DNA from: Hysterangium stoloniferum
Lineage: Eukaryota > Basidiomycota > Agaricomycetes > Hysterangiales > Hysterangiaceae
Reading direction: 5' to 3'
Assembly: GCA_015178975.1 (NCBI GenBank)
Contig: WHVD01000003.1
Span: 1,922,001 to 1,986,000 of the forward strand
Length of the DNA stretch: 64,000 nt
The notes beneath the pieces were generated by a model. The model worked only from the letters and a program-made list of their open reading frames with translations. It had not been told where the DNA came from and searched no databases. Positions 1 through 64,000 of the stretch are shown here, one piece after another (within the stretch, counting starts at the first letter, position 1; every line of letters starts with the position of its first letter). A program made the position numbers and the translations under genes.

Positions 1-163
1 TCCCAGTGGGTGCTTATCTAAGCACAAGAGTTACCAAACTAAGTAACTCATTAAATACTGCACCTACAGTGCTGGGAAAAATACTACAAATATTAGAAAA
101 ATATAGGGAGAAATATAGGTAACATAATAGACTATGTTAGAACTGTAGTATCATACTCTAACA
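1..163 (-). repeat. Ty1/copia LTR fragment, cut by window edge
   Basis: The sequence matches the inner and distal part of the LTRs of the copia element at 43.3-48.7 kb: the same stretch around 'cacctacagtgctgggaaaa' and the same terminus ending 'atactctaaca'. Orientation follows that element, which reads on the minus strand. The rest of this LTR lies outside the window, so it is unknown whether it is solo or belongs to a full element. Confidence 0.85.
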
Positions 164-204
164 TACTTTGCATTGGCCACCAAATCTATATACATATGTA
201 CTAG

Positions 205-423
205 TCTATTGTATTAATAATCTACTTTTGTTCTTCTCTTATGTAATGTCATATGTAACCTTTTGACATACATATTATTTGTGAGATATCATATCTTGGA
301 ATTGCCTCTTACTTTATTGACAGGACAAATTGATACTTTGTCAAATGAGGCATCTGTATTTGACTTAGTAGAGTATTCTTCAATTGATATTTGACTTTAT
401 TGAAAGAAATTTGATTTATGTCA
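205..423. repeat. Degenerate LTR-like fragment (family H)
   Basis: This matches the second half of the LTR-like insertion at 57404-57833: a shared order of blocks reading roughly taatctactttgt, cctcttact, agtagaatattattcaat and a terminus ending gattYatgWca. The first half is not recognisable. It lies just outside the pogo element and is one of the older pieces here. Confidence 0.6.
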
Positions 424-742
424 ATACCTGCCCATAAGCCCCAAGCTTAATAGTAAGTTATAGAATGTAATACTACAGTTGACTCCCATATAATGCATAT
501 CTCTTGGGATATGCTCCAAAGTATGTGTTATGAGGGAGTATTTGTTTTCTAAGAGGTCAACTTGCTAAGACAAATTTAATAACTTTTTGCAACTGTTTGC
601 ATAGATTCAAATTGAGCAGATATCTAGTGTTGTTCTATTATACATATGTATGTATGAATCTATTTAGGAGAAAGATAGTTTGTAATCTTATTGTCCTTCA
701 TGTTCTGCATCTCAACAGCCCATATTCTTTGTCCAAACAAGC

Positions 743-1465
743 TGTTAAGAACTGAAAACTGACTAATGTCAGTGGCCGACAGGGACCGATCAGAAGGACT
801 TGGCTTCAGCTTATGTGCTGCGCCCTCGCAAATATCCGTAGGGTGTCCTTTGATTTCGGGCGGGCGAAGACTAATCCTAAAGAGTTCTTTTCGGCGAGAT
901 ACTGATCGGAACCAAAGGACAAGTTGAGCGTCGGGCCAAGGGGTCGGGGCCGGGAGTGGGCGAGCGCACGCGGAGGTGGATGGGGGGATTCTTAGTATGA
1001 GACTATTACAGGCGTATGAGGGTATTCTGAGTCGATAGTCTGATTGCCTAGTAACTACAACTACAGCGGGTTCATATACAAGTAACAGGCGTCTAGAAAA
1101 TACTAATGGGGAGAAGGGCGGAAAACGGCATTAACAATAAGCTTGACTAGGAACGGGAAGTTTATGATTAGTTCGGAGGCTGATGATAACCGAGAGCGGG
1201 ATTACAATAAAAGGAAATAGTTCAAGGATTACAAGTATAGATAGACATATGTGAAACATAAGATTGAACGGATCAACATAATAAAAGGGGACGTATCAAA
1301 GTTTGACCAGACAATACGAGTTATTTTGACGTGGGCGTAAACGGAGTTTGATCTTCGCGAAAACATTCGTCAGCTTCGGGGCTGATGTTTTCCGAGATGG
1401 TGACTTGAACCATTGATAAGTGGCGATAACCTCAGGACTGATAGGGTTGCGACATGGTCGTAACA
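743..1465 (+). repeat. Solo LTR, family B (copy 1), in the pogo element
   Basis: The ends are TGTTAAG and CGTAACA. Flanking 5-mers are CAAGC on the left and CAAAC on the right, a target duplication with one difference. It is inserted in the last codons of the pogo transposase. It is closely similar to the copies at 2836, 48856 and 55741. It contains the core near 790-830 (acttggcttcagcttatg) that is shared with several other LTR families here. No internal retroelement sequence is attached. Confidence 0.85.
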
Positions 1466-2630
1466 CAAACCCAACATGGATTTTAACCTATGAGAAAATA
1501 GATCATCCAACTTTTTGAGGAAAGTTCTGTAATATGAGCACAGCCTGAAGTGCTTCCTTTCATATAGGACCTGGCTTGACGACAGGTACAGTGCTATCCT
1601 GGTTGTCACTACTCCCCACATTATCTTTCCACACCACCTTCACATCCATGACAGATTGATAAATGTCTTCATTGGTCACCTTGAAAATGTTGTGAGTATC
1701 AGCATCCAGGTTGAGAAGCTCTGCAATGTCCATACAATTTGAATGTTGGAGGGCATCAGTTGCCTCTAAATTATTCAGAGTGCTGTCTATGAGTATCTCA
1801 GCTTGAGAAACAGGACTGTCATGGGTGTCAGAGCTGTGGATTAGGACAAGATAGGAAGAGATGGGCAGGTGGGAGGCATGTTGATGTTGGGTAGGATACT
1901 GGCCTTATGCCAGCTGTTTTGGATTGTCATAGTGTCAATGTCATTTCATACATCATCAGCAAGCCACATAGCTTTGAGTTGATCAATATTGTATATTTCA
2001 GATGGTGTGACCCTGATCTCATGAAGATCAATGGTGTGGTGGATGGATTTGGTGCAATAATTTGCCTTGAAGCAACAGATAGTGCCCTGATCATTAGGCT
2101 ATACATGCACAGTAAGGTTCAGCTCAAAGTTGACAACCTCAATGTTGGTGAGAGTTTCTGGGATGATGTGTCCTGAGAAGTTATCCTGTAAAAGAAGAAT
2201 CCTATAGTCCTTCTCTCTGAGCCTCCAATCCCAAAATCCCAATCTAACAACCACTCCTGGTAGATGGTGGTTATTATCCACACCTTTGCATTGCTCCAAT
2301 AGTGGAATCTGAGCTACATGCCTGCCTGAGAGACCACAATTGGGAGGCATACTCTATGCTGTTTAAAAATCCTTTAATTTTGAGAATAATGAAAACTCAT
2401 GCATAAAATAATGCCAACTTATCAGTGTTGAAAATGTCACATTATCTGTAGCCTTTTTCTTTGATTAAGTCTTGAATATGAATCTTTTCTTCTTGACAGT
2501 TGCAACAGTCACAGACCCAGCTTTGCCATGCCACTTCATTTATTTCAATTCATTTTGGACCTTGTAGTGGCTCAACTAACCTTCACTGAGATTGAGACAC
2601 TCTTCATCTGGCACCCCAAGGTCAGCAAAC

Positions 2631-3652
2631 TGTCAGGGGACAACCTTAAGTTCCCCAAATTCATTTTTGACTTGTCAGAGTCTAGTCTCATAAGTCCAGG
2701 GTAAGGGTGCCTTGTTTTTATCACATTTTCAAACTCTGCTACACTTTAGTTAGTCACACGCTAGCCGAGGGTTCCTTAGACTTTTCTCTTCAGATTCCCT
2801 CTGCTAGGTAAGTAGTACTGCAATTTGTATGTATATGTTAAGAACTGAAAACTGACTAATATTGGTGGCCGACAGGGACCGATCGGAAGGACTTGGCTTC
2901 AGCTTATGTGCTGCGCCCTTGCAAATATCCGTAGGGTGTCCTTAAATTTTGGACGGGCGAAGACTAATCCTAAAGAGTTCCTTTTGGCAAGATACTGATT
3001 GGGACTGAATGACAAGTCAAGTGTCGGGCCAAGGGGTTGGGGCTGGGAGTGGGCGAGCACACGTGAAGGTGGATGAGGGGATTCTTAGTAGGAGACTGTT
3101 ACAGATATATGAGGGTATTCTGAGTCGATATTCTGATTTCCTAGTAACTACAACTACAGCGGGTTCATATACAAGTAACAGGCATCTAGAAAATACTAAC
3201 GGGGAGAAAGGCGGAAAACGGTATTAACAATAAGCTTGACTAGGAACGGGAAGTTTATAATTAGTTCAAAGGCCGATGATAACTGAGAGCGGAATTACGG
3301 TGAAAGGAAATAGTTCGAGGACTACAAATATAGATAGACATATGTGAAACATAGGATAGAATGGATCAACATAATAAAAGGGACGTATCAAAAGTTTAAC
3401 CAGACAATACAAGTATGTTTGATCATCGCGAAAACATACGTCAGCTTCAGGGGCCGAATGGTTTCCGATGTGGTGACTTGAATAGTAACTTGAATTGTTG
3501 ATAAGTGACGATAACCTCGGGGACCGATAGGGTTGCGACATGGTCGTAACAGTATATAACTAGATAGATATAAACTAACTTCAGATTCCCTCTGCTAGTG
3601 CCCCAACTCAGTCTTAGTGCGAGTCAGTGTGGTCTAGAGAGTCGCCCTTACA
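2631..3652 (-). repeat. LTR-like insertion, family D (copy 3), in the pogo transposase
   Basis: The boundaries are TGTCAGGGGAC and CGCCCTTACA with a perfect 5-bp target duplication CAAAC (2626-2630 and 3653-3657). The left and right flanks rejoin inside the transposase reading. About 300 bp belong to family D; the remainder is the family B LTR nested within. The family is recognised from shared blocks with 40.55-41.1 kb and 57.3-58.1 kb (gattccctcctgctag, aaggaattcccc). It is probably a short solo LTR. Confidence 0.75.
2836..3551 (+). repeat. Solo LTR, family B (copy 2), nested in family D
   Basis: The ends are TGTTAAG and CGTAACA, with an exact 5-bp target duplication GTATA at 2831-2835 and 3552-3556. 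It is about as long as copy 1 and very similar to it. It sits inside the family D insertion, which sits in the pogo element, giving three layers at this locus. Confidence 0.9.
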
Positions 3653-4142
3653 CAAACTTCTGCATTTCTGGCAAAGAACCTCACCAGCGAGAAGCACCTT
3701 ATCTGCCATAGCCTTCAAGACCCATAGATCAAGTATCTCTGTTACCTCAGGGTGCTGTGTCTGATGAATCTGTTTGATCATGCAGTGCAAACCAGCACAA
3801 GCATCATATTCTGCATGCCATACTGCTTCATCCTTTGGCCACACAGATATCCTTAATTGCTTGAATTGTAAGTTGGGATAAATCATGTTAAAATGGTCTG
3901 CAATTTTCCTCTGGATCTTGCCATTGGCATGCTGTCAAGTATTTGGATCTGTTGCTCAAGTATTGTGTTTTCCTTTTTTCCCATTGGCACAGGCTCAGAG
4001 TTAGGTGCTGGACCTGTCAATGTAAAAAATTGAACTTGGTGGCTGACAATCTAAATTGCAGAAAAAATTGAAATTCCCACATTTGCACTTCCTGGAAATG
4101 GCTCCACTCTTCTTGATGGATATGTGTTATGTGGAGTCAGTA

Positions 4143-5438
4143 CTTATGCCTTAATTGAAACCATTAGGTGAACAACTAAGATATTAGAAATACAGTAATA
4201 TGCCTGTCATATGAATGAGTGAAAACTATCATGATTAACAGGTAAAATGTAACATACATACCTCAGTCAACACAAATAGCATAAATCAACTGAGGTTACC
4301 ATACTATCTTCGAGGTATTTATGAGGGTAACTGCTAAGTAGAAAAGGAATGATTGTGAGACATTGCCAAGAAAATAATTACTAGACATCACCAAGAAATT
4401 TGATACAATAATATGGGTAGGTCCTATGACTCCAGAGGTCTCGGTGTTGTGAGCAATGTGTTAGTCTTTGATTGTAACATGAGACTGCAACTAATGGTTC
4501 CAGGTACATACTTTGCAGCTAAGCTATATGAACGGCAGTCTATACCCAGGCTGTGTACTCCCCTGTCTCCGGTGTTACAGTATGACAAGTCATCAATAAG
4601 AATGACCTCATACCTCTTCCTGATTGTAGTTAGATAACCCAATTCACGCAATGTGGTAGCATACTTAGTTAGATTATAGTTTAGCTTCAAACACAAAGTG
4701 TGCACAGACCAAACGCACAGACCATGTAAGCTAGTATATAGTTAGTTCCAGATGAGAGTAGAATCCTCATCTGGAAGCCTAGACATATCATCGGTTTAAC
4801 ATTCTACACCGCTCTACCTAAAGTCACTTTCATAGTGCCTACTTAGAGAGTCCTTGTACTACAATTTCCAGGCTTGCAGAACTTACATATAGTCAGATCC
4901 TTCAACTGACTTTAACATCCGGCACCCTCGAAAAATGGAATACGAAATCTGATAATATAGCCATTGATTATTAAGTCTCGAAAACATTATGTCTCTCCAC
5001 GGGGCTAAACGGGCAATAATATATCGAGCCTTTGCCATGTGACGCCATAATCGAGATTGAGAATGCAGCCCTGAGCGCTTAGGTTCTGCAATGGGAAATT
5101 ACATAACTGTTGTCCTTTGTTCCTAACCTAGTAACCCCTAAGCTCTCATACTGGTTTTAGAATTCTTTTGTTTATAGAAGTGGGTTTCCCGATATTGCCG
5201 GGTAAAGTGGGCAAGGATAGAGTCATACTTTTAGAAGCTCGAATAAGAAGGCTGAGACATCAACTCTTCTTGGAAGCCTGACATCACAGGCTTTCACAAG
5301 CACAAACACTAATCCTAACCACCACTGTCCATCTCCTTCTCCACCAAACGTTCAAACAGGAACAAAGCTATCGAAGGCAACTGATGGTTGCCCAGTCATT
5401 CCGATTCTTACCATTAGTTCTTACACCCATCATCAATA
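4143..5438. other. Intergenic stretch, no recognised gene
   Basis: This lies between the pogo element and the lipase. A 93-codon open frame on the minus strand (4424-4705) and an overlapping plus frame exist, but neither resembles a family I know. Base composition becomes less AT-rich after about 4.9 kb, and this part probably holds the lipase promoter and 5' UTR. No clear TATA box or repeat was seen. Confidence 0.4.
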
Positions 5439-6842
5439 ATGGTTGGAATGTTCAAGCTCTCGGACAGTTCAGATGTCACCCTGACTGACAACCAGCAACG
5501 AGCACGCGCCTCAGATGTCACCCTGACTGATGACCAGCAACGAGTACGCGCCTCTGAACAAGAGTTTAATTTTCGATGGATAGCATATCTTGCGGTCAGC
5601 CCAACGGAACGTCTAAGCAACCCGGTAAAAGATCCAGCGATATACAATTTCATAGCGCAGATCGGGCAATATTCTGAGATAGCACACGGTTCTATCCCTA
5701 TCGAGTTCGTATTCAGCCATTTGAAGGCTTTATCGCAATATGGATATCCACTGCACGGTTACGATGCGCTTATCAATGATGAACCCTTCCTCGTGCAGCG
5801 CTTTGCAGGCAAGGTAGAGCAACTACAAGGCTATGTGGCGTTTCGACCACAGGTTGGTCAGCTCGTTGTAGCTATATCCGGGACAAGCCAACCGAAACAT
5901 GCCTTTATGGATCTGGACTGTTGGTTAGAACCATATCCTGAGAATGATGAGACATGGGAGACACACACTGTGTTTTGGCATATGTATCACCGCGCACAAG
6001 GAGCCGTCGAACTTTTAAGGAATGTCTCCTCACAACGTCCTGATGATGGGAAGCAAAGAAAGGTGCACGCTGGGTTTTGGGGGATGTACCGGGATGTACG
6101 TAAGGATGCCGTCGAAGCCGTAATGGCAGGAGTGAAGAAATACAGAGATCAGATTACGGAGATTGTGGTGACAGGCCACAGCATGGGTGGTTCACTGTCT
6201 TATTTCTTGATGATGGACGTAATGCGGGGTTCGAATGGAATATGTCGCGAACAACTGAGACACCCAAAGCTCCGCCTAGTGGTCTTTGGAGCACCCAAAG
6301 TCGGCAACGAGGCTCTTTCACGGCATTGGACCGAGTGTATAGCTAGCTACTGCCGTAACGACAATGAGGATATGTTTAAGGAGTATTCGCTGAAAACAAA
6401 TGGGGACGGTATGTATCTGTGTATTCTTTAATTACTCACACCAACCTTATCCAAAGGCGTTCATATCCTACCGCCGCACATCTTAGGATATAGACACTTG
6501 ACACAGTCGCCACTATACCTTTTCAGGGGTCATTTATACCAGATACCTTCGAAATACAAGGATTACGGTGCATTCCTTGTGGAATCACCAGATACAGTGA
6601 CAGATGCTGTCACTCCCACGTCAAAGTCAGATGTGATCGAAACAGATCCACATCTTTTTAGTTGGCCCTTAGGCGGACATAATTACTATTTTAGGGATAT
6701 GGAAAGCTTGCAGCGTCGGCTAAAGTGGTTGGAGTTGCCTTCGACGGGCAAGAAGGGATGGGAGGGATGGGAGACAAGGTACAAGGCTAAATTGAAGGAA
6801 TGGGAGAAGAAGTACGGTATTGTTCCCACGGATCCCTCTTGA
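5439..6842 (+). CDS. Class 3 lipase (alpha/beta hydrolase)
   Basis: Predicted triacylglycerol lipase or esterase of the fungal Lipase_3 family, 451 residues in two exons: 5439-6408 and 6457-6842. The 48-bp intron (GTATGT...AAG) restores NGDGVHILPP across the junction, which is the family's catalytic-Asp block. The nucleophile elbow is VTGHSMGG (Ser248). Asp323 lies in NGDGV, and the likely catalytic His is in WPLGGHNYYF near the C terminus. FGAPKVGN, the strand before the Asp, is also typical. No signal peptide is visible, since the start MVGMFKLSDS is polar, so an intracellular role is likely. The first ATG is used; the N-terminal 40 residues are low-complexity and carry a duplicated 14-residue unit, so a start further in is possible. 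Substrate cannot be told from the sequence. Confidence 0.9.
5470..5553 (+). repeat. 42-bp in-frame tandem duplication in the lipase gene
   Basis: Two adjacent 42-bp units (5470-5511 and 5512-5553) differ at a few bases. They encode SDVTLTDNQQRARA and SDVTLTDDQQRVRA. The unit is a multiple of three, so the reading frame is kept. Confidence 0.95.
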
Positions 6843-8226
6843 AAATGTATTAATTAGTAAATGGTTGCGTCTGTTCTTCTTGTAGTAAGTGTTTCAAGCA
6901 CCACATCAGGGATTTGGGAATGTCTACACCCATTATGTAGACTCCCTAGATCTATAGTAAGCTTTTATACCGACTAGTAAATAGGGATCTCGCGAAAGTA
7001 GGATGTCTAGCCGAGTCTAGCTGAGCTAGCTAGCTCTCCTAGATGACTCTAGACAATATAAACGGCATACTTACTGATCTTCCCACTTTCCTGATGCAGC
7101 AGTTCTCATCATCTCCCCAAAAAGGTCAGTTCAAGGATTCAGGTCCTAAGACCTTCCCACTCATGTTGAATAAAATGAATGGGCAAAACTATGTCTGACA
7201 GTTGATAGCACGGGGTAACGTTTCTTGTCCCTCAGTAGTCGATTATCTGTCGGACCGCAGATTTTTTTTCATCCGTGATGTGCGAAATGGCCACCATCAA
7301 ACGCTCGATAATGTCAGCGCTCATGGGAAGGTATTCGCCTTACCGGAGATCAGAGCAGTGGTCTGGACCTTGTCCTCCCTGAGCGGCTCAAGGTTGAAGG
7401 CTTGATCAGGGCCATTGACTGACATATGTTCCCTCGCCAGTTATCGGGATGTTGTCGGAGGGTTCCTGCAGCGTAACAGCATATGTGTCGTCATTTCAAG
7501 ACGTACGTATGTTGATGGGTAACACATTTAATTAGTCTCATAAATATCTGTACCCGGCCCTTGTAGAAATGTGCGTCTTAGTGATCATTCAGATAGGTAT
7601 GTAAAATGTGTGATCCTCAATAAGTTTGGACGTATTTAAGGGACCATGTGGCGTTTGGCGATGAGGTCCGATCTGCTGTGCACGGCCGTCATACTTCCGA
7701 AACATTTAATGTCACAGTTGTTCACACACATTGTCAAAAATTACTCGTTACAAGCCATTTCCGCGCAAGTTTCATTATCTATAGTAAATGAATTACGGCT
7801 AGGTGGTGAATGGTGAATGCGAAGTAAAGAGAGTTCACGCCTTTGTAGGGAAAGTTTTGTTCTTCGAACCACGACTGAACACGCAATGGGAGAGATACAG
7901 TCTGTCAGTCCTCATAATCGTATTAGAAGCGGATATCATGGATCATGCCCTTACTTCTGACAGATAAACCTGGTGTCTAGGACCATCATTTATCGGCAGC
8001 TTTGAAGACCTGTCTTTAGAAGTCGCAAGTCAATATTCGTTGATAATGCAGAACCTCGCATATTTCCACTTGCTTCGAACCCCCTTGTCATGTTGTTGCT
8101 GTCAGCCCACCATTCTCCTTATAATCCTTGGAGATCGGTTTTGTTCCCCTGGGACACCGATAAACTCCTAACCTCCATACACTCCTTCGTTATCATACTA
8201 TACATTTAATAATAACACACCACACC
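6843..8226. other. Intergenic stretch between lipase and GH16 gene 1
   Basis: No gene supported. A 67-codon frame at 7202-7405 starts with TTG, has no family resemblance and is probably chance. A small self-complementary stretch (gagctagctagctc) lies near 7030. The last few hundred bases before 8227 presumably carry the promoter and 5' UTR of the GH16 gene; no specific motif is claimed. Confidence 0.4.
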
Positions 8227-9687
8227 ATGGTCCTACTTCGATACCTATCTATCGCATGCATACCCATTCTAGCAAATGCTCACTATATGTATTCTCTGCA
8301 CACTGAATACGCCGGACCTACATTTTTTGATGATTGGGACTTCTTCAACAACCGTGAGCACGACCTGTCCTACATTCCGTGATTCCTACGACCCTGACCT
8401 CTTCGCTACTCAGTTGATAACTTGACCAATGGGAATGCCAACTACGTTTCCAGATCAGTTGCTCTAGGCGATAAACTTGCATTCGTGCGGCCCAACGGAA
8501 ATGCAGTGATCAAGGTTGACAACAACACAACGTTAACGGAAGGATTCAGAAATACTATTCGGATCCAAACAAATGCCCTGCATGGGGCGGGAAGTCTGTG
8601 GGTTGCTGATATGCTCCACGTCCCTTACGGCTGCAGGCATGTTAGATTCACGGGGGTCTTGATTTTACATCTCACCTTCGAAATAGTGTATGGCCGGCGT
8701 GGTGGAGTGGCGCCCCAGACTGGCCCGCTAGTGGAGAGATTGACACCTTCGAATATGTCAATATGATGCCAAATAACCAAATGGCATTGCACACTCAACC
8801 CGTACGTTCATATCTTTTATTTTTCTCAGACCAATAACATTTGAAACCCTATCGACTCCAGGGCTGCACGCTAGACACATCTCCGAGCAACCAATACACC
8901 GGCATTCAGAACTCGACAGAATGCTCATTTTTATTCAATCAAAATCAAGGATGTGTCATTCAAAATCCTAACTCGACTAGTTATGGCGCTGGATTTGCAG
9001 CAGCTGGGGGAGGGGTGTTTGTCACGGAGTTTGCCCACACCGGTGTGGCCATATGGTTTTTCACTGTGGGTAGAATACGATTGTCTGTTACTGGATGGTT
9101 CATAGAGAGTTTTTTTTTTTGGTGACCAGCGCGAAAAGGTCCCTCCGATGCTTTTAGATTCGACAAATGACATCAACACAACCATGTTGGGGAGACCACT
9201 TGCAAGTTGGCCCAATACTACCTGTGACATGAGCTTTATGTCGCCTCAGCACCTCACGCTTAATATCGATCTTTGTGGTATGTGGATCTGTGTCTATTTC
9301 TGGAACAATATTGACTTGCTTTACCTCAGGCGACTAGTACGTCATTACATTGCCCAGCCGCTTAAACTCTAATCTGATTATTATTATGTTCTTAGTGCCG
9401 GAAATGCGCAAATTTTCGCCCAAACCTGCAGCGGAAATTGCTACCATGACTATGTTCTCGGCCCGCCGTCAACCTATGACAATGCGTACTTTGAGATCAA
9501 AAGCATAAGGACATACATCGATCCAGCTTTTCCTCACGCGATTACTATCCCCGCGCCTACAAACGTGACACAAGCACCTCCACCGGTATTTACCGCAAAT
9601 GCACTCTCAGGCGCAAGTGGAGGGTCAAATGTGGCAGTGGGTGCACTGTTGGGCATGGCGGGGATTCTGGGAGTGTTGACTGTGTGA
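8227..9687 (+). CDS. Secreted GH16 glycoside hydrolase (endo-beta-1,3(4)-glucanase-like), copy 1
   Basis: 371 residues in seven exons: 8227-8353, 8414-8636, 8687-8801, 8862-9065, 9130-9277, 9330-9336 and 9396-9687. Exon joins were set by the reading frame and by the paralogue at 11641. The catalytic motif is GEIDTFE with nucleophile Glu134 and acid/base Glu139 (family rule ExDxxE), followed by conserved family blocks [24 protein letters not shown] and [20 protein letters not shown]. The protein begins with a signal peptide (cleavage likely after ANA) and ends in a hydrophobic tail ([16 protein letters not shown]) suggesting a GPI anchor or membrane tether. It likely acts on cell-wall or plant beta-glucans. 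Odd features: intron 2 starts with GC (GCATGT...TAG) and exon 6 is only 7 nt. The real substrate is not determined. Confidence 0.88.
9330..9336 (+). other. 7-nt micro-exon of GH16 copy 1
   Basis: The bases gcgacta lie between CAG at 9327-9329 and GTACGT from 9337. Joined to the flanking exons they give LCGDYAGNAQIF, matching LCGDFAGNPSIF in the paralogue. Skipping the exon would shift the frame. The paralogue has only the downstream intron, so the upstream intron is the difference between the two genes. Confidence 0.8.
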
Positions 9688-10176
9688 GTCCATTTTTTCC
9701 TGGGCTCGTTGTATCACATTGACAGGTTCACTATTCACTAGCCAATTGCTTTGACACCATCTATTAAACTGCATTACATTATTGTGAACTAGCGTTGGTT
9801 ATATTAAAAGGAATTATCATTCGCCCTAGTTTTGCATAGCATGGGCCGGTTCGGGTAGTGTACAGCTTGTTTTCGGGACCTGAGAAGTGGGTTTTGGTTA
9901 TATGATTTATAGGACAATATAGACCTACTTCATAGTCATGTATTTATCTGTTATTAAAACCAAACATTTCTAATAGCTATGGAATTTTCGAGGTCGACAG
10001 GGTATCCTCCCGAATAGAATACTAAGAGACATTTATTAAGTAATGGAGTATATTCTCGCTGTCACACTGTCGTCTCATAAGTGGATCAATCACATGAAGC
10101 AATGGGTACAGATGAGTGTCCAGGCAAGCGAGCGTGTTGCTGTACATAGACCTTCATGTTAGGAATGAAGTCATAG
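9688..10176. other. Intergenic stretch, GH16 copy 1 3' side to tRNA
   Basis: The 3' UTR and downstream region of the GH16 gene. It is AT-rich, with no open frame or repeat that I recognise. Confidence 0.4.
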
Positions 10177-10258
10177 TCCACGATGGTGTAATGGCTAACA
10201 TCGCTGTCTTTCATTACATAATCTCACAGCAGCTCGGGGTTCGATTCCCCGTCGTGGA
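10177..10258 (+). tRNA. tRNA-Glu(UUC) with an 11-nt intron
   Basis: The cloverleaf is complete: acceptor TCCACGA pairs with TCGTGGA; D arm GTGT/ACAT; anticodon stem GCTGT/ACAGC; T arm CGGGG-TTCGATT-CCCCG. The anticodon loop reads CTTTCA, with anticodon TTC at 10210-10212, then 11 extra bases (10214-10224), then C38. An intron one base 3' of the anticodon is the standard eukaryotic position. Internal A and B box sequences (GTGTAATGGCT, GGTTCGATTCC) are intact. Confidence 0.93.
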
Positions 10259-10263
10259 ATACC

Positions 10264-10267
10264 TTTT
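10264..10267 (+). terminator. Pol III terminator of the tRNA gene
   Basis: A TTTT run starts six bases after the acceptor stem, the usual place for RNA polymerase III termination. Confidence 0.7.
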
Positions 10268-10815
10268 GTCGTCCCCGACGGAGCTTTTTAAAAAGCTCCC
10301 TAGCTTTGAAACCAGTAAAAAGGTCGAAAGTTCTTGAATAATTTTACACTTTGTCATGTGTCCAAGACCTTGAAAATACCCTCCGTTGTCTCTTTTGTCC
10401 TAGATTGTGCTTAGAAGTTGATCTCCTGGAGTACATCTGATTTATTGGTCCATTTTTTTAGACTAGAATTGACAACTGAGATTAAGGCACCTTTGAGTAC
10501 TCCTCATTGCACCCTATATGATTAATGGCGTAGTAGTAATACTATTAATGATTCTGATACTAAGCAGAAACTAGATGTTAATAAAAGTTACTTGTCTGGA
10601 TTTCATATGGTAATGTAATGAACGTCATGCGTCTTTCTGACACCATTCAGAAGATATTGCAAGTTGTGTCAGATATGAGAATAAGAGGCATGTACATGTG
10701 TAATGTTTACATACGGAAAGACCACTTAGTGACCTCTAAATAATGAAATTATAATTCTTAAGAATACACAATAATACTTTGTATAGAGATTCAAAGCACC
10801 GGTATAACCCCCTTC
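10268..10815. other. Stretch between tRNA and MITE-like element
   Basis: AT-rich, with no gene or clear repeat seen. A short open frame reads through the tRNA and into this region but is an accident. Confidence 0.4.
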
Positions 10816-11140
10816 TCCAAAAAATTTTAGGATCCTTAGAGGAGTCTTCTTTTATATAAACTCCAATAATTATTCAGAATCCTTATGAGTTAGAATTGGT
10901 TAGGGATCTTTTGAGGATCCTCAAGTTCATTGGATTCTAAACTCTGCAATCACATGTTAGATACTTAACTAATTTCAACTCGGTTATGGATCTTTTAAGG
11001 ATCCAAAAGTTTGTTGGATTCTAAACCCGCCAATCACATGTTGGATCCTTAATCGACTTTGAATCGGTCAAGGATCCGATGAATGATAGGCGGAGTTTAT
11101 ATATAATAAGTCTCTACTGAGGATCCTAAAAATTTTTGGA
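10816..11140. mobile_element. MITE-like non-autonomous element with inverted ends
   Basis: The ends are inverted copies: the left starts tccaaaaaattttaggatcc and the right ends with its complement (ggatcctaaaaatttttgga). Similarity continues inward for about 75 bp, including tatataaactcc and its complement. The middle holds two direct repeats with an 84-bp period (ggatcttttgaggatcc at 10904 and ggatcttttaaggatcc at 10988) and a partial third near 11066. It has no coding capacity. I did not find a convincing target duplication, so the exact ends and superfamily are unsure. Confidence 0.7.
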
Positions 11141-11640
11141 ACAGGACTTTTCCCGGTGAAGGAAGAAGTAGAGAATATTAGGTGACAAAAAGGATTTCCC
11201 CATACCCCAGTCTGCATTTGGCGATCCAAGTCACACGTGATGACGACAGGCTCTGTTATTTTTGCTCCTCAAACACTCATGGGAGATCCTGCTTTAATCA
11301 AAAGGCTCTCAACTTGAGTTATATGGCTTCAAGAACGCAAACTCACTAATGTGGACACATCAGCAACCTCCGTTTTTGTAAGGATGACGTAAAGTAGTAA
11401 TTCGAAGTATACTATATATGGACTCCACGAAGCCCTTTATGCTAATTATAGCTCCGGCTGTATCTCCATGGCCATTCGAATCTGCTCCATTGATCTTTTG
11501 TTTCCTTTCACAACTTCCATTAATCCTTTCATTATCTTAGGCAGGCCTGAGGTGATTGACCATCTCCGAATTGTTCCAATATCCTAGTCCACACTTGGCA
11601 TTGTTTTCCTTACGACCTCTTCCATCGATTCTTTCCTATA
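11141..11640. other. Upstream region of GH16 copy 2
   Basis: No gene seen. It includes a TATA-like run (ctatatatgg) near 11410 and pyrimidine-rich stretches before the start codon, which fit a fungal promoter and 5' UTR. Confidence 0.35.
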
Positions 11641-12973
11641 ATGTTTTCATCTCGATTGAATGACCTGTGTTTAGGTCTCGTCGTATTTTCTTCTGTTGTT
11701 CAAGGGCAGTACCAGCTCAGTAAAACTTACGCCGGCAATACTTTTTTTGACGATTGGGTGTTCTATAACAACTGTACGTCTAAGCCACAATTAACAGACT
11801 GTCTAGGCAGCTGAATATCGATTGGACAGTTGACAATTTAACAAATGGCGATGCCATCTTCGTGTCACAAGCAGTAGCAACCCAGAGCAAGCTGGCCTTT
11901 GTGAACTCGGCAGGAAACGCGATCATAAAAGTCGATAACTCAACAGTAGTTCCTTTCAATGAGAAACGTAACACTGTTCGCATCACTTCTTCGGATGCGT
12001 ATAGTGTGGGTAGTGTGTGGATTGCAGACATGTTACATGTACCCTTTGGGTGTAGGTGTGTGTAAGAAGCGTTGTTGTTGTGAGGCTTCTATTGATACTA
12101 CCAACAGCGTCTGGCCCGCTTGGTGGAGCCAAGCTCCCGACTGGCCCAAAGGCGGTGAAATTGACACCTTCGAAGGAGTCAATCTAGTCACCGAAAACCA
12201 GATAGCATTACACACCGAACCTGTTCGTATCCATAACGCTCGTCGAGAAGAGATCGTGGTTTATGATTTCATTCTCTATCTAGGGCTGCGACCTCAACCA
12301 AGCAACAGCATCGTTAACAGGCACAGTCCAATCTACAGACTGCTCTTTCTCGACGAATAGCAATCAAGGGTGTGTGGTTGCAGACCCGCGACCACAGAGC
12401 TATGGCGCTGCATTCGCACAGGCTGGTGGAGGCGTTTTCGTAACCGAGTTTGCCGAAAATGGAATTTCCGTCTGGTTCTTCCCGGTTCGTGTTATCGGTA
12501 GTGTTGTCGTTTACATTCTCACATAACCACTCGTCAGAGGGCTAACGTGCCGGACTCAATAACTAACGCTGGAAGTGGCAATTTCAACACCTCCACGCTC
12601 GGCACGCCAGTCGCCAACTATCCTGCAAAGGGCTGCACCACGGATACGTTCTTCGAACCTCAGCATCTCATATTTGATATTACGCTTTGCGGAGATTTGT
12701 GCGTGAACAGCTTTTATCGTGAACAGCCTCAATGCTGATGCAGCCACCAGTGCCGGCAATCCCTCCATCTTTGCACAGACTTGCTCTGGCACATGCTACA
12801 ACGACTACGTCATCGGACCTCCGTCGACCTATGACAATGCATTTTTTGAGATAAAGAGCGTAAAAGTGTTCAAGGACCCAAGCGTGAAAGGCAATGGGGC
12901 TACTCGGCTCGACATGAACATAAACGTCCTCGCCATGGTTGGCGCCATTCTAGTGGGGTCGATGCTGTTATAG
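11641..12973 (+). CDS. Secreted GH16 glycoside hydrolase (endo-beta-1,3(4)-glucanase-like), copy 2
   Basis: 352 residues in six exons: 11641-11773, 11830-12055, 12108-12222, 12284-12484, 12538-12698 and 12751-12973. All introns are GT-AG and 52-61 bp. The catalytic motif is GEIDTFE (Glu137, Glu142), preceded by [16 protein letters not shown]. The signal peptide ends near VVQG before QYQL, and a hydrophobic C-terminal tail (NVLAMVGAILVGSMLL) suggests a GPI anchor or membrane retention. Intron positions match copy 1 except that copy 1 has one more intron. The two are diverged tandem duplicates about 2 kb apart on the same strand. The enzyme likely hydrolyses beta-1,3- or mixed-linkage glucan outside the cell; specificity within GH16 cannot be assigned by eye. 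Confidence 0.9.
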
Positions 12974-14003
12974 AAGCGTAGAAAGATATATCAATAGAGG
13001 CAATATGTCGCGATGATGGACCTGAGTCCATGGACTGGCGGACAGTAGAGAAGGATAAATGACCTATCGGACGTGCTGCGCATGCCGTAGAACTGCCATG
13101 CACCCTCCCTTTTACGTCACCCCTATGCAACTTCGATAAACATAATAACAGATGATTCGATGCTCTTTTACTCACTTGATATCTTATTGAAGGGGTGACC
13201 GGCTACAACAACTCGGAGATACTCCAATAGTTCGGATGTTCACAGCTCACACATGTGCTTAGACACAGGCTCAAACACGTCAAGCTTTGATGTATACCTT
13301 ATTCTTGTTGAAATTTGGCTGTTTGAATTGCTGTGTTATATACATATATAGTTCTTCTGTAGACGTTATGGCGCGCACCACACGTTGCTGTTGAATAGCT
13401 TCGTTCCTGCCCACGAGCTTGCTCCACGCAAGTCCGAATGGCACCATGTTAACAGACTTACATCACGATCATCCTGCCAAACTATTGCTACTCTTGTGAT
13501 CTGCCAACCAACGTTCTTCACTCGTGTCCGCGTGCCGTTTGTGATTGCGACGGCACGGTTGTCCATATCGGGCCCAGAGCATGGATTCCGTCACAATGAA
13601 ATGAATTTTTCTTCATTGGAATTTCTTAACGCATCTTTTGATATAGATTTGTTGCCACAACAGGCAGTCCACCTCGATTTGCTCCGATAAAGGTCAGTTA
13701 CTAGAGCCAACCGGTTGGGTGAACGCGAGCGTTAGCTATGCGGTGCGCAGCATAAAGCGCTCGCCGCTAGGTATGTTTCTAATTGTGCTTCATCTATTTC
13801 CAAAGGTATGACGAAAGCGTACTAACAAATCACTACACTAGATTAATTTGGAAAGATGTGATATATATGATCGGAGATGTAGTACAGCGTTGTGTATGCG
13901 CACATTGTAGTGATCTTGGGTATTTGAAAGAGTGCGCCGACATGGCTTCTTCGGCTGGAAATTGAATGACTATAAGTCGGCAACAGATCAGAGAGTAGCC
14001 ACC
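12974..14003. other. Intergenic stretch between GH16 copy 2 and oxidoreductase 1
   Basis: No gene supported. A 101-codon frame at 13385-13690 lacks an ATG start and resembles nothing known to me. A GC-rich imperfect hairpin lies at 13725-13764 (outer arms GCGAGCG and CGCTCGC, inner arms ATGC and GCAT). The end of this stretch holds the 5' region of the oxidoreductase, with the good start context gccaccATG. Confidence 0.4.
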
Positions 14004-16163
14004 ATGCTTTCCTCAATACTACAATTGTTAGCGTTTCTTTTACCTTTGTCCTTAATACTTCCATTAGCTAAAGTTTCCGGGAAGTCAACATCCCAATGCT
14101 TCACACAACCTGGTGACCCACACTTCCCAACGGCAGCAGAGCTTGCCAGCTTCAATGCGACGATCGACGGTCGCTTAATGAATGTCATCCCCTCAGCGAA
14201 ATTTTGTCAGTCCCTTGGTGGATGCTCTGACGCTCAGTGGTTCAATGGAAATTTCAGAAGTGATATTATCGGTGCGATGCTTTATGTAAGTCTGTCCAAA
14301 CAGGAATCATGTTCTACTACTCGATCACTCTATTGGAGCTGACGTATTCTGTAGTATAATTGGGAACAGGTAATACTGTCTTGATCACCCAATGACATTA
14401 CAAGTAGTGATGTTTATCATTCCCGTTTCATGTTAGGATTTTACTTCTACTCCCCCCTCGCTTTGCTTGCGCAATGGTACCGTTTGTGGACAGGGAAATG
14501 TGCCAATACTTGGTGTGAATGCCACTACTGTAGAACATATTCAGGTAATATATGCCCTTCTTCCTCCTTGATCACATGCTTATATCCCACCGTCAAGGCT
14601 GCCGTGCGATTCGCAAAAGTTCATAACCTGAAAACTACTATCAAAGCTTCCGGTCATGATTTTCTAGGCCGCTCCACCGCGAAAAATTCTTTCCTCATAT
14701 GGACCCATCATCTCTTGAATGTGACTTTTCACGATTCATTCACAGTCGGTGGTATCGATCAAGGGAGTGCTGTCACCGCTGGGAGTGGCATTGGATTGCG
14801 TACTCTATACGCGCTCACAAAAGAACAGGGGAAGATCTACGTGGGTGGCACGGCTGCTGCGGTCGCTGTCTCTGGCGGATACATCCAAGGAGCTGGTCAC
14901 TCTGCCTTGGCCCCGACATTCGGTCTCGCCGTCGATAATGCCTTGCGTACGTCATATTTTTCTTGGCGTAACAGCCTACTAACCCCGTCTCACAGAGTTC
15001 GAAATAGTAGTTGCGAACGGCACGCTATTGACTGTCAACTCGGTTTCTAATCCCGATCGTGAATGATTTCCTTTCACACGCAACGTATCTCTAATGCACT
15101 ATACTTTCAGTTTTTTGGGCCTTACGTGGTGGAGGGGCCGGTAGCTGGGGAGTCATAGTTAGCACGACACTCCGCACATTCCCCACCTTCGATGCTGTCC
15201 ATCACTCAGCGGTCATTGTCGTCAATAATACGGATCAGGTCTCCCAGTTGGCCACATTACATGCGAAACATATTTTCGATTGGGACACCCTTCATCCTGG
15301 CCAATATTTTTACTGGTCTGCGAATCCACCCATCTTCACCTTGACTGTTGATTCCTACTTCCCGAACACTACTATTTCCGCAGCGACAGCGGCCCTCGCG
15401 CCATTCCTTAACGGTGTTACATCACTTGGTTTCAATGCCACTCTCTCATCCGAGCTGTTGTCCATTAACGACTTATTGGACGCAACGATCGCTGACATTG
15501 GAGGTTTAGGGACTATCCTTGGATCCAGGCTCTTCCCCTCATCGACCTACATAAACCATGCCACTCAGATTGGTCAAGTTACCAAGCAATTGTTTGACCA
15601 GGGTGTTACACAGCAAGTAATGTCTTATTACATATGGATAACTGTCTGACGCACCACTGTGTAGGGTTCTAGGGAATTTGGTCGCTGGAGGTTTATTCCG
15701 CTCAACCCTATGATATAACACCTTCCTGACAAATCTGACCCTCAGGGCAGGTATCCAGGAATGCACATATTGACTCTGCAGTTAACCCCAAATGGCGAAC
15801 AGCTAAGACCCATGTAAAGGAGACATCTTCAAATTGACATCAGATCAATTAACAACGTTTCCCTAGATGATTGTCGTTCAGATCTGGGACGAGTCAACTA
15901 TCCCTGGCCAGGTTGAAGCTCTCCGTGAAGCCATGACGACCAAGAACGTTCCCCTTCTTGCGGCCTTAGCTGGCCCCGATAGTGGATCGTATTCGAATGA
16001 GGCTGACGTCCGCGAGCCTAACTTTCAGACAACATTTTTCGGTCCCAACTATGGTCGCCTGAGCCACATTAAGAACATTTACGATCCAGACGCAATGTTT
16101 GTCGTACCAGCCGGAGTTGGATCGGAGAATTTCGACGTTGATACCTTGTGTAGGATAAATTAA
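14004..16163 (+). CDS. Secreted BBE-like FAD-linked oxidoreductase, copy 1
   Basis: 569 residues in nine exons: 14004-14285, 14355-14369, 14437-14544, 14598-14946, 14996-15058, 15111-15612, 15665-15690, 15746-15813 and 15867-16163. An FAD-binding type 4 (PCMH/VAO) domain starts about residue 120. The predicted flavin-binding His155 is in KASGHDFLGRS. The C-terminal BBE motif is YGRLSHIKNIYDPDAMF. The N-terminal hydrophobic stretch to about residue 26 is a signal peptide. The position that holds a second flavin-linking Cys in bicovalent relatives reads GGTAAAVAVSGG here, without Cys. Relatives oxidise sugars, oligosaccharides (CAZy AA7) or alkaloids; the substrate is unknown. Intron 6 has a GC donor (GCAAGT). 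Exon 2 is 15 nt. It is a tandem paralogue of 17704-19855. Confidence 0.88.
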
Positions 16164-16383
16164 AGTATTGGAGGGCTGCGGTAGTTTGCGAGATGATGTA
16201 TTTATTGGATGTATCACGATTATTTGAATATACACAAGTGGACAGTTTTGAAGCTTAGAAATATTCTTGTCGCCTTATGTAACTCTGGAAGACCACTCAT
16301 TTCATTTTATGTGGTGGTATTTCCGGACCAATTTGTAATAATGTCTAGCAAAGATGGATAGGCATCTGGCGTTTGATTTTTCA

Positions 16384-16632
16384 GAATGATAGGAAATTGG
16401 GTAGCTGTGTGTATCCCGCTCAACCTATGATATAACACTCGGCCCTCCTGTCATTCTTCGATCGCCACTAGGACAAGTATTCGAGAATGTCCATAATGAC
16501 TCCGTAGTTACCCCGAAGTGACGGATAGCTAAGATCTACGTATGGGACCTTTACATCTTCGCGGATTTACATCAGATCATAGGACGATTTGACAACCTCT
16601 GGTGAGATTGAAGCTATCCGTGAAGCATGACC
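16384..16632 (+). pseudogene. Relic of a third oxidoreductase copy (exons 7-9 region)
   Basis: This resembles the end of the neighbouring genes in order: the exon 7 segment (aggaaattgggtagctg), the intron segment (cccgctcaacctatgatataacac), the exon 8 segment with several indels, the intron, and the start of exon 9 (ggtgagattgaagctatccgtgaagc). It then stops. The reading frame is destroyed. It lies directly between the two intact copies on the same strand, so the array once held at least three units. Confidence 0.8.
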
Positions 16633-17120
16633 TAATACAGTCTTAATAGTAACTGAAAATATGACATTTAGAAAATCAGATATGAAGTAAAGGACAATAT
16701 AAGTGAGATACTGGCAGCATACAAGTTGATAGAGCAGTTCCCAGCCTTGAGAGAGAGCGCCATTCCCCTGGCCCTAATAAGTAATTGGTGATGTGGCCGG
16801 TAAGTGCCAGGCAGTGATGGCTGGAGACTAGTTAAAATAATAAAACTTTTCTAACTATATCATATAAGTACATATCATATAAGTACATACTGTGTAACAC
16901 CACACCTTTAATCAAGGTTTATCGGAGAAGGGCTCTACACATTTAACTCCCTCTTCTTAGAGTGGGACCCTTGTTATGAACCGAGACTTAACACGTGCTT
17001 GAAGGGGTGTGGCTGAGCCGGAGTGTCCCAGAGGACAATGAGGCAACCCTTGAATTGTGGATCATATCTAAGATGACAAGATCTTGGATTGCCTTCATTG
17101 TCCCTCATCTCCAATGTTTA
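16633..17120. other. Intergenic stretch, no recognised gene
   Basis: It holds the direct duplication 'catataagtacatatcatataagtacat' in part (near 16860-16890). A 73-codon frame at 16995-17216 is not convincing. Confidence 0.35.
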
Positions 17121-17333
17121 ATACTACTCAGGGAAGGGCTAAAACTACGGATGTGCCAATTAAAGTGGTGCACAAGGTATATTTCACCAGGAAACTGCAA
17201 CGGTTCTCATGTTTGATGATCTAATGTCAAATATAATATTATTTTGGTGATTTCCAATACAAAATTGATGAAGTATCTACTTATTTTGAAAAAAGAAACA
17301 TGGCACGGCACGCGCGCGTCACCCTGCGCGGCA
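17121..17333 (+). repeat. Dispersed repeat, family C (copy 1)
   Basis: About 210 bp match 26764-26988 on the same strand with clear similarity (gctaaaacta.ggatgtgccaattaaagt, then gtgcacaaggtatatttcacca, then ccaat.aaaattgatgaagtatct). No coding capacity or inverted ends were seen. It may be a remnant of a larger element. Confidence 0.75.
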
Positions 17334-17703
17334 CTTTCCTAAGAAGAAGAGAAGAGCGCTTGCGCGAGGTAGCATCAATAGACGACTCCGTAGCTCTACG
17401 GGGTTTTGACCACAAGTTCTAATCTCTGTCACTTGTCACAACCTACCAGTTTGGGAATTTAGAATTTTAACGCTACGGAGAGTCATCCAGTTTAAATATA
17501 ATAGCTATGAATAAGTAATACAAACAGAAAGATAATCTGAGCACTTACTCTCAGCGGTTAAAGTTCATTGAGTAAATACTAATGACCCTCATTTGGTCTT
17601 TTCGAGACACTGTCTCGCCTTTTCCACACGAGCGCTTAATTCTTCAACACGTTTCCTAATAAAATATCTTTGTCTATACAACAGACCAGAGGTTAACGCC
17701 ACC

Positions 17704-19855
17704 ATGCTACGCTCAGTGCTCCAATGGTTATGGTTTTCTTTACCTTTGTCCTTGATACTTTCATTAGTTTCAGGGACGTCAACATCTCGATGCTTCACAC
17801 AACCTGGTGACCCACACTTCCCAACGGCAGCAGAACTCGCCAGCTTTAATGCTACAATCAACGGTCGCCTGATGAATGTCGTTCCCTCAGAAAAATTTTG
17901 TCAGTCCCTTGGTGGGTGCTCTGATGCTCAGTGGTCCGATGGAAATTTCAGAAATGATATTATCGGCGCGATGCTTCAAGTAAGTCTGTCCAAACAGAAA
18001 TGATGTTCTACTACTCGATTATCCTGATGTCTTTTGTAGTATAATTGGGAACAGGTAATACTGTCTTGATCACTAAATAAGGTCACAAGTAAAGATGTTG
18101 ATCATCACCCTTTTTATGTTAGGATTATACTTCTACTCCCCCCTCGCTTTGCTTGCGCAATGGTACCACCTGTGGACAGGGGAATGTACCAATACTTGGT
18201 GTGAATGCCACTACTGTAGAACACATTCAGGTAATATACCCTTATTTTTCTTGATCACATGCTGATATCCCATCGTCAAGGCTTCTGTGCGATTCGCAAA
18301 AAATCATAACCTGAAAATTGCCATCAAAGCCTCCGGTCACGATTTTTTGGGCCGTTCTACCGCGAAAAATTCTTTCCTCATATGGACGCGCCATCTTTTG
18401 AATGTGACTTTTCATGATTCATTCACAGTTGGTGGTGTCGATCAAGGGAGCGTTGTCACCGCTGGGAGTGGCGTTGGATTGCGCACTTTATACGTGCTCA
18501 CAAAAGAACAGGGGAAAATCTACGTAGGTGGCACGGCTGTCTCGGTCGTTGCCTCTGGCGGATACGTCCAGGGAGGTGGTCACTCTGCGTTGTCTCCAAC
18601 ATTTGGTCTCGCCGCCGATAATGCCTTGCGTGCGCCATATTGTTCTTGGACAAAAATAGCCAACTAATAATGTCTCCACAGAGTTTGAGATAGTAGTTGC
18701 AAATGGCACGCTATTGACTGTTAACTCAGTTTGTAATTCCGATCGTGAATGATTTAATTTCGCCTGCAACGTGTGTCTCTAATACACTATACTTTCAGTT
18801 TTTTGGGCCTTACGTGGTGGAGGTGCCGGTAGTTGGGGAGTCATAGTTAGCACGACATTCCGTACATTCCCCACCTTCAATGCTGTCCATCACTCAGCGG
18901 TCATCGTCGTCAATAATACCGATCAAGTCTCCCAGTTGGCCACATTACACGCGAAACACATCTTCGACTGGGACACACTTCAACCAGGTCAATATTTTAC
19001 CTGGACTGCGACTCCACCCACCTTCACCTGGACTATTGATACCTTCTTCCCGAAAATTACTATTTCCGCAGCGACAGCGGCCCTCACACCATTTCTGAAC
19101 GGTATCACATCACTTGGTTTCAACGCCACCTTATCATCCGAGCTGTTGCCCATTAACGATTTATTAGGCGCAGCGACGACTGACCCTGGAGGATTACAGG
19201 TTGTCATTGGATCCAGGCTCTTCCCCTCATCGACCTACATAAATCATGCCACTCATATTGGCCAAGTTACCAAGCAATTGTTTGATGAAGGTGTTACAGT
19301 GTAAGTAATGTCTTATTGCATATGGATACGTGTCTTATGTACCATTAATGTGCAGGATCCTAGGGGGTTTGGTCGCTGGAGGTTTGTCCCGCTCAACCTA
19401 TGATATAATACCCTCTTGACAGACTTCGATTTGACCCTCAGGACAGGTATCCAGGAATGCACATATTGACTCCGCGGTTAACCCCAAGTGGCGAACAGCT
19501 AAGACCCATGTAAGGGACCGGGACATCTTTAAATTACGTTAAATCAATACATTTCCCTTAGATCATTATCGCTCAGCTCTGGAACGAGTCAGCCACCCCT
19601 GGTGAGGTTGAAACCATCCGTGAAGCCATGACGAACAAGAAAGTCCCTCTTCTTGCGGCCTTAGCTGGTCCTGACAGCGGTGCTTATTCAAATGAGGCTG
19701 ACGTCCGCGAGCCTAACTTCCAGACGACATTTTTTGGTCCGAACTATGGTCGCCTCAGCCGTATCAAGAAAGTCTATGATCCAGACGCGATGTTTATAGT
19801 ACCCGCTGGAGTTGGATCGGAGAATTTCAACGCGGATACATTGTGTAAAGATTAA
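17704..19855 (+). CDS. Secreted BBE-like FAD-linked oxidoreductase, copy 2
   Basis: 566 residues in nine exons: 17704-17979, 18040-18054, 18123-18230, 18281-18629, 18682-18744, 18799-19300, 19356-19381, 19442-19509 and 19562-19855. Exons 2 to 8 have the same lengths as in copy 1 (15, 108, 349, 63, 502, 26 and 68 nt). It has a signal peptide (MLRSVLQWLWFSLPLSLILS), the flavin His in KASGHDFLGRS, the glycine-rich SGGYVQGGGHSALSPTFG, and the BBE motif YGRLSRIKKVYDPDAMF. No second Cys link is seen. All introns are GT-AG, including intron 6, which has GC in copy 1. Start context gccaccATG is the same in both. It is probably extracellular and H2O2-producing or dehydrogenase-type; the substrate is unknown. 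Confidence 0.9.
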
Positions 19856-20910
19856 TGTACGGGAGGTATCTGGAGGTTTGCGAGATTGAGGACGTAATGG
19901 AAGTATCGTGGTTTTTTGGCAGAAACATATAATCACGAAAGCCTTGAAGCTTCGAAATCTATGGCGGTCGTTTTGCACATTAATCAAAATTACATAAAAT
20001 AAATATCCACTTGACAGCATCAATAAAATATATACAGTATTTGGCAGTGACATGCAAAATTTCGAAAAAATGAACATATGTTGCATTGCAAAATGTTGAA
20101 CACACCCCAAAACTTTGACAACACAATTTTAAAACTTTGAAAACTTGAAATGTTGGAAATCTACAATCTGAACCGTCCTTGTGATACCATTATTTCGATC
20201 GTTTTATTTGCTAAGAGCCAACCCCAGATATCATAGTTATTTAGTTCTCTTCCGCTTTCGGACACTACTCTCCGAGTTATATACTTAGTAACATAGCAGT
20301 CGCTACACTTCAGTTTGCTACCAGGCAGAATTCAAAAGTTTAGTTATGAAGTTATCAATAACTACTACCCACAGAATGTAGATTGAAATGAGGGAAACGA
20401 AAGAATAGATGCAAAAAGCAAACGCGTGCATTCAATAACATTGTGTGTACATGATGAGAGTGTAGTTCCAACGTGTATTGGACGCATACCTCATGATGAT
20501 AGCTGTGAGGGTTGACGAAGACATATGAGTGCAAGAAAACATATAGTGAGGATAGAGAATAAATCAATTCAGAATAACGTACCATAACACCAGATATCAA
20601 AGTGACATAACGAGAGACAGATAGAACGTTATGAGAGGTAGAAATAGTATTAGTAAGATGGTGTCCATTGTCGTGAAAGCTCGGGATATCAAGTCCAAGC
20701 ATTGCATGCTATAGTTCGTTTTAGCTCCAAGTGTCAGTACGCCACCATGATCTAAGTTATTTACGGTCAGGTTAAGGTACCACGGTAAACATAGAGAACA
20801 AAATGCGTTAAAAGAACGTATCACAATGCAGTCATGGCGGTTTCATATGACATTGAGACTGTTGGTAACATCTCACTGGGTTCACCATTTTGTGTGTTTT
20901 GCATGACGTT
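19856..20910. other. Intergenic stretch, no recognised gene
   Basis: The 3' flank of the oxidoreductase followed by AT-rich DNA. Short minus-strand frames (20355-20824) show no family resemblance. No repeats were recognised. Confidence 0.4.
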
Positions 20911-23124
20911 CCAAGTGTCCAGGGGTCCATTCCCTCCCTCAATCAGTATGTCATTCAAAACGGTAGTGTCCGATTCATTGAGCCTAACGCTCCACCCGAT
21001 AGTCAGTTAGCGTTCTGTCTCTTCAACACTCGCTGGTGGGTCATCCAGCTCATGCATTGCCGCTCCCATAGTAGCCTCACATGGCGTCAAAATCACCGGT
21101 ATCGTGTTATCAAAATCATTTTGGCCTGCCTCATTGACTTCCATTTTTCTTTCGATAGTTACTTTACACCTCGTGTCCTCAACACTGGTGGGTGGTTCTT
21201 CCAATTTGTGGATTGCTGTGGCCATTGCATTCTTGAAAGATATTGGAATCGCTGGTGTGAGGAGTATGCTTTTACTGCAATGGAAGAAATCAATGAATCA
21301 GCAGTGAATGTCAAAGAGGTAAAATACAGTACTCAGGAACTCATAGGACTGCCGGAAAATATGAATGCTATTGATAGCAAGATTATTCTGCTGTATAAAC
21401 ACAGGCCAAATGGTGAAATTACTGAATACAAACTTAGGTTCGCCACGCAAGGTTTTTTGCAGGCCAAAGTCACTGCAGTTGACATTGATGATATGATGAT
21501 GACCAGAAATTCGAAGTCAGTCATCACTCGATTCAAGGACAAGCTTACAGAATGGCTTGAAATAAAAGATTTAGGAGAAATCGACTGGTTTTTTGGAATT
21601 CAAGTAGAAAGGGACCCGACTTTTGGTCTACAGGACACAAAACTGCTAACCCCACTTGATCCCCACCAGCATCTCTCTATCCAATGCCCAAGCATGTCCC
21701 GTCGACGCGAAGATATACAAAACGGATTATATCGCAAAGCAGTTGTATCACTATTGTTGCAATACATGCAGAACCACAGCTGTCTGCATTGGGAAACTGT
21801 AAAGAGAGTCTTCCGGTACCTGAAATGAATGTGAGACAAATCATTAGTGATTGGCGACAAGCATGACCACTCACACAATGACATCGAAGTCTTCATGGAC
21901 ATAGATTGGAACTCGCAAGAGCATCAATATTCGATATCCAGTAATTTTTTCAATGTGGATAGAGGCACCATTTCCTGGAATTTGAAAAAGAAACCTTTTG
22001 TTGCACTATTATTGACAGAGGTGAAATATATAGGTGCGACTCACATTACGAAGAAATGTTTTTGGACACAGGCATTTAGAGCCAAAATCGCATACTCACT
22101 CACTTGTCCTATCACTGCTAATTGTGATCACCGATCCACAATTCCGATTATCAAGACTAGCGAATTTCACATATCATGAAGCACGTTGATAAGCAAAATT
22201 GTATTTGCAATGTAGGTATGAGATGACTCACCTTCATGCCACTACCTCCCTACAGACGATGGCCCCACCAACCTCCAAAACATTAGCCAGACCAAAGGCC
22301 AAAATGTACTCATACCTGATTGGACCATGTTCCACTTAAGGGAGGGTGTTGAAATATTAGCATTATGTAAGCTACCTTTGGTAAGCTGGAATGCAGTGTA
22401 GGGTAACTGTATAGTTATGTACATTACGCTTATGGATACTATATTAGCATAGAGACCAATTGCATAGTCTCTCAGTGAAGGTTTATCACTCACTGAGAGG
22501 TATGCAATTTTCCCTAGTTCTACATTAATAGTTTACTTACTATTAATTCAGTATTATTTAGGTAGATAACAATAGATGTTATAGTGAAGGTTTGTCACTC
22601 ACTGAGATCCACCACCATCTTGCTGCATGGACATCGACAGATGAGCCAGCAGGGAAACCTGCTACCTCGCAGCACGACCTACGTCAGCTTAGGTGATTGA
22701 TGATCACGGGTTAAAGCCTCTACCTCCTGACAGGTGTACCACCCAACCATATACTACCCACCATTGGGTCTCAAGATTCTTGGAATTTCGTTGCATGCAA
22801 AGGTCGGCACGAATTCATTATCTTATCACTCCCTTTGGACCAGGCTCAGTAGTAGACTCCTAAACAGTAACTCTGGAAGGATGAAATGGTAGCAGTAGTG
22901 GTATCCCCCTGATGAGAGCTTTCATTGGCTCGAAACTGTTACAGTCCGTTTCTCCTAGCCACCCTCTACTCTAGCTGACAAAGTTCAATCTTCGGAGACA
23001 ACTGATTGCACCAATTGATAAGGTGGTGGTCTGCCCAGCAGCACTCTGGTGGACGCTGGTGACCATGCATTGCTATGGTCACCTTGCTAATGTATTATTT
23101 AGAACTGTGCAAATAATCTCAACA
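20911..23124 (+). mobile_element. Ty1/copia fossil, 5'-truncated and rearranged (copia family 2)
   Basis: The plus strand carries copia reverse transcriptase from about 21.25 kb and RNase H up to about 22.2 kb, then a polypurine run directly before a long LTR at 22347-23124. Gag, protease and integrase are absent on this side. The first roughly 100 bp (20.93-21.02 kb) resemble, in the opposite sense, part of the gag seen at 25.1 kb, so the copy was rearranged before or after it decayed. It is broken in several places and looks old. Confidence 0.75.
22347..23124 (+). repeat. 3' LTR of copia family 2 (long form)
   Basis: It runs TGTTGAAATATTAG to AATCTCAACA, directly after the purine run AAGGGAGGG. 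It contains an inverted pair around 22465-22500 (ctctcagtga and tcactgagag). Compared with the related LTR at 26357-26529 it carries about 0.55 kb of extra sequence, part of it bracketed by the direct repeat gtattattta at 22551-22560 and 23092-23101. Confidence 0.8.
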
Positions 23125-24407
23125 CCTTTTAAGTCTCTTTATAATTCAGCCTGGGTTGTTTTCTGAGTATTCTTTCAGACTGTTTCTCAAACAAAGCTAC
23201 CTCACACATTCCCTCTGCTTTGTAATTCTGAGCTGGTGGGGTTTTGGTCTATTTAGAGGGAAAATATGAGATTCTTGAGTGTCTGGTTCACTGCCTTCAC
23301 TAAATTATGGCCCATGTTAAATGAAAGTATAAGCATTAATCTATATCAGGTATTTAAATTCATGGTAAAATACCTAATATTCAATCTCCTCTGGTTCAGG
23401 AATATCACATTCATTCTAAGAGTAGGGAACAAAAGGATATGAACTCCATTTGTTCTGATGATTACCTGCATCCAATCCCCATTGTTGAAGGCTGGCGGGC
23501 CCTGTTGCTTTTGAAGTCTTAAACATTTCACTTTCAAGTAATCCAATAGAGTGACAATTGATTAACTGGTGCATTTGACTAACAAAAAAAAATCATTCAA
23601 TCTATCTAGTATGAAAGATACCCGAATTCCATCATGTCACATAGGATGTGTATTTGAACAAGTTCCTCCCTTACCAACCCATGATGATATCAAATAACAC
23701 TGTTTGTGAAAAGAGAATGTCACAGTATTGATCAAAGTGGCAAATGGAGGATGAAATAAGCCCAAACCACGGGGATGGGAACTAAATTGGGAAGGAGATA
23801 GAAAGGTGTTAGAGGCCAAATTTGAATCTGCTCAAGTCCCAGTCGAAGAAAAACACTCAGCAGCGGTCCACATATGTAGTTCAATGAAGATCTAATTCAC
23901 CTCGTTAGTTCATAGCAGTGGCAGCGATCAAGGACGGACTGACAGCATCAAGTGTGTATGTCGAAGCTGGTCGCCGACAGTCCATTCAGTAGGTGAAAAT
24001 GTCTGCCACACAAACCCACAAACGAAGCTACAATTGCTGCATACAAACATAAACGACCGGCATCCCCGAGAAGAAGTACTGACTTCATGTCCGAAGCACT
24101 GATACTGGGTGTAAGGCTGGAGTGCAAGTATAACAAAGTTAACATACCGTAAGAGGTTGTCTGAAGTACATATTCATAAGATCATGCTGAGAGTTGATGA
24201 CCACTCAGACTATCGCTCTTCTGCTGAACGGAACGGAACAGCACTGTGACGATAAAATGATAAAAGGAATAAAGAAGACTTCTAAATATTATTGAATAAG
24301 GTCTAAGCAAGAGAGTAGTGCCGTCACTTGAGAACATGTCATGTCAATCAACGGAAGAACAAAACGTTCCCACCAACAAGTGGCGTGATATAACGTCAAG
24401 TTTCATT
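23125..24407. other. Unassigned stretch between retroelement pieces
   Basis: No gene, LTR or inverted ends recognised. Short frames on both strands look like chance. Confidence 0.35.
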
Positions 24408-24779
24408 GTGGTAAAACACTCCTTTTATTTTATTTATATTTTACACATTTTATTCATATTTTTCTATCCTTTATATTCTTCGAATATTGCACCATTTCAT
24501 TAGTTCAAAGCTTTGTGTATACTTGTGGGTGCACTCAGCACCAAATGGAACTAAGACACACTTTTACCCAAGCACCACCACTCGTAAGACATAAACTAGG
24601 TCTACAGCGAGCGGTGATCAGGATAATGTGTCAGCTACCATGTAGGTAGCATTATATGAGCTATCTAACACTTCAGACCTCGAACTATAGCAGTCGAGGC
24701 CTCCACTCGAATCATCATTCTTCCCATTCTACTCATTTCTTCATATATAGAACGGTCAGAACTTCTACCACTCTTCACA
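24408..24779 (+). repeat. Ty3/gypsy LTR fragment
   Basis: The right end (atatatagaacggtcagaa ... ctcttcaca) matches the end of the 5' LTR of the gypsy element at 28.4 kb and of the solo LTR at 54.5-55.1 kb. Blocks reading gctttgtgtatac and actctcgg/cactcagcacc lie in the same order. The left boundary is approximate and no target duplication was found. Confidence 0.7.
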
Positions 24780-24861
24780 GCTGGTCTCGTGTCATCAAAT
24801 TTGTCCTCAAGTGTTCTGTCAATTTGCAGCAACACCACAACATCTGCAGTATTGTGTGATG

Positions 24862-26529
24862 TCACCAGGGATGTCTGGAGTCCTCTAGGGAATTCTGCAC
24901 CTTTGGGTGTATCTCCATCATCCTTTGTCTGCTGTTAATATCACAGACATATGCTGACGGTTTATGTGCATGGTGGCTTCGACATAGTGTCTCTGACTCT
25001 GGCATTGGCGTGATATCCTCAAGATCCTCAAGAGGCTCTATCTTTGCATGTGGGATCTCATCCTGCAGTCCATGGTGCATGAGTGTGTCAGTCAGCGTAT
25101 TTTGTACAACACATTGGGTGCTCGTTGGGTCATTCCCTCCCTCAACCAGCGCGTCATTCAAAATTTCAATGACTGATTCATCGAACTTGACGTTTCGTTC
25201 TACTGTGGCGCGTCGTTTTCCAGGTGAATAGGTATGGCACCCTTTTCTTTCACTGTTGGATCCTACACAATGCCCCTTTTCAGCCTCGAGTTCCAGATTC
25301 CCGTGGTTTTCATTAAAGGTGGCGAATTGACGGCGGTTAGGTGACTTGTGGTTTGACAATGCTAAATTATAGATGTCAGTTTCTGTATGCTTGGGTGAAC
25401 TTGTTTCTCGTGATAAGGTGGGTCTGGTGAATGTTGTCATTAATGCAAAATCCTTACTTGACATGGCAACATTTGCATTCTTGCCCATGTTGCTATTTGC
25501 ATTATCATCACCCTTTTCTTCGTGCCTTTTCTTTGGTTTCTGACAGTTGGCTGCAAAGTGACCCTTCCTTCCACAGTTCCAGCATTTGATGTTCTCAGCA
25601 GATCTCTGTGGCCTTTCGCTATCTCTTGGCTTGCTGTGTCCCTTTGAAGTAGCCATTGCCGTCTCGGATCCTTTTGACCTTTTCTCATCTATGGTAAGTC
25701 ATTCATACTTTTCGATTATGGCATCGACGACCTTTACTGGTTCTAAAGCTGTAGCTGAGAACTTCACTGACATTGATATAACACTGCTTAATGGACAGCA
25801 TGACTTTGGTAACGATCCAAGGATAACAGTAACCAAATCATCATTTGAGAGTCCAGCACCCATGCCTTCGAGTTGAGCCTGCATTTTCATCAACTTGTCA
25901 AGGTGTGTCTTGACTGCTGAATTGTCCTCGCATTTCATTCCATACATTCGGTGTGTGATATCAATCTTTACAGACAGTGTTTTGCCTTTGTGCTTAGTGC
26001 ACAGTGCATGCCAAACTTCTTTTGCGGTTTGGAACTTCTGAATTTCAATCTGAAGACTCGGTTTGATAGTTGTGAAGATGTGGGCTTTGATACATGCCTC
26101 GTGTTGTTCAAATTCATTTTGTCGTTGCTCTGCAGCTTTGACCTTGGCCCAATCATCTTCCGTCATTATGTGCTTTGCCCCAAAAGTTGGCAGTGGTAGT
26201 AGCTCCCTTGCAGTTCCCTCAAGATGACGTTTTAGACCTCTACTGGCGCTGAGTACCATCAGCATCTGGTTCTTCCAGGTAACCCAATTCGATCTATCAC
26301 AGTTGAGTTTCGGGACAACATAACTCTTGAAACTAGGTTCTGCGGGGCCCATAACCTGTTGAGATTATTTGCACAGTTCTAAATAATACTCTCAGTGAGT
26401 GATAAACCTTCACTGAGAGGCTACACGATTGGTCTCTATGCTAATATAGTATCCATAAGCGTAATGTAACTATACAGTTACCCTACACTGCATTCCAGCT
26501 TACCAAAGGTAGCTTATGTAATGCTAATA
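24862..26529 (-). mobile_element. Ty1/copia gag-LTR fragment (copia family 2)
   Basis: On the minus strand an LTR piece (26357-26529) is followed at once by a copia Gag: an N-terminal UBN2-like region (for example NWVTWKNQMLMVLS, KEVWHALCTKHKG) and then a CCHC zinc knuckle (CWNCGRKGHFAANC) near 25.55 kb. Nothing downstream of gag remains here. It is a truncated fossil with few breaks in the part that survives. It may be the other portion of the rearranged element at 20.9-23.1 kb. Confidence 0.8.
26357..26529 (-). repeat. LTR of copia family 2 (short form, truncated)
   Basis: It begins TGTTGAGATTATTTGC on the plus strand and matches the inverse of the LTR at 22347-23124, with the hairpin-forming ctctcagtgagtgataaacc near 26390. 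The far end stops a few bases short of the expected terminus. Confidence 0.75.
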
Positions 26530-26646
26530 AAAGAGTTTTTTGTATATGATTTTCATTTTAAGATCATATAACACAATATAGAGCATTTCACACATAGTGT
26601 TTGACATTTTTTAGAGCCTCTGTCATCTGCAAGTAAAGTTGTCACC

Positions 26647-26678
26647 ACAGTTACCTTCCTAATTAGGAAGGTAACTGT
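26647..26678. repeat. Perfect 32-bp palindrome
   Basis: Arms of 16 bp (ACAGTTACCTTCCTAA and its exact complement) meet with no spacer. It lies in non-coding DNA between copia debris and a dispersed repeat. Confidence 0.95.
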
Positions 26679-26763
26679 CACAACATACAAGTTTTTGGTG
26701 TAAACCTAGAACCAATCTCATTTAGAAGTTTTGTTCTTTTAGAATAAGTTTATTTAGAATTAA

Positions 26764-26988
26764 TAATATTCAAGGAAAGGCTAAAACTAAGGATGTGCCA
26801 ATTAAAGTTGTGCACAAGGTATATTTCACCAGCAAACTGTATACTACTAGATGTAACAGCTCTTATGTTTTGATGATTTAATGTCAAATATAATTTTATT
26901 TTGGTAATTTCCAATAAAAAATTGATGAAGTATCTAATTATTTTGAAAAAAGAAACATGTCACACTACTTGCACAGCACTTTCCTATA
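26764..26988 (+). repeat. Dispersed repeat, family C (copy 2)
   Basis: Second copy of the repeat at 17121-17333, same orientation, diverged by point changes and small indels. Confidence 0.75.
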
Positions 26989-27504
26989 GCCCGAGAATAT
27001 GTGACTTGTCTGCATAGGTTTGGCTAAGCCTTGGACACCATGTAGACACACCAACAACATGTTTATTGTTGCATCTACATTGCTCCTAGTCCTCAATATG
27101 TATGTTGCAATTATTGGGAACTTGTGCAGACCACAGTAGATATTAGAATATAACTTGGCTTGTATCTATAGGTAAACTACTGGGGAATATATATATCTAT
27201 GGGAGAAGGTTCTGGAAGCGATGACAGAGATATTACTAAAGCTATGTTAAGTATATTCCAAGATATTCTATAATATTCTAGGGATGTCAGGTTGATTACC
27301 AACACTCTTCTTCAAACTGAGCATTCCTGGACATAATCCAGTAATAAAAGTGAAAAAAGAATCATGACAGGGAATATGAAATATAACCAGGGAATAAAAC
27401 TCAAAGGAAAAATTGTCAATCTAAATAATGATGAGTGCAGAAATGCTGTAGGAGCATCCAAGCATCAACTACCAGCAGAGCACACAGCTGCTTACAGTGA
27501 CTTA
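26989..27504. other. Unassigned AT-rich stretch
   Basis: No gene or recognised element. Confidence 0.35.
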
Positions 27505-27851
27505 CAAAACATATCCAATGTTTTGCAGTTTCAACTTGTATAGCTTATACCCCAGTAGATAAAATCATAAAAATCACCAAAATATTTTCCAACATGCTCT
27601 ATTATGCATAGTCCAAGGCACTATAATGTCATTATGTAATTATCAATATATGGTAACAATATGAATATTTTAATAGAGAAGGGTCATTGGATACCTTTTG
27701 TCACTGACAGGCTTTTGGCAGGAAATTACTTATATTTAGTAATTGGTAGAGCCACCCTTTGCCTTTAACATATCTGCAACCCCTCCTAGGCATACTTTGA
27801 ATCAAATCCTGGCACACCTTTGCATCAATCTTGTACCATTCCACCACCACC
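27505..27851 (-). mobile_element. Tc1-type element fragment (related to the element at 50968)
   Basis: The terminal-repeat region and the transposase C terminus of the 50968-53182 element are recognisable in order (gccaccctttgcctttaaca; minus-strand VEWYKIDAKVCQDLI). Similarity ends where the gypsy LTR begins at 27852, so the gypsy element probably inserted into this Tc1 copy or the two were joined. The remainder of the Tc1 was not found on the other side of the gypsy element. Confidence 0.65.
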
Positions 27852-28428
27852 TGTGAGAGGTATGGTGAAATACACTCAGGAAATATAGTCGGATGAGCTC
27901 TTACTATATCTCCTTTATTATTTCTATTTTTCTCTCTTTTATTATATCTATAATTAGTTCGACGACCTATGTATGCAGTACATCGACTCTTGTGGGCGCA
28001 CACATGCCAGACTTATGTATTCTAGCGCCCATAGTTTAGAACTCAGACACTTTTTACACCGCAACCACAACTTACCCAGACGGGCTTTAGCTATCTACTC
28101 TATCAGAGTTTCGAACTGTACCAGTTGAAACTCAATCCTTATCTCAACTCGCGTGGACCACATCCACACTACTCTATTATTCGACTCTCTAATACTCTAC
28201 TTTACTCTCGAGCAGTCGTTCAGAATCGCACTTGACAGTCGATTCTAGTTATTCGTTTTAGCTCTCTACCTTATTCTAGATAGCTACTTCCCTCTACCGT
28301 ATTGAACTAAGTAGTCAATACACGTTCATTCTGTATTAGACTTCGACAGTCAATACATCTTAGTGTCGTACCTAAACGGTCGATATCCTTCATATATAGA
28401 ACGGTTAGAACATCCACTACTCTTCACA
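27852..28428 (+). repeat. 5' LTR of the gypsy element
   Basis: The proposed ends are TGTGAGAGG and CTCTTCACA, the latter followed by a primer-binding-like TGGTGATCCGAGC. The distal part matches the solo LTR at 54500-55144 and the fragment at 24408-24779. The left boundary is set by where Tc1 similarity stops. Confidence 0.7.
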
Positions 28429-31400
28429 GTGGTGATCCGAGCCGGACCGTACTTTCCCTATGAAGAAAAAACGATATCTTATGACTATAAGCTTCTAAGC
28501 ACGTAAATGACTACTGGCAAGAACCAAATGTCGAGACCTTCAATGACCCCGAGTAATTCAAAACCTCGTCAAAGACCTGCGAGTCTGGAACCACCCCGTA
28601 ACGTCACCATGAGGAAGTCTTCATTGACTTTCAAAAACCAGTTCTTCCTGGGAGTCCTCCCGGAGCAGCAGCTGGACCGTCAATGGAAGCCCCCCCAAGT
28701 CCGCAAGAAGAACGTCCGCCAACTGAGCAGTCGAACATTCCAGGAGCTAATGTCGAGACTACCCGTGCTCCCGAACCCGTTCTCTCGTTCCCGCCTAGAC
28801 AGGTCATCCTTAAGCAATTCTTCAGGGGTCATATGATTTATGCTCAACCCATCGACTTACAATGGGATGCGTACTACGCCGATCGAATCCCTGCGGATCA
28901 GGTTACTCCCTTCGTGGAGGAGTATAATTCGGATTACCCTCTTCTACCGGCGACTGTAGCGGTCTGGTTAGGTCGTTATCAGGCCATTTTATCGGCACAA
29001 GATCTATTCACATGACCTGGAACCCTTGAGGATCTAACTCGTTCGATCCCCGAATGGTCAAGCGAAGTTACTTGTGTTATGGAAGGAGGGAGGACGGTTC
29101 TTAAACAAGAAGTGTTCTCTTCATTCCTCGAAGCGCTCCGCACGCACGATGACGCGTTACAAATCCTTCATGTCCTACTTGGTGGGGATCACATCGTCCC
29201 CAAAGTCGATTACCAGTATATATACATTCGGATGCTGGAGGAGTCTCTTAACGGGATTACTCGGAATTCTTCATTTGCGTATTTCACTTTAAGGGGTCGG
29301 TTAAGGCGAAATCAGAGAAGACTCGATAAGATGGTTTTGGAGGTGCTTTACCCTTATGGTGATTCCATCCAGGTACCCGATTCCCCCATCTCCACAACAA
29401 GTTCGTTTGTTCGTACCCTGAATGGATCTCCCGACACTTGTTTCCTTCATTCGCTCAATTGTCCCATTATTTTGCAAGACTTCCCGTTGGACATGAGGAT
29501 ACAGGTTTCAGAACGTCTTCAGGAAAAAGGAATGGAAATATGCATCCCCCTCTATCAGCCTCAACCTCGTCGACCTTTGAATATGGTCGAAATCGAGAGA
29601 GGGATCGCGATGGAACCTAGCCCTACCCCCCATCAGGAAATTCACCACTCGTGTCGCGTTCGAACGAATCCCTGGCAATACGGACATGGGTGATGAACCA
29701 ACTACGACTAGAAATTGATCAGTCACCAACAGGGGTCGACCGTCTTTCTCCACTGCATTCACTGAGGGTATAGCTGGTCAAGTTGCTGGTCGAGGATTGC
29801 TGAATCCAGTCAATCCTCGCCATTCCCTGCCGATCTCCTCCAACCCCTTTCTGCCATCGAGAGGACCTCCTAGTAATTCATCTGGGAGTTCTAGTACCTC
29901 AAGCTATGGAGGGAATTCGGGACGTGGGGGGCGTCACGGTAGAGTACCTAACTCTCCCTTTCAAACTCCAATGCAGCCTCGAGCCAGCGCACCTATTGAT
30001 GACTTACCTAAGGATAAAAGGATCGCTCTTAACACCAACGACATCAAGATCAAATGGTCAGACCTTCCCGAATACGATGGGACTCAATCCAAGGCATTGG
30101 ATTACATCATGGATATTATGAGCCTCTCGGAGATCTCTGACTCCACGAGTACATTGTTGGGAGTCGCTCTGCCAAGACGACTCACCGGCGGTGCTAAGAT
30201 CTGGTGGAGCACCTTAGACTGTGAACATCGCACTGAATTTAGTCGATCTCACGGATCGTTTCTCTGGGGCATCGTAGAAGGATTACTTGGAACTCGTTGG
30301 CGTGAATCCTTGGCTCTAGAATGGGAAGCCATGAAATTTCGACAGGCCGGTCACAATCATGAGACACCCGTTCACTACATTCAGCGAAGGGTCAAGCTTT
30401 ATCGATTCTTGTATGGGTTCCACCAAAACTGGAAGGACAAAACGCACAGACTTATCCTGACACTGCCTACGGAATGGCTTTATCTTCTACAGGGACAACC
30501 TATCGATGACATCATGAGCCTACAGACTTACGCGAACAATTTACAAGAGGCTCTGATTAACGCTTGGGTTCAAACACATCGAGAACGTTATCGGTTTCAG
30601 AAACCCAGAGTCATGATCGCCGAGCAAGACAAGTCAGATCCCTGGCATGAGGAGGAGCACTCTGGAAAAATCGACCCCACTAATCGAGGCCACGTCCTCC
30701 TCAGTGAACTCGAGGATAAAACCGCCTCTAGGAGATTGAACGCTAAACAGGGTAAGAAACACGGCAAGTTCTTTTTCGAACAGAGTGACAAGAAAAGCAT
30801 TGCCAAACCTCCGAAGGAGTGCTGGATTTGCGGGAGTTTAGAGCATTTTAAGATCGACTGCCCTCACGCGGGCAGGATGTCGCACTATGTCTCTATTAAC
30901 AAATGCTCCACGCAGAACCCGATGGAGGAGGCGGAGGATCAAAGGGCTTATGAAACGGTTTATGGATTAAGCATACAGGGACAAGTACATAACATTGATG
31001 AGGAATCGATTTTCATTTCCGTCTACCTTCCTCAGTCAGAGGACAACATCGTTTCAGGTGTGAAAGTATCCTCGAATGAGAACGAGACATTGCAAGTTGA
31101 TGTTTCTATATCAGACCATGATTTTCTCAAGAAAGGAGACTGGCTAGACGCTCATCGTCAGAACCGTGAAGGTCTGACTGAGACGAGAGTTTTATCACGA
31201 CCTGAACCTCCCACCATTGAGGAAATCGTCGACGAGGACGCATTTGCGAACCGATCTAAGGAAATAAGTCAGACCTACGTTATAGAAGACCCCTCAGAGT
31301 CAGAGGGATCAGAGGAGGAGAGCTTCCCCTTTGACCCAGGGCAATTACCCGACTTAATTCCTAGCGATGAATCAGACTCTGAAGCAGACAACTCTATTTC

Positions 31401-34400
31401 GAACGCCACTCCCAAGGTACCTAACGGTAGACGTATCAGGAGGAACGTCAAACTGGCTGCAAGAAAAGAAAGCAAAAGACCTAGAGTTCAATACCCCCAA
31501 TCCAGTCGACTTATGAAAGAGGATTTGACTATTATCTATCGCAGAAGGGACCCTCCGGGTGGATATAGTATTGGGATTTCAGCATTACACGTCTACGGAC
31601 GCGTAGGGAACTCAGAAGCCTCAAATCCTATTAAAATCAGGCTGGACGCTGGGGCTGACCTCTCCTTAATCTCAGAGGATTTATATAAGGAACTAGAGGA
31701 TCGCCCTAAACTCAAGCAAGGACTCAAGCTGCACCTCGTGCAACTTACCGGTAATGCCAAAGTATTAGGATATGTCAACGTCCCCATTTATCTCAAGGAC
31801 GACACCGGTATACTCCTTAAATTTACTGCCAAAACATACGTTGTCCAAGGTATGACTGTCCCAATCCTTCTTGGAGAAGACTTTCACGTGAACTATGAGA
31901 TCGGGACACTGCGAGACCAACTGCTGGGTTCCAGATTGATTTTGCCTGGGAGAGCAGGATCTATCCCAGCCAGTTCTTCCAAGGAGCCGCAGCCTTTAAC
32001 CTTTTCAATTAGCAAGATCCCCTTTGAGGAATTAGCCAATGACTCGCCTGAATTGACTTCCAAACCAGACAAAGGAGTGCGTACTGAAAGAGTCGCACAG
32101 GCCTTGCAAGATTGTACTGTAGAACCGGAATCGGCTCGATTAGTACCAATCTTTGTAGGAGATCTTATTGGTGACCAATGGATAGTCGAGGGAGTGGTCT
32201 TGCAGAATGACGATGGGAGTATACTAGCGGCTCCCACCACCGCCATCTCTAGGGAATGTGCCGTGATACCTCTCGCTAATCCCTCTCTGATGCCAAGAAT
32301 CATCAGACGAGGGGAAACCGTTGGATTAATTCATGATGTGAACAAATGGGCCCAGACTCCTAGATCTTCGACTGAGAAAGCATCGATGCAGTCAATGGCA
32401 ACCAAGATCACCCATCTCGTCGAGAGCCTATCAAAAATAGAAGAGGAGCGTGTCCTTAATCCTCAATCCTCCAGACTGCCCCCAGAACGGGAACTCGCAG
32501 ATGATTTCGACCCGGCAGGTCCTAAAACGTCAGAGGTTGCCACCACGGAAACATTTCATGTGGAAGATCTGCATAAGCTGGTTAACTTAGGACCTGACAT
32601 CCCTACGATGTCTCCTCCCACTTGGAGTCGGTATTAACTAAGAATGTCCTAGCCTTCGGCGTAGACGGGTGACTGGGACAAGTGGATGTCAAGGTCAATG
32701 TCCCATTGAAAGAGGGCATGCAACCTATTTCAATGTCAATGTTCCCAACCTCCCCAGCTAATAGGAAAGTCATTGATGAACAAATGGATACTTGGTTCCA
32801 ACAGGGAGTAATTGAACCGTCCAAGAGTCCTTGGGGGGCACCAGCCTTTGTCGTCTATCACAACGGGAAACCACAAGTAGTGATCGACTATAGAAAGTTG
32901 AACAGTCTAACAATTCCTGATGAATTCCCGCTGCCACGCCAGTTGGAAATCATGCAAGCGCTTTTGGGCTCCAACATCTTATCTTCCTTTGATGCACTAG
33001 CCGGTTTTATCCAACTTGAAATGTTAGAGGAAGACAAGCCGAATACTGCCTTCAGATCCCATCGAGGACTGTGGCAATTCAGGGGAATGCCCTTTGGACT
33101 TCGTAATGGACCTTCTATATTCCAAAGGGTTATGCAAACCGTACTTGCACCTTACTTATGGATATTCTGTCTGGTTTATATTGACGACATTGTGATCTTT
33201 TATAAGACATGGGACGATCATCTAGACCATTTAGATCAGGTTTTACAAGCCATAATTGCCACAGGAATCACTCTCTCACCCAAAAAGTGCTATGTAGGGT
33301 ATAATTCGATTCTACTACTAGGACATAAGGTGTCTAGACTTGGCTTTTCGACCCATCAAGAAAAGGTCGCCGCTATATTAGAATTGGCTACGCCTTCTAA
33401 GATAGCGGATCTTCAACGTTTTCTAGGAATGGTTCTGTATTTCTCTGCGTACATACCATTTTACTCCTGGACGGTCGCTCCACTTTTCAACCTCTTGAAG
33501 AAAGGAGTTCGTTGGAATTGGGATTCTGAACACGCCCGAGCCTTTGAGGACATCAAGGTTGCGTTGAGCTCAGCTCCAGTACTCAGACACCCTGCGAGCG
33601 GTATGCCTTATCGGTTATACACAGACGCTTCGGACTTTGCGCTAGGATGTTGTCTCCAACAAATACAGAAAATGACGCTCAAAGACCTTAAGGATACGAA
33701 AATTTATGCCCAAGCACGAGCAGCCTTCGATCAATCACGAGACGTGCCCATCTTCGTTACTCGTTATAAAACCAAGGAGCCGGAATTCACCTGGACGGAT
33801 TCCTGGGCCGCAGATTTTGACGACACCAGTGTCACAGTCGAACATGTTATCGCCTATTGGAGCCGTATGTTCAAGAAAGCAGAATGTAACTATTCAGCCA
33901 CAGAGCAAGAAGCGTTAGCCGCTAAAGAAGGATTAGTCCATTTCCAGCCCTTGATCGAAGGCGAACATATCCTTCTGATCACTGACCATGCGGCGTTACA
34001 ATGGGCCAGATCTTACGAGAATACTAATTGTCGACTGGCCACATGGGGGGTGGTATACGCTGCATACCCCGGTCTGGAAATCCTACATAGAGCAGGACGA
34101 ATACATAGCAATGTTGACCCACTGTCCAGACTTCCTCAAGTACCGGACTATGCTAGCCCCGTGAGAGACGACCTTTTACCGATTGTAGCGGATTCTTATA
34201 ACCGGAATAACGATGAGACATTATGGGAGAACAAACCAGCAGAAAAAGCCGTCTTTCTCACTCATCACGAGTTAGTCGAACCAGTCGGAACCATAGAAGA
34301 GGTCCCCCAAACGAAATGGGATTTGCACAACCTCCCCAGAAATGATGAAACCGATGAAGCAAATTTTACTCTCTCTAATCCACAATTGCTTATAGAGATC

Positions 34401-36103
34401 AACGAAAATTATGCTAAGGAACTTTGCGACGGATACCAGAAGGACCCTGCCTTCAGAAATTATTACGCCACCGATCCCATTTCTCCAAACATGGTAACTA
34501 CTCCTTCGCATTATTTCATCGGCAAGAATAAGCTATTGTTCTTTCAAGATTCGGACTGGAAAAGTTGAATCTGCATTCCTAGTAGCATGACGATGACCAT
34601 ACTCAAGCTGATACATGATAACCCCTTCGAAGGAGCTCATGCAGGCGGCCACAGGCTCTTTAATCTGATGAAAGACCGTTTCTTCTGGCAAGTATGTTGC
34701 ATGACTGTGTGGCGTATGCTCGCAGCTGCGACATATGCCAGAAAACTAAAATTGATCATTTCGCTTGACAAGGAGCTCTTCGACCTGCGGATGTACCCCT
34801 AAGGCCATTTGAGGTTGTCTCGATGGACCTGATTACCAGATTGCCTCCTTCTACAGAGGGTGCTTATTCTGCCATCTTCATCGCCATGGATAAACTCACA
34901 TGTTTCTTAATCTGTGAACCCACCACTTCAGATCTATCTGCAGAAGGATTCGCGCGAATCTTCGTGAATAAAGTAGCCACTCCTTTTGGTCTGCCTTCAA
35001 GGATAATCTGTGATCGAGACAAGAGGTGGACCTGTAGGTTCTGGAGGGAAGTCTGCAAGGTATACGGAAGTGCCCTTGCAGTATCCTCGTCCCACCACCC
35101 TCAGACCGATGGTCAAACAGAGAACGCTAATGCTATTGTGGAGAAAATGCTCAGAGTGTACTGCGCCTCTTCGAAGGAGGAATGGTCTAAATGGACTCAA
35201 GTAGTGGCTCATACCTACAATTCGACGGTCCAAAGCTCAACAAGCTATGCGCTGGCCTTTTTGCTGATGGGCTACTTACCAAGAGGAATGTCTAGCTGTC
35301 TGGGAGGGGATGACCCTGTGGTTCCCAGAGAATTATCGGATAGCCCTGTAGCCGACCAATGGATCTTAGAATTGGAAAATCACTGACAAGTGGTGCGGGA
35401 TTCGATTGCACGAGCACAAGAAACCCAAGCTCGCAGTTACAACAAGAGACGGAGATTGGTGGAAGATATCTCAGAGGGAGATTATGTTCTGATTAATCCC
35501 CATTCTCTCGAGCTCATCGAAGCCAAGGGACCCGGAAGGAAACTTATACAAAGACGGATAGGGCCGTTTGAGGTCTTGGAAAAGATCAATCCTCAAGTTT
35601 TCTGACTCCACATTCCCTCGGAATATCAATTACATCCAGTGATTAATCGAGACCATCTTAAAAAGTACCACCTCTTTCCAAAGGAATTTGGATCCAGGGA
35701 GCTACTCGCTAACCCTCGAGAACTCAATTATAATGACGAGGAGTACGAAGTAGAAGCTATAGTAGGGCACAAAAAGCATCGAAATCGACTCCTTTTCCAG
35801 GTTTGATGGAAAGGATATGGATCGGAGGAGGACACTTGGTTAAACGGCAATGACCTTCGTAATGCTCCCGCTCTCCTTAGAGCTTACAAGACTATTTATC
35901 AAATTTAATGATCATTTCACATCCTTACGACGACAACGCTGTTTATCTACTTCTAGCTCTACCCCCCCACTTTCTTCCCCCCTGGCCTTTCACTTCAATA
36001 ACCGAGCAGAGCTTGAAATTAATATAAAATACGTAAATTCGCTAAAGAAAATTTTATTCCCCCTATCTCTTCCCTCCACGTCAACCTCTCTAATCAGTAT
36101 ACT

Positions 36104-36904
36104 ATGTCGCAGGAGCAGCAACCCAAACCCAAATTCCCCAACTTCAAAAGAATACCACAACCTCAACCTATTAATTCCTCTACCACACCGTCTCGTACTG
36201 AACAAGTCGAGCACTCCGCGAGCAACTCTGGAACGCCTTTGCCAATACCCTCCACTGCGCAGGGCGACATCGTGGGAACGTCCACCAACTCGGGGAATGG
36301 GACTGCCTTTACTCCATACGCTCCTCTTCCCAGACCCCGATTTCCCAATTTCAAAAGAATACCTCGACCTCAAACTACAGTTCCTTCTGCCCCATCACCT
36401 CAAACAGAAACTGTCGAGCACGTGGAGGAGACTTTGCCGTCCACGAATCCTATGCAGACGGACTCCACTTCAAAAGCTGCACCATGGTCCTCTAATACTT
36501 GGGGGGCTCCCTCAGGAACATGGAGCGAAACCCCACCACCTTCTCGTAGTATTTTCCCTTCTACCGAAGAGGAGATCAAAAGGAAACAGCAGTCCGAGGC
36601 TTTCTCGTCGCAGGTTCAAGAGGAATTGAAAACACTTAAACGGAAGAGGAGAGAGGAGTACTTGGAAGGACAGTGGAGGATGGGGGCTAGGGATAATGTC
36701 CCTTCAAGGCGGACACGGCAGGAATGGAGGAGAATGGAAGGGCACATTAATCCTTCAATCATCGCTCCCCCTTCGGGTCATAAATGGATGGATTTCGCTG
36801 AAACGGATTGCAGCGACGGGGGCACGCCATGTGTTCGGAGTGTAGGACAAAAAAGTAGGAAAGGAAAAGACGGGGTCACCTTCTACGATTGGGACAAAGT
36901 ATGA
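36104..36904 (+). other. Extra 3' open frame in the gypsy element (unknown product)
   Basis: Downstream of the chromodomain, an open stretch encodes a 266-residue product starting MSQEQQPKPKFPNFKRIP. It is Pro/Ser/Thr-rich, with a repeated block (FPNFKRIPQPQ and FPNFKRIPRPQ) and a charged helical part (EEIKRKQQSEAFSSQVQEEL, then KRKRREEYLEGQWR). I do not recognise a family. More Pro-rich coding-like sequence follows to about 37.8 kb. It could be an additional gene of the element, a captured host fragment, or unrelated to it. Confidence 0.5.
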
Positions 36905-37900
36905 AGGATCAAATTACAAAGCATTACATTGCGACGTGGAGATGGAGTTGCACTACCTCCCAGACCTCCTTCACAACGTGGACCTCAGGAACGGACCTAC
37001 CGGATGGGGCCCGGTGATCTTTCATCTGACTCGGAGGACGACCAATCTCAATACCCCGCCTACGACAGCAAGTACCTCGGTGCTGACTGCCATGAAGGTT
37101 TCCTACTCCCTGACAACATTCACTTCTTCACGAGTGATCCTAACCAATGACGAAAGCTACCAACTTCCGTCAGAGTTTGGAGAGGGTATTGTCCAGCAGA
37201 CTCTGCGACCCCATCCAGTTCCTCTCATCTCCCTCCATCTCCACCGGTCTCTTCTGTACCCACATTACAGCACTTTACACCCTTTTCAGAGTTACCGGGA
37301 AGTCTTGTACCATCCGCCGAGCTGCCTTCTCTTCCCCCTATACCACTACCCCTCCCCTTCGCAGGACATTCCCTGATATCAACGTCCTCATCCATACCCA
37401 AGCCTTCTCCAGCACCGCAGCCAATCTCACCCCTTCACAGGTCACCTGACCCTCTCGTCACCTCCCACTCTACTCCGATGCCTTTAGTCCCTGCGGTGTC
37501 TAATATTCCCCTCACTTCCTTGACAACTTGGAGTCCACCGCCCGCCTCTCCCTACTCCCCTTGTGTTTCTCTGGGAAGCCCCATTCAGCATCCTAACAAT
37601 ACATTAATGGATATTGATCACCCTATCCCGGAAGTTCTCGCAATGCCTATGGAGGAAGTCCTCGAGGCACCTCTCTCAGCCACAGACGTCTCCAAAGAAC
37701 CCCCCCCCCGGCAATGGAAGTCTTCGAGGAGCCTCCCCCCTTAAGCGAAAAAGCAAAAGGGAAATGAAGAACCGATACTCATGCCGACGAGCCCCTTGTC
37801 ATTGACCCCCCCCGGCCCACCCCATTCGTAGCCCCCCGCCGCAGCCATCCTCTCCCCAGAGTCATCGTGGATGTGGAAGTTAATAGATGCTTCCTGGGAC

Positions 37901-38585
37901 AGAAGGGTTTTAAACTTTTGGCAGTATTTTTAGATGATTTTCTTATTAAAACGTCCAATCTCTATATATATTACAGTTAAACTAATACAAAGTAAAATAA
38001 AGAGAAATGTTAAAAACCATCCGTTCATATGTAATGTTGTGGTAGGTTGAAGCGGCGGCGAGAAGGCGAAGGGCCACCATTACGACGACCTGTAACGCGT
38101 TTGTAATCGCCACAGGACAGATAGCGTAATAAAAAGTGTGGAAATGATTCATCATTCGCATAATTTGGTTTCTTTGATGCCAGTTGGTGGCACAACGAAC
38201 GTTTAAAGGGGCCCTGTGACAACTGAGATTAGACCTAAGCCATCTTGTTCGGCAGGTGATACGGGAGCCCACGTCGTGGCTAATTAGGCCCATCAGTGTC
38301 ACCCCCAGGCCCCACTTCATGGCTAGTTAGGCTCATCATTATCGATCCCTAAATGTATCGGCGAGTCTTGCTGTCATTGGGTGACCACGGATGACGCCCA
38401 TGATCACGATGGTCTCGTCTCGTTGGCAATCTCCTGGCCATGGTGTAACCGCGCATTGCCAAGCGGACGCCCTTTTATGATTGGCACTAGTCATACGGTG
38501 AATTCGTCGATCTTCCCACTGATACTGATATTAGAAAATAGATCATGAACCGCGATACCCATATAAGCAGGAGCAATCGTATCTA
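37901..38585. other. Stretch between gypsy element and hypothetical gene
   Basis: The gypsy element ends somewhere near the start of this stretch. A 112-codon minus-strand frame (37982-38320) resembles nothing known to me. Two near-copies of ggctaRttaggcYcatca lie about 50 bp apart near 38.28-38.33 kb. A possible TATA-like tataag lies near 38.56 kb. Confidence 0.4.
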
Positions 38586-38629
38586 GTGTCGGAAGAGCTG
38601 GATTTTCTCCCCCACGGACTTTATTATTA

Positions 38630-39341
38630 TTGCCTCAACCTGTCTTCTTCTTCTATATTCCTACATCCATATTTAATCAGCACGCTGGCTCATCCGTTGA
38701 ACTTGACGAAGCCTGCGTTTCAGCTAACTCAAGTCCCAATAAGTCATCAAAATCCTGGAGTCGTATAACATATGTATACGGCCGTAACGATTTTATGGAT
38801 ATCTTTCAACTTGACGGGAACTATAACTCAGTTGTTTCTCCTTGGAACATTCTATTTCGTGCAGTCGTTGCCACAACGGAAAAACCCTTTCTTGATCAAT
38901 GTGCACTTGTCAGCACTAATGTGCACGGTCGTCGCCAATTTACTGTAGGTCCTTTCACCTTCCGTCCCTCTTTATTTACCACGCTACTGTTATCTGTATG
39001 GCATGGTGATCTTACTGAACTTCTGAAGGTTTATGACTGGTCAACAGGAACGGATAACGATCTTTCCCATTTGCCTCGCACAATCCATCTTGATGGATGC
39101 CGTCGGACCAGTGTAATGCAATTCGATTCTCTTGTCTCCGATTGGATTGAGGTCAGATAAATTTAGGGCCGCCATTTCAATATCTTGTTTAGTTTTTCAG
39201 GTATTATATCATTTTCATAATAAGTATAAAGATATTATTACCGAAAATACTTTTCAAGTTGTGGTCCGAAATAAATTCAGCAATCAAAGGGAAAGTGTGC
39301 ATTCTGAAGAGGTCGAAGGGGGCGCGATGGACGGTTTGTAG
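38630..39341 (+). CDS. Hypothetical protein, possibly two or more exons
   Basis: A long open frame runs to 39149, then GTCAGA...TTTTTCAG (39150-39199) fits a 50-bp intron. The frame stays open from 39200 to a stop at 39339-39341, joining SDWIE to VLYHFHNKYKDIITEN. The first ATG in this frame is internal (FMDIFQLDGN, near 38795), so the true start may be there or in an upstream exon not found. The product is neutral and globular-looking without motif, signal peptide or membrane span that I recognise. Codon use and non-repetitive sequence favour a host gene in an otherwise mobile-DNA region, but this is weak evidence. Confidence 0.4.
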
Positions 39342-40549
39342 TCAAATTCCATATGTTCCATATGGATTGACATATGTCACCAGGTTATGATTGCGCCTTA
39401 TGCCACTTTGGTCATTTGGATCGTTTTCTCGACAATTGTCCGAGTTCAGCCTTGCTTCAAGTCAAGCGGCAGAGATTACTGACCTCTTTGAAATACTAGA
39501 TAACAACAAGACCACCGATAAATGTCCTGCTAGGACCATATTCTTTCTGTATAGACCGGGACCAACCCACCAGGTCACTGCGTAGGTGTTGTTGTGCCTC
39601 TTTACACATGTTCGTGAGTTTTTATGTCCGCTTTAGAGGTAGGTGCATAGGTCCATTTATGGTTGTTTGTGGATTCTGGAATGTGTGCTTCGAAGGTTCG
39701 TCATTGATGGACTCCCAAGCTCCACTGGCATCATAGTTTATTTTGAATGAAATAGCGTGGACAATATACCTTCTCGTTACTAGAAAGTCTCCCCCTGAAT
39801 CATGGGACGTCGATGGGCCGTCCTTTCAATCATACCATGTGAATGTGCATTTGGCCATACGAGTGCTCATTTTCAACTTAATACAAATTGCGGCTCTTTT
39901 GTGGGTAATATTACTCCTTTTCTGCACTATGAAACTTACCAATATTTTGGCACATAAGTGTAACTGTTATGAATTGGATCAGCAAGAAAAACGAGGTGAA
40001 TGCAGACGGTGTGGGTCAGGTTGTGGAAGCAGCGCGTAAGAGTCGTTCCTAAACTGATTCCGTCATTTTAACTGCAACTGTTCCTGCAACTATTCGTCTT
40101 CACAGTCGGAATGGCTATTTTCGTCGTCTTTGGCACACAGAAAGTGACCATGTTTTCCTTGATTGTGTTTCTTGACGGCTCATCAAGCTCAACAGAACAT
40201 ACTAGAAGCCTGGAGGATTGTTCTCCCACGTGACAACAGACCGAAATCGACGGTGGATAATCCAGGTGTATAAAGGGGTGTGGGCCTGTGCTCATTTGTT
40301 ATGAAAACAGCGGCTGCTTCGGACTTATAGGCATCCACCGAGACCAAACTTATTGGGACAAGCTGAGTTAAAACCTAATTGGTTATCCAACAATAGTTTG
40401 ACACTACAAGGGAAATAAGGGAAATAAGGGAAATATGGACATAATAATTTCGAAGATACTTTCCTGGATAGGCTCCTAATGTAATGGATGCACATTAAAA
40501 TTTGCATTGTAATTGATTCATGTTCCAAGGCATATTTACTAACAACAAG
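39342..40549. other. Stretch without a supported gene
   Basis: Frames at 39391-39585 and 39743-40039 were considered. The second would encode a hydrophobic segment and a Cys-rich tail but lacks an ATG start. A short tandem 'gggaaataa' run (three copies) lies near 40410-40435. No element ends seen. Confidence 0.35.
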
Positions 40550-41103
40550 TGTAAGGGCAACCCCTGCTGGGCCTGCAGAACTCACACAAGGCTAGCAGGA
40601 GGGAATCCAAAGGTATATTACAACTGCTATATATACAAACAACTACCTAACTCACCTAGCAGGAGGGAATCTGAAGAGAACAGTCTAAGGAATTCCCCCT
40701 GCTGTTAGAATTAAAGTGCAGGTATGTGTCAGTACATCATGGATGCGAACAAAAAGTGTTAGTATTAGTAAGCAACTGTACAGTATTTACTTATTGAAGT
40801 ACATGTTTTATTAACAAGACAAATACAAGATTATTATACTTCAACACCTGCAAGGTGTGACCCATAGGCACCCAGTAATCTAAAAATAGTTAACTCTACC
40901 TAATACAGAACAGGGGCCCTTCCCACAATGGAGCACTAATGCTATGAGCTCCTGAAGTTAGTCACCTACTCCTCAGAGACATGTATTAGCCAGAGTAGTT
41001 GATATCCACAGGGAGAGGGAAAGTGACAAAAGACATGGGGTTGGACAGTGGACTCAGGGACTTCAATAAGAGACAATGGTGCTCCCTGGGGTCTGTGACA
41101 GTG
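40550..41103 (+). repeat. LTR-like repeat, family D (copy 1)
   Basis: It begins TGTAAGGGCAACCCC and shares a series of blocks with the inverted copy at 57343-58127: ctagcaggagggaatc, aaggaattcccc, ctacctaatacagaacagg, ctcctcagag and ggggtctgtgacag. An internal segment including a second ctagcaggagggaatc block is unique to this copy. The right end is not defined and no target duplication was found. Confidence 0.65.
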
Positions 41104-41383
41104 TTGGAAAGCATCATGGACAACAGTGTCTATTCTTAGAATGACAAAGGGGTGGTCTCCAGAACTTGTGGACACATGGGGATATAGGGCCGTGTCACCT
41201 TGTATAAATACTAAGAGTCTGTTACTATGTTACTTGGTCGATTATACTTATCCATGACTCCCTAATAATATGGGTCTTGAGTTCCAACAGACAGAGGGTG
41301 TCTTTGGATCCATGGGGGGGCAAGCCCCCCACATACCCTACAACTTTTCTCTATATCAACACTCTAAGGATTTATTGAGCATG
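41104..41383. other. Unassigned sequence
   Basis: No gene; a short G-run followed by a C-run (ggggggg...ccccccc) near 41315-41335 could form a small hairpin. Confidence 0.3.
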
Positions 41384-42188
41384 TGTTAAGTTGCATGCAC
41401 AGAGCTTATTGGAGGGTTTCCAGAGAAACCCATGGGAAAGCTGGTAGGACTTGGCTTCAGCTTATAGGCTGCACCCTCGTGAGATTGTGTCATCCAATTT
41501 CAGATGGGTGGATGGGAATTCTGGGAGTAGTTGGAAGTTGAGAGGTTGGGCGATGATGAGTCAGAGGTCAAGTGATAGAAGGGTCGGAGCCTGTGGGCTC
41601 CGACGAGTAAGAGTGGTGTGTTTCAAAGAGGAGAATAGAGCGGAAAATATACTGAGATTACTGGGGAGAATCTAAGCTGATTTTCTGACTGGATTGTATG
41701 TATGTACAACATCTGCCAGATTATATAGACTGTGGAATGAATAACATACCAAATCCAGTAATAATGAAAACTAAACTAGCAAACATGAAATGAGATAAAT
41801 AAACACCAAACTTGGTGTTAGGAATGGAATCAAATGGAGTGGAGTCCAAATTGTGACAGGTTGTAAAACCATAATGGGAACAGGGTGGGAGCAGAGTCTG
41901 AATCATGACAGGTCATTGGACCATAATGGGAATGGGGCTCAGTTAGAGAGCTGTTGGGTTTTCCAAGTGGGGTCTGGTGACTGGTGTGTGGGACAGGGTT
42001 GGAGATAGACAGGAGCAGAGTCTGGCAGGTATTCCAGTGACTGATACATGAAGTAATGAAGGTTGAGCATGGACAGGTCTGATGTATGGAGTCTAGCAGG
42101 TTTTCCAGTAAACTGATAATTGGTGCATGTAGGGTGCGGGTGCATATAAGTTAGTGCCTGGAGTCTGGCGGGTTTTCCAGTTGTAACA
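41384..42188 (+). repeat. Solo LTR, family A (copy 1)
   Basis: The ends are TGTTAAGTTGC and AGTTGTAACA with an exact 5-bp target duplication GCATG (41379-41383 and 42189-42193). It shares its sequence with 42277-53447 (composite) and, inverted, with 51224-51813. It contains the core acttggcttcagcttata near 41450. No internal region is attached. Confidence 0.92.
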
Positions 42189-42325
42189 GCATGTGATTTA
42201 ATTCAGAAACTTATTTAAATTTTGTTAATTATTTATAATTCTATACTCTTATGTACTCTTTGAAATCATTGAACCTTGTTAAGGTGTGTGCAGGGCTTAG
42301 CAGAGGGTTTCCAGAGAAACCCACA

Positions 42326-42703
42326 GGTATTCCAAAGAAACCCACAGGTATTCCAAAGAAACCCACAGGTATTCCAAAGAAACCCACAGGTATTCCAAAG
42401 AAACCCACAGGTATTCCAAAGAAACCCACAGGTATTCCAAAGAAACCCACAGGTATTCCAAAGAAACCCACAGGTATTCCAAAGAAACCCACAGGTATTC
42501 CAAAGAAACCCACAGGTATTCCAAAGAAACCCACAGGTATTCCAAAGAAACCCACAGGTATTCCAAAGAAACCCACAGGTATTCCAAAGAAACCCACAGG
42601 TATTCCAAAGAAACCCACAGGTATTCCAAAGAAACCCACAGGTATTCCAAAGAAACCCACAGGTATTCCAAAGAAACCCACAGGTATTCCAAAGAAACCC
42701 ACA
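42326..42703 (+). repeat. 21-bp tandem array, 18 copies
   Basis: The unit begins ggtattccaaagaaaccc and ends aca. 18 units appear identical by eye, with partial variant units at both edges. The seed is part of the LTR itself (ggtttccagagaaaccca in the other family A copies). Because 21 is a multiple of three, all frames stay open, which explains long but meaningless open frames over it. Confidence 0.95.
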
Positions 42704-43312
42704 GGTATTCCAGTAGGACTTGGCTGCAGCTTATACATAGGCTGTCCCCTCGTGAGATTGTGGTGTCCAATTTCAAATGGGTGGACAGGAAACCTGGGGA
42801 GTCTGGGTGTAGTTGATAGGTTGAAAGATCAGTTGGGGAGCCCATGGGCTCTGATGAGGATGAGGGGTCAGGTGGTGATGGGTCAGGGGTCAAGCGATAG
42901 ATACATATGTAGGTCAGAGCCCATGGGCCCCAATGAGATAAGTGGTGTGTTTCAAAGAGAGGAATAGAGTGGAAAATGTACTGAGATTACTGGGGAATCT
43001 AAGCTGATTTTCTGACTGGATTGTATGTACAACATCTGCCAGACTATATAGACTGTGGAATGTATGTATGTTATACCAAATCTAGTAATAATCAGATTCA
43101 AACAAGTAATCATGAAATGAGATAAGTAAACACCAAATTAGGCGTTAGGAATGGAATGGAATGGAGGCAGAGTCCAAAACATGACAGGTCATTAGACCAC
43201 AATGGGAATGGGGCTCAGTTAGAGAGTTGTCAGGTTATCTGGGCAGAGCCTAGTGACTGGTGCATGGAATGGGGTCAGACATAGACAGGCTTCGATGTGC
43301 ACAGGTCCCAGC

Positions 43313-43587
43313 TGTTGAAACAGCTCAATATGTAGCTGAAGATCACCCAAAACACTGTGAGGGATGAGATGAAAGCAAGCTCTAAGGTTGCTTTCCCACA
43401 GCCCCACAGGTGTGATGATGCACTGGGTGCTTATTTACGTGCCCATGTTCCTGGGAATCTACACAGTTGCCTAACTAGGTAATTCACTAACTACTGCACC
43501 TACAGTGCTGGGAAAAATACTACAAATATCAGAAAAATATAGGGAGTAATATAGAACATCATAAAGTTGTAATATCATACTCTAACA
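43313..43587 (-). repeat. 3' LTR of the copia element
   Basis: TGTTGAAACAGC to CTCTAACA. It is shorter than its partner by a duplicated stretch of about 45 bp present only in the other LTR. It is followed on the element side by cccccc, the complement of a polypurine tract. Confidence 0.92.
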
Positions 43588-46500
43588 CTCCCCCCTGATC
43601 TGACAGCTCTAACCCAATCCTAACATTGATCTTAAATACTCTACCTTTGGCTTAGCCAAAGGCTTTGTCAATAGATCAGCAGGCATCTCTGAAGTTGGTA
43701 AATGCACAACTTTAATCTTCCCATTCTCTACTTCCTGTCTTAACCAATATGTCCTCAAATCAAGATGCTTCATACAACCATGGTGTTCAGGATCTCTTGC
43801 AACTGCAATGGAAGACTGGTTGTCAAGATATAAAGTGGATGAAGTCCTTTGTGGATATCCTAATTCCTCAAACAAGTTCCCACAACCAAAGCACCTCTTG
43901 AGCAGCTGATACTGCTGCAATATACTCTGCCTCAGTAGTGGAAAGAGTTACAATTGTTTGTAGTTTACTCTGCCAACTAATTGCTCCAGTACCCATCTTG
44001 ACCACATATGCACCAGTTGACTTTCCAGTGGACTTATCACCTCCATGGTCACTATCTGAATAAGAAACAAATAGTTCCTTATCATCACTAGGGCCATAAG
44101 TCAGGCCTAAGTCAAGAGTGCCTTTGAGATAATGAAAGCGATGTTTTACTGCCAACCAATGAGTCTTTCCTGGATTATGATTAAATCTGGCCAATACTCC
44201 AACAGTATAGGCAATATCTGGACGAGTTGCAACAGCCAAATACATGAGAGAACCCATAGCATGAATATATGGAATATATTTCATGTATGCAATATCCTCA
44301 GGTGTTACTGGAGCCTGATCTTTACTCAATTTCAAGTTAGGCTCCATTGGTGTACTGATGGGAATGCAGTCAGCAAGACCATAGTGTTTCAGCATGTCCA
44401 AGATATATTGCCTCTGTGAGAGAGTGATAGTTTGCTTCTTCCTGTCCCTTTCAATACCAACACCCAACAAGTAAGTGATTGGACCAAGATCATGAAGTTT
44501 GAAGTGTCTCTTCAAATCATCTTTAAGCTTCTTGATAGCCTCCTTAGATTTAGATGCAATAGTCATGGCACCTACAAATACTGGTAGAACAACTTTAACA
44601 CCATCCTTTTGGTAGACCCAGATACTGTGATCACACAATACCTGCTTGAAACCCAAGCTGAGCAAGACAGCATTCAACTTCTTGTGCCAGATCTGGGGTG
44701 ACTGACACAAACCATAAAGTCCCTTTAGGAGTAGTAAGAACTCATCACAAGCACCTTGGTGAAAACCTTCAGGTTGCTGTAAATACACTTCCTCTTCAAG
44801 TTCACCATTCAAAAATGCAGAGGAAATATCCACACTCTCAAGTTCCATATCCTCAAGTGCCGCTAATGCTAAAACAGCAGGCAGAGTGGCCCATTTGGCA
44901 GTAGGAGCAAATGTATCAGTAAAGTCAAAACCTGGTCACTTTGCATAGCCTTTGGCAACAAGATGAGCTTTGAACTTGTCAATGGACCCATCCTTCTTAT
45001 GCTTAATCATAAATACCCAGTGAGAGCCAGTAGCCTTATGACCTTCTGGAAGTTTAGCCAATTGAAAGGTACCATTTCCAAGCAATGATTGCATTTCAGC
45101 ATATGCAGCATCATACCACTTGTCAGCATCAGGACTTTGTAAAGCCTCTTTCAGAGTTCTAGGTGAATTATCATGAGCACTAGCCTTGTAGGAAAACTCA
45201 AAGGCTTCATCCACAGAAACATAAAGATCTCCTTCATTGGCAGCTAAAGCTTCTTCCTCAGACTCAACTGGATGAGTAGAAGGACCTGGTATAGGATCCT
45301 CTGCTTCATCACTGGACTCAACTACAGGAGTAGGTTCTCTATAGTTATGAATATTAGTTTGCCAGAAGGGCTTGGGAGGGCCCCTATTTCTAGGTGGATT
45401 CTGACATGGTTGAGGAGGAGGACTTGGTGAACATTCAGAGCTGGAATTAGAGCTGGAGCTAGAATCAGGAGCCAAAGCATTATCCTAATCATCTCCCACC
45501 TGATTTGGTCCCTGTTGAACTCTCACCTGAGTAGACCCAGAAGGTTCAGGAATAAACATTCCAATGAATTGTGGATCATTGGGAAAAATATTAGGAATAT
45601 TAGGAATAGAAGGTGTGGTCTGTTTGGACAGGCCTGGCAGGACTTTCTCATCAAAAACACCATTATTACTGACTATAATCTTTTTAGTCAGTGGATTGTA
45701 AAATAACCAACCCTTATAATCTGAAGGATATCCAATGAAGACACACTTTTGTGTGTGAGAGCCAAGTTCAATACATTGATTCTTCTGCACATATACATAG
45801 GCAGTGGATCCAAATACCCTAAGATTTGACATATCTGGTTTTCTGCCATGGAAAGCAGTATAGGGCACAGAGTGCTTCAGAGCAGTAGTAGGGGAGTGAT
45901 TGTGTGCATAAGTAATTGCAAGAACAGCATATCCCCAAAAAGAAGGAGGAAGGTGGAATTCAGTCAAAATTGAAGTGGATCCTTCTTCCAGTGTCCTTAG
46001 GAATTAAAACGCTCAGCCACACCATTCTGGTAAGGCTCACTTCGGACAGTATGCTGCCGACTAATGCCAGCATTTGCAAGGAAGGCATCAAATTCCTTTG
46101 ATATTTACTCTCCACCCTTGTCATCCCTAAAGATCTTAATTGTCTGACCAAGTTTATTTTCAATACTGGCCTTGTATGTATATCTTAAAAGCCTCAAATA
46201 CATCACTCTTGTTTTTGAGTAATGCAGTCATAGCATAGCATGAGGCATCATCAATGAAGGTTACCCAGTAGCAAAACCCTTCCAGAGTTTGTGTAGGTAA
46301 TGGACCATAAACATCACTGTGAATGAGTGCAAGTGGTTTAGTATAGCATGTTGTTGCCATTTTATTAACCACTCTGTTCTGTTTGCCAGCTAAGCAGGGT
46401 TCACAAATAGGATCTGGAGAAGTCTGAGAGTCAATCTGAATCCCAGTGACCAAGTCCCCTTTTATAAGCTTTTGCACATCAGCATGGTTCAGATGACTGA

Positions 46501-48402
46501 AATGACAATGCCAAAGTGTTGAGTCTAGTGGACAGGTTGTAACAAGACCAGCATATTCTGTCATAGGTACTGTAATTCCATTCAAGTATGCAGTGTTATT
46601 TTCATTAACAGTTGTAGTAAAGAGTAACACTCTATTCCTATAGAAGGACATAGTGGAACCAAAGATAGAAACATGGTAGTTCTTTTTCTTTGTTAAGTAC
46701 AAAACAGAGAAGAAGTTATTTGTAAGATGGGGAACATGAAGAACTCTTTCAAACTCTAATATTACATTTCCTTTGCCTTTAGGCTTGAACCGCACTGCTC
46801 CCATCCCTGCTGACATAATGGTATGTCCATTTGCAACTTGGATAGGAATGTGAAATGGTTTGTAACTTTGAAAACCAATGACAATGTGGTGTCATATGGG
46901 AAGAAGCACCTGTATCAGCAGTCCAGTCAGAACTAGCATAGACAAGGAGAGTACAAGTGGGATCAGAAGAATCAGGGATAAAAGCACTTGCATTTCCAGC
47001 AGACTCTGGCTGTTTCTCCTCAGATGGCTTCTCTGAGGTATTAGCCTTGACTGCCTTCTTTCCCTTTTTACGATGTCCCTTCTTAGCATTATTCTGTGCA
47101 GTTATGTACTGAAAACAGTCCTCCTGAATGTGACCAGGAGTATTGCAAAATGGGCATGGGACATCACCAGAAATACTGGGAGTCTTTGACACAATTTTGT
47201 TAGCTGTCTCTCTTTCTCTGGCAGCCTGCAAACTTTCTTGCAATGCAAAGTGTGTTTTGACATCAGAGAAAGAAATAGCAGTATTCATCATTAAAGATGA
47301 AGTCCAGACAGAGTCAGATTCAGGCAATGCACGAAGCAAAGTGAGAGTAGCAAGCTCATCATCCAACATGGCAAGAGTGTATCCTTCAGGACGCAAACTC
47401 TGGACACATGCACAAACGTTGTCAACACGACTCATCAATGAAGTCAAAGACTCTTCAGGTTCCTTTTGAATGTTAAAAAGGTCATTGTAGGCACTAAAGC
47501 GAACTGCAGGGAGTTGCTTATTGTGTGCCTTTTCAATTTTAGACCACATCATCAGGACCATCATCAATGTCAACATGAGTGCGCTGTGTAGGTCCAAGAG
47601 AGTGCCATATAATACCAGCTGCTTTATTAGAGCATTGCTCCCAGGCAGGGAGCAAACTGGGATCAGTAGGCTGCTTCTCTTTGCCAGTGGCAATGGACAG
47701 ACAATTCTCCATGCACAAGAAGCCAATTATATCATGTCTCCAATCATCATAATTACTCTTCTCCAAAATAACACAATGCTTGTGGCTATCAGTGGATGCC
47801 ATTGGCACAAGGCTTTTTAACCAAGGTATTTAAAAAATATCTAATTGGACAAGCAGTTGTAACACCACCTAGTACAAAAGGGTTACTTTGATATTGCTAG
47901 GAAGGTAAAAACAAAGGCCCACTGAAGAGCACAATGCCAACAAATCAAGTCAAGTACCTGTGAGATAAAATCCAAGATGATGTACCACAGACTCAAAGAA
48001 GAGTCAGGGGTGTCTGAGATGTGAGGAGATGGTCAAGGACAGTGTCTAGAGATGTCCTACAACACCAATAAGTGACCAGAGAAAAGGCTGGGTCACAACA
48101 CACAAAAAGATCCAAGGACACCTAAAACACAAAGGAGCACCAAGGGAGGTGCTAAAGAGCAAGGGTGTAGTGGACGTTCGATGGGCGCCTATTTGAAATT
48201 TGACGTGGCAGCTTTGAAGATAAAGCGACGACAAAAAATCTGGCCTAAAAATCGTCCAAAACAGTCCAGAAACAAATGAGATATGAGCCAAACAAAGTGC
48301 AAGGTGTTTTTGATAGTAGATAAAGTGGATGGGGGTGCTATGGTGTCTGTAAGGTTGAAAAACAGCTATTAATTTTGATTTTTTAAGCCTAGGCCCACAA
48401 CC

Positions 48403-48721
48403 TGTTGAAACAGCTCAATATGTAGCTGAAGATCACCCAGAACACTGTGAGGGATGAGATGAAAGCAAGCTCTAAGGTTATATTGAGTTGTAGCTACTTA
48501 CCTGTGAGGGATGAGAGCAAGCTCTAAGGTTGCTTTCCCACAGCCCCACAGATGCACTGAGCGCTTATTTAAGCGCCCAGGTTCCCGGGAATCTACATAG
48601 TTGCCTAACTAGGTAATTCACTAACTACTGCACCTACAGTGTTGGGAAAAATACTACAAATATCAGAAAAATATAGGGAGTAATATAGAATATCATAAAG
48701 CTGTAATATCATACTCTAACA
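48403..48721 (-). repeat. 5' LTR of the copia element
   Basis: TGTTGAAACAGC to CTCTAACA. It contains an internal partial duplication around gtgagggatgagagcaagctctaaggtt (two copies near 48446 and 48511) that the partner lacks. Confidence 0.92.
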
Positions 48722-48983
48722 CCAGCAGAGTCTGGTGACTGATGTGTGAGACACAAAGGGTCAGGCATGGACAGGTTCGATGTCCAGGTTCTGGCAGGTA
48801 TTCCAGTCAACTGATAACTGGTGCATATAGGGTGTGGGTGCATATATGGTAGTAGTGTTAAGAACTAAAATGAGAGGTTTGGGGAACTGACGGGGACTGA
48901 ATGGAAGGACTTGGCTTCAGCTTATATGCTGCACCCTCACAAAGGTACCATCAGACATCCTTAAATTTCAAATGTATAAGGTA

Positions 48984-50590
48984 CAGTGGGTCAAAAAACT
49001 GCCCCAATGTTTGTGTATTTTAGAAAGATTGATATTGTGTGAAGGAATGACATCAGCAGAAATTCTGAATAATTCACATGATATACTAGAACATGTTGGC
49101 TATCTACCAACTTAAGAAATCATGTGATTCCAATCAAAACTCATTGCTCAATAAATCAAACAAAATAATCACTCATTGGGGCAGTTTTTTGACCCTCTAT
49201 TATTTTACAATCTAATACTTTGTATGACCCCCCTTTGCCTTTAAAACTGCCTGTATCCTCCAGGCATGCTTTCTATTAGCTTCTGGCATGTCTCTGGTGG
49301 TATTTCAATCCACTCCTTTGCCACCCTGTCCCATAATTCATGTACTCCTTTAGGTGGTATGTCATATTGTTGGAGTTTGGCCTTGAGGTGTTGCCAGAGG
49401 TGTTCAATGGGATTTAGATCAGGTGATTGGGCAGGCCACTTCATGGGAATGATGTTATTGTCAGAAAACCACTGGTCTGCCTTTTTTGAGGTATGTTTTG
49501 GATCATTGTCCTGTTGGAAGTACCACTTATCCTCAGCCATCTCCAAACTTTCAATGCTCTCCTCCACTCCCTCCTCCAAAATCTCACAATACTGCACTGC
49601 ATCCATGTTCCCCTGCACCTCTATCAGCTTCCCCACCCCATTCCAGCCCATGCACCCCCAAACCATCAAGTTATTCCCCCCTCCATGTTTGACAGTTGGT
49701 GTGGTGGTCCTGTCTGATACTGGTTCCCCTTGTTGCTTCAAAACATATACCTTCCCATCTGACCCAATCATATTGATTTTTGTCTCATCAGTCCACAACA
49801 CCCTCTTCCACTACTCCATAGTCCAATTTTCATGGTATTGGGCAAACTTTAGCCATTGCTGACAATGAGACCCCTTGAGCATAGGGACTTTCTTCTTTGT
49901 TGCTGACCTAAAGCCAGCTTCCTTCAACACATTCCTAACACTCTGAGGAGTGACAGAGGTAGATCTGATGGAATTTATGAATTGGGTGGCTTGGACAGCA
50001 TTGTCAAGCTTCCCAGAGCTGATTTGATGGATAATTGACTGTTTATCATAAGGGGAAAGCTTGGAAGGATGGCCACCAGGATGATTTTCCTTATCCCCCT
50101 CTACCTCCCTACTGATCCTGCCAATAGTACCCTTCCCCAGGCCAGTCCTAGCTTGAATTTGATGATGGGAATACCCCTCATTGAGGAGAGAAACAACAGA
50201 AGAATGCTTTTCAGCAGAGATGGATTTCATAGTGGTGGTAAGGAGTCAAGGAGATGAATGGACAAAGTTCAACATGCCAAATTAATACAAATAAGGTCAC
50301 ATGACATGTTGATGATTCACATGACCCACTCCTACCTTATACTGGTGTGTAACATTGAAAATCAGAGAAAATAATAGAGGGTCAAAAAACTGCCCCAATG
50401 AGTGATTATTTTGTTTGATTTATTGAGCAATGAGTTTTGATTGGAATCACATGATTTCTTAAGTTGGTAGATAGCCAACATGTTCTAGTATATCATGTGA
50501 ATTATTCAGAAGTTTTGCTGATGTCATTCCTTCACACAATATCAATCTTTCTAAAATGCACAAACATTGGGGCAGTTTTTTGACCCACTG
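48984..50590 (-). mobile_element. Tc1-type DNA transposon, nearly intact (Tc1-1)
   Basis: The element is 1607 bp with TA target duplication (48982-48983, 50591-50592) and terminal inverted repeats of about 223 bp (48984-49206 and 50368-50590) that differ at only a few bases by eye. The outer 20 bases of each repeat (gggtcaaaaaactgccccaa) occur again, inverted, at the inner edge of the same repeat (49174-49195 on the left). It encodes one DD34E transposase with a single stop. It is the youngest-looking DNA transposon in the window, inserted in the family B LTR. Confidence 0.93.
49241..50230 (-). pseudogene. Tc1/mariner transposase, DD34E, one in-frame stop
   Basis: About 330 codons in a single frame. 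Helix-turn-helix DNA-binding region (HHQIQARTGLGKGTIGRISR) at residues about 20-45, then the catalytic core: WTDETKIN (first Asp), FQQDNDPKHTS (second Asp), QSPDLNPIEHLW (Glu), with 34 residues between the second Asp and the Glu. One TAG codon (49811-49813) lies after NWTME, where the relative at 53.7 kb has VEDWKRVLW; otherwise the frame is open to SMPGGYRQF. It catalyses cut-and-paste transposition at TA. This copy is probably inactive because of the stop, unless that is read through or is a sequence error. Confidence 0.88.
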
Positions 50591-51223
50591 TACATAATAC
50601 TCAGTGATCGGAAACCAAGCTGTATGCGAACAGTCAGAAACTGAAGTGACAAATATCAGAGTCGAGGTTGAGGTCGTAAATGTAGGTTGAGTTATGAAAT
50701 CAGATGGTGTCAGAATGCAAGGGTTGTGAACAGATAATGAAGTCAGAAACTAGAGGTGTATCTAAGTCAATATTCTGATTGCTTAGTAGCTACATTACAG
50801 CGGGTTTATATACAAGTTATTGACATCTAGAAAATACTAACTAAGGGAAGAGTGGAAATACCAATGACAAATAAACTTGACCAAGAATAGGAAGGTTATG
50901 ATAAGGTCAGAGGCTGTGAATAACTGAGGGTGGTAACTACAAAAAAGGAAACAGTTTACAGTATATACAGTGACTCAAAAAACCCTTCGCATGTTTTGTA
51001 CTTTAGACTTATATCCCTGATAACTCAAAGAATAAAAATGCAAAAATATCAAGAATATTTGTGAATATGCTCTATCATATCTAGATTATGGAAGTATGGT
51101 GCCATTACATAAGATCCAAATATGGAAATAATAAAAATATTTATATGCAAGAGACTCATGTGAAGGGTTTTTTTGCTGACCACTCTGACCCACAAATCTA
51201 TTTATATTCAGTACTTGGTATAG

Positions 51224-51813
51224 TGTTATGACTGGAATTCCTGCCGGACTCTGGGCACTAACTTATATGCACCCTCACCCTATACGCACCAATTATCAGT
51301 TTACTGGAATTCCCGCCAGACTCCGTATGTCAGACCTGTCACGATTCAGACTCCACTCCACTCCATTCCATTCCTAACACCAAGTTTGGTGTTTATTATC
51401 TCATTTTATGTTTGCTAGTTTAGTTTTCATTATTACTGGATTTGGTATGTTATTCATTCCACAGTCTATATAGTCTGGCAGATGTCGTACATACAATCCA
51501 GTCAGAAAATCAGCTTAGATTCTCCCCAGTAATCTTAGTATATTTTCCACTCTAAATTCCTCTTTGAAACACACCGCTCTTACTTGTCAGAGCCCATGGG
51601 CTCTGACCCATCTATCACTCGACCTCCGACCTATCTATCTTGACTCCCCGACCTCTCGACCCACAAACTCTGCCCAGACTCCCCGGGATTCCCGTCCATC
51701 CATTTGAAATTGGACAAGACAATCTCACAAGGGTGCAGCCTATAAGCTGAAGCCAAGTCCTACTGGCTTTCCCACAGGTTTCTCTGGAAACCCTCCATGT
51801 ACGCACCTTAACA
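51224..51813 (-). repeat. Solo LTR, family A (copy 3), inside Tc1-2
   Basis: Bounded by TGTTATGACTGG and CACCTTAACA with an exact 5-bp target duplication TATAG (51219-51223 and 51814-51818). It is the inverse of family A copies 1 and 2, lacking the long tandem array. The insertion lies at the 3' end of the Tc1-2 transposase. Confidence 0.92.
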
Positions 51814-51818
51814 TATAG

Positions 51819-52878
51819 CCACCCTTTGCCTTCAACACAGCTGCAACCCTCCTAGGCATACTCAATCAAATTCTGACACACCTCTGCATCAATCTTGTTC
51901 CACTCCTCCACCCTTTCCCACAACTCTAGTATCCCTTTTGGTTCAACCTCATACTTCTCCAGCCTCCTCTTGATATGATCCCACAAGTGTTCAATGGGGT
52001 TGAGGTCTGGAGACTGTGCTGGCCATGGGAGGACATTGAAATTATTATTTTGAAACCAAGTCTGGGCCTTCTTGCAAGTATGCTTGGGGTCATTATCTTG
52101 CTGGAAGATGACATCATCCACAGATTTTCCATAATAGTTGAGGCTGGCTTGAAGGTCCTCCTCCATAATCTTGAGATAAAGGTCTCCATCCATCCTCCCA
52201 TCTATCTTGCAAGCATACCCAGGTCCTTTCCACAGCATGCACCCCCATACCATCACAGATCCTCCAAACTTCTGAGTCCCCTGAACCAGCCTGTTACTCA
52301 AGCCCTCCCCAGTCTTTTTCCAGACCCACTTCCTCCCATCTGACCCCAACCTGTTGATTTTGGTTTCATCAGACCACACCACCTTCTTCCAGTCCTCCAC
52401 AGTCCAATGCTAATATGCTATAGCAAAGTCCATCCTTGCCTTCCTATGCTTCTTGCTAAGAAGAAGCTTTTTCTTCTTCATCACAGCCTTCATCCCCAAC
52501 TATCTTGAGATGATTGCACACAGTTTGGGTAGAAATGGGCTGGTTGGTGAGATTCCTAAGGGCTTTGGTCACATCAACAGCAGTGTCAGCCTTCCCAGAA
52601 CTGATGAGATGCTGTGCATAGTGAATGTTGGTAGGGGAAAGCTTTGGGGGATGACCACCAATGGACTTAGGAAGATGAGAACAATGCTTAGAGTGAAGCT
52701 TTGAGACTGTGCCAATGCTATGACCAATAGAAACTGCAATGTGGCTAGCTGAATGACCAGCATCAAGCAGTGAGAGGATATGATTCTGGCTGGCAAGAGA
52801 CAAAGTGCATATCTTGGGAATTGGGGTATAACTAGTTGCTAAAGGTGATATATTTATACTCCAGTACAACATGGTCAT
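51819..52878 (-). pseudogene. Tc1/mariner transposase, DD34E, frameshifted (Tc1-2)
   Basis: The N-terminal HTH region (SASHIAVSIGHSIGTVSKLH) is in one frame, then a frameshift near 52495 (after HLKIVG), a stop before HWTVEDWKKVVW near 52410, then the core WSDETKIN, FQQDNDPKHTC and QSPDLNPIEHLW with 34 residues between Asp and Glu. A further frameshift near 51868 changes the expected ESMPRR into EYA and a stop. It is distantly related to the Tc1-1 protein. Not functional. Confidence 0.85.
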
Positions 52879-54454
52879 GTGACATCATGTGATTTTGTTG
52901 ATATGACCTAATTGGAGGTAAACAATCAATAAGGTCACATGACTATAAGCATTTATAGTCATCAAAGTTGCCAGCAAAAAAACCCTTCACATGAGCCTCT
53001 TGTATATAAATATTTGTAATATTTCCATATTTGGAGCTTATGTAATGGAACCATACTTCCATAATATAGATATGACAGAGCAGACTCACAAATATTCTTA
53101 ATATTTTTGCATTTTTATTCTTTGAGGTATCAGGGATATAACTCTGAAGTACAAAACATGCAAAGGGTTTTTTGAGTCACTGTATGACATAGGTGAGACA
53201 TAGAATAAATGGATCATCAAAGGATAAAAGGATGTATCAGAGTATAACCAGATAGTACAAGTATAATTTGACAGGGGCTGTAGTGGGGTTTGATTGCCAT
53301 GAGGGTGTACATCAGTGTTGGGTTTACTGACAGTGGCCAATATGACGATGTGACAATAACTTGAGGTGATAGCATCGTTGGATATCTTTGGGTTGCAACA
53401 CAGTCATAACAAGTAGCCAGAGTCTGGCAGATCTTCTAGTCATAACAAACCTAAAATATGTACATGTTTTTTCATTTTTGAAAGGTTGGGTTAGAATGGA
53501 TTACCAATATAAGCAGAAAATCTAAGTAAATTCATCAAAAGTACTATAGGATCATGGCTTGAAGGTAAGCCTTGGTTCATGTGATTTGAATCAAAATCCA
53601 CTGAATAATAAATAAAGCAAAACAGCTACTCATTGGGACAGTTTTTTGACCTATGATTGTTTTACTTTCTAGTACTTTGTATGCCCCCCTTTTTCCTTTA
53701 CAACTGCCATGATCCTTCTAGGCATACTTTATATTAGATCTTGGCAGACTTCTGGTTGGATTGCATTCCACTCCTCCACCACTTTCTCCCACAATTCATG
53801 TACTCCTTTGGGTGATGTATTATATTTTTGGAGTTGGTGTTTGAGGTGTTCCCAAAGATGTTCTATGGGGTTAAGATCAGGGAATTGGGGAGGCCAGGAT
53901 AGTGCTTGAATTTCCTTGTCCTCAAACCATTTTGTTGCCTGCCAAGATGTATGTTTAGGATCATTGTCCTGCTGAAAGTAATGGTTGGCCTCCTCCATTT
54001 CCAACTTTTCAAAACTTTCCACTACTCCCAGCTCCAAAATTTGACAGTATTGTTCAGCATCCATCCTCCCCTGCACTTCTATGAGCTTTCCCACCCCATT
54101 CCAACCCATACAACCCCATACCATAAGGTTATTTCCTCCTCCATGTTTGACTGTTGGTGTTGTAGTCCTGTCAGACACTGGTTCTCCTCTTTGTTTCCAT
54201 ACATATGACTTTCCATCTGACCCAATCCTGTTAATCTTGGTCTCATCTAACCATAACACCCTTTTCCAGTCCTCCACAGTCCAATTTTCATGATATTGGG
54301 CAAATTTGAGCCACTTCTGACAATAAATGGCTTTGAGCAATGGTCACTTTTGCTTTGTTGCAGAGTAAAAACCATTCTCCTTCAGTATATTTCTGACTGT
54401 TTGGGGAGTGACAGGGTTGGAGATGATAGAATTAATGAATTGGGTATCCTGAAC

Positions 54455-55365
54455 TGTTAGAGTATGATACTACAGCTCTAATATAGTCTATTATGTTACT
54501 GTGAAGAGTCGATAGATTCTGACCGTTCGATATACGAAGAATAGTATCTATTCAACTACTATTAGCAGATATTGACCGTACAGTACAATACCGTCGATTA
54601 CCAGACAAGCTGTGCTAGTAAGAAGACACGCTATGCGTCACAAGAGCAACTGTACAGTTGCTCTTGACGGCTAGAATGAACGAATGAAAGAGTTGACCTT
54701 CACGGTACAACTCATAGCTAGATGTAGAATAGATAATCAACGCGAAGCTGAATATCTAGAGTAAAGAAATAATAGCACGAGTTGACTATAATGTCGACTA
54801 GCGCAAAGACCTTAGATTGGAACTCGACCTTCGCGGTTTGAGTCCAAAGTGCGTTAGTATGCAAGAGAATACTACCTTTAAGGGTAGTTGAAATGTTACC
54901 CTTGACACCTCTCGCTATTTGACGTCTGGGTCGTTTACGAGGTGGTGTCTGCTGGGTAAAAGTTGTCTGTCTCTTTTGGCGCCGAGAGTGCCCATACGTA
55001 TACACAAAGCTTCGAACTACAAAATAAAGGTGTGCTCGAAATATAGAAAGAATATAAAGAAAGAAAATAAAAGGTAAATAATAAAGTACTATAATCCAGC
55101 TATTATTCCTTAGTCCAGGTATGCATATATGCATACCCTTTACAGTTACCTATATTTCTCTCTATATTTTTCTCATATTTGTAGTGTTTTTCCCAGCACT
55201 GTAGGTGCAGTATTTAGTGAGTTACTTAGTTTGGTAACTCCTATGTGCTTAGATAAGCACCCAGTAGAATACTCCACTGTGGGTGTGGGAAAGTCTCCTT
55301 AGTGTTTACTTTCCAATCACACACTCACAGGGTGTTCTGCAAAGCATTATTCAACTGTTTCAATA
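54455..55365 (+). repeat. copia solo LTR, itself split by a gypsy LTR
   Basis: It begins TGTTAGAGTATG and ends CTGTTTCAATA, the inverse of the LTRs at 43313 and 48403, with an exact 5-bp target duplication TGAAC (54450-54454 and 55366-55370). Own sequence is 54455-54499 and 55145-55365, interrupted by 54500-55144. Confidence 0.9.
54500..55144 (-). repeat. Ty3/gypsy solo LTR inside the copia solo LTR
   Basis: Bounded by TGTGAAGAG and CCCTTTACA with an exact 5-bp target duplication GTTAC (54495-54499 and 55145-55149). Its inverse matches the 5' LTR of the gypsy element at 27.9-28.4 kb, most clearly at the end (gaacggtcagaa ... ctcttcaca). It is the most recent layer at this spot. Confidence 0.9.
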
Positions 55366-55740
55366 TGAACTACATTATCAAGCTGTCCAGAGCTGGTTTG
55401 ATGGATTATTGACTGTTTGTCATGACCAGAAAGCTTGGAAGGACAGCCCCCAGGATTGTTCTCCTTGTTCCCATCCACTTCCCTACTAATCCTATCCACA
55501 GTACTCTTGCCTAGACCAGTTCTTTCCTGGATTTGGCAATAGGAATCCCCTTCATGAGGAGAGAGACAATAGAAGAGCATTGAGTAGTGGAAATAGATCT
55601 CATGATGGTGGTAAGAAGTCAGGATGTAGTTGAACCACTTTAAACCTGTCAAAGAAATACAAATAAAGACATGTGACATGTTTTATTGTTCCCATGGCCT
55701 CCCTATGCCTTGTACTGGTGCATAACAGTAGGAACACAGG

Positions 55741-56481
55741 TGTTAAGAACTGAAAACTGACTAATGTCAGTAGGCCAATGGGGACTGATCGGAAGGACTT
55801 GGCTTCAGCTTATATGCTGCACCCTCGCAAATATCCGTCAGGTGTCCTTAAATTTTGGATGGGTGAAGACTAGTCTTAATGAGTACCTCTCGGCGAGTTA
55901 CCGATTGGGACCAAAGGATAAGTCGAGTGTCGGGCCAAGGGGTCAGGGACTGAGAGTGGGCAAGCACACGTGAAGGTGGAGGGCAGAATACATAGTATGA
56001 GACTTCTAGAGATGTATGAGGGTATTCTGAGTCGATCTTCTGATTGCCTAGTAACTACAACTACAGTGGGTTCATATACAAGTATTCAGTGTCTAGAAAA
56101 TACTAACTAGGAGAAGAGCAGAAAACATTATTGACAATAAGCTTGACTAGGAACAGGAAGGTTATTATTTGTTTGGAGGCCATGAAATAACCGAGAGTGG
56201 GATTACGAGAAAAGGAAATAGTCCGAGGGTTACAAGTATATATAGACATATGTGAAACATAGAATAGAACAGATCATCATAATAAAAAGGGACATATCAG
56301 AGTTTAACCAGATAGTATGAGTATATTTTGATGGGGGCATAAATGGAGTTTGATTGCTGCGAAAGCATATGTCAGCATCAGGAGACCAATGGTTTCCAAT
56401 GTGATGACTTGAATGATAACTTGAAATGTCGATAGGCAGCGATAACCTCGGGGACCGTCGGGTTGCCACACAGTTGTAACA
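55741..56481 (+). repeat. Solo LTR, family B (copy 4), inside Tc1-3
   Basis: The ends are TGTTAAGAACTG and GTTGTAACA, with an exact 5-bp target duplication ACAGG (55736-55740 and 56482-56486). Full length and similar to copies 1 and 2. Confidence 0.92.
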
Positions 56482-56712
56482 ACAGGTCAAAAAAATAAAG
56501 AGTCAAAAAACTGTCCCAATGAGCAGCTATTTTGTTGTATTTATTATTTAATGGGTTTTGATTCAAATCACATGAACCAAGGCTTACCTTCAAGCCATGA
56601 TCCTTTAGTACCTTTGATAATTTACTTAGATTTTCTGCTTATGTCAGTGGTCCATACCAACCTAACCTTTCAAAATTGAGGAAACATTGGGACAGTTTTT
56701 TGAGCCACTGTA

Positions 56713-57176
56713 CTTATGGGTCAATAATAATGTCCTTAAACACTACATCAGCAGTCATATCTGTTTTGGAATAGTATTTTCATTCTTCCCCAATTTGTTC
56801 CTCTTGAAGCATCAACATAAAACTGTACATGTGAGAAGACAGGAGTGTGCAGATGCCAATCTGACTATTTCAGTAATTTACCTCTGACTTATTAATGGTT
56901 ATATTACTTGAGCCAACCTGAACACTGCTGACAATACAATTCAAATCATATTTGTTTTAGAGTTGGAATAGTTGTTATTCAAGGAATGAATACCAGCTCT
57001 ATGTATGTATTAAAAATATTATGAGTTGACTTATTGTATTACACAATCTATAAGGGCTTAATAGACTTGTAATAGAAGTACTTGTATCTCAATCAATGTG
57101 TCAATTAGTGAATCACCTTCTGACATGATAGGTTTGGTGCTAGTTTAGGTGTACACTGGTAAACTTATGCATTAAC
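56713..57176. other. Unassigned sequence
   Basis: No gene or element ends recognised; AT-rich. Confidence 0.3.
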
Positions 57177-57342
57177 TGTTAGATTTTTGGGTAAAGTGAG
57201 CAGTCAGAGTTGTATAGTGACAGGGTCATTATTACCCACATTCATTACCACTCTTATTCTGAGTATATAATCCTATAGTTACACATGAGACTCCCCTATG
57301 CATTTTTAACCAACAATATACCTCAGACCATATTCCACTTGT
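57177..57342. repeat. LTR fragment, family G (copy 2)
   Basis: It matches the first two thirds of 58943-59190 (ttttgggtaaagYRagcagtcagag, attattacccacattcatta). It is interrupted or cut where the family D insertion begins. Confidence 0.7.
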
Positions 57343-58127
57343 TGTCAGGGGATCCTCTGTCACAGACCCCAGGGAGCACCATTTCCTTATCTTATTGAAG
57401 TCCTGTCACAACCGTCACATGTCACATATCGTCACAAACATTCAAAGGTAACTTTCGACAACTCTTCGACCTATCGAATTCAACTCGACAAAACTGAACA
57501 TTAATCGACACCATCGAATCTCTTTTGACATGTCTCATGTCGACGTCATACATGATTTCATAATTAGTTCATAACATAGTCATAACGATATGACGAAAAG
57601 CATAAAAGGGCTATGAAAGGAGTGAGGAAAGTCAGTTGAAATATCTGTATATTAGTGATATTAGTAATCTACTTTGTCGTAACTTCTTCAACAAATACTT
57701 CTGTGAGTTCTCATGACTGGTAATAGCCTCTTACTTCATCAACAGGGTGAATATATACTTCATCGAACAAGGCTTTCGAGTTCGATTAGTAGAATATTAT
57801 TCAATTCTATCGAAGAATAATCGATTCATGACAAGTCCCTGAGTCCACAGTCGAACCCCATGCCTTTCATCACTTTCCCTCTCCTTGTGGATATCAACTA
57901 CTCTGTCTAATACATGCCTCTGAGGAGTAGGTGACCAACTTCAGAAGCTTGTAGCATTAGTGTTCCTTTGTGGGAAAGGCCCCTGTTCTGTATTAGGTAG
58001 AGTTATTTTTAGACTACTGGGTGTGTATGGGTCATATTTCACAAGGGGAATTCCTTAGACAGTTTCTCTTTGGATTCCCTCCTGCTAGCCTAGTGTGAGT
58101 ACTACAGGTAGTAGGGGTTGCCCTTAC
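57343..58127 (-). repeat. LTR-like repeat, family D (copy 2), with nested insertion
   Basis: It runs TGTCAGGGGATCC to GCCCTTACA. Flanking 5-mers CTTGT and CTCAT agree at three of five bases, so the target duplication is doubtful. The sequence is the inverse of 40550-41103. It contains the 430-bp insertion at 57404-57833. Confidence 0.65.
57404..57833. repeat. LTR-like insertion, family H, in family D
   Basis: The ends are TGTCACAACCG and GATTCATGACA, with an exact 5-bp target duplication AGTCC (57399-57403 and 57834-57838). It interrupts a stretch that is continuous in family D copy 1 (gacttcaataaga). The second half matches 205-423. No coding sequence. Confidence 0.85.
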
Positions 58128-58318
58128 ACTCATCCTCTAGAGGTCCAGCCATATTTTTGCTGAAAGTTAACATAAATGCATGACCTAGCTTGAAGGGCAT
58201 CATCAAGCAATGCTGAGTGGGGCTGAAACCACTAGACTTGCATGGCTTTGACTAGCTGCTCAATCATCATGGACATTGTACACCAAACCCTTATGACACT
58301 TGCACTACAAAGTCGAAC

Positions 58319-58600
58319 CTGAACTGTGGACACATCATTGAAAAGCATCACATGCCAAACCTGAGTCTGAACCTGTGGATGCCTCATTGAAAAGTGTCAC
58401 ACACTGAAACTGAACTGAACCATTAGCCACACCTCATCAAACAGCATGCACTGAACTGAATTGAATTGTTTAGCCACACCTCATTGAACAACATACACTG
58501 AACTAGAACTGTGGATGCCTCATTGAAAAGTGTTGCATGCTGGCCCTGAATCAGACTATTGGCCACACCCCATTGAACAGCACGCACTGAGCCCAAACTG
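58319..58600. repeat. Degenerate tandem array, about 48-bp unit, about six copies
   Basis: Successive units share a pattern like ctgaactgtggacRcctcat, then tgaaMagYRtcacaYRctg. Lengths vary between 44 and 48 bp and identity is modest. The alternating 'gtggatgcctcattgaaaag' and 'gccacacctcattgaaca' forms suggest an older two-unit repeat. No function is evident. Confidence 0.65.
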
Positions 58601-58638
58601 AAGCCTGAATTGAAAGCACACTGAAATATCCTAGAAGA

Positions 58639-58850
58639 TTACTCCACCTTCATTGTCACCCTTAACTCTATTTCCCCCCCAACCAACTGACTCTTGATAG
58701 TGTCATCACCCATCTCATGAATGAGGAGGTGTGCCAAAGGCCATCCACTGGAATTCATCCTGACCAAGAGGCCACACTTGTTGTTCACAGCAATGGTAAA
58801 TGGCCCATGTCTGAGATCATATGTTTCTTCTGCAGTGGTAGAGGACATTA
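58639..58850 (-). CDS. Short hypothetical ORF
   Basis: 70 residues from the ATG at 58850: MSSTTAEETYDLRHGPFTIA, then a hydrophilic remainder ending LRVTMKVE. No family recognised. It lies between a tandem array and a copia-type LTR fragment and may be part of an element or chance. Confidence 0.2.
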
Positions 58851-58942
58851 TGCTTGACAGATGAAGATAGAGAGTACAGTACCACAGAGTATGCCTTCTA
58901 GTAGGATAGGAACACCACATGACTCCTTTGCTTGAGGAGGTG

Positions 58943-59457
58943 TGTTATATTTTTGGGTAAAGCAAGCAGTCAGAGTTGTATAGTGACCAGGGTCATTATT
59001 ACCCACATTCATTACTGCTCTTGTTCTGAGTATATAATCCCATAGTTATGCATGAGACCCCCTATGCATTTATAACCAACAATATAACTCAGACCATAAG
59101 CATGGTCCACAATCAGCATTTTCATATGAAAAGTTGAGGGAATAGGTGAACTGCCCCTAGGAGAAGGGTTTTTCATCATCATTTCCAACACACCCCCTTG
59201 ATGAAACACCTTTTTAATCCCATATCTGTTCAATTTCCTAATCCCATCATGGATCTAAACTTTTCCACCTTTGGTTTTGGTAGTCTACTGGCATTTCATC
59301 TGTTTGTAAGTACATAGATGAAGTTGATTGATTCCTTTTCTACCATGTCATGTAACCAGTAGTAGCACACATCCAGATGTTTCATTCATCCATGATGTTC
59401 TGGGTTCTTGGCACAGTGAGTGCTGACTGGGTGTCAATGAAGAGTTTTGATGGACAT
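58943..59457 (-). mobile_element. Ty1/copia 3' fragment (family G): LTR plus RNase H remnant
   Basis: An LTR (58943-59190, TGTTATAT to TTTCCAACA) is followed by cacccccttg, the complement of a polypurine tract, and then by a degenerate copia RNase H/C-terminal region about 59.25-59.45 kb. That region aligns with 43.66-43.85 kb of the well-preserved copia element (for example the block ccatgatgttctgggttctt). It ends where another LTR starts at 59458. It is an old truncated fossil. Confidence 0.6.
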
Positions 59458-61009
59458 TGTTAAGTTCCAGATCTAGTCATATTTTCCAGTGGATATTCTG
59501 GACACTTCCCGGAAATAGTCTGCAGAGTTCCAGGGAATTAGTCCAGGAGTATCAGAATATTACCAGATTATGTATGAGATGGACTTGGCTTCAGCTTATG
59601 TGATGTGCTCTCATACACTCATTTGGGTGTCCATGTTTCAGAGGGCCAATATATGCCAGAGAGTATACAGATATGTATTTGGAGTTCTGGAGAGTTCTGG
59701 ATATTATTAGGATCCCAGTTGTTCAACCCCCTGCAAGCTTGTTCTACCCTCCTCACCCTATGGCATCCCACTATTGGTACCCCTAACCACAGTGTTACTG
59801 CCATGGAACCCCAACACTTGGTTCACAATAGTGTTTCCTTTTCATCATCCCATTCCATCTCCATTTCGATGCTCTCCTGTCACCCATTCTACATATAAAT
59901 GTTATTTGCCACCTCATATCCTTGAGTATACTCTAGTTACATTGTATTCACTTTTAGTATGGTTTATACCCCTTCCCATGCTTCTTTCAATCCATCAATA
60001 CTTCTTGCTTCCTTGATTGGGCCTCCACTCATCTGTTGCATTTTTGTATAAAGTCCCTACCATGTATGCTGCTATCCTTCAGTTTGAATATTGACTTAGA
60101 TTACCCCCATTTAGTCTTCAACCACTCTGATCCCTCTCTAATACTCTCAAAGATGTCATTAGCAAGCCATGACTCCCTACCCTATGACTCTTAGCATTTT
60201 GGCCCTCCAGTTGAGTAGGCTAAGTGTTGTCTTTAGTTCATATCACACTATCCGCTCTGTTCTGAAATACTGGAGCACCCTAACAGTTTGTATGAGGGTG
60301 CAACACATACATAAGTTGAAGCCAAGCTCCATAGAGTCAGACCTCCTGACTAGTATGCTCTCTACTGTCAGCCCCCCTGACATAGAGCTATCCCTTGCCC
60401 CTTGCTTAGATCTTAACAGATATCAAGCAGACAGAAAGAACAAAGGAGGAGATTAGATTGAGACTAATTTGAGATACAAACTGGAGAGTACAGTAAGTAT
60501 GTACATGACTATGGAAGACTATATAGACTATCTGTTAATTGTACTACTAATCTAAAAGTACAATAAAACATATTTGGAAGTGTTTCCAAACTAAGCATAT
60601 AATAACAGATCAGATAAATGAGGAACAAGGATGGGAACAGATCAGGGAATAAGGGCAGGAACAATAAACAAATAATGAACATCTGTCAACCAGTCAGTTA
60701 CATAGCAAATGCAGGACAAAGGAAAGGAGTTGGAATATCCACAGATATCCATGGCAATGGATCCTAGCACCATAATGATTAAGTGTGCACATTTTTGGAA
60801 AGGCACAGGTTCTGGGTGGGTCAGAACATTGGCATAGAGAAGTGATGAGGGTTGACAGGGATGATTGAGTGAAGGTTGGGTCATGGATTAAAAACATACC
60901 TAGAACAAATGTGGAGAGTCCAGCCAGAGTCCAGCCAGGGAAATGACCAATGACATGTGGAGACATCAACTGTCAAAGGGCAGAACCAATCAGGTTCCAG
61001 GTCATAACA
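59458..61009 (+). repeat. LTR-like sequence, family F, split by family E
   Basis: The ends are TGTTAAGTTCC and GGTCATAACA. It carries the shared core acttggcttcagcttatg near 59583, and its layout resembles family A. The flanking 5-mers GACAT and AGAGG do not match, so the right boundary is uncertain. It contains the family E LTR. Confidence 0.55.
59705..60418 (-). repeat. Solo LTR, family E (copy 1), inside family F
   Basis: It runs TATTAGGATCCC to GATCTTAACA with an exact 5-bp target duplication GATAT (59700-59704 and 60419-60423). It is similar along its length to 62483-63186. The shared LTR core lies inverted near 60310. Confidence 0.85.
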
Positions 61010-61869
61010 AGAGGTGTCTAGTCAAGGGCAGAATATTGGAATGGGATTTGAGTCAAAGTGTACTTGAGGGATGAAGGATTCCAGATCTTGACACTAGTCC
61101 AGAAGATGGTTCAGAACCTGATATTGTATCTGGAGGGTACTCTGTGGAGTTTCCAGGAACATATCCTCACAGACATGGTGCCTTGTATCCCAATTCCATT
61201 AATAGGTACTGCATCCAATATACATATATCCTTTCCCACTGCAACTGCAGCAACATATTCTGATATGCTTGCACTCACCTTGCTCATCATGCATTGAAAT
61301 CTTCATCTAAAAGTTTTTGTGGGAGAAAATTTTGATTATTTTTTGGTCATTTTCCATTAATTCTTTAGCCTATTTTTGGACAACCCACAGGTATGAGTTC
61401 AGACCCTTGCATGATGTATTACTGAACTTGTAAATGAAACAATGCAGTATGTATTTCTCAATTGACATATTCCCTTATCTCTTATATTCATAGTACAGTT
61501 AATATTTTCATATAACATAGGTCCAACAATCAAATTATTCATTATCGGAATGTCTTTTTTTGGCTAATGCATGACCAATACAAAATCAATTACAGTGATG
61601 TATAATGTCCAGAGTGCCACAGTATGCACCCAATAGCCTATGATATCACCAATAGTATTGACATTACCTTACTTTGAAGAAAAAAGACAAGACTATGGCA
61701 GCCTTATAAGCAGTCCAAAACTTGGAATATAGGCAGTGAGGTGCTTCCAAAGGCTACATGTAAACCTTGTGAAACACCAGCCCCATACTGACAATAGCTG
61801 AAGGTACATACTTATTGGGAAAAATCCATCAGGGACAGCTTCAAAATATGCACAGATGACACCGTGTAA
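61010..61869. other. Unassigned repetitive-looking sequence
   Basis: No gene supported. The start resembles parts of LTR sequence (gttccagg, ggagtttccaggaacat). AT-rich further on. Confidence 0.3.
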
Positions 61870-62340
61870 GAACCTCACTGGCCATGACTGGATTACTGTC
61901 TATTGATGAGTACCCTGGAATGGCTTGGAGTGATATTGTTAAGCACTTTGATTTGAAGACAGATGGCATACAATCAACCCTATCAAGAAAGTATCAAGAA
62001 AGTTGAAGTCATGCCCAGAGTTGGAGAGTGTATTGTGTCGTACACAAATGCATTGTCATCAAAGCATGCTCGTAGTGAGACCTGACATGGAGAGAGCCCT
62101 TGTACTGTGGCAAAACATAAGTAAAAATGGTAAATGGCCCAATGCTCAAGGCAAAACAGAGTAAGTTTGAGGAGCAGTTTAATGTTCCTTGGTTGAGTGT
62201 CTTCCTGCAGTGTTGGATCCTCCTATTCTTCAAAGTCTATGGCTTGAAAGAGCATTGTCAACATGGGGAGTAGGATCTGTAGATCTCCTAGCAGTTGAAG
62301 AGAAACAAAAAGGCTTGGAATGACTTTGGCAATATATCAA
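61870..62340 (+). pseudogene. pogo-like transposase N-terminal remnant
   Basis: On the plus strand, pieces resemble the CENP-B-type DNA-binding region of pogo transposases: a stretch reading RPDMERALVLWQNISKNGKW near 62075-62140 (compare the family pattern of an acidic residue followed by ALxLW), then VPWLSVFLQCW. Several frames and stops intervene. The catalytic region is not seen. Weaker evidence than for the 0.5-4.1 kb element. Confidence 0.45.
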
Positions 62341-62482
62341 TCAAAAATAAGTGGAACATTTGATTAATCAAGTCTCTTTTTGTTGTGAGTCTTCAGAGTC
62401 ATTGTGAGTTCTGATCATAATAAAATCATACCAATGTGCCACCTCACCATGGGCTTGCATCAAAACAGATGGTCAGCAAAAC

Positions 62483-63186
62483 TGTTAAGATCCTCACCTT
62501 TTCAGGCCCCTGCAACTTGTTTTCATTCTGGTAACCCTCTGGCAGCCTGATATTGGTACCCTGGCTATGGTATCACTGTCTCCAGCACCCTGAAACTTGG
62601 TTTACTATAGATTACCCTTTTAGCCATCCCATTCTGCTCCTGTCCCAACACTTTCCCATCATCCACCCTACATGTACAGATCATTTAACACCTCAAACCC
62701 TTTTAGTATCCTCCTATTACTTTGCATTTATTTCCTATCATTCCTCCATTCTGTCACTTGCTTCCTTTGATGCATTTGTCTTCTTACCTCCATTATCAGC
62801 CTCCCAATCACCTGTCTCACTTTATTATAAAACTCTCATCTTGTATGCTATAGCTCTCTAGTTCAAATATTGACTTGAGTTCCCCTACTCTTCACTTAAT
62901 CCTCTTCAAGACATCTTTGGTCAGCTGAGACTCTTATCACTCCAACTCTGAGCATTCCAGCCTCTGGTTGATTTAGCTAAGTGAGGACCTTTAGTCTATT
63001 ACATACTACTTGCTTGTTTTGAAATACCAGAGCACCCAAACAGTTCATGCAAGGGTGCACCACATAAGTTGAAGCCAAGCTCCACTTGTCCTGTAGAACT
63101 GGACCTCCCAAGTTATGTATGTATGTTCTAACTCTATGGACCTGGCATTCCATCCTCTTTAGCCTTTAGAAACCTAGACTGTAACA
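62483..63186 (-). repeat. LTR-like sequence, family E (copy 2)
   Basis: It runs TGTTAAGATCC to GACTGTAACA and is similar to 59705-60418 throughout, with the inverted shared core (aagttgaagccaagctcca) near 63068. Flanking 5-mers do not match, so it may be old or one end may be misplaced. Confidence 0.7.
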
Positions 63187-63358
63187 CTTCAAAATTTTCT
63201 GGCTGGTACATTCAACAAATGTAAAGAATGATTAGTTGTGCAAAGGTTCCCACAAAGACTGGGAATGGATTACTTTGAAATATCCTCACCAGTAGCAAAA
63301 TTCACTCTTTATCTCTTACCTCAATGTCAACAATACATATGGAACATTACCAATCACA

Positions 63359-64000
63359 TGTTAAACTTGGGGCATATGGGAAGGGTTCTGGGAAGAACCT
63401 ACAGAGGTTCCAGGTAGCAAGTAGGACTTGGCTTCAGCTTATGTGCTGTGCCCTTGCACAATCATTACATATATCCTATTTCAGGAAAGGATAGAATGAA
63501 TGATCTGTGGGATGTAAGAGATATCTGAGATGAGAAGTTCAAAGACTTGAGAATAATGGGCAGAGGCAAGTGGGACAATCCATGGGTTCCAAGAATACAC
63601 TGGTGCAAAGTCAAGAACTAACTGGTAGAGTACTAGAGGTATGCTAAGTTGATTTTCTGATTGGATTGTAAGTACATGTATAGGCTAGACTATATATAAT
63701 GAAAGATTATTGTATTACAAATCTAGTTGGACAAAAAGACAAAACAGGCAAACAAGAAACAAGGCAGGAGTATCCATACTAGGGATAAGGCCAGAACAAA
63801 ACAGGAACATACACAGGAGACATAATAAACCAGATTTCAACCAGGTTCAGTGGCAGATTGGGGCAAGATCTCAAAGTGTCTAAGGGATCCAAGATACCCA
63901 GGTGGGAGGCCCAGTTGGTGGGTATTAGGATCCTATCATTTCAGACCCCTGTGTTACAACCCGTTCCTGGATGTTTCAATATCCAACTTCTGACTTCTGA
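63359..64000 (+). repeat. LTR-like sequence with a family E start, cut by window end
   Basis: It begins TGTTAAACTTGG and carries the shared core acttggcttcagcttatgtg near 63425. A family E start (tattaggatcc, then tttcagacccctg) appears at 63923 and continues to the window end, suggesting another E-type LTR nested in this one. Confidence 0.55.

Follow-up and report, generated by a model that had tools for sequence, protein, structure and literature searches.

Nested LTR and Tc1 insertions with exact target duplications in a transposon cluster of Hysterangium stoloniferum

A stack of nested transposons lies in the window, by which we mean the whole 64,000-nucleotide stretch of contig WHVD01000003.1 (Hysterangium stoloniferum, assembly GCA_015178975.1) analysed here (Table 1). 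The ends and target duplications of its insertions can be read directly, and the duplications are exact at all six; taking the element ends as fixed and base use as equal, the probability of this by chance is about 4e-15, or (1/1024)^4 x (1/16)^2. The nested stack is thus real, and the four levels with exact duplications described in an earlier note on this DNA are borne out, with all ends where it had placed them. For the left end of Tc1-2, our nest-search script gave 50959, but 50968 was kept, being symmetrical with the right end and consistent with the empty site. The strand of A_out was set by comparison with a full-length relative (L022), in which the LTR runs in the opposite sense on the coding strand. 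An Rfam scan of the window gave no match at the gathering threshold.

Table 1. Transposable elements of the stack and its immediate neighbours (positions in the window).
Feature	Position	Strand	Target duplication	Description
A_up	41384-42188	-	GCATG	another solo A LTR, immediately outside the stack
A_out	42277-53447	-	AACCT (42272-42276 and 53448-53452, read directly)	outermost solo LTR, Ty3/gypsy type, ends TGTTA...TAACA; hosts copia element and B_out
21-bp tandem array	42301-42712			in A_out; about 19-20 units
Copia element	43313-48721	-	CCAGC	inside A_out; LTRs 43313-43587 and 48403-48721
B_out	48856-53411		AGTAG	solo LTR in A_out; hosts Tc1-1 and Tc1-2
Tc1-1	48984-50590	-	TA	in B_out
TACATA	50591-50596			right side of Tc1-1; TA in 8/10 B relatives; candidate excision footprint
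Tc1-2	50968-53182	-	TA	in B_out; hosts A_in
A_in	51224-51813	+	TATAG	solo LTR in Tc1-2, inverted relative to A_out
Tc1-3	53464-56710	-		adjoins the stack; outer left ~23 bp missing; hosts copia-like solo LTR and B2
Copia-like solo LTR	54455-55365		TGAAC	in Tc1-3
B2	55741-56481		ACAGG	solo B LTR in right TIR of Tc1-3

The three A copies (A_out, A_in and A_up) have TG...CA ends and exact 5-bp target duplications, and in L022 a pair of A LTRs (90% identity over 817 aligned bp) surrounds a coding interior with Pfam matches to Retrotrans_gag (3e-7), the integrase domain rve (3.9e-9) and the Tf2-1-type SH3 domain SH3_Tf2-1 (5.8e-19). By these ends and domains, family A is a Ty3/gypsy-type LTR retrotransposon, although all three copies at this locus, unlike Ty3/gypsy elements, are solo LTRs, A_out with a 21-bp array shared by a single locus (L056, 17 units) among the 100 fetched and A_in without about 210 bp present in most counted relatives. 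Between A_out and A_in, identity is 81% across 404 columns (75% in a BLAST alignment of 509 bp), and the two fall into separate clades of a tree of 62 sequences, 0.61 substitutions per site apart, each with relatives at 0.09-0.19. On these distances they are separate subfamilies of one lineage. The claim that family A was active both before and after B and Tc1-2 therefore holds for the A lineage, by way of different subfamilies. A and B resemble each other in their LTR ends and one short shared block (D9).

The copia element has a copia-type reverse transcriptase (RVT_2, 5.4e-42), gag (Retrotran_gag_2, 6.9e-7) and a GAG-pre-integrase domain between LTRs that differ at 11 of 267 aligned positions; with its 5-bp duplication it resembles Ty1/copia in every notable respect, except that one LTR carries an additional block of some 50 bp. 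Tc1-1 and Tc1-2, which belong to different Tc1 families, share with Tc1/mariner elements the TA duplication, terminal inverted repeats (TIRs) and a DDE transposase (DDE_3 in Pfam, 2.4e-14 and 1.1e-14), in two frames with a stop between them in Tc1-1. Their TIRs, with 3 mismatches in 223 positions in Tc1-1 and 18 in 221 in Tc1-2, are unlike those of Tc1/mariner in being about 220 bp long, with the outer motif repeated in inverted orientation at the inner end. A further difference from Tc1/mariner is that CpG is nearly absent, even from young Tc1 copies, an observation of more interest than the stack itself. We offer only as a tentative and rather doubtful proposal that these families shed essentially all CpG yet stayed mobile, escaping CpG-directed methylation or deamination, which would have let Tc1-1 keep spreading; the CpG-free young copies would matter more if they reflected such an escape from methylation. 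A literature search of titles and the opening parts of abstracts yielded, among the matches listed, no report of CpG-poor transposons staying active.

The stack belongs to a larger transposon cluster. The empty site of A_up is crossed, with gaps, in the one locus with a match (L058), that of B2 by 21 of 23 loci with a match, and that of the copia-like LTR by all 23, the two best being L053 and L078 and the next two listed being Tc1-1 relatives (76%). A fifth level, with A_out inside Tc1-3, was considered and rejected: Tc1-3 starts 11 bases to the right of A_out and lacks its outer ~23 bp, and none of four loci crosses the A_out empty site.

Continuity of the hosts was examined with joined-flank queries, from which the guest had been removed, against the 100 fetched loci. 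A locus was counted as crossing when one alignment spanned the empty site with at least 25 bp on each side, among loci with any match, and as gap-free, among those crossing, when no gap lay within 15 bp of the join. In A_out, the empty site of the copia element is crossed by 46 of 58 loci (13 of the 46 gap-free) and that of B_out by 38 of 49 (36 gap-free); in B_out, that of Tc1-2 is crossed by 27 of 31 (4 gap-free) and that of Tc1-1 by 10 of 74, none gap-free; the A_in site in Tc1-2 is crossed by 31 of 37 (19 gap-free), and A_in is absent from all 20 fetched Tc1-2 relatives, whose empty sites are offset by 0 or -1. For five junctions, then, other copies show the empty site, and for four of them some of these copies cross it without a gap; it is at these four that the host order is restored by removing the guest, as the earlier note had held for every junction. 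At the outermost junction no uninterrupted counterpart of the site that A_out occupies was found by the joined-flank query in the four loci with a match (0/4), so that the evidence for this level is its duplication and its family ends. The Tc1-1 site departs from the claim: with Tc1-1 removed, B_out is not fully restored, because TACATA remains, four bases more than the TA of 8 of the 10 B copies (the other two, L078 and L080, differ in other ways). Tc1 excision can leave TACATA at a site, and the sequence here is probably the trace of an earlier Tc1 that visited the site and then left, although a plain four-base change could have produced it instead.

Nesting among the same families recurs at other loci. 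The nest search gave 31 rows, of which we used 11 in nine loci (L053 and L078 being counted twice, once per Tc1 reference) and six in the window; three A-in-A-like rows were left out (duplications matching at 4/5 positions in L033 and L056, none in L024), and eleven were dropped for array slippage or want of a clear guest (L001, L005, L006, L020, L028, L031, L064 and four A rows of the window). A lies in B at L070 (duplication differing at 2/5 positions) and B in A at L057 (no duplication recognised); Tc1-1 lies in A at L093, L096 and L097 and in B at L089 and L090; A lies in a Tc1-3-like element at L053 (duplication differing at 1/5 positions) and B in a Tc1-like element at L078. At L048, LTR ends are present and a matching duplication is absent. 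The Tc1-2 reference of this search, taken from L004, held a single TIR (219 bp), and the role of Tc1-2 as host therefore rests on the empty-site comparisons and on L016, where a second A LTR sits inside another Tc1-2 copy, with a 5-bp host overlap and about 30 bp from the position of A_in. Since A and B each lie inside the other and a second A LTR sits in Tc1-2 at these loci, overlapping activity of the A and B lineages and the Tc1 families is general in the genome.

Our preferred reading, to which we give a probability of about 0.87, is a cluster of successive transpositions in a transposon-rich genome of 111 Mb, with A_out, B_out, Tc1-2 and A_in as the simplest order and with overlapping periods of A and B activity. 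A_out is a Ty3/gypsy-type LTR that the copia element and the related LTR B_out interrupt; two Tc1 elements, from different families, interrupt B_out in turn, and Tc1-2 is interrupted by a second A-lineage LTR, A_in, of another subfamily. A_out, B_out and A_in would each have inserted with a 5-bp stagger and been reduced to solo LTRs by LTR-LTR recombination, while the Tc1 elements presumably arrived by cut and paste at TA, Tc1-1 at a site that an earlier Tc1 had probably visited and left.

Divergence agrees only loosely with this order. In trees of 11 to 62 sequences taken from the best matches (that of Tc1-3, with two sequences, was left out), the genome search having scored the best 40 candidates so that closer relatives may be missed, the terminal branch of the large A_out piece (0.064-0.069) exceeds that of A_in (0.029-0.035), as a comparison of the two A copies proposed earlier would lead one to expect, but the small right piece of A_out gives 0.019. 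Tc1-2 (0.014) and Tc1-1, the least diverged layer (0.004), lie below A_out (0.064), which favours the order, but Tc1-2 has less than its own guest A_in (0.035), and the three pieces of B_out have 0.069, 0.033 and 0.000. Private substitutions in B_out (7/693) are marginally below those in its guest Tc1-2 (11/965), with overlapping intervals. Because of the small A_out piece and the excess of A_in over its host, we do not read these branches as dates.

Transposition in the Tc1 family is by cut and paste, and an element of this kind can take a passenger along. A_in could accordingly have entered Tc1-2 elsewhere, the 2.2-kb composite then jumping into B_out; the nesting would still be real, but A_in would then be no younger than the landing of Tc1-2 there. 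Both Tc1-2 TIRs remain in place around A_in, the terminal divergence of A_in is greater than that of its host, and since TACATA suggests excision in this genome we raised our estimate for this course slightly, to one that still makes it unlikely. The A_in/Tc1-2 junction is single in the genome and all 20 relatives lack A_in, which weighs little against it, since a cut-and-paste move leaves no copy; the independent A LTR at L016 also speaks against it, showing that A does insert into Tc1-2 copies. The order first drawn from the nesting stands as the simplest reading, with the amendment that, by the nesting, A_in is younger than the origin of the lineage of this Tc1-2 copy and not strictly younger than its landing in B_out.

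The two A copies might also represent distinct families with LTR sequence in common, in which case nothing would follow on the persistence of one lineage. Their separate clades, the identity and path length given above, and the block that even A and B share speak for this, yet the alignment of A_out with A_in covers 509 bp and other copies link the two in one tree, and we consider it improbable. That the assembler joined different repeat copies at one or more junctions is extremely improbable: assemblers do err on high-copy repeats such as these parts (737, 5172, 3947 and 1830 first-look candidates), but 6/6 junctions have exact duplications at family ends and the contig extends over at least 1.98 Mb. 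The left junctions of A_in in Tc1-2 and of B_out in A_out each occur once in the genome, with up to three mismatches allowed.

For the reading as successive transpositions, such stacks, and the ordering of insertions from their scars, are well known and are ordinary transposon biology. The REANNOTATE (PMC2672092) and TinT (PMC3014933) papers likewise rank insertion times from guest-in-host order, and the TRANScendence paper (PMC5657132) describes interruption-based chronology, discusses overlapping activity of two families and cites TEnest for nested-transposon chronology; in contrast to the genome-wide interruption matrices of REANNOTATE, TinT and TRANScendence, a single stack was read by eye here. 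The stack leaves existing knowledge of transposons unchanged. It counsels caution in branch-length dating, a guest (A_in) having a longer terminal branch than its host, and it lets four insertions be placed in order and may preserve the trace of one more event, a previous visit by a Tc1. Together with nesting in both directions elsewhere, it indicates that two LTR lineages and the Tc1 families overlapped in time.

Reading of the DNA confirmed all the ends of the four-level stack proposed at 42272-53452, in which a copia element and a family B LTR lie within a family A LTR, two Tc1 elements within the B LTR, and an inverted A LTR within the second of these; every target duplication claimed by the earlier note was also confirmed by direct reading. 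The observation is thus correct apart from a single inaccurate detail, at Tc1-1, and the phenomenon is ordinary; guest-in-host logic of this kind is already used in published tools (PMC2672092, PMC3014933, PMC5657132).

Nested insertions of the stack, with window positions and target duplications
Feature	Positions	Target duplication
A_out (outermost family A solo LTR)	42277-53447	AACCT
copia (LTR element inside A_out)	43313-48721	CCAGC
B_out (family B solo LTR inside A_out)	48856-53411	AGTAG
Tc1-1 (Tc1 element inside B_out)	48984-50590	TA
Tc1-2 (Tc1 element inside B_out)	50968-53182	TA
A_in (inverted A solo LTR inside Tc1-2)	51224-51813	TATAG

Family A is the LTR of a Ty3/gypsy-type element: in one locus (L022) a pair of A LTRs (90% over 817 aligned bp) flanks frames with matches to Retrotrans_gag, an integrase core and a Tf2-1-type SH3 domain. 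The copia element matches RVT_2, copia gag and GAG-pre-integrase, and both Tc1-1 and Tc1-2 match DDE_3. Compared with other copies, A_in is short of about 210 bp (of 31 gaps counted, 22 are near this length), and the query parts at this gap share an 8-base overlap, as in short-repeat deletion. A 21-bp array of about 19-20 units at 42301-42712 in A_out is common to one of 100 fetched loci (L056, 17 units). In the Tc1 TIRs (48984-49206; 50968-51188) the outer motif recurs in inverted form at the inner end, as found by repeat search in Tc1-1 and by eye in Tc1-2 and in Tc1-3, the Tc1 neighbour right of the stack.

We fetched 100 loci from the same genome and asked whether guest-free host copies continue across each join, counting crossing loci among those with any match and, among the crossing loci, those gap-free within 15 bp of the join. 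The copia site in A_out was crossed in 46/58 loci (gap-free in 13/46), the B_out site in A_out in 38/49 (36/38), the Tc1-1 site in B_out in 10/74 (0/10), the Tc1-2 site in B_out in 27/31 (4/27), and the A_in site in Tc1-2 in 31/37 (19/31). In all 20 fetched Tc1-2 relatives the A_in site is unoccupied (offset 0 or -1). An uninterrupted counterpart of the outermost (A_out) site was sought, and 0/4 loci with a match crossed it. The claim that removing each guest restores its host therefore stands in part: copies cross five joins and are gap-free in some at four, but not at the Tc1-1 join.

Ten loci (L071-L080) cross the empty Tc1-1 site. Without Tc1-1 the window reads TACATA at 50591-50596; the host reads TA in eight of these B copies, and the other two (L078, L080) deviate in other ways. 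Tc1 excision leaves a scar made of the TA duplication and two terminal bases, here CA. Because TACATA matches such a scar, an earlier Tc1 element probably occupied this position and was excised before Tc1-1 inserted at one of the two TAs, while TACATA may instead be a plain four-base change with no Tc1 footprint. Tc1 elements transpose by cut and paste, and this mobility, together with the excision in the H. stoloniferum genome that TACATA suggests, lends something to the idea that A_in entered Tc1-2 elsewhere and then travelled with it. Against it, the A_in/Tc1-2 junction is single in the genome and absent from all fetched relatives, both weak arguments since cut-and-paste leaves no copy. We consider such joint travel improbable, if marginally less so because of TACATA.

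Divergence fits the nesting order loosely and gives no dates, and since a terminal branch covers time in an unsampled source copy, it is an upper bound on insertion age. Terminal branches were 0.064-0.069 (large piece) and 0.019 (right piece, 134 bp) for A_out, 0.069, 0.033 and 0.000 for the three pieces of B_out, 0.014 for Tc1-2, 0.004 for Tc1-1 and 0.029-0.035 for A_in, the last exceeding that of its own host Tc1-2. The branch-length comparison suggested for the two A copies was therefore divided, the large piece of A_out lying above A_in and the right piece below it. The copia LTR pair differs at 11 of 267 positions, and the TIRs at 3/223 (Tc1-1) and 18/221 (Tc1-2). Private substitutions, seen in the window copy but in none of its six nearest relatives, numbered 8/535 in A_out, 7/693 in B_out, 11/965 in Tc1-2, 3/479 in A_in and 4/1161 in Tc1-1; A_out ranks top, A_in below Tc1-2 and B_out marginally below its guest Tc1-2, with overlapping intervals.

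A_out and A_in share 81% identity over 404 columns (BLAST 75%, 509 bp), and a 62-sequence tree of A copies places each with its own fetched best matches, at a path of 0.61 (support 0.92-1.0 at seven branches, down to 0.05 at others). The conclusion that family A activity both preceded and followed B and Tc1-2 thus holds for the A lineage, its two copies here belonging to different subfamilies. A_up, a further solo A LTR directly left of the stack (duplication GCATG), is closer by identity to A_in (0.885) than to A_out (0.843).

Other nests were sought in the fetched loci, a sample picked by similarity and not at random. A lies in B at L070 (duplication mismatched at 2/5 positions), B in A at L057 (no duplication recognised), A in a Tc1-3-like element at L053 (mismatched at 1/5) and B in a Tc1-like element at L078. 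A different Tc1-2 copy, in L016, also carries an A LTR (543-1378); its insertion point is about 30 bp away from that of A_in, and 5 bp of host sequence overlap there. Nesting between A and B thus runs in both directions (L070, L057), and A inserted into Tc1-2 on at least two occasions (A_in, L016). Tc1-1 lies in A at L093, L096 and L097 and in B at L089 and L090, a raw count of at least 5/20 fetched Tc1-1 relatives in these similarity-picked loci.

Two LTRs interrupt Tc1-3, directly right of the stack: one copia-like and solo (TGAAC), the other of family B (ACAGG). In several other Tc1-3 copies (C1, C527, C117 and C420) about 370 bp lie between the stretches that these guests hold apart in the window. 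Placement of A_out inside Tc1-3 is unsupported: at 53453-53475 the outer left TIR of Tc1-3 (about 23 bp) is missing, the element is separated from A_out by 11 bases of other sequence, and none of the four matching loci crosses the A_out site. An inverted repeat (40858-41063 / 57833-58034; 89%, 206 bp), its arms about 17 kb apart, brackets the cluster.

Tc1-1 contains 0 CpG against 68.5 expected from composition, and its 20 relatives (L081-L100) have 32 against 1334 within the elements (0.024) and 232 against 466 in the flanks (0.50). Tc1-2 has 1 CpG in its left part and, in its central piece, 31 in 22,808 bp over 21 copies; window Tc1-3 has 0 in two counted stretches. The CpG-poor Tc1 stretches of the window are 48984-50590, 51814-53182 and 53464-54449. 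Because the Tc1-1 copies are young (at least 39 others at 96-99% identity), their source was probably nearly CpG-free. The 13 CpG sites of the central Tc1-2 piece, 8 of them in at least two copies, count against total absence, and several read CA or TG in the remaining copies, as in ongoing decay. Stretches elsewhere in the window, such as 58-64 kb (0.04), are equally CpG-poor, which speaks against a special Tc1 property; frames at 29-34.6 kb stand at 0.84 of expectation and are not depleted, among them the frame at 32673-34568, which matches RVT_1 and RNase H. An open frame of 344 aa is present in 3/20 Tc1-1 relatives, and pS of 0.62 against pN of 0.15 between the Tc1-1 and Tc1-3 transposase pieces suggests that selection acted on the protein. 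For some Basidiomycota, CpG-directed mutation acting on transposons has been described, weakly so in two transposon-rich species (PMC4352252). A CpG-poor state may be of benefit to the Tc1 element.
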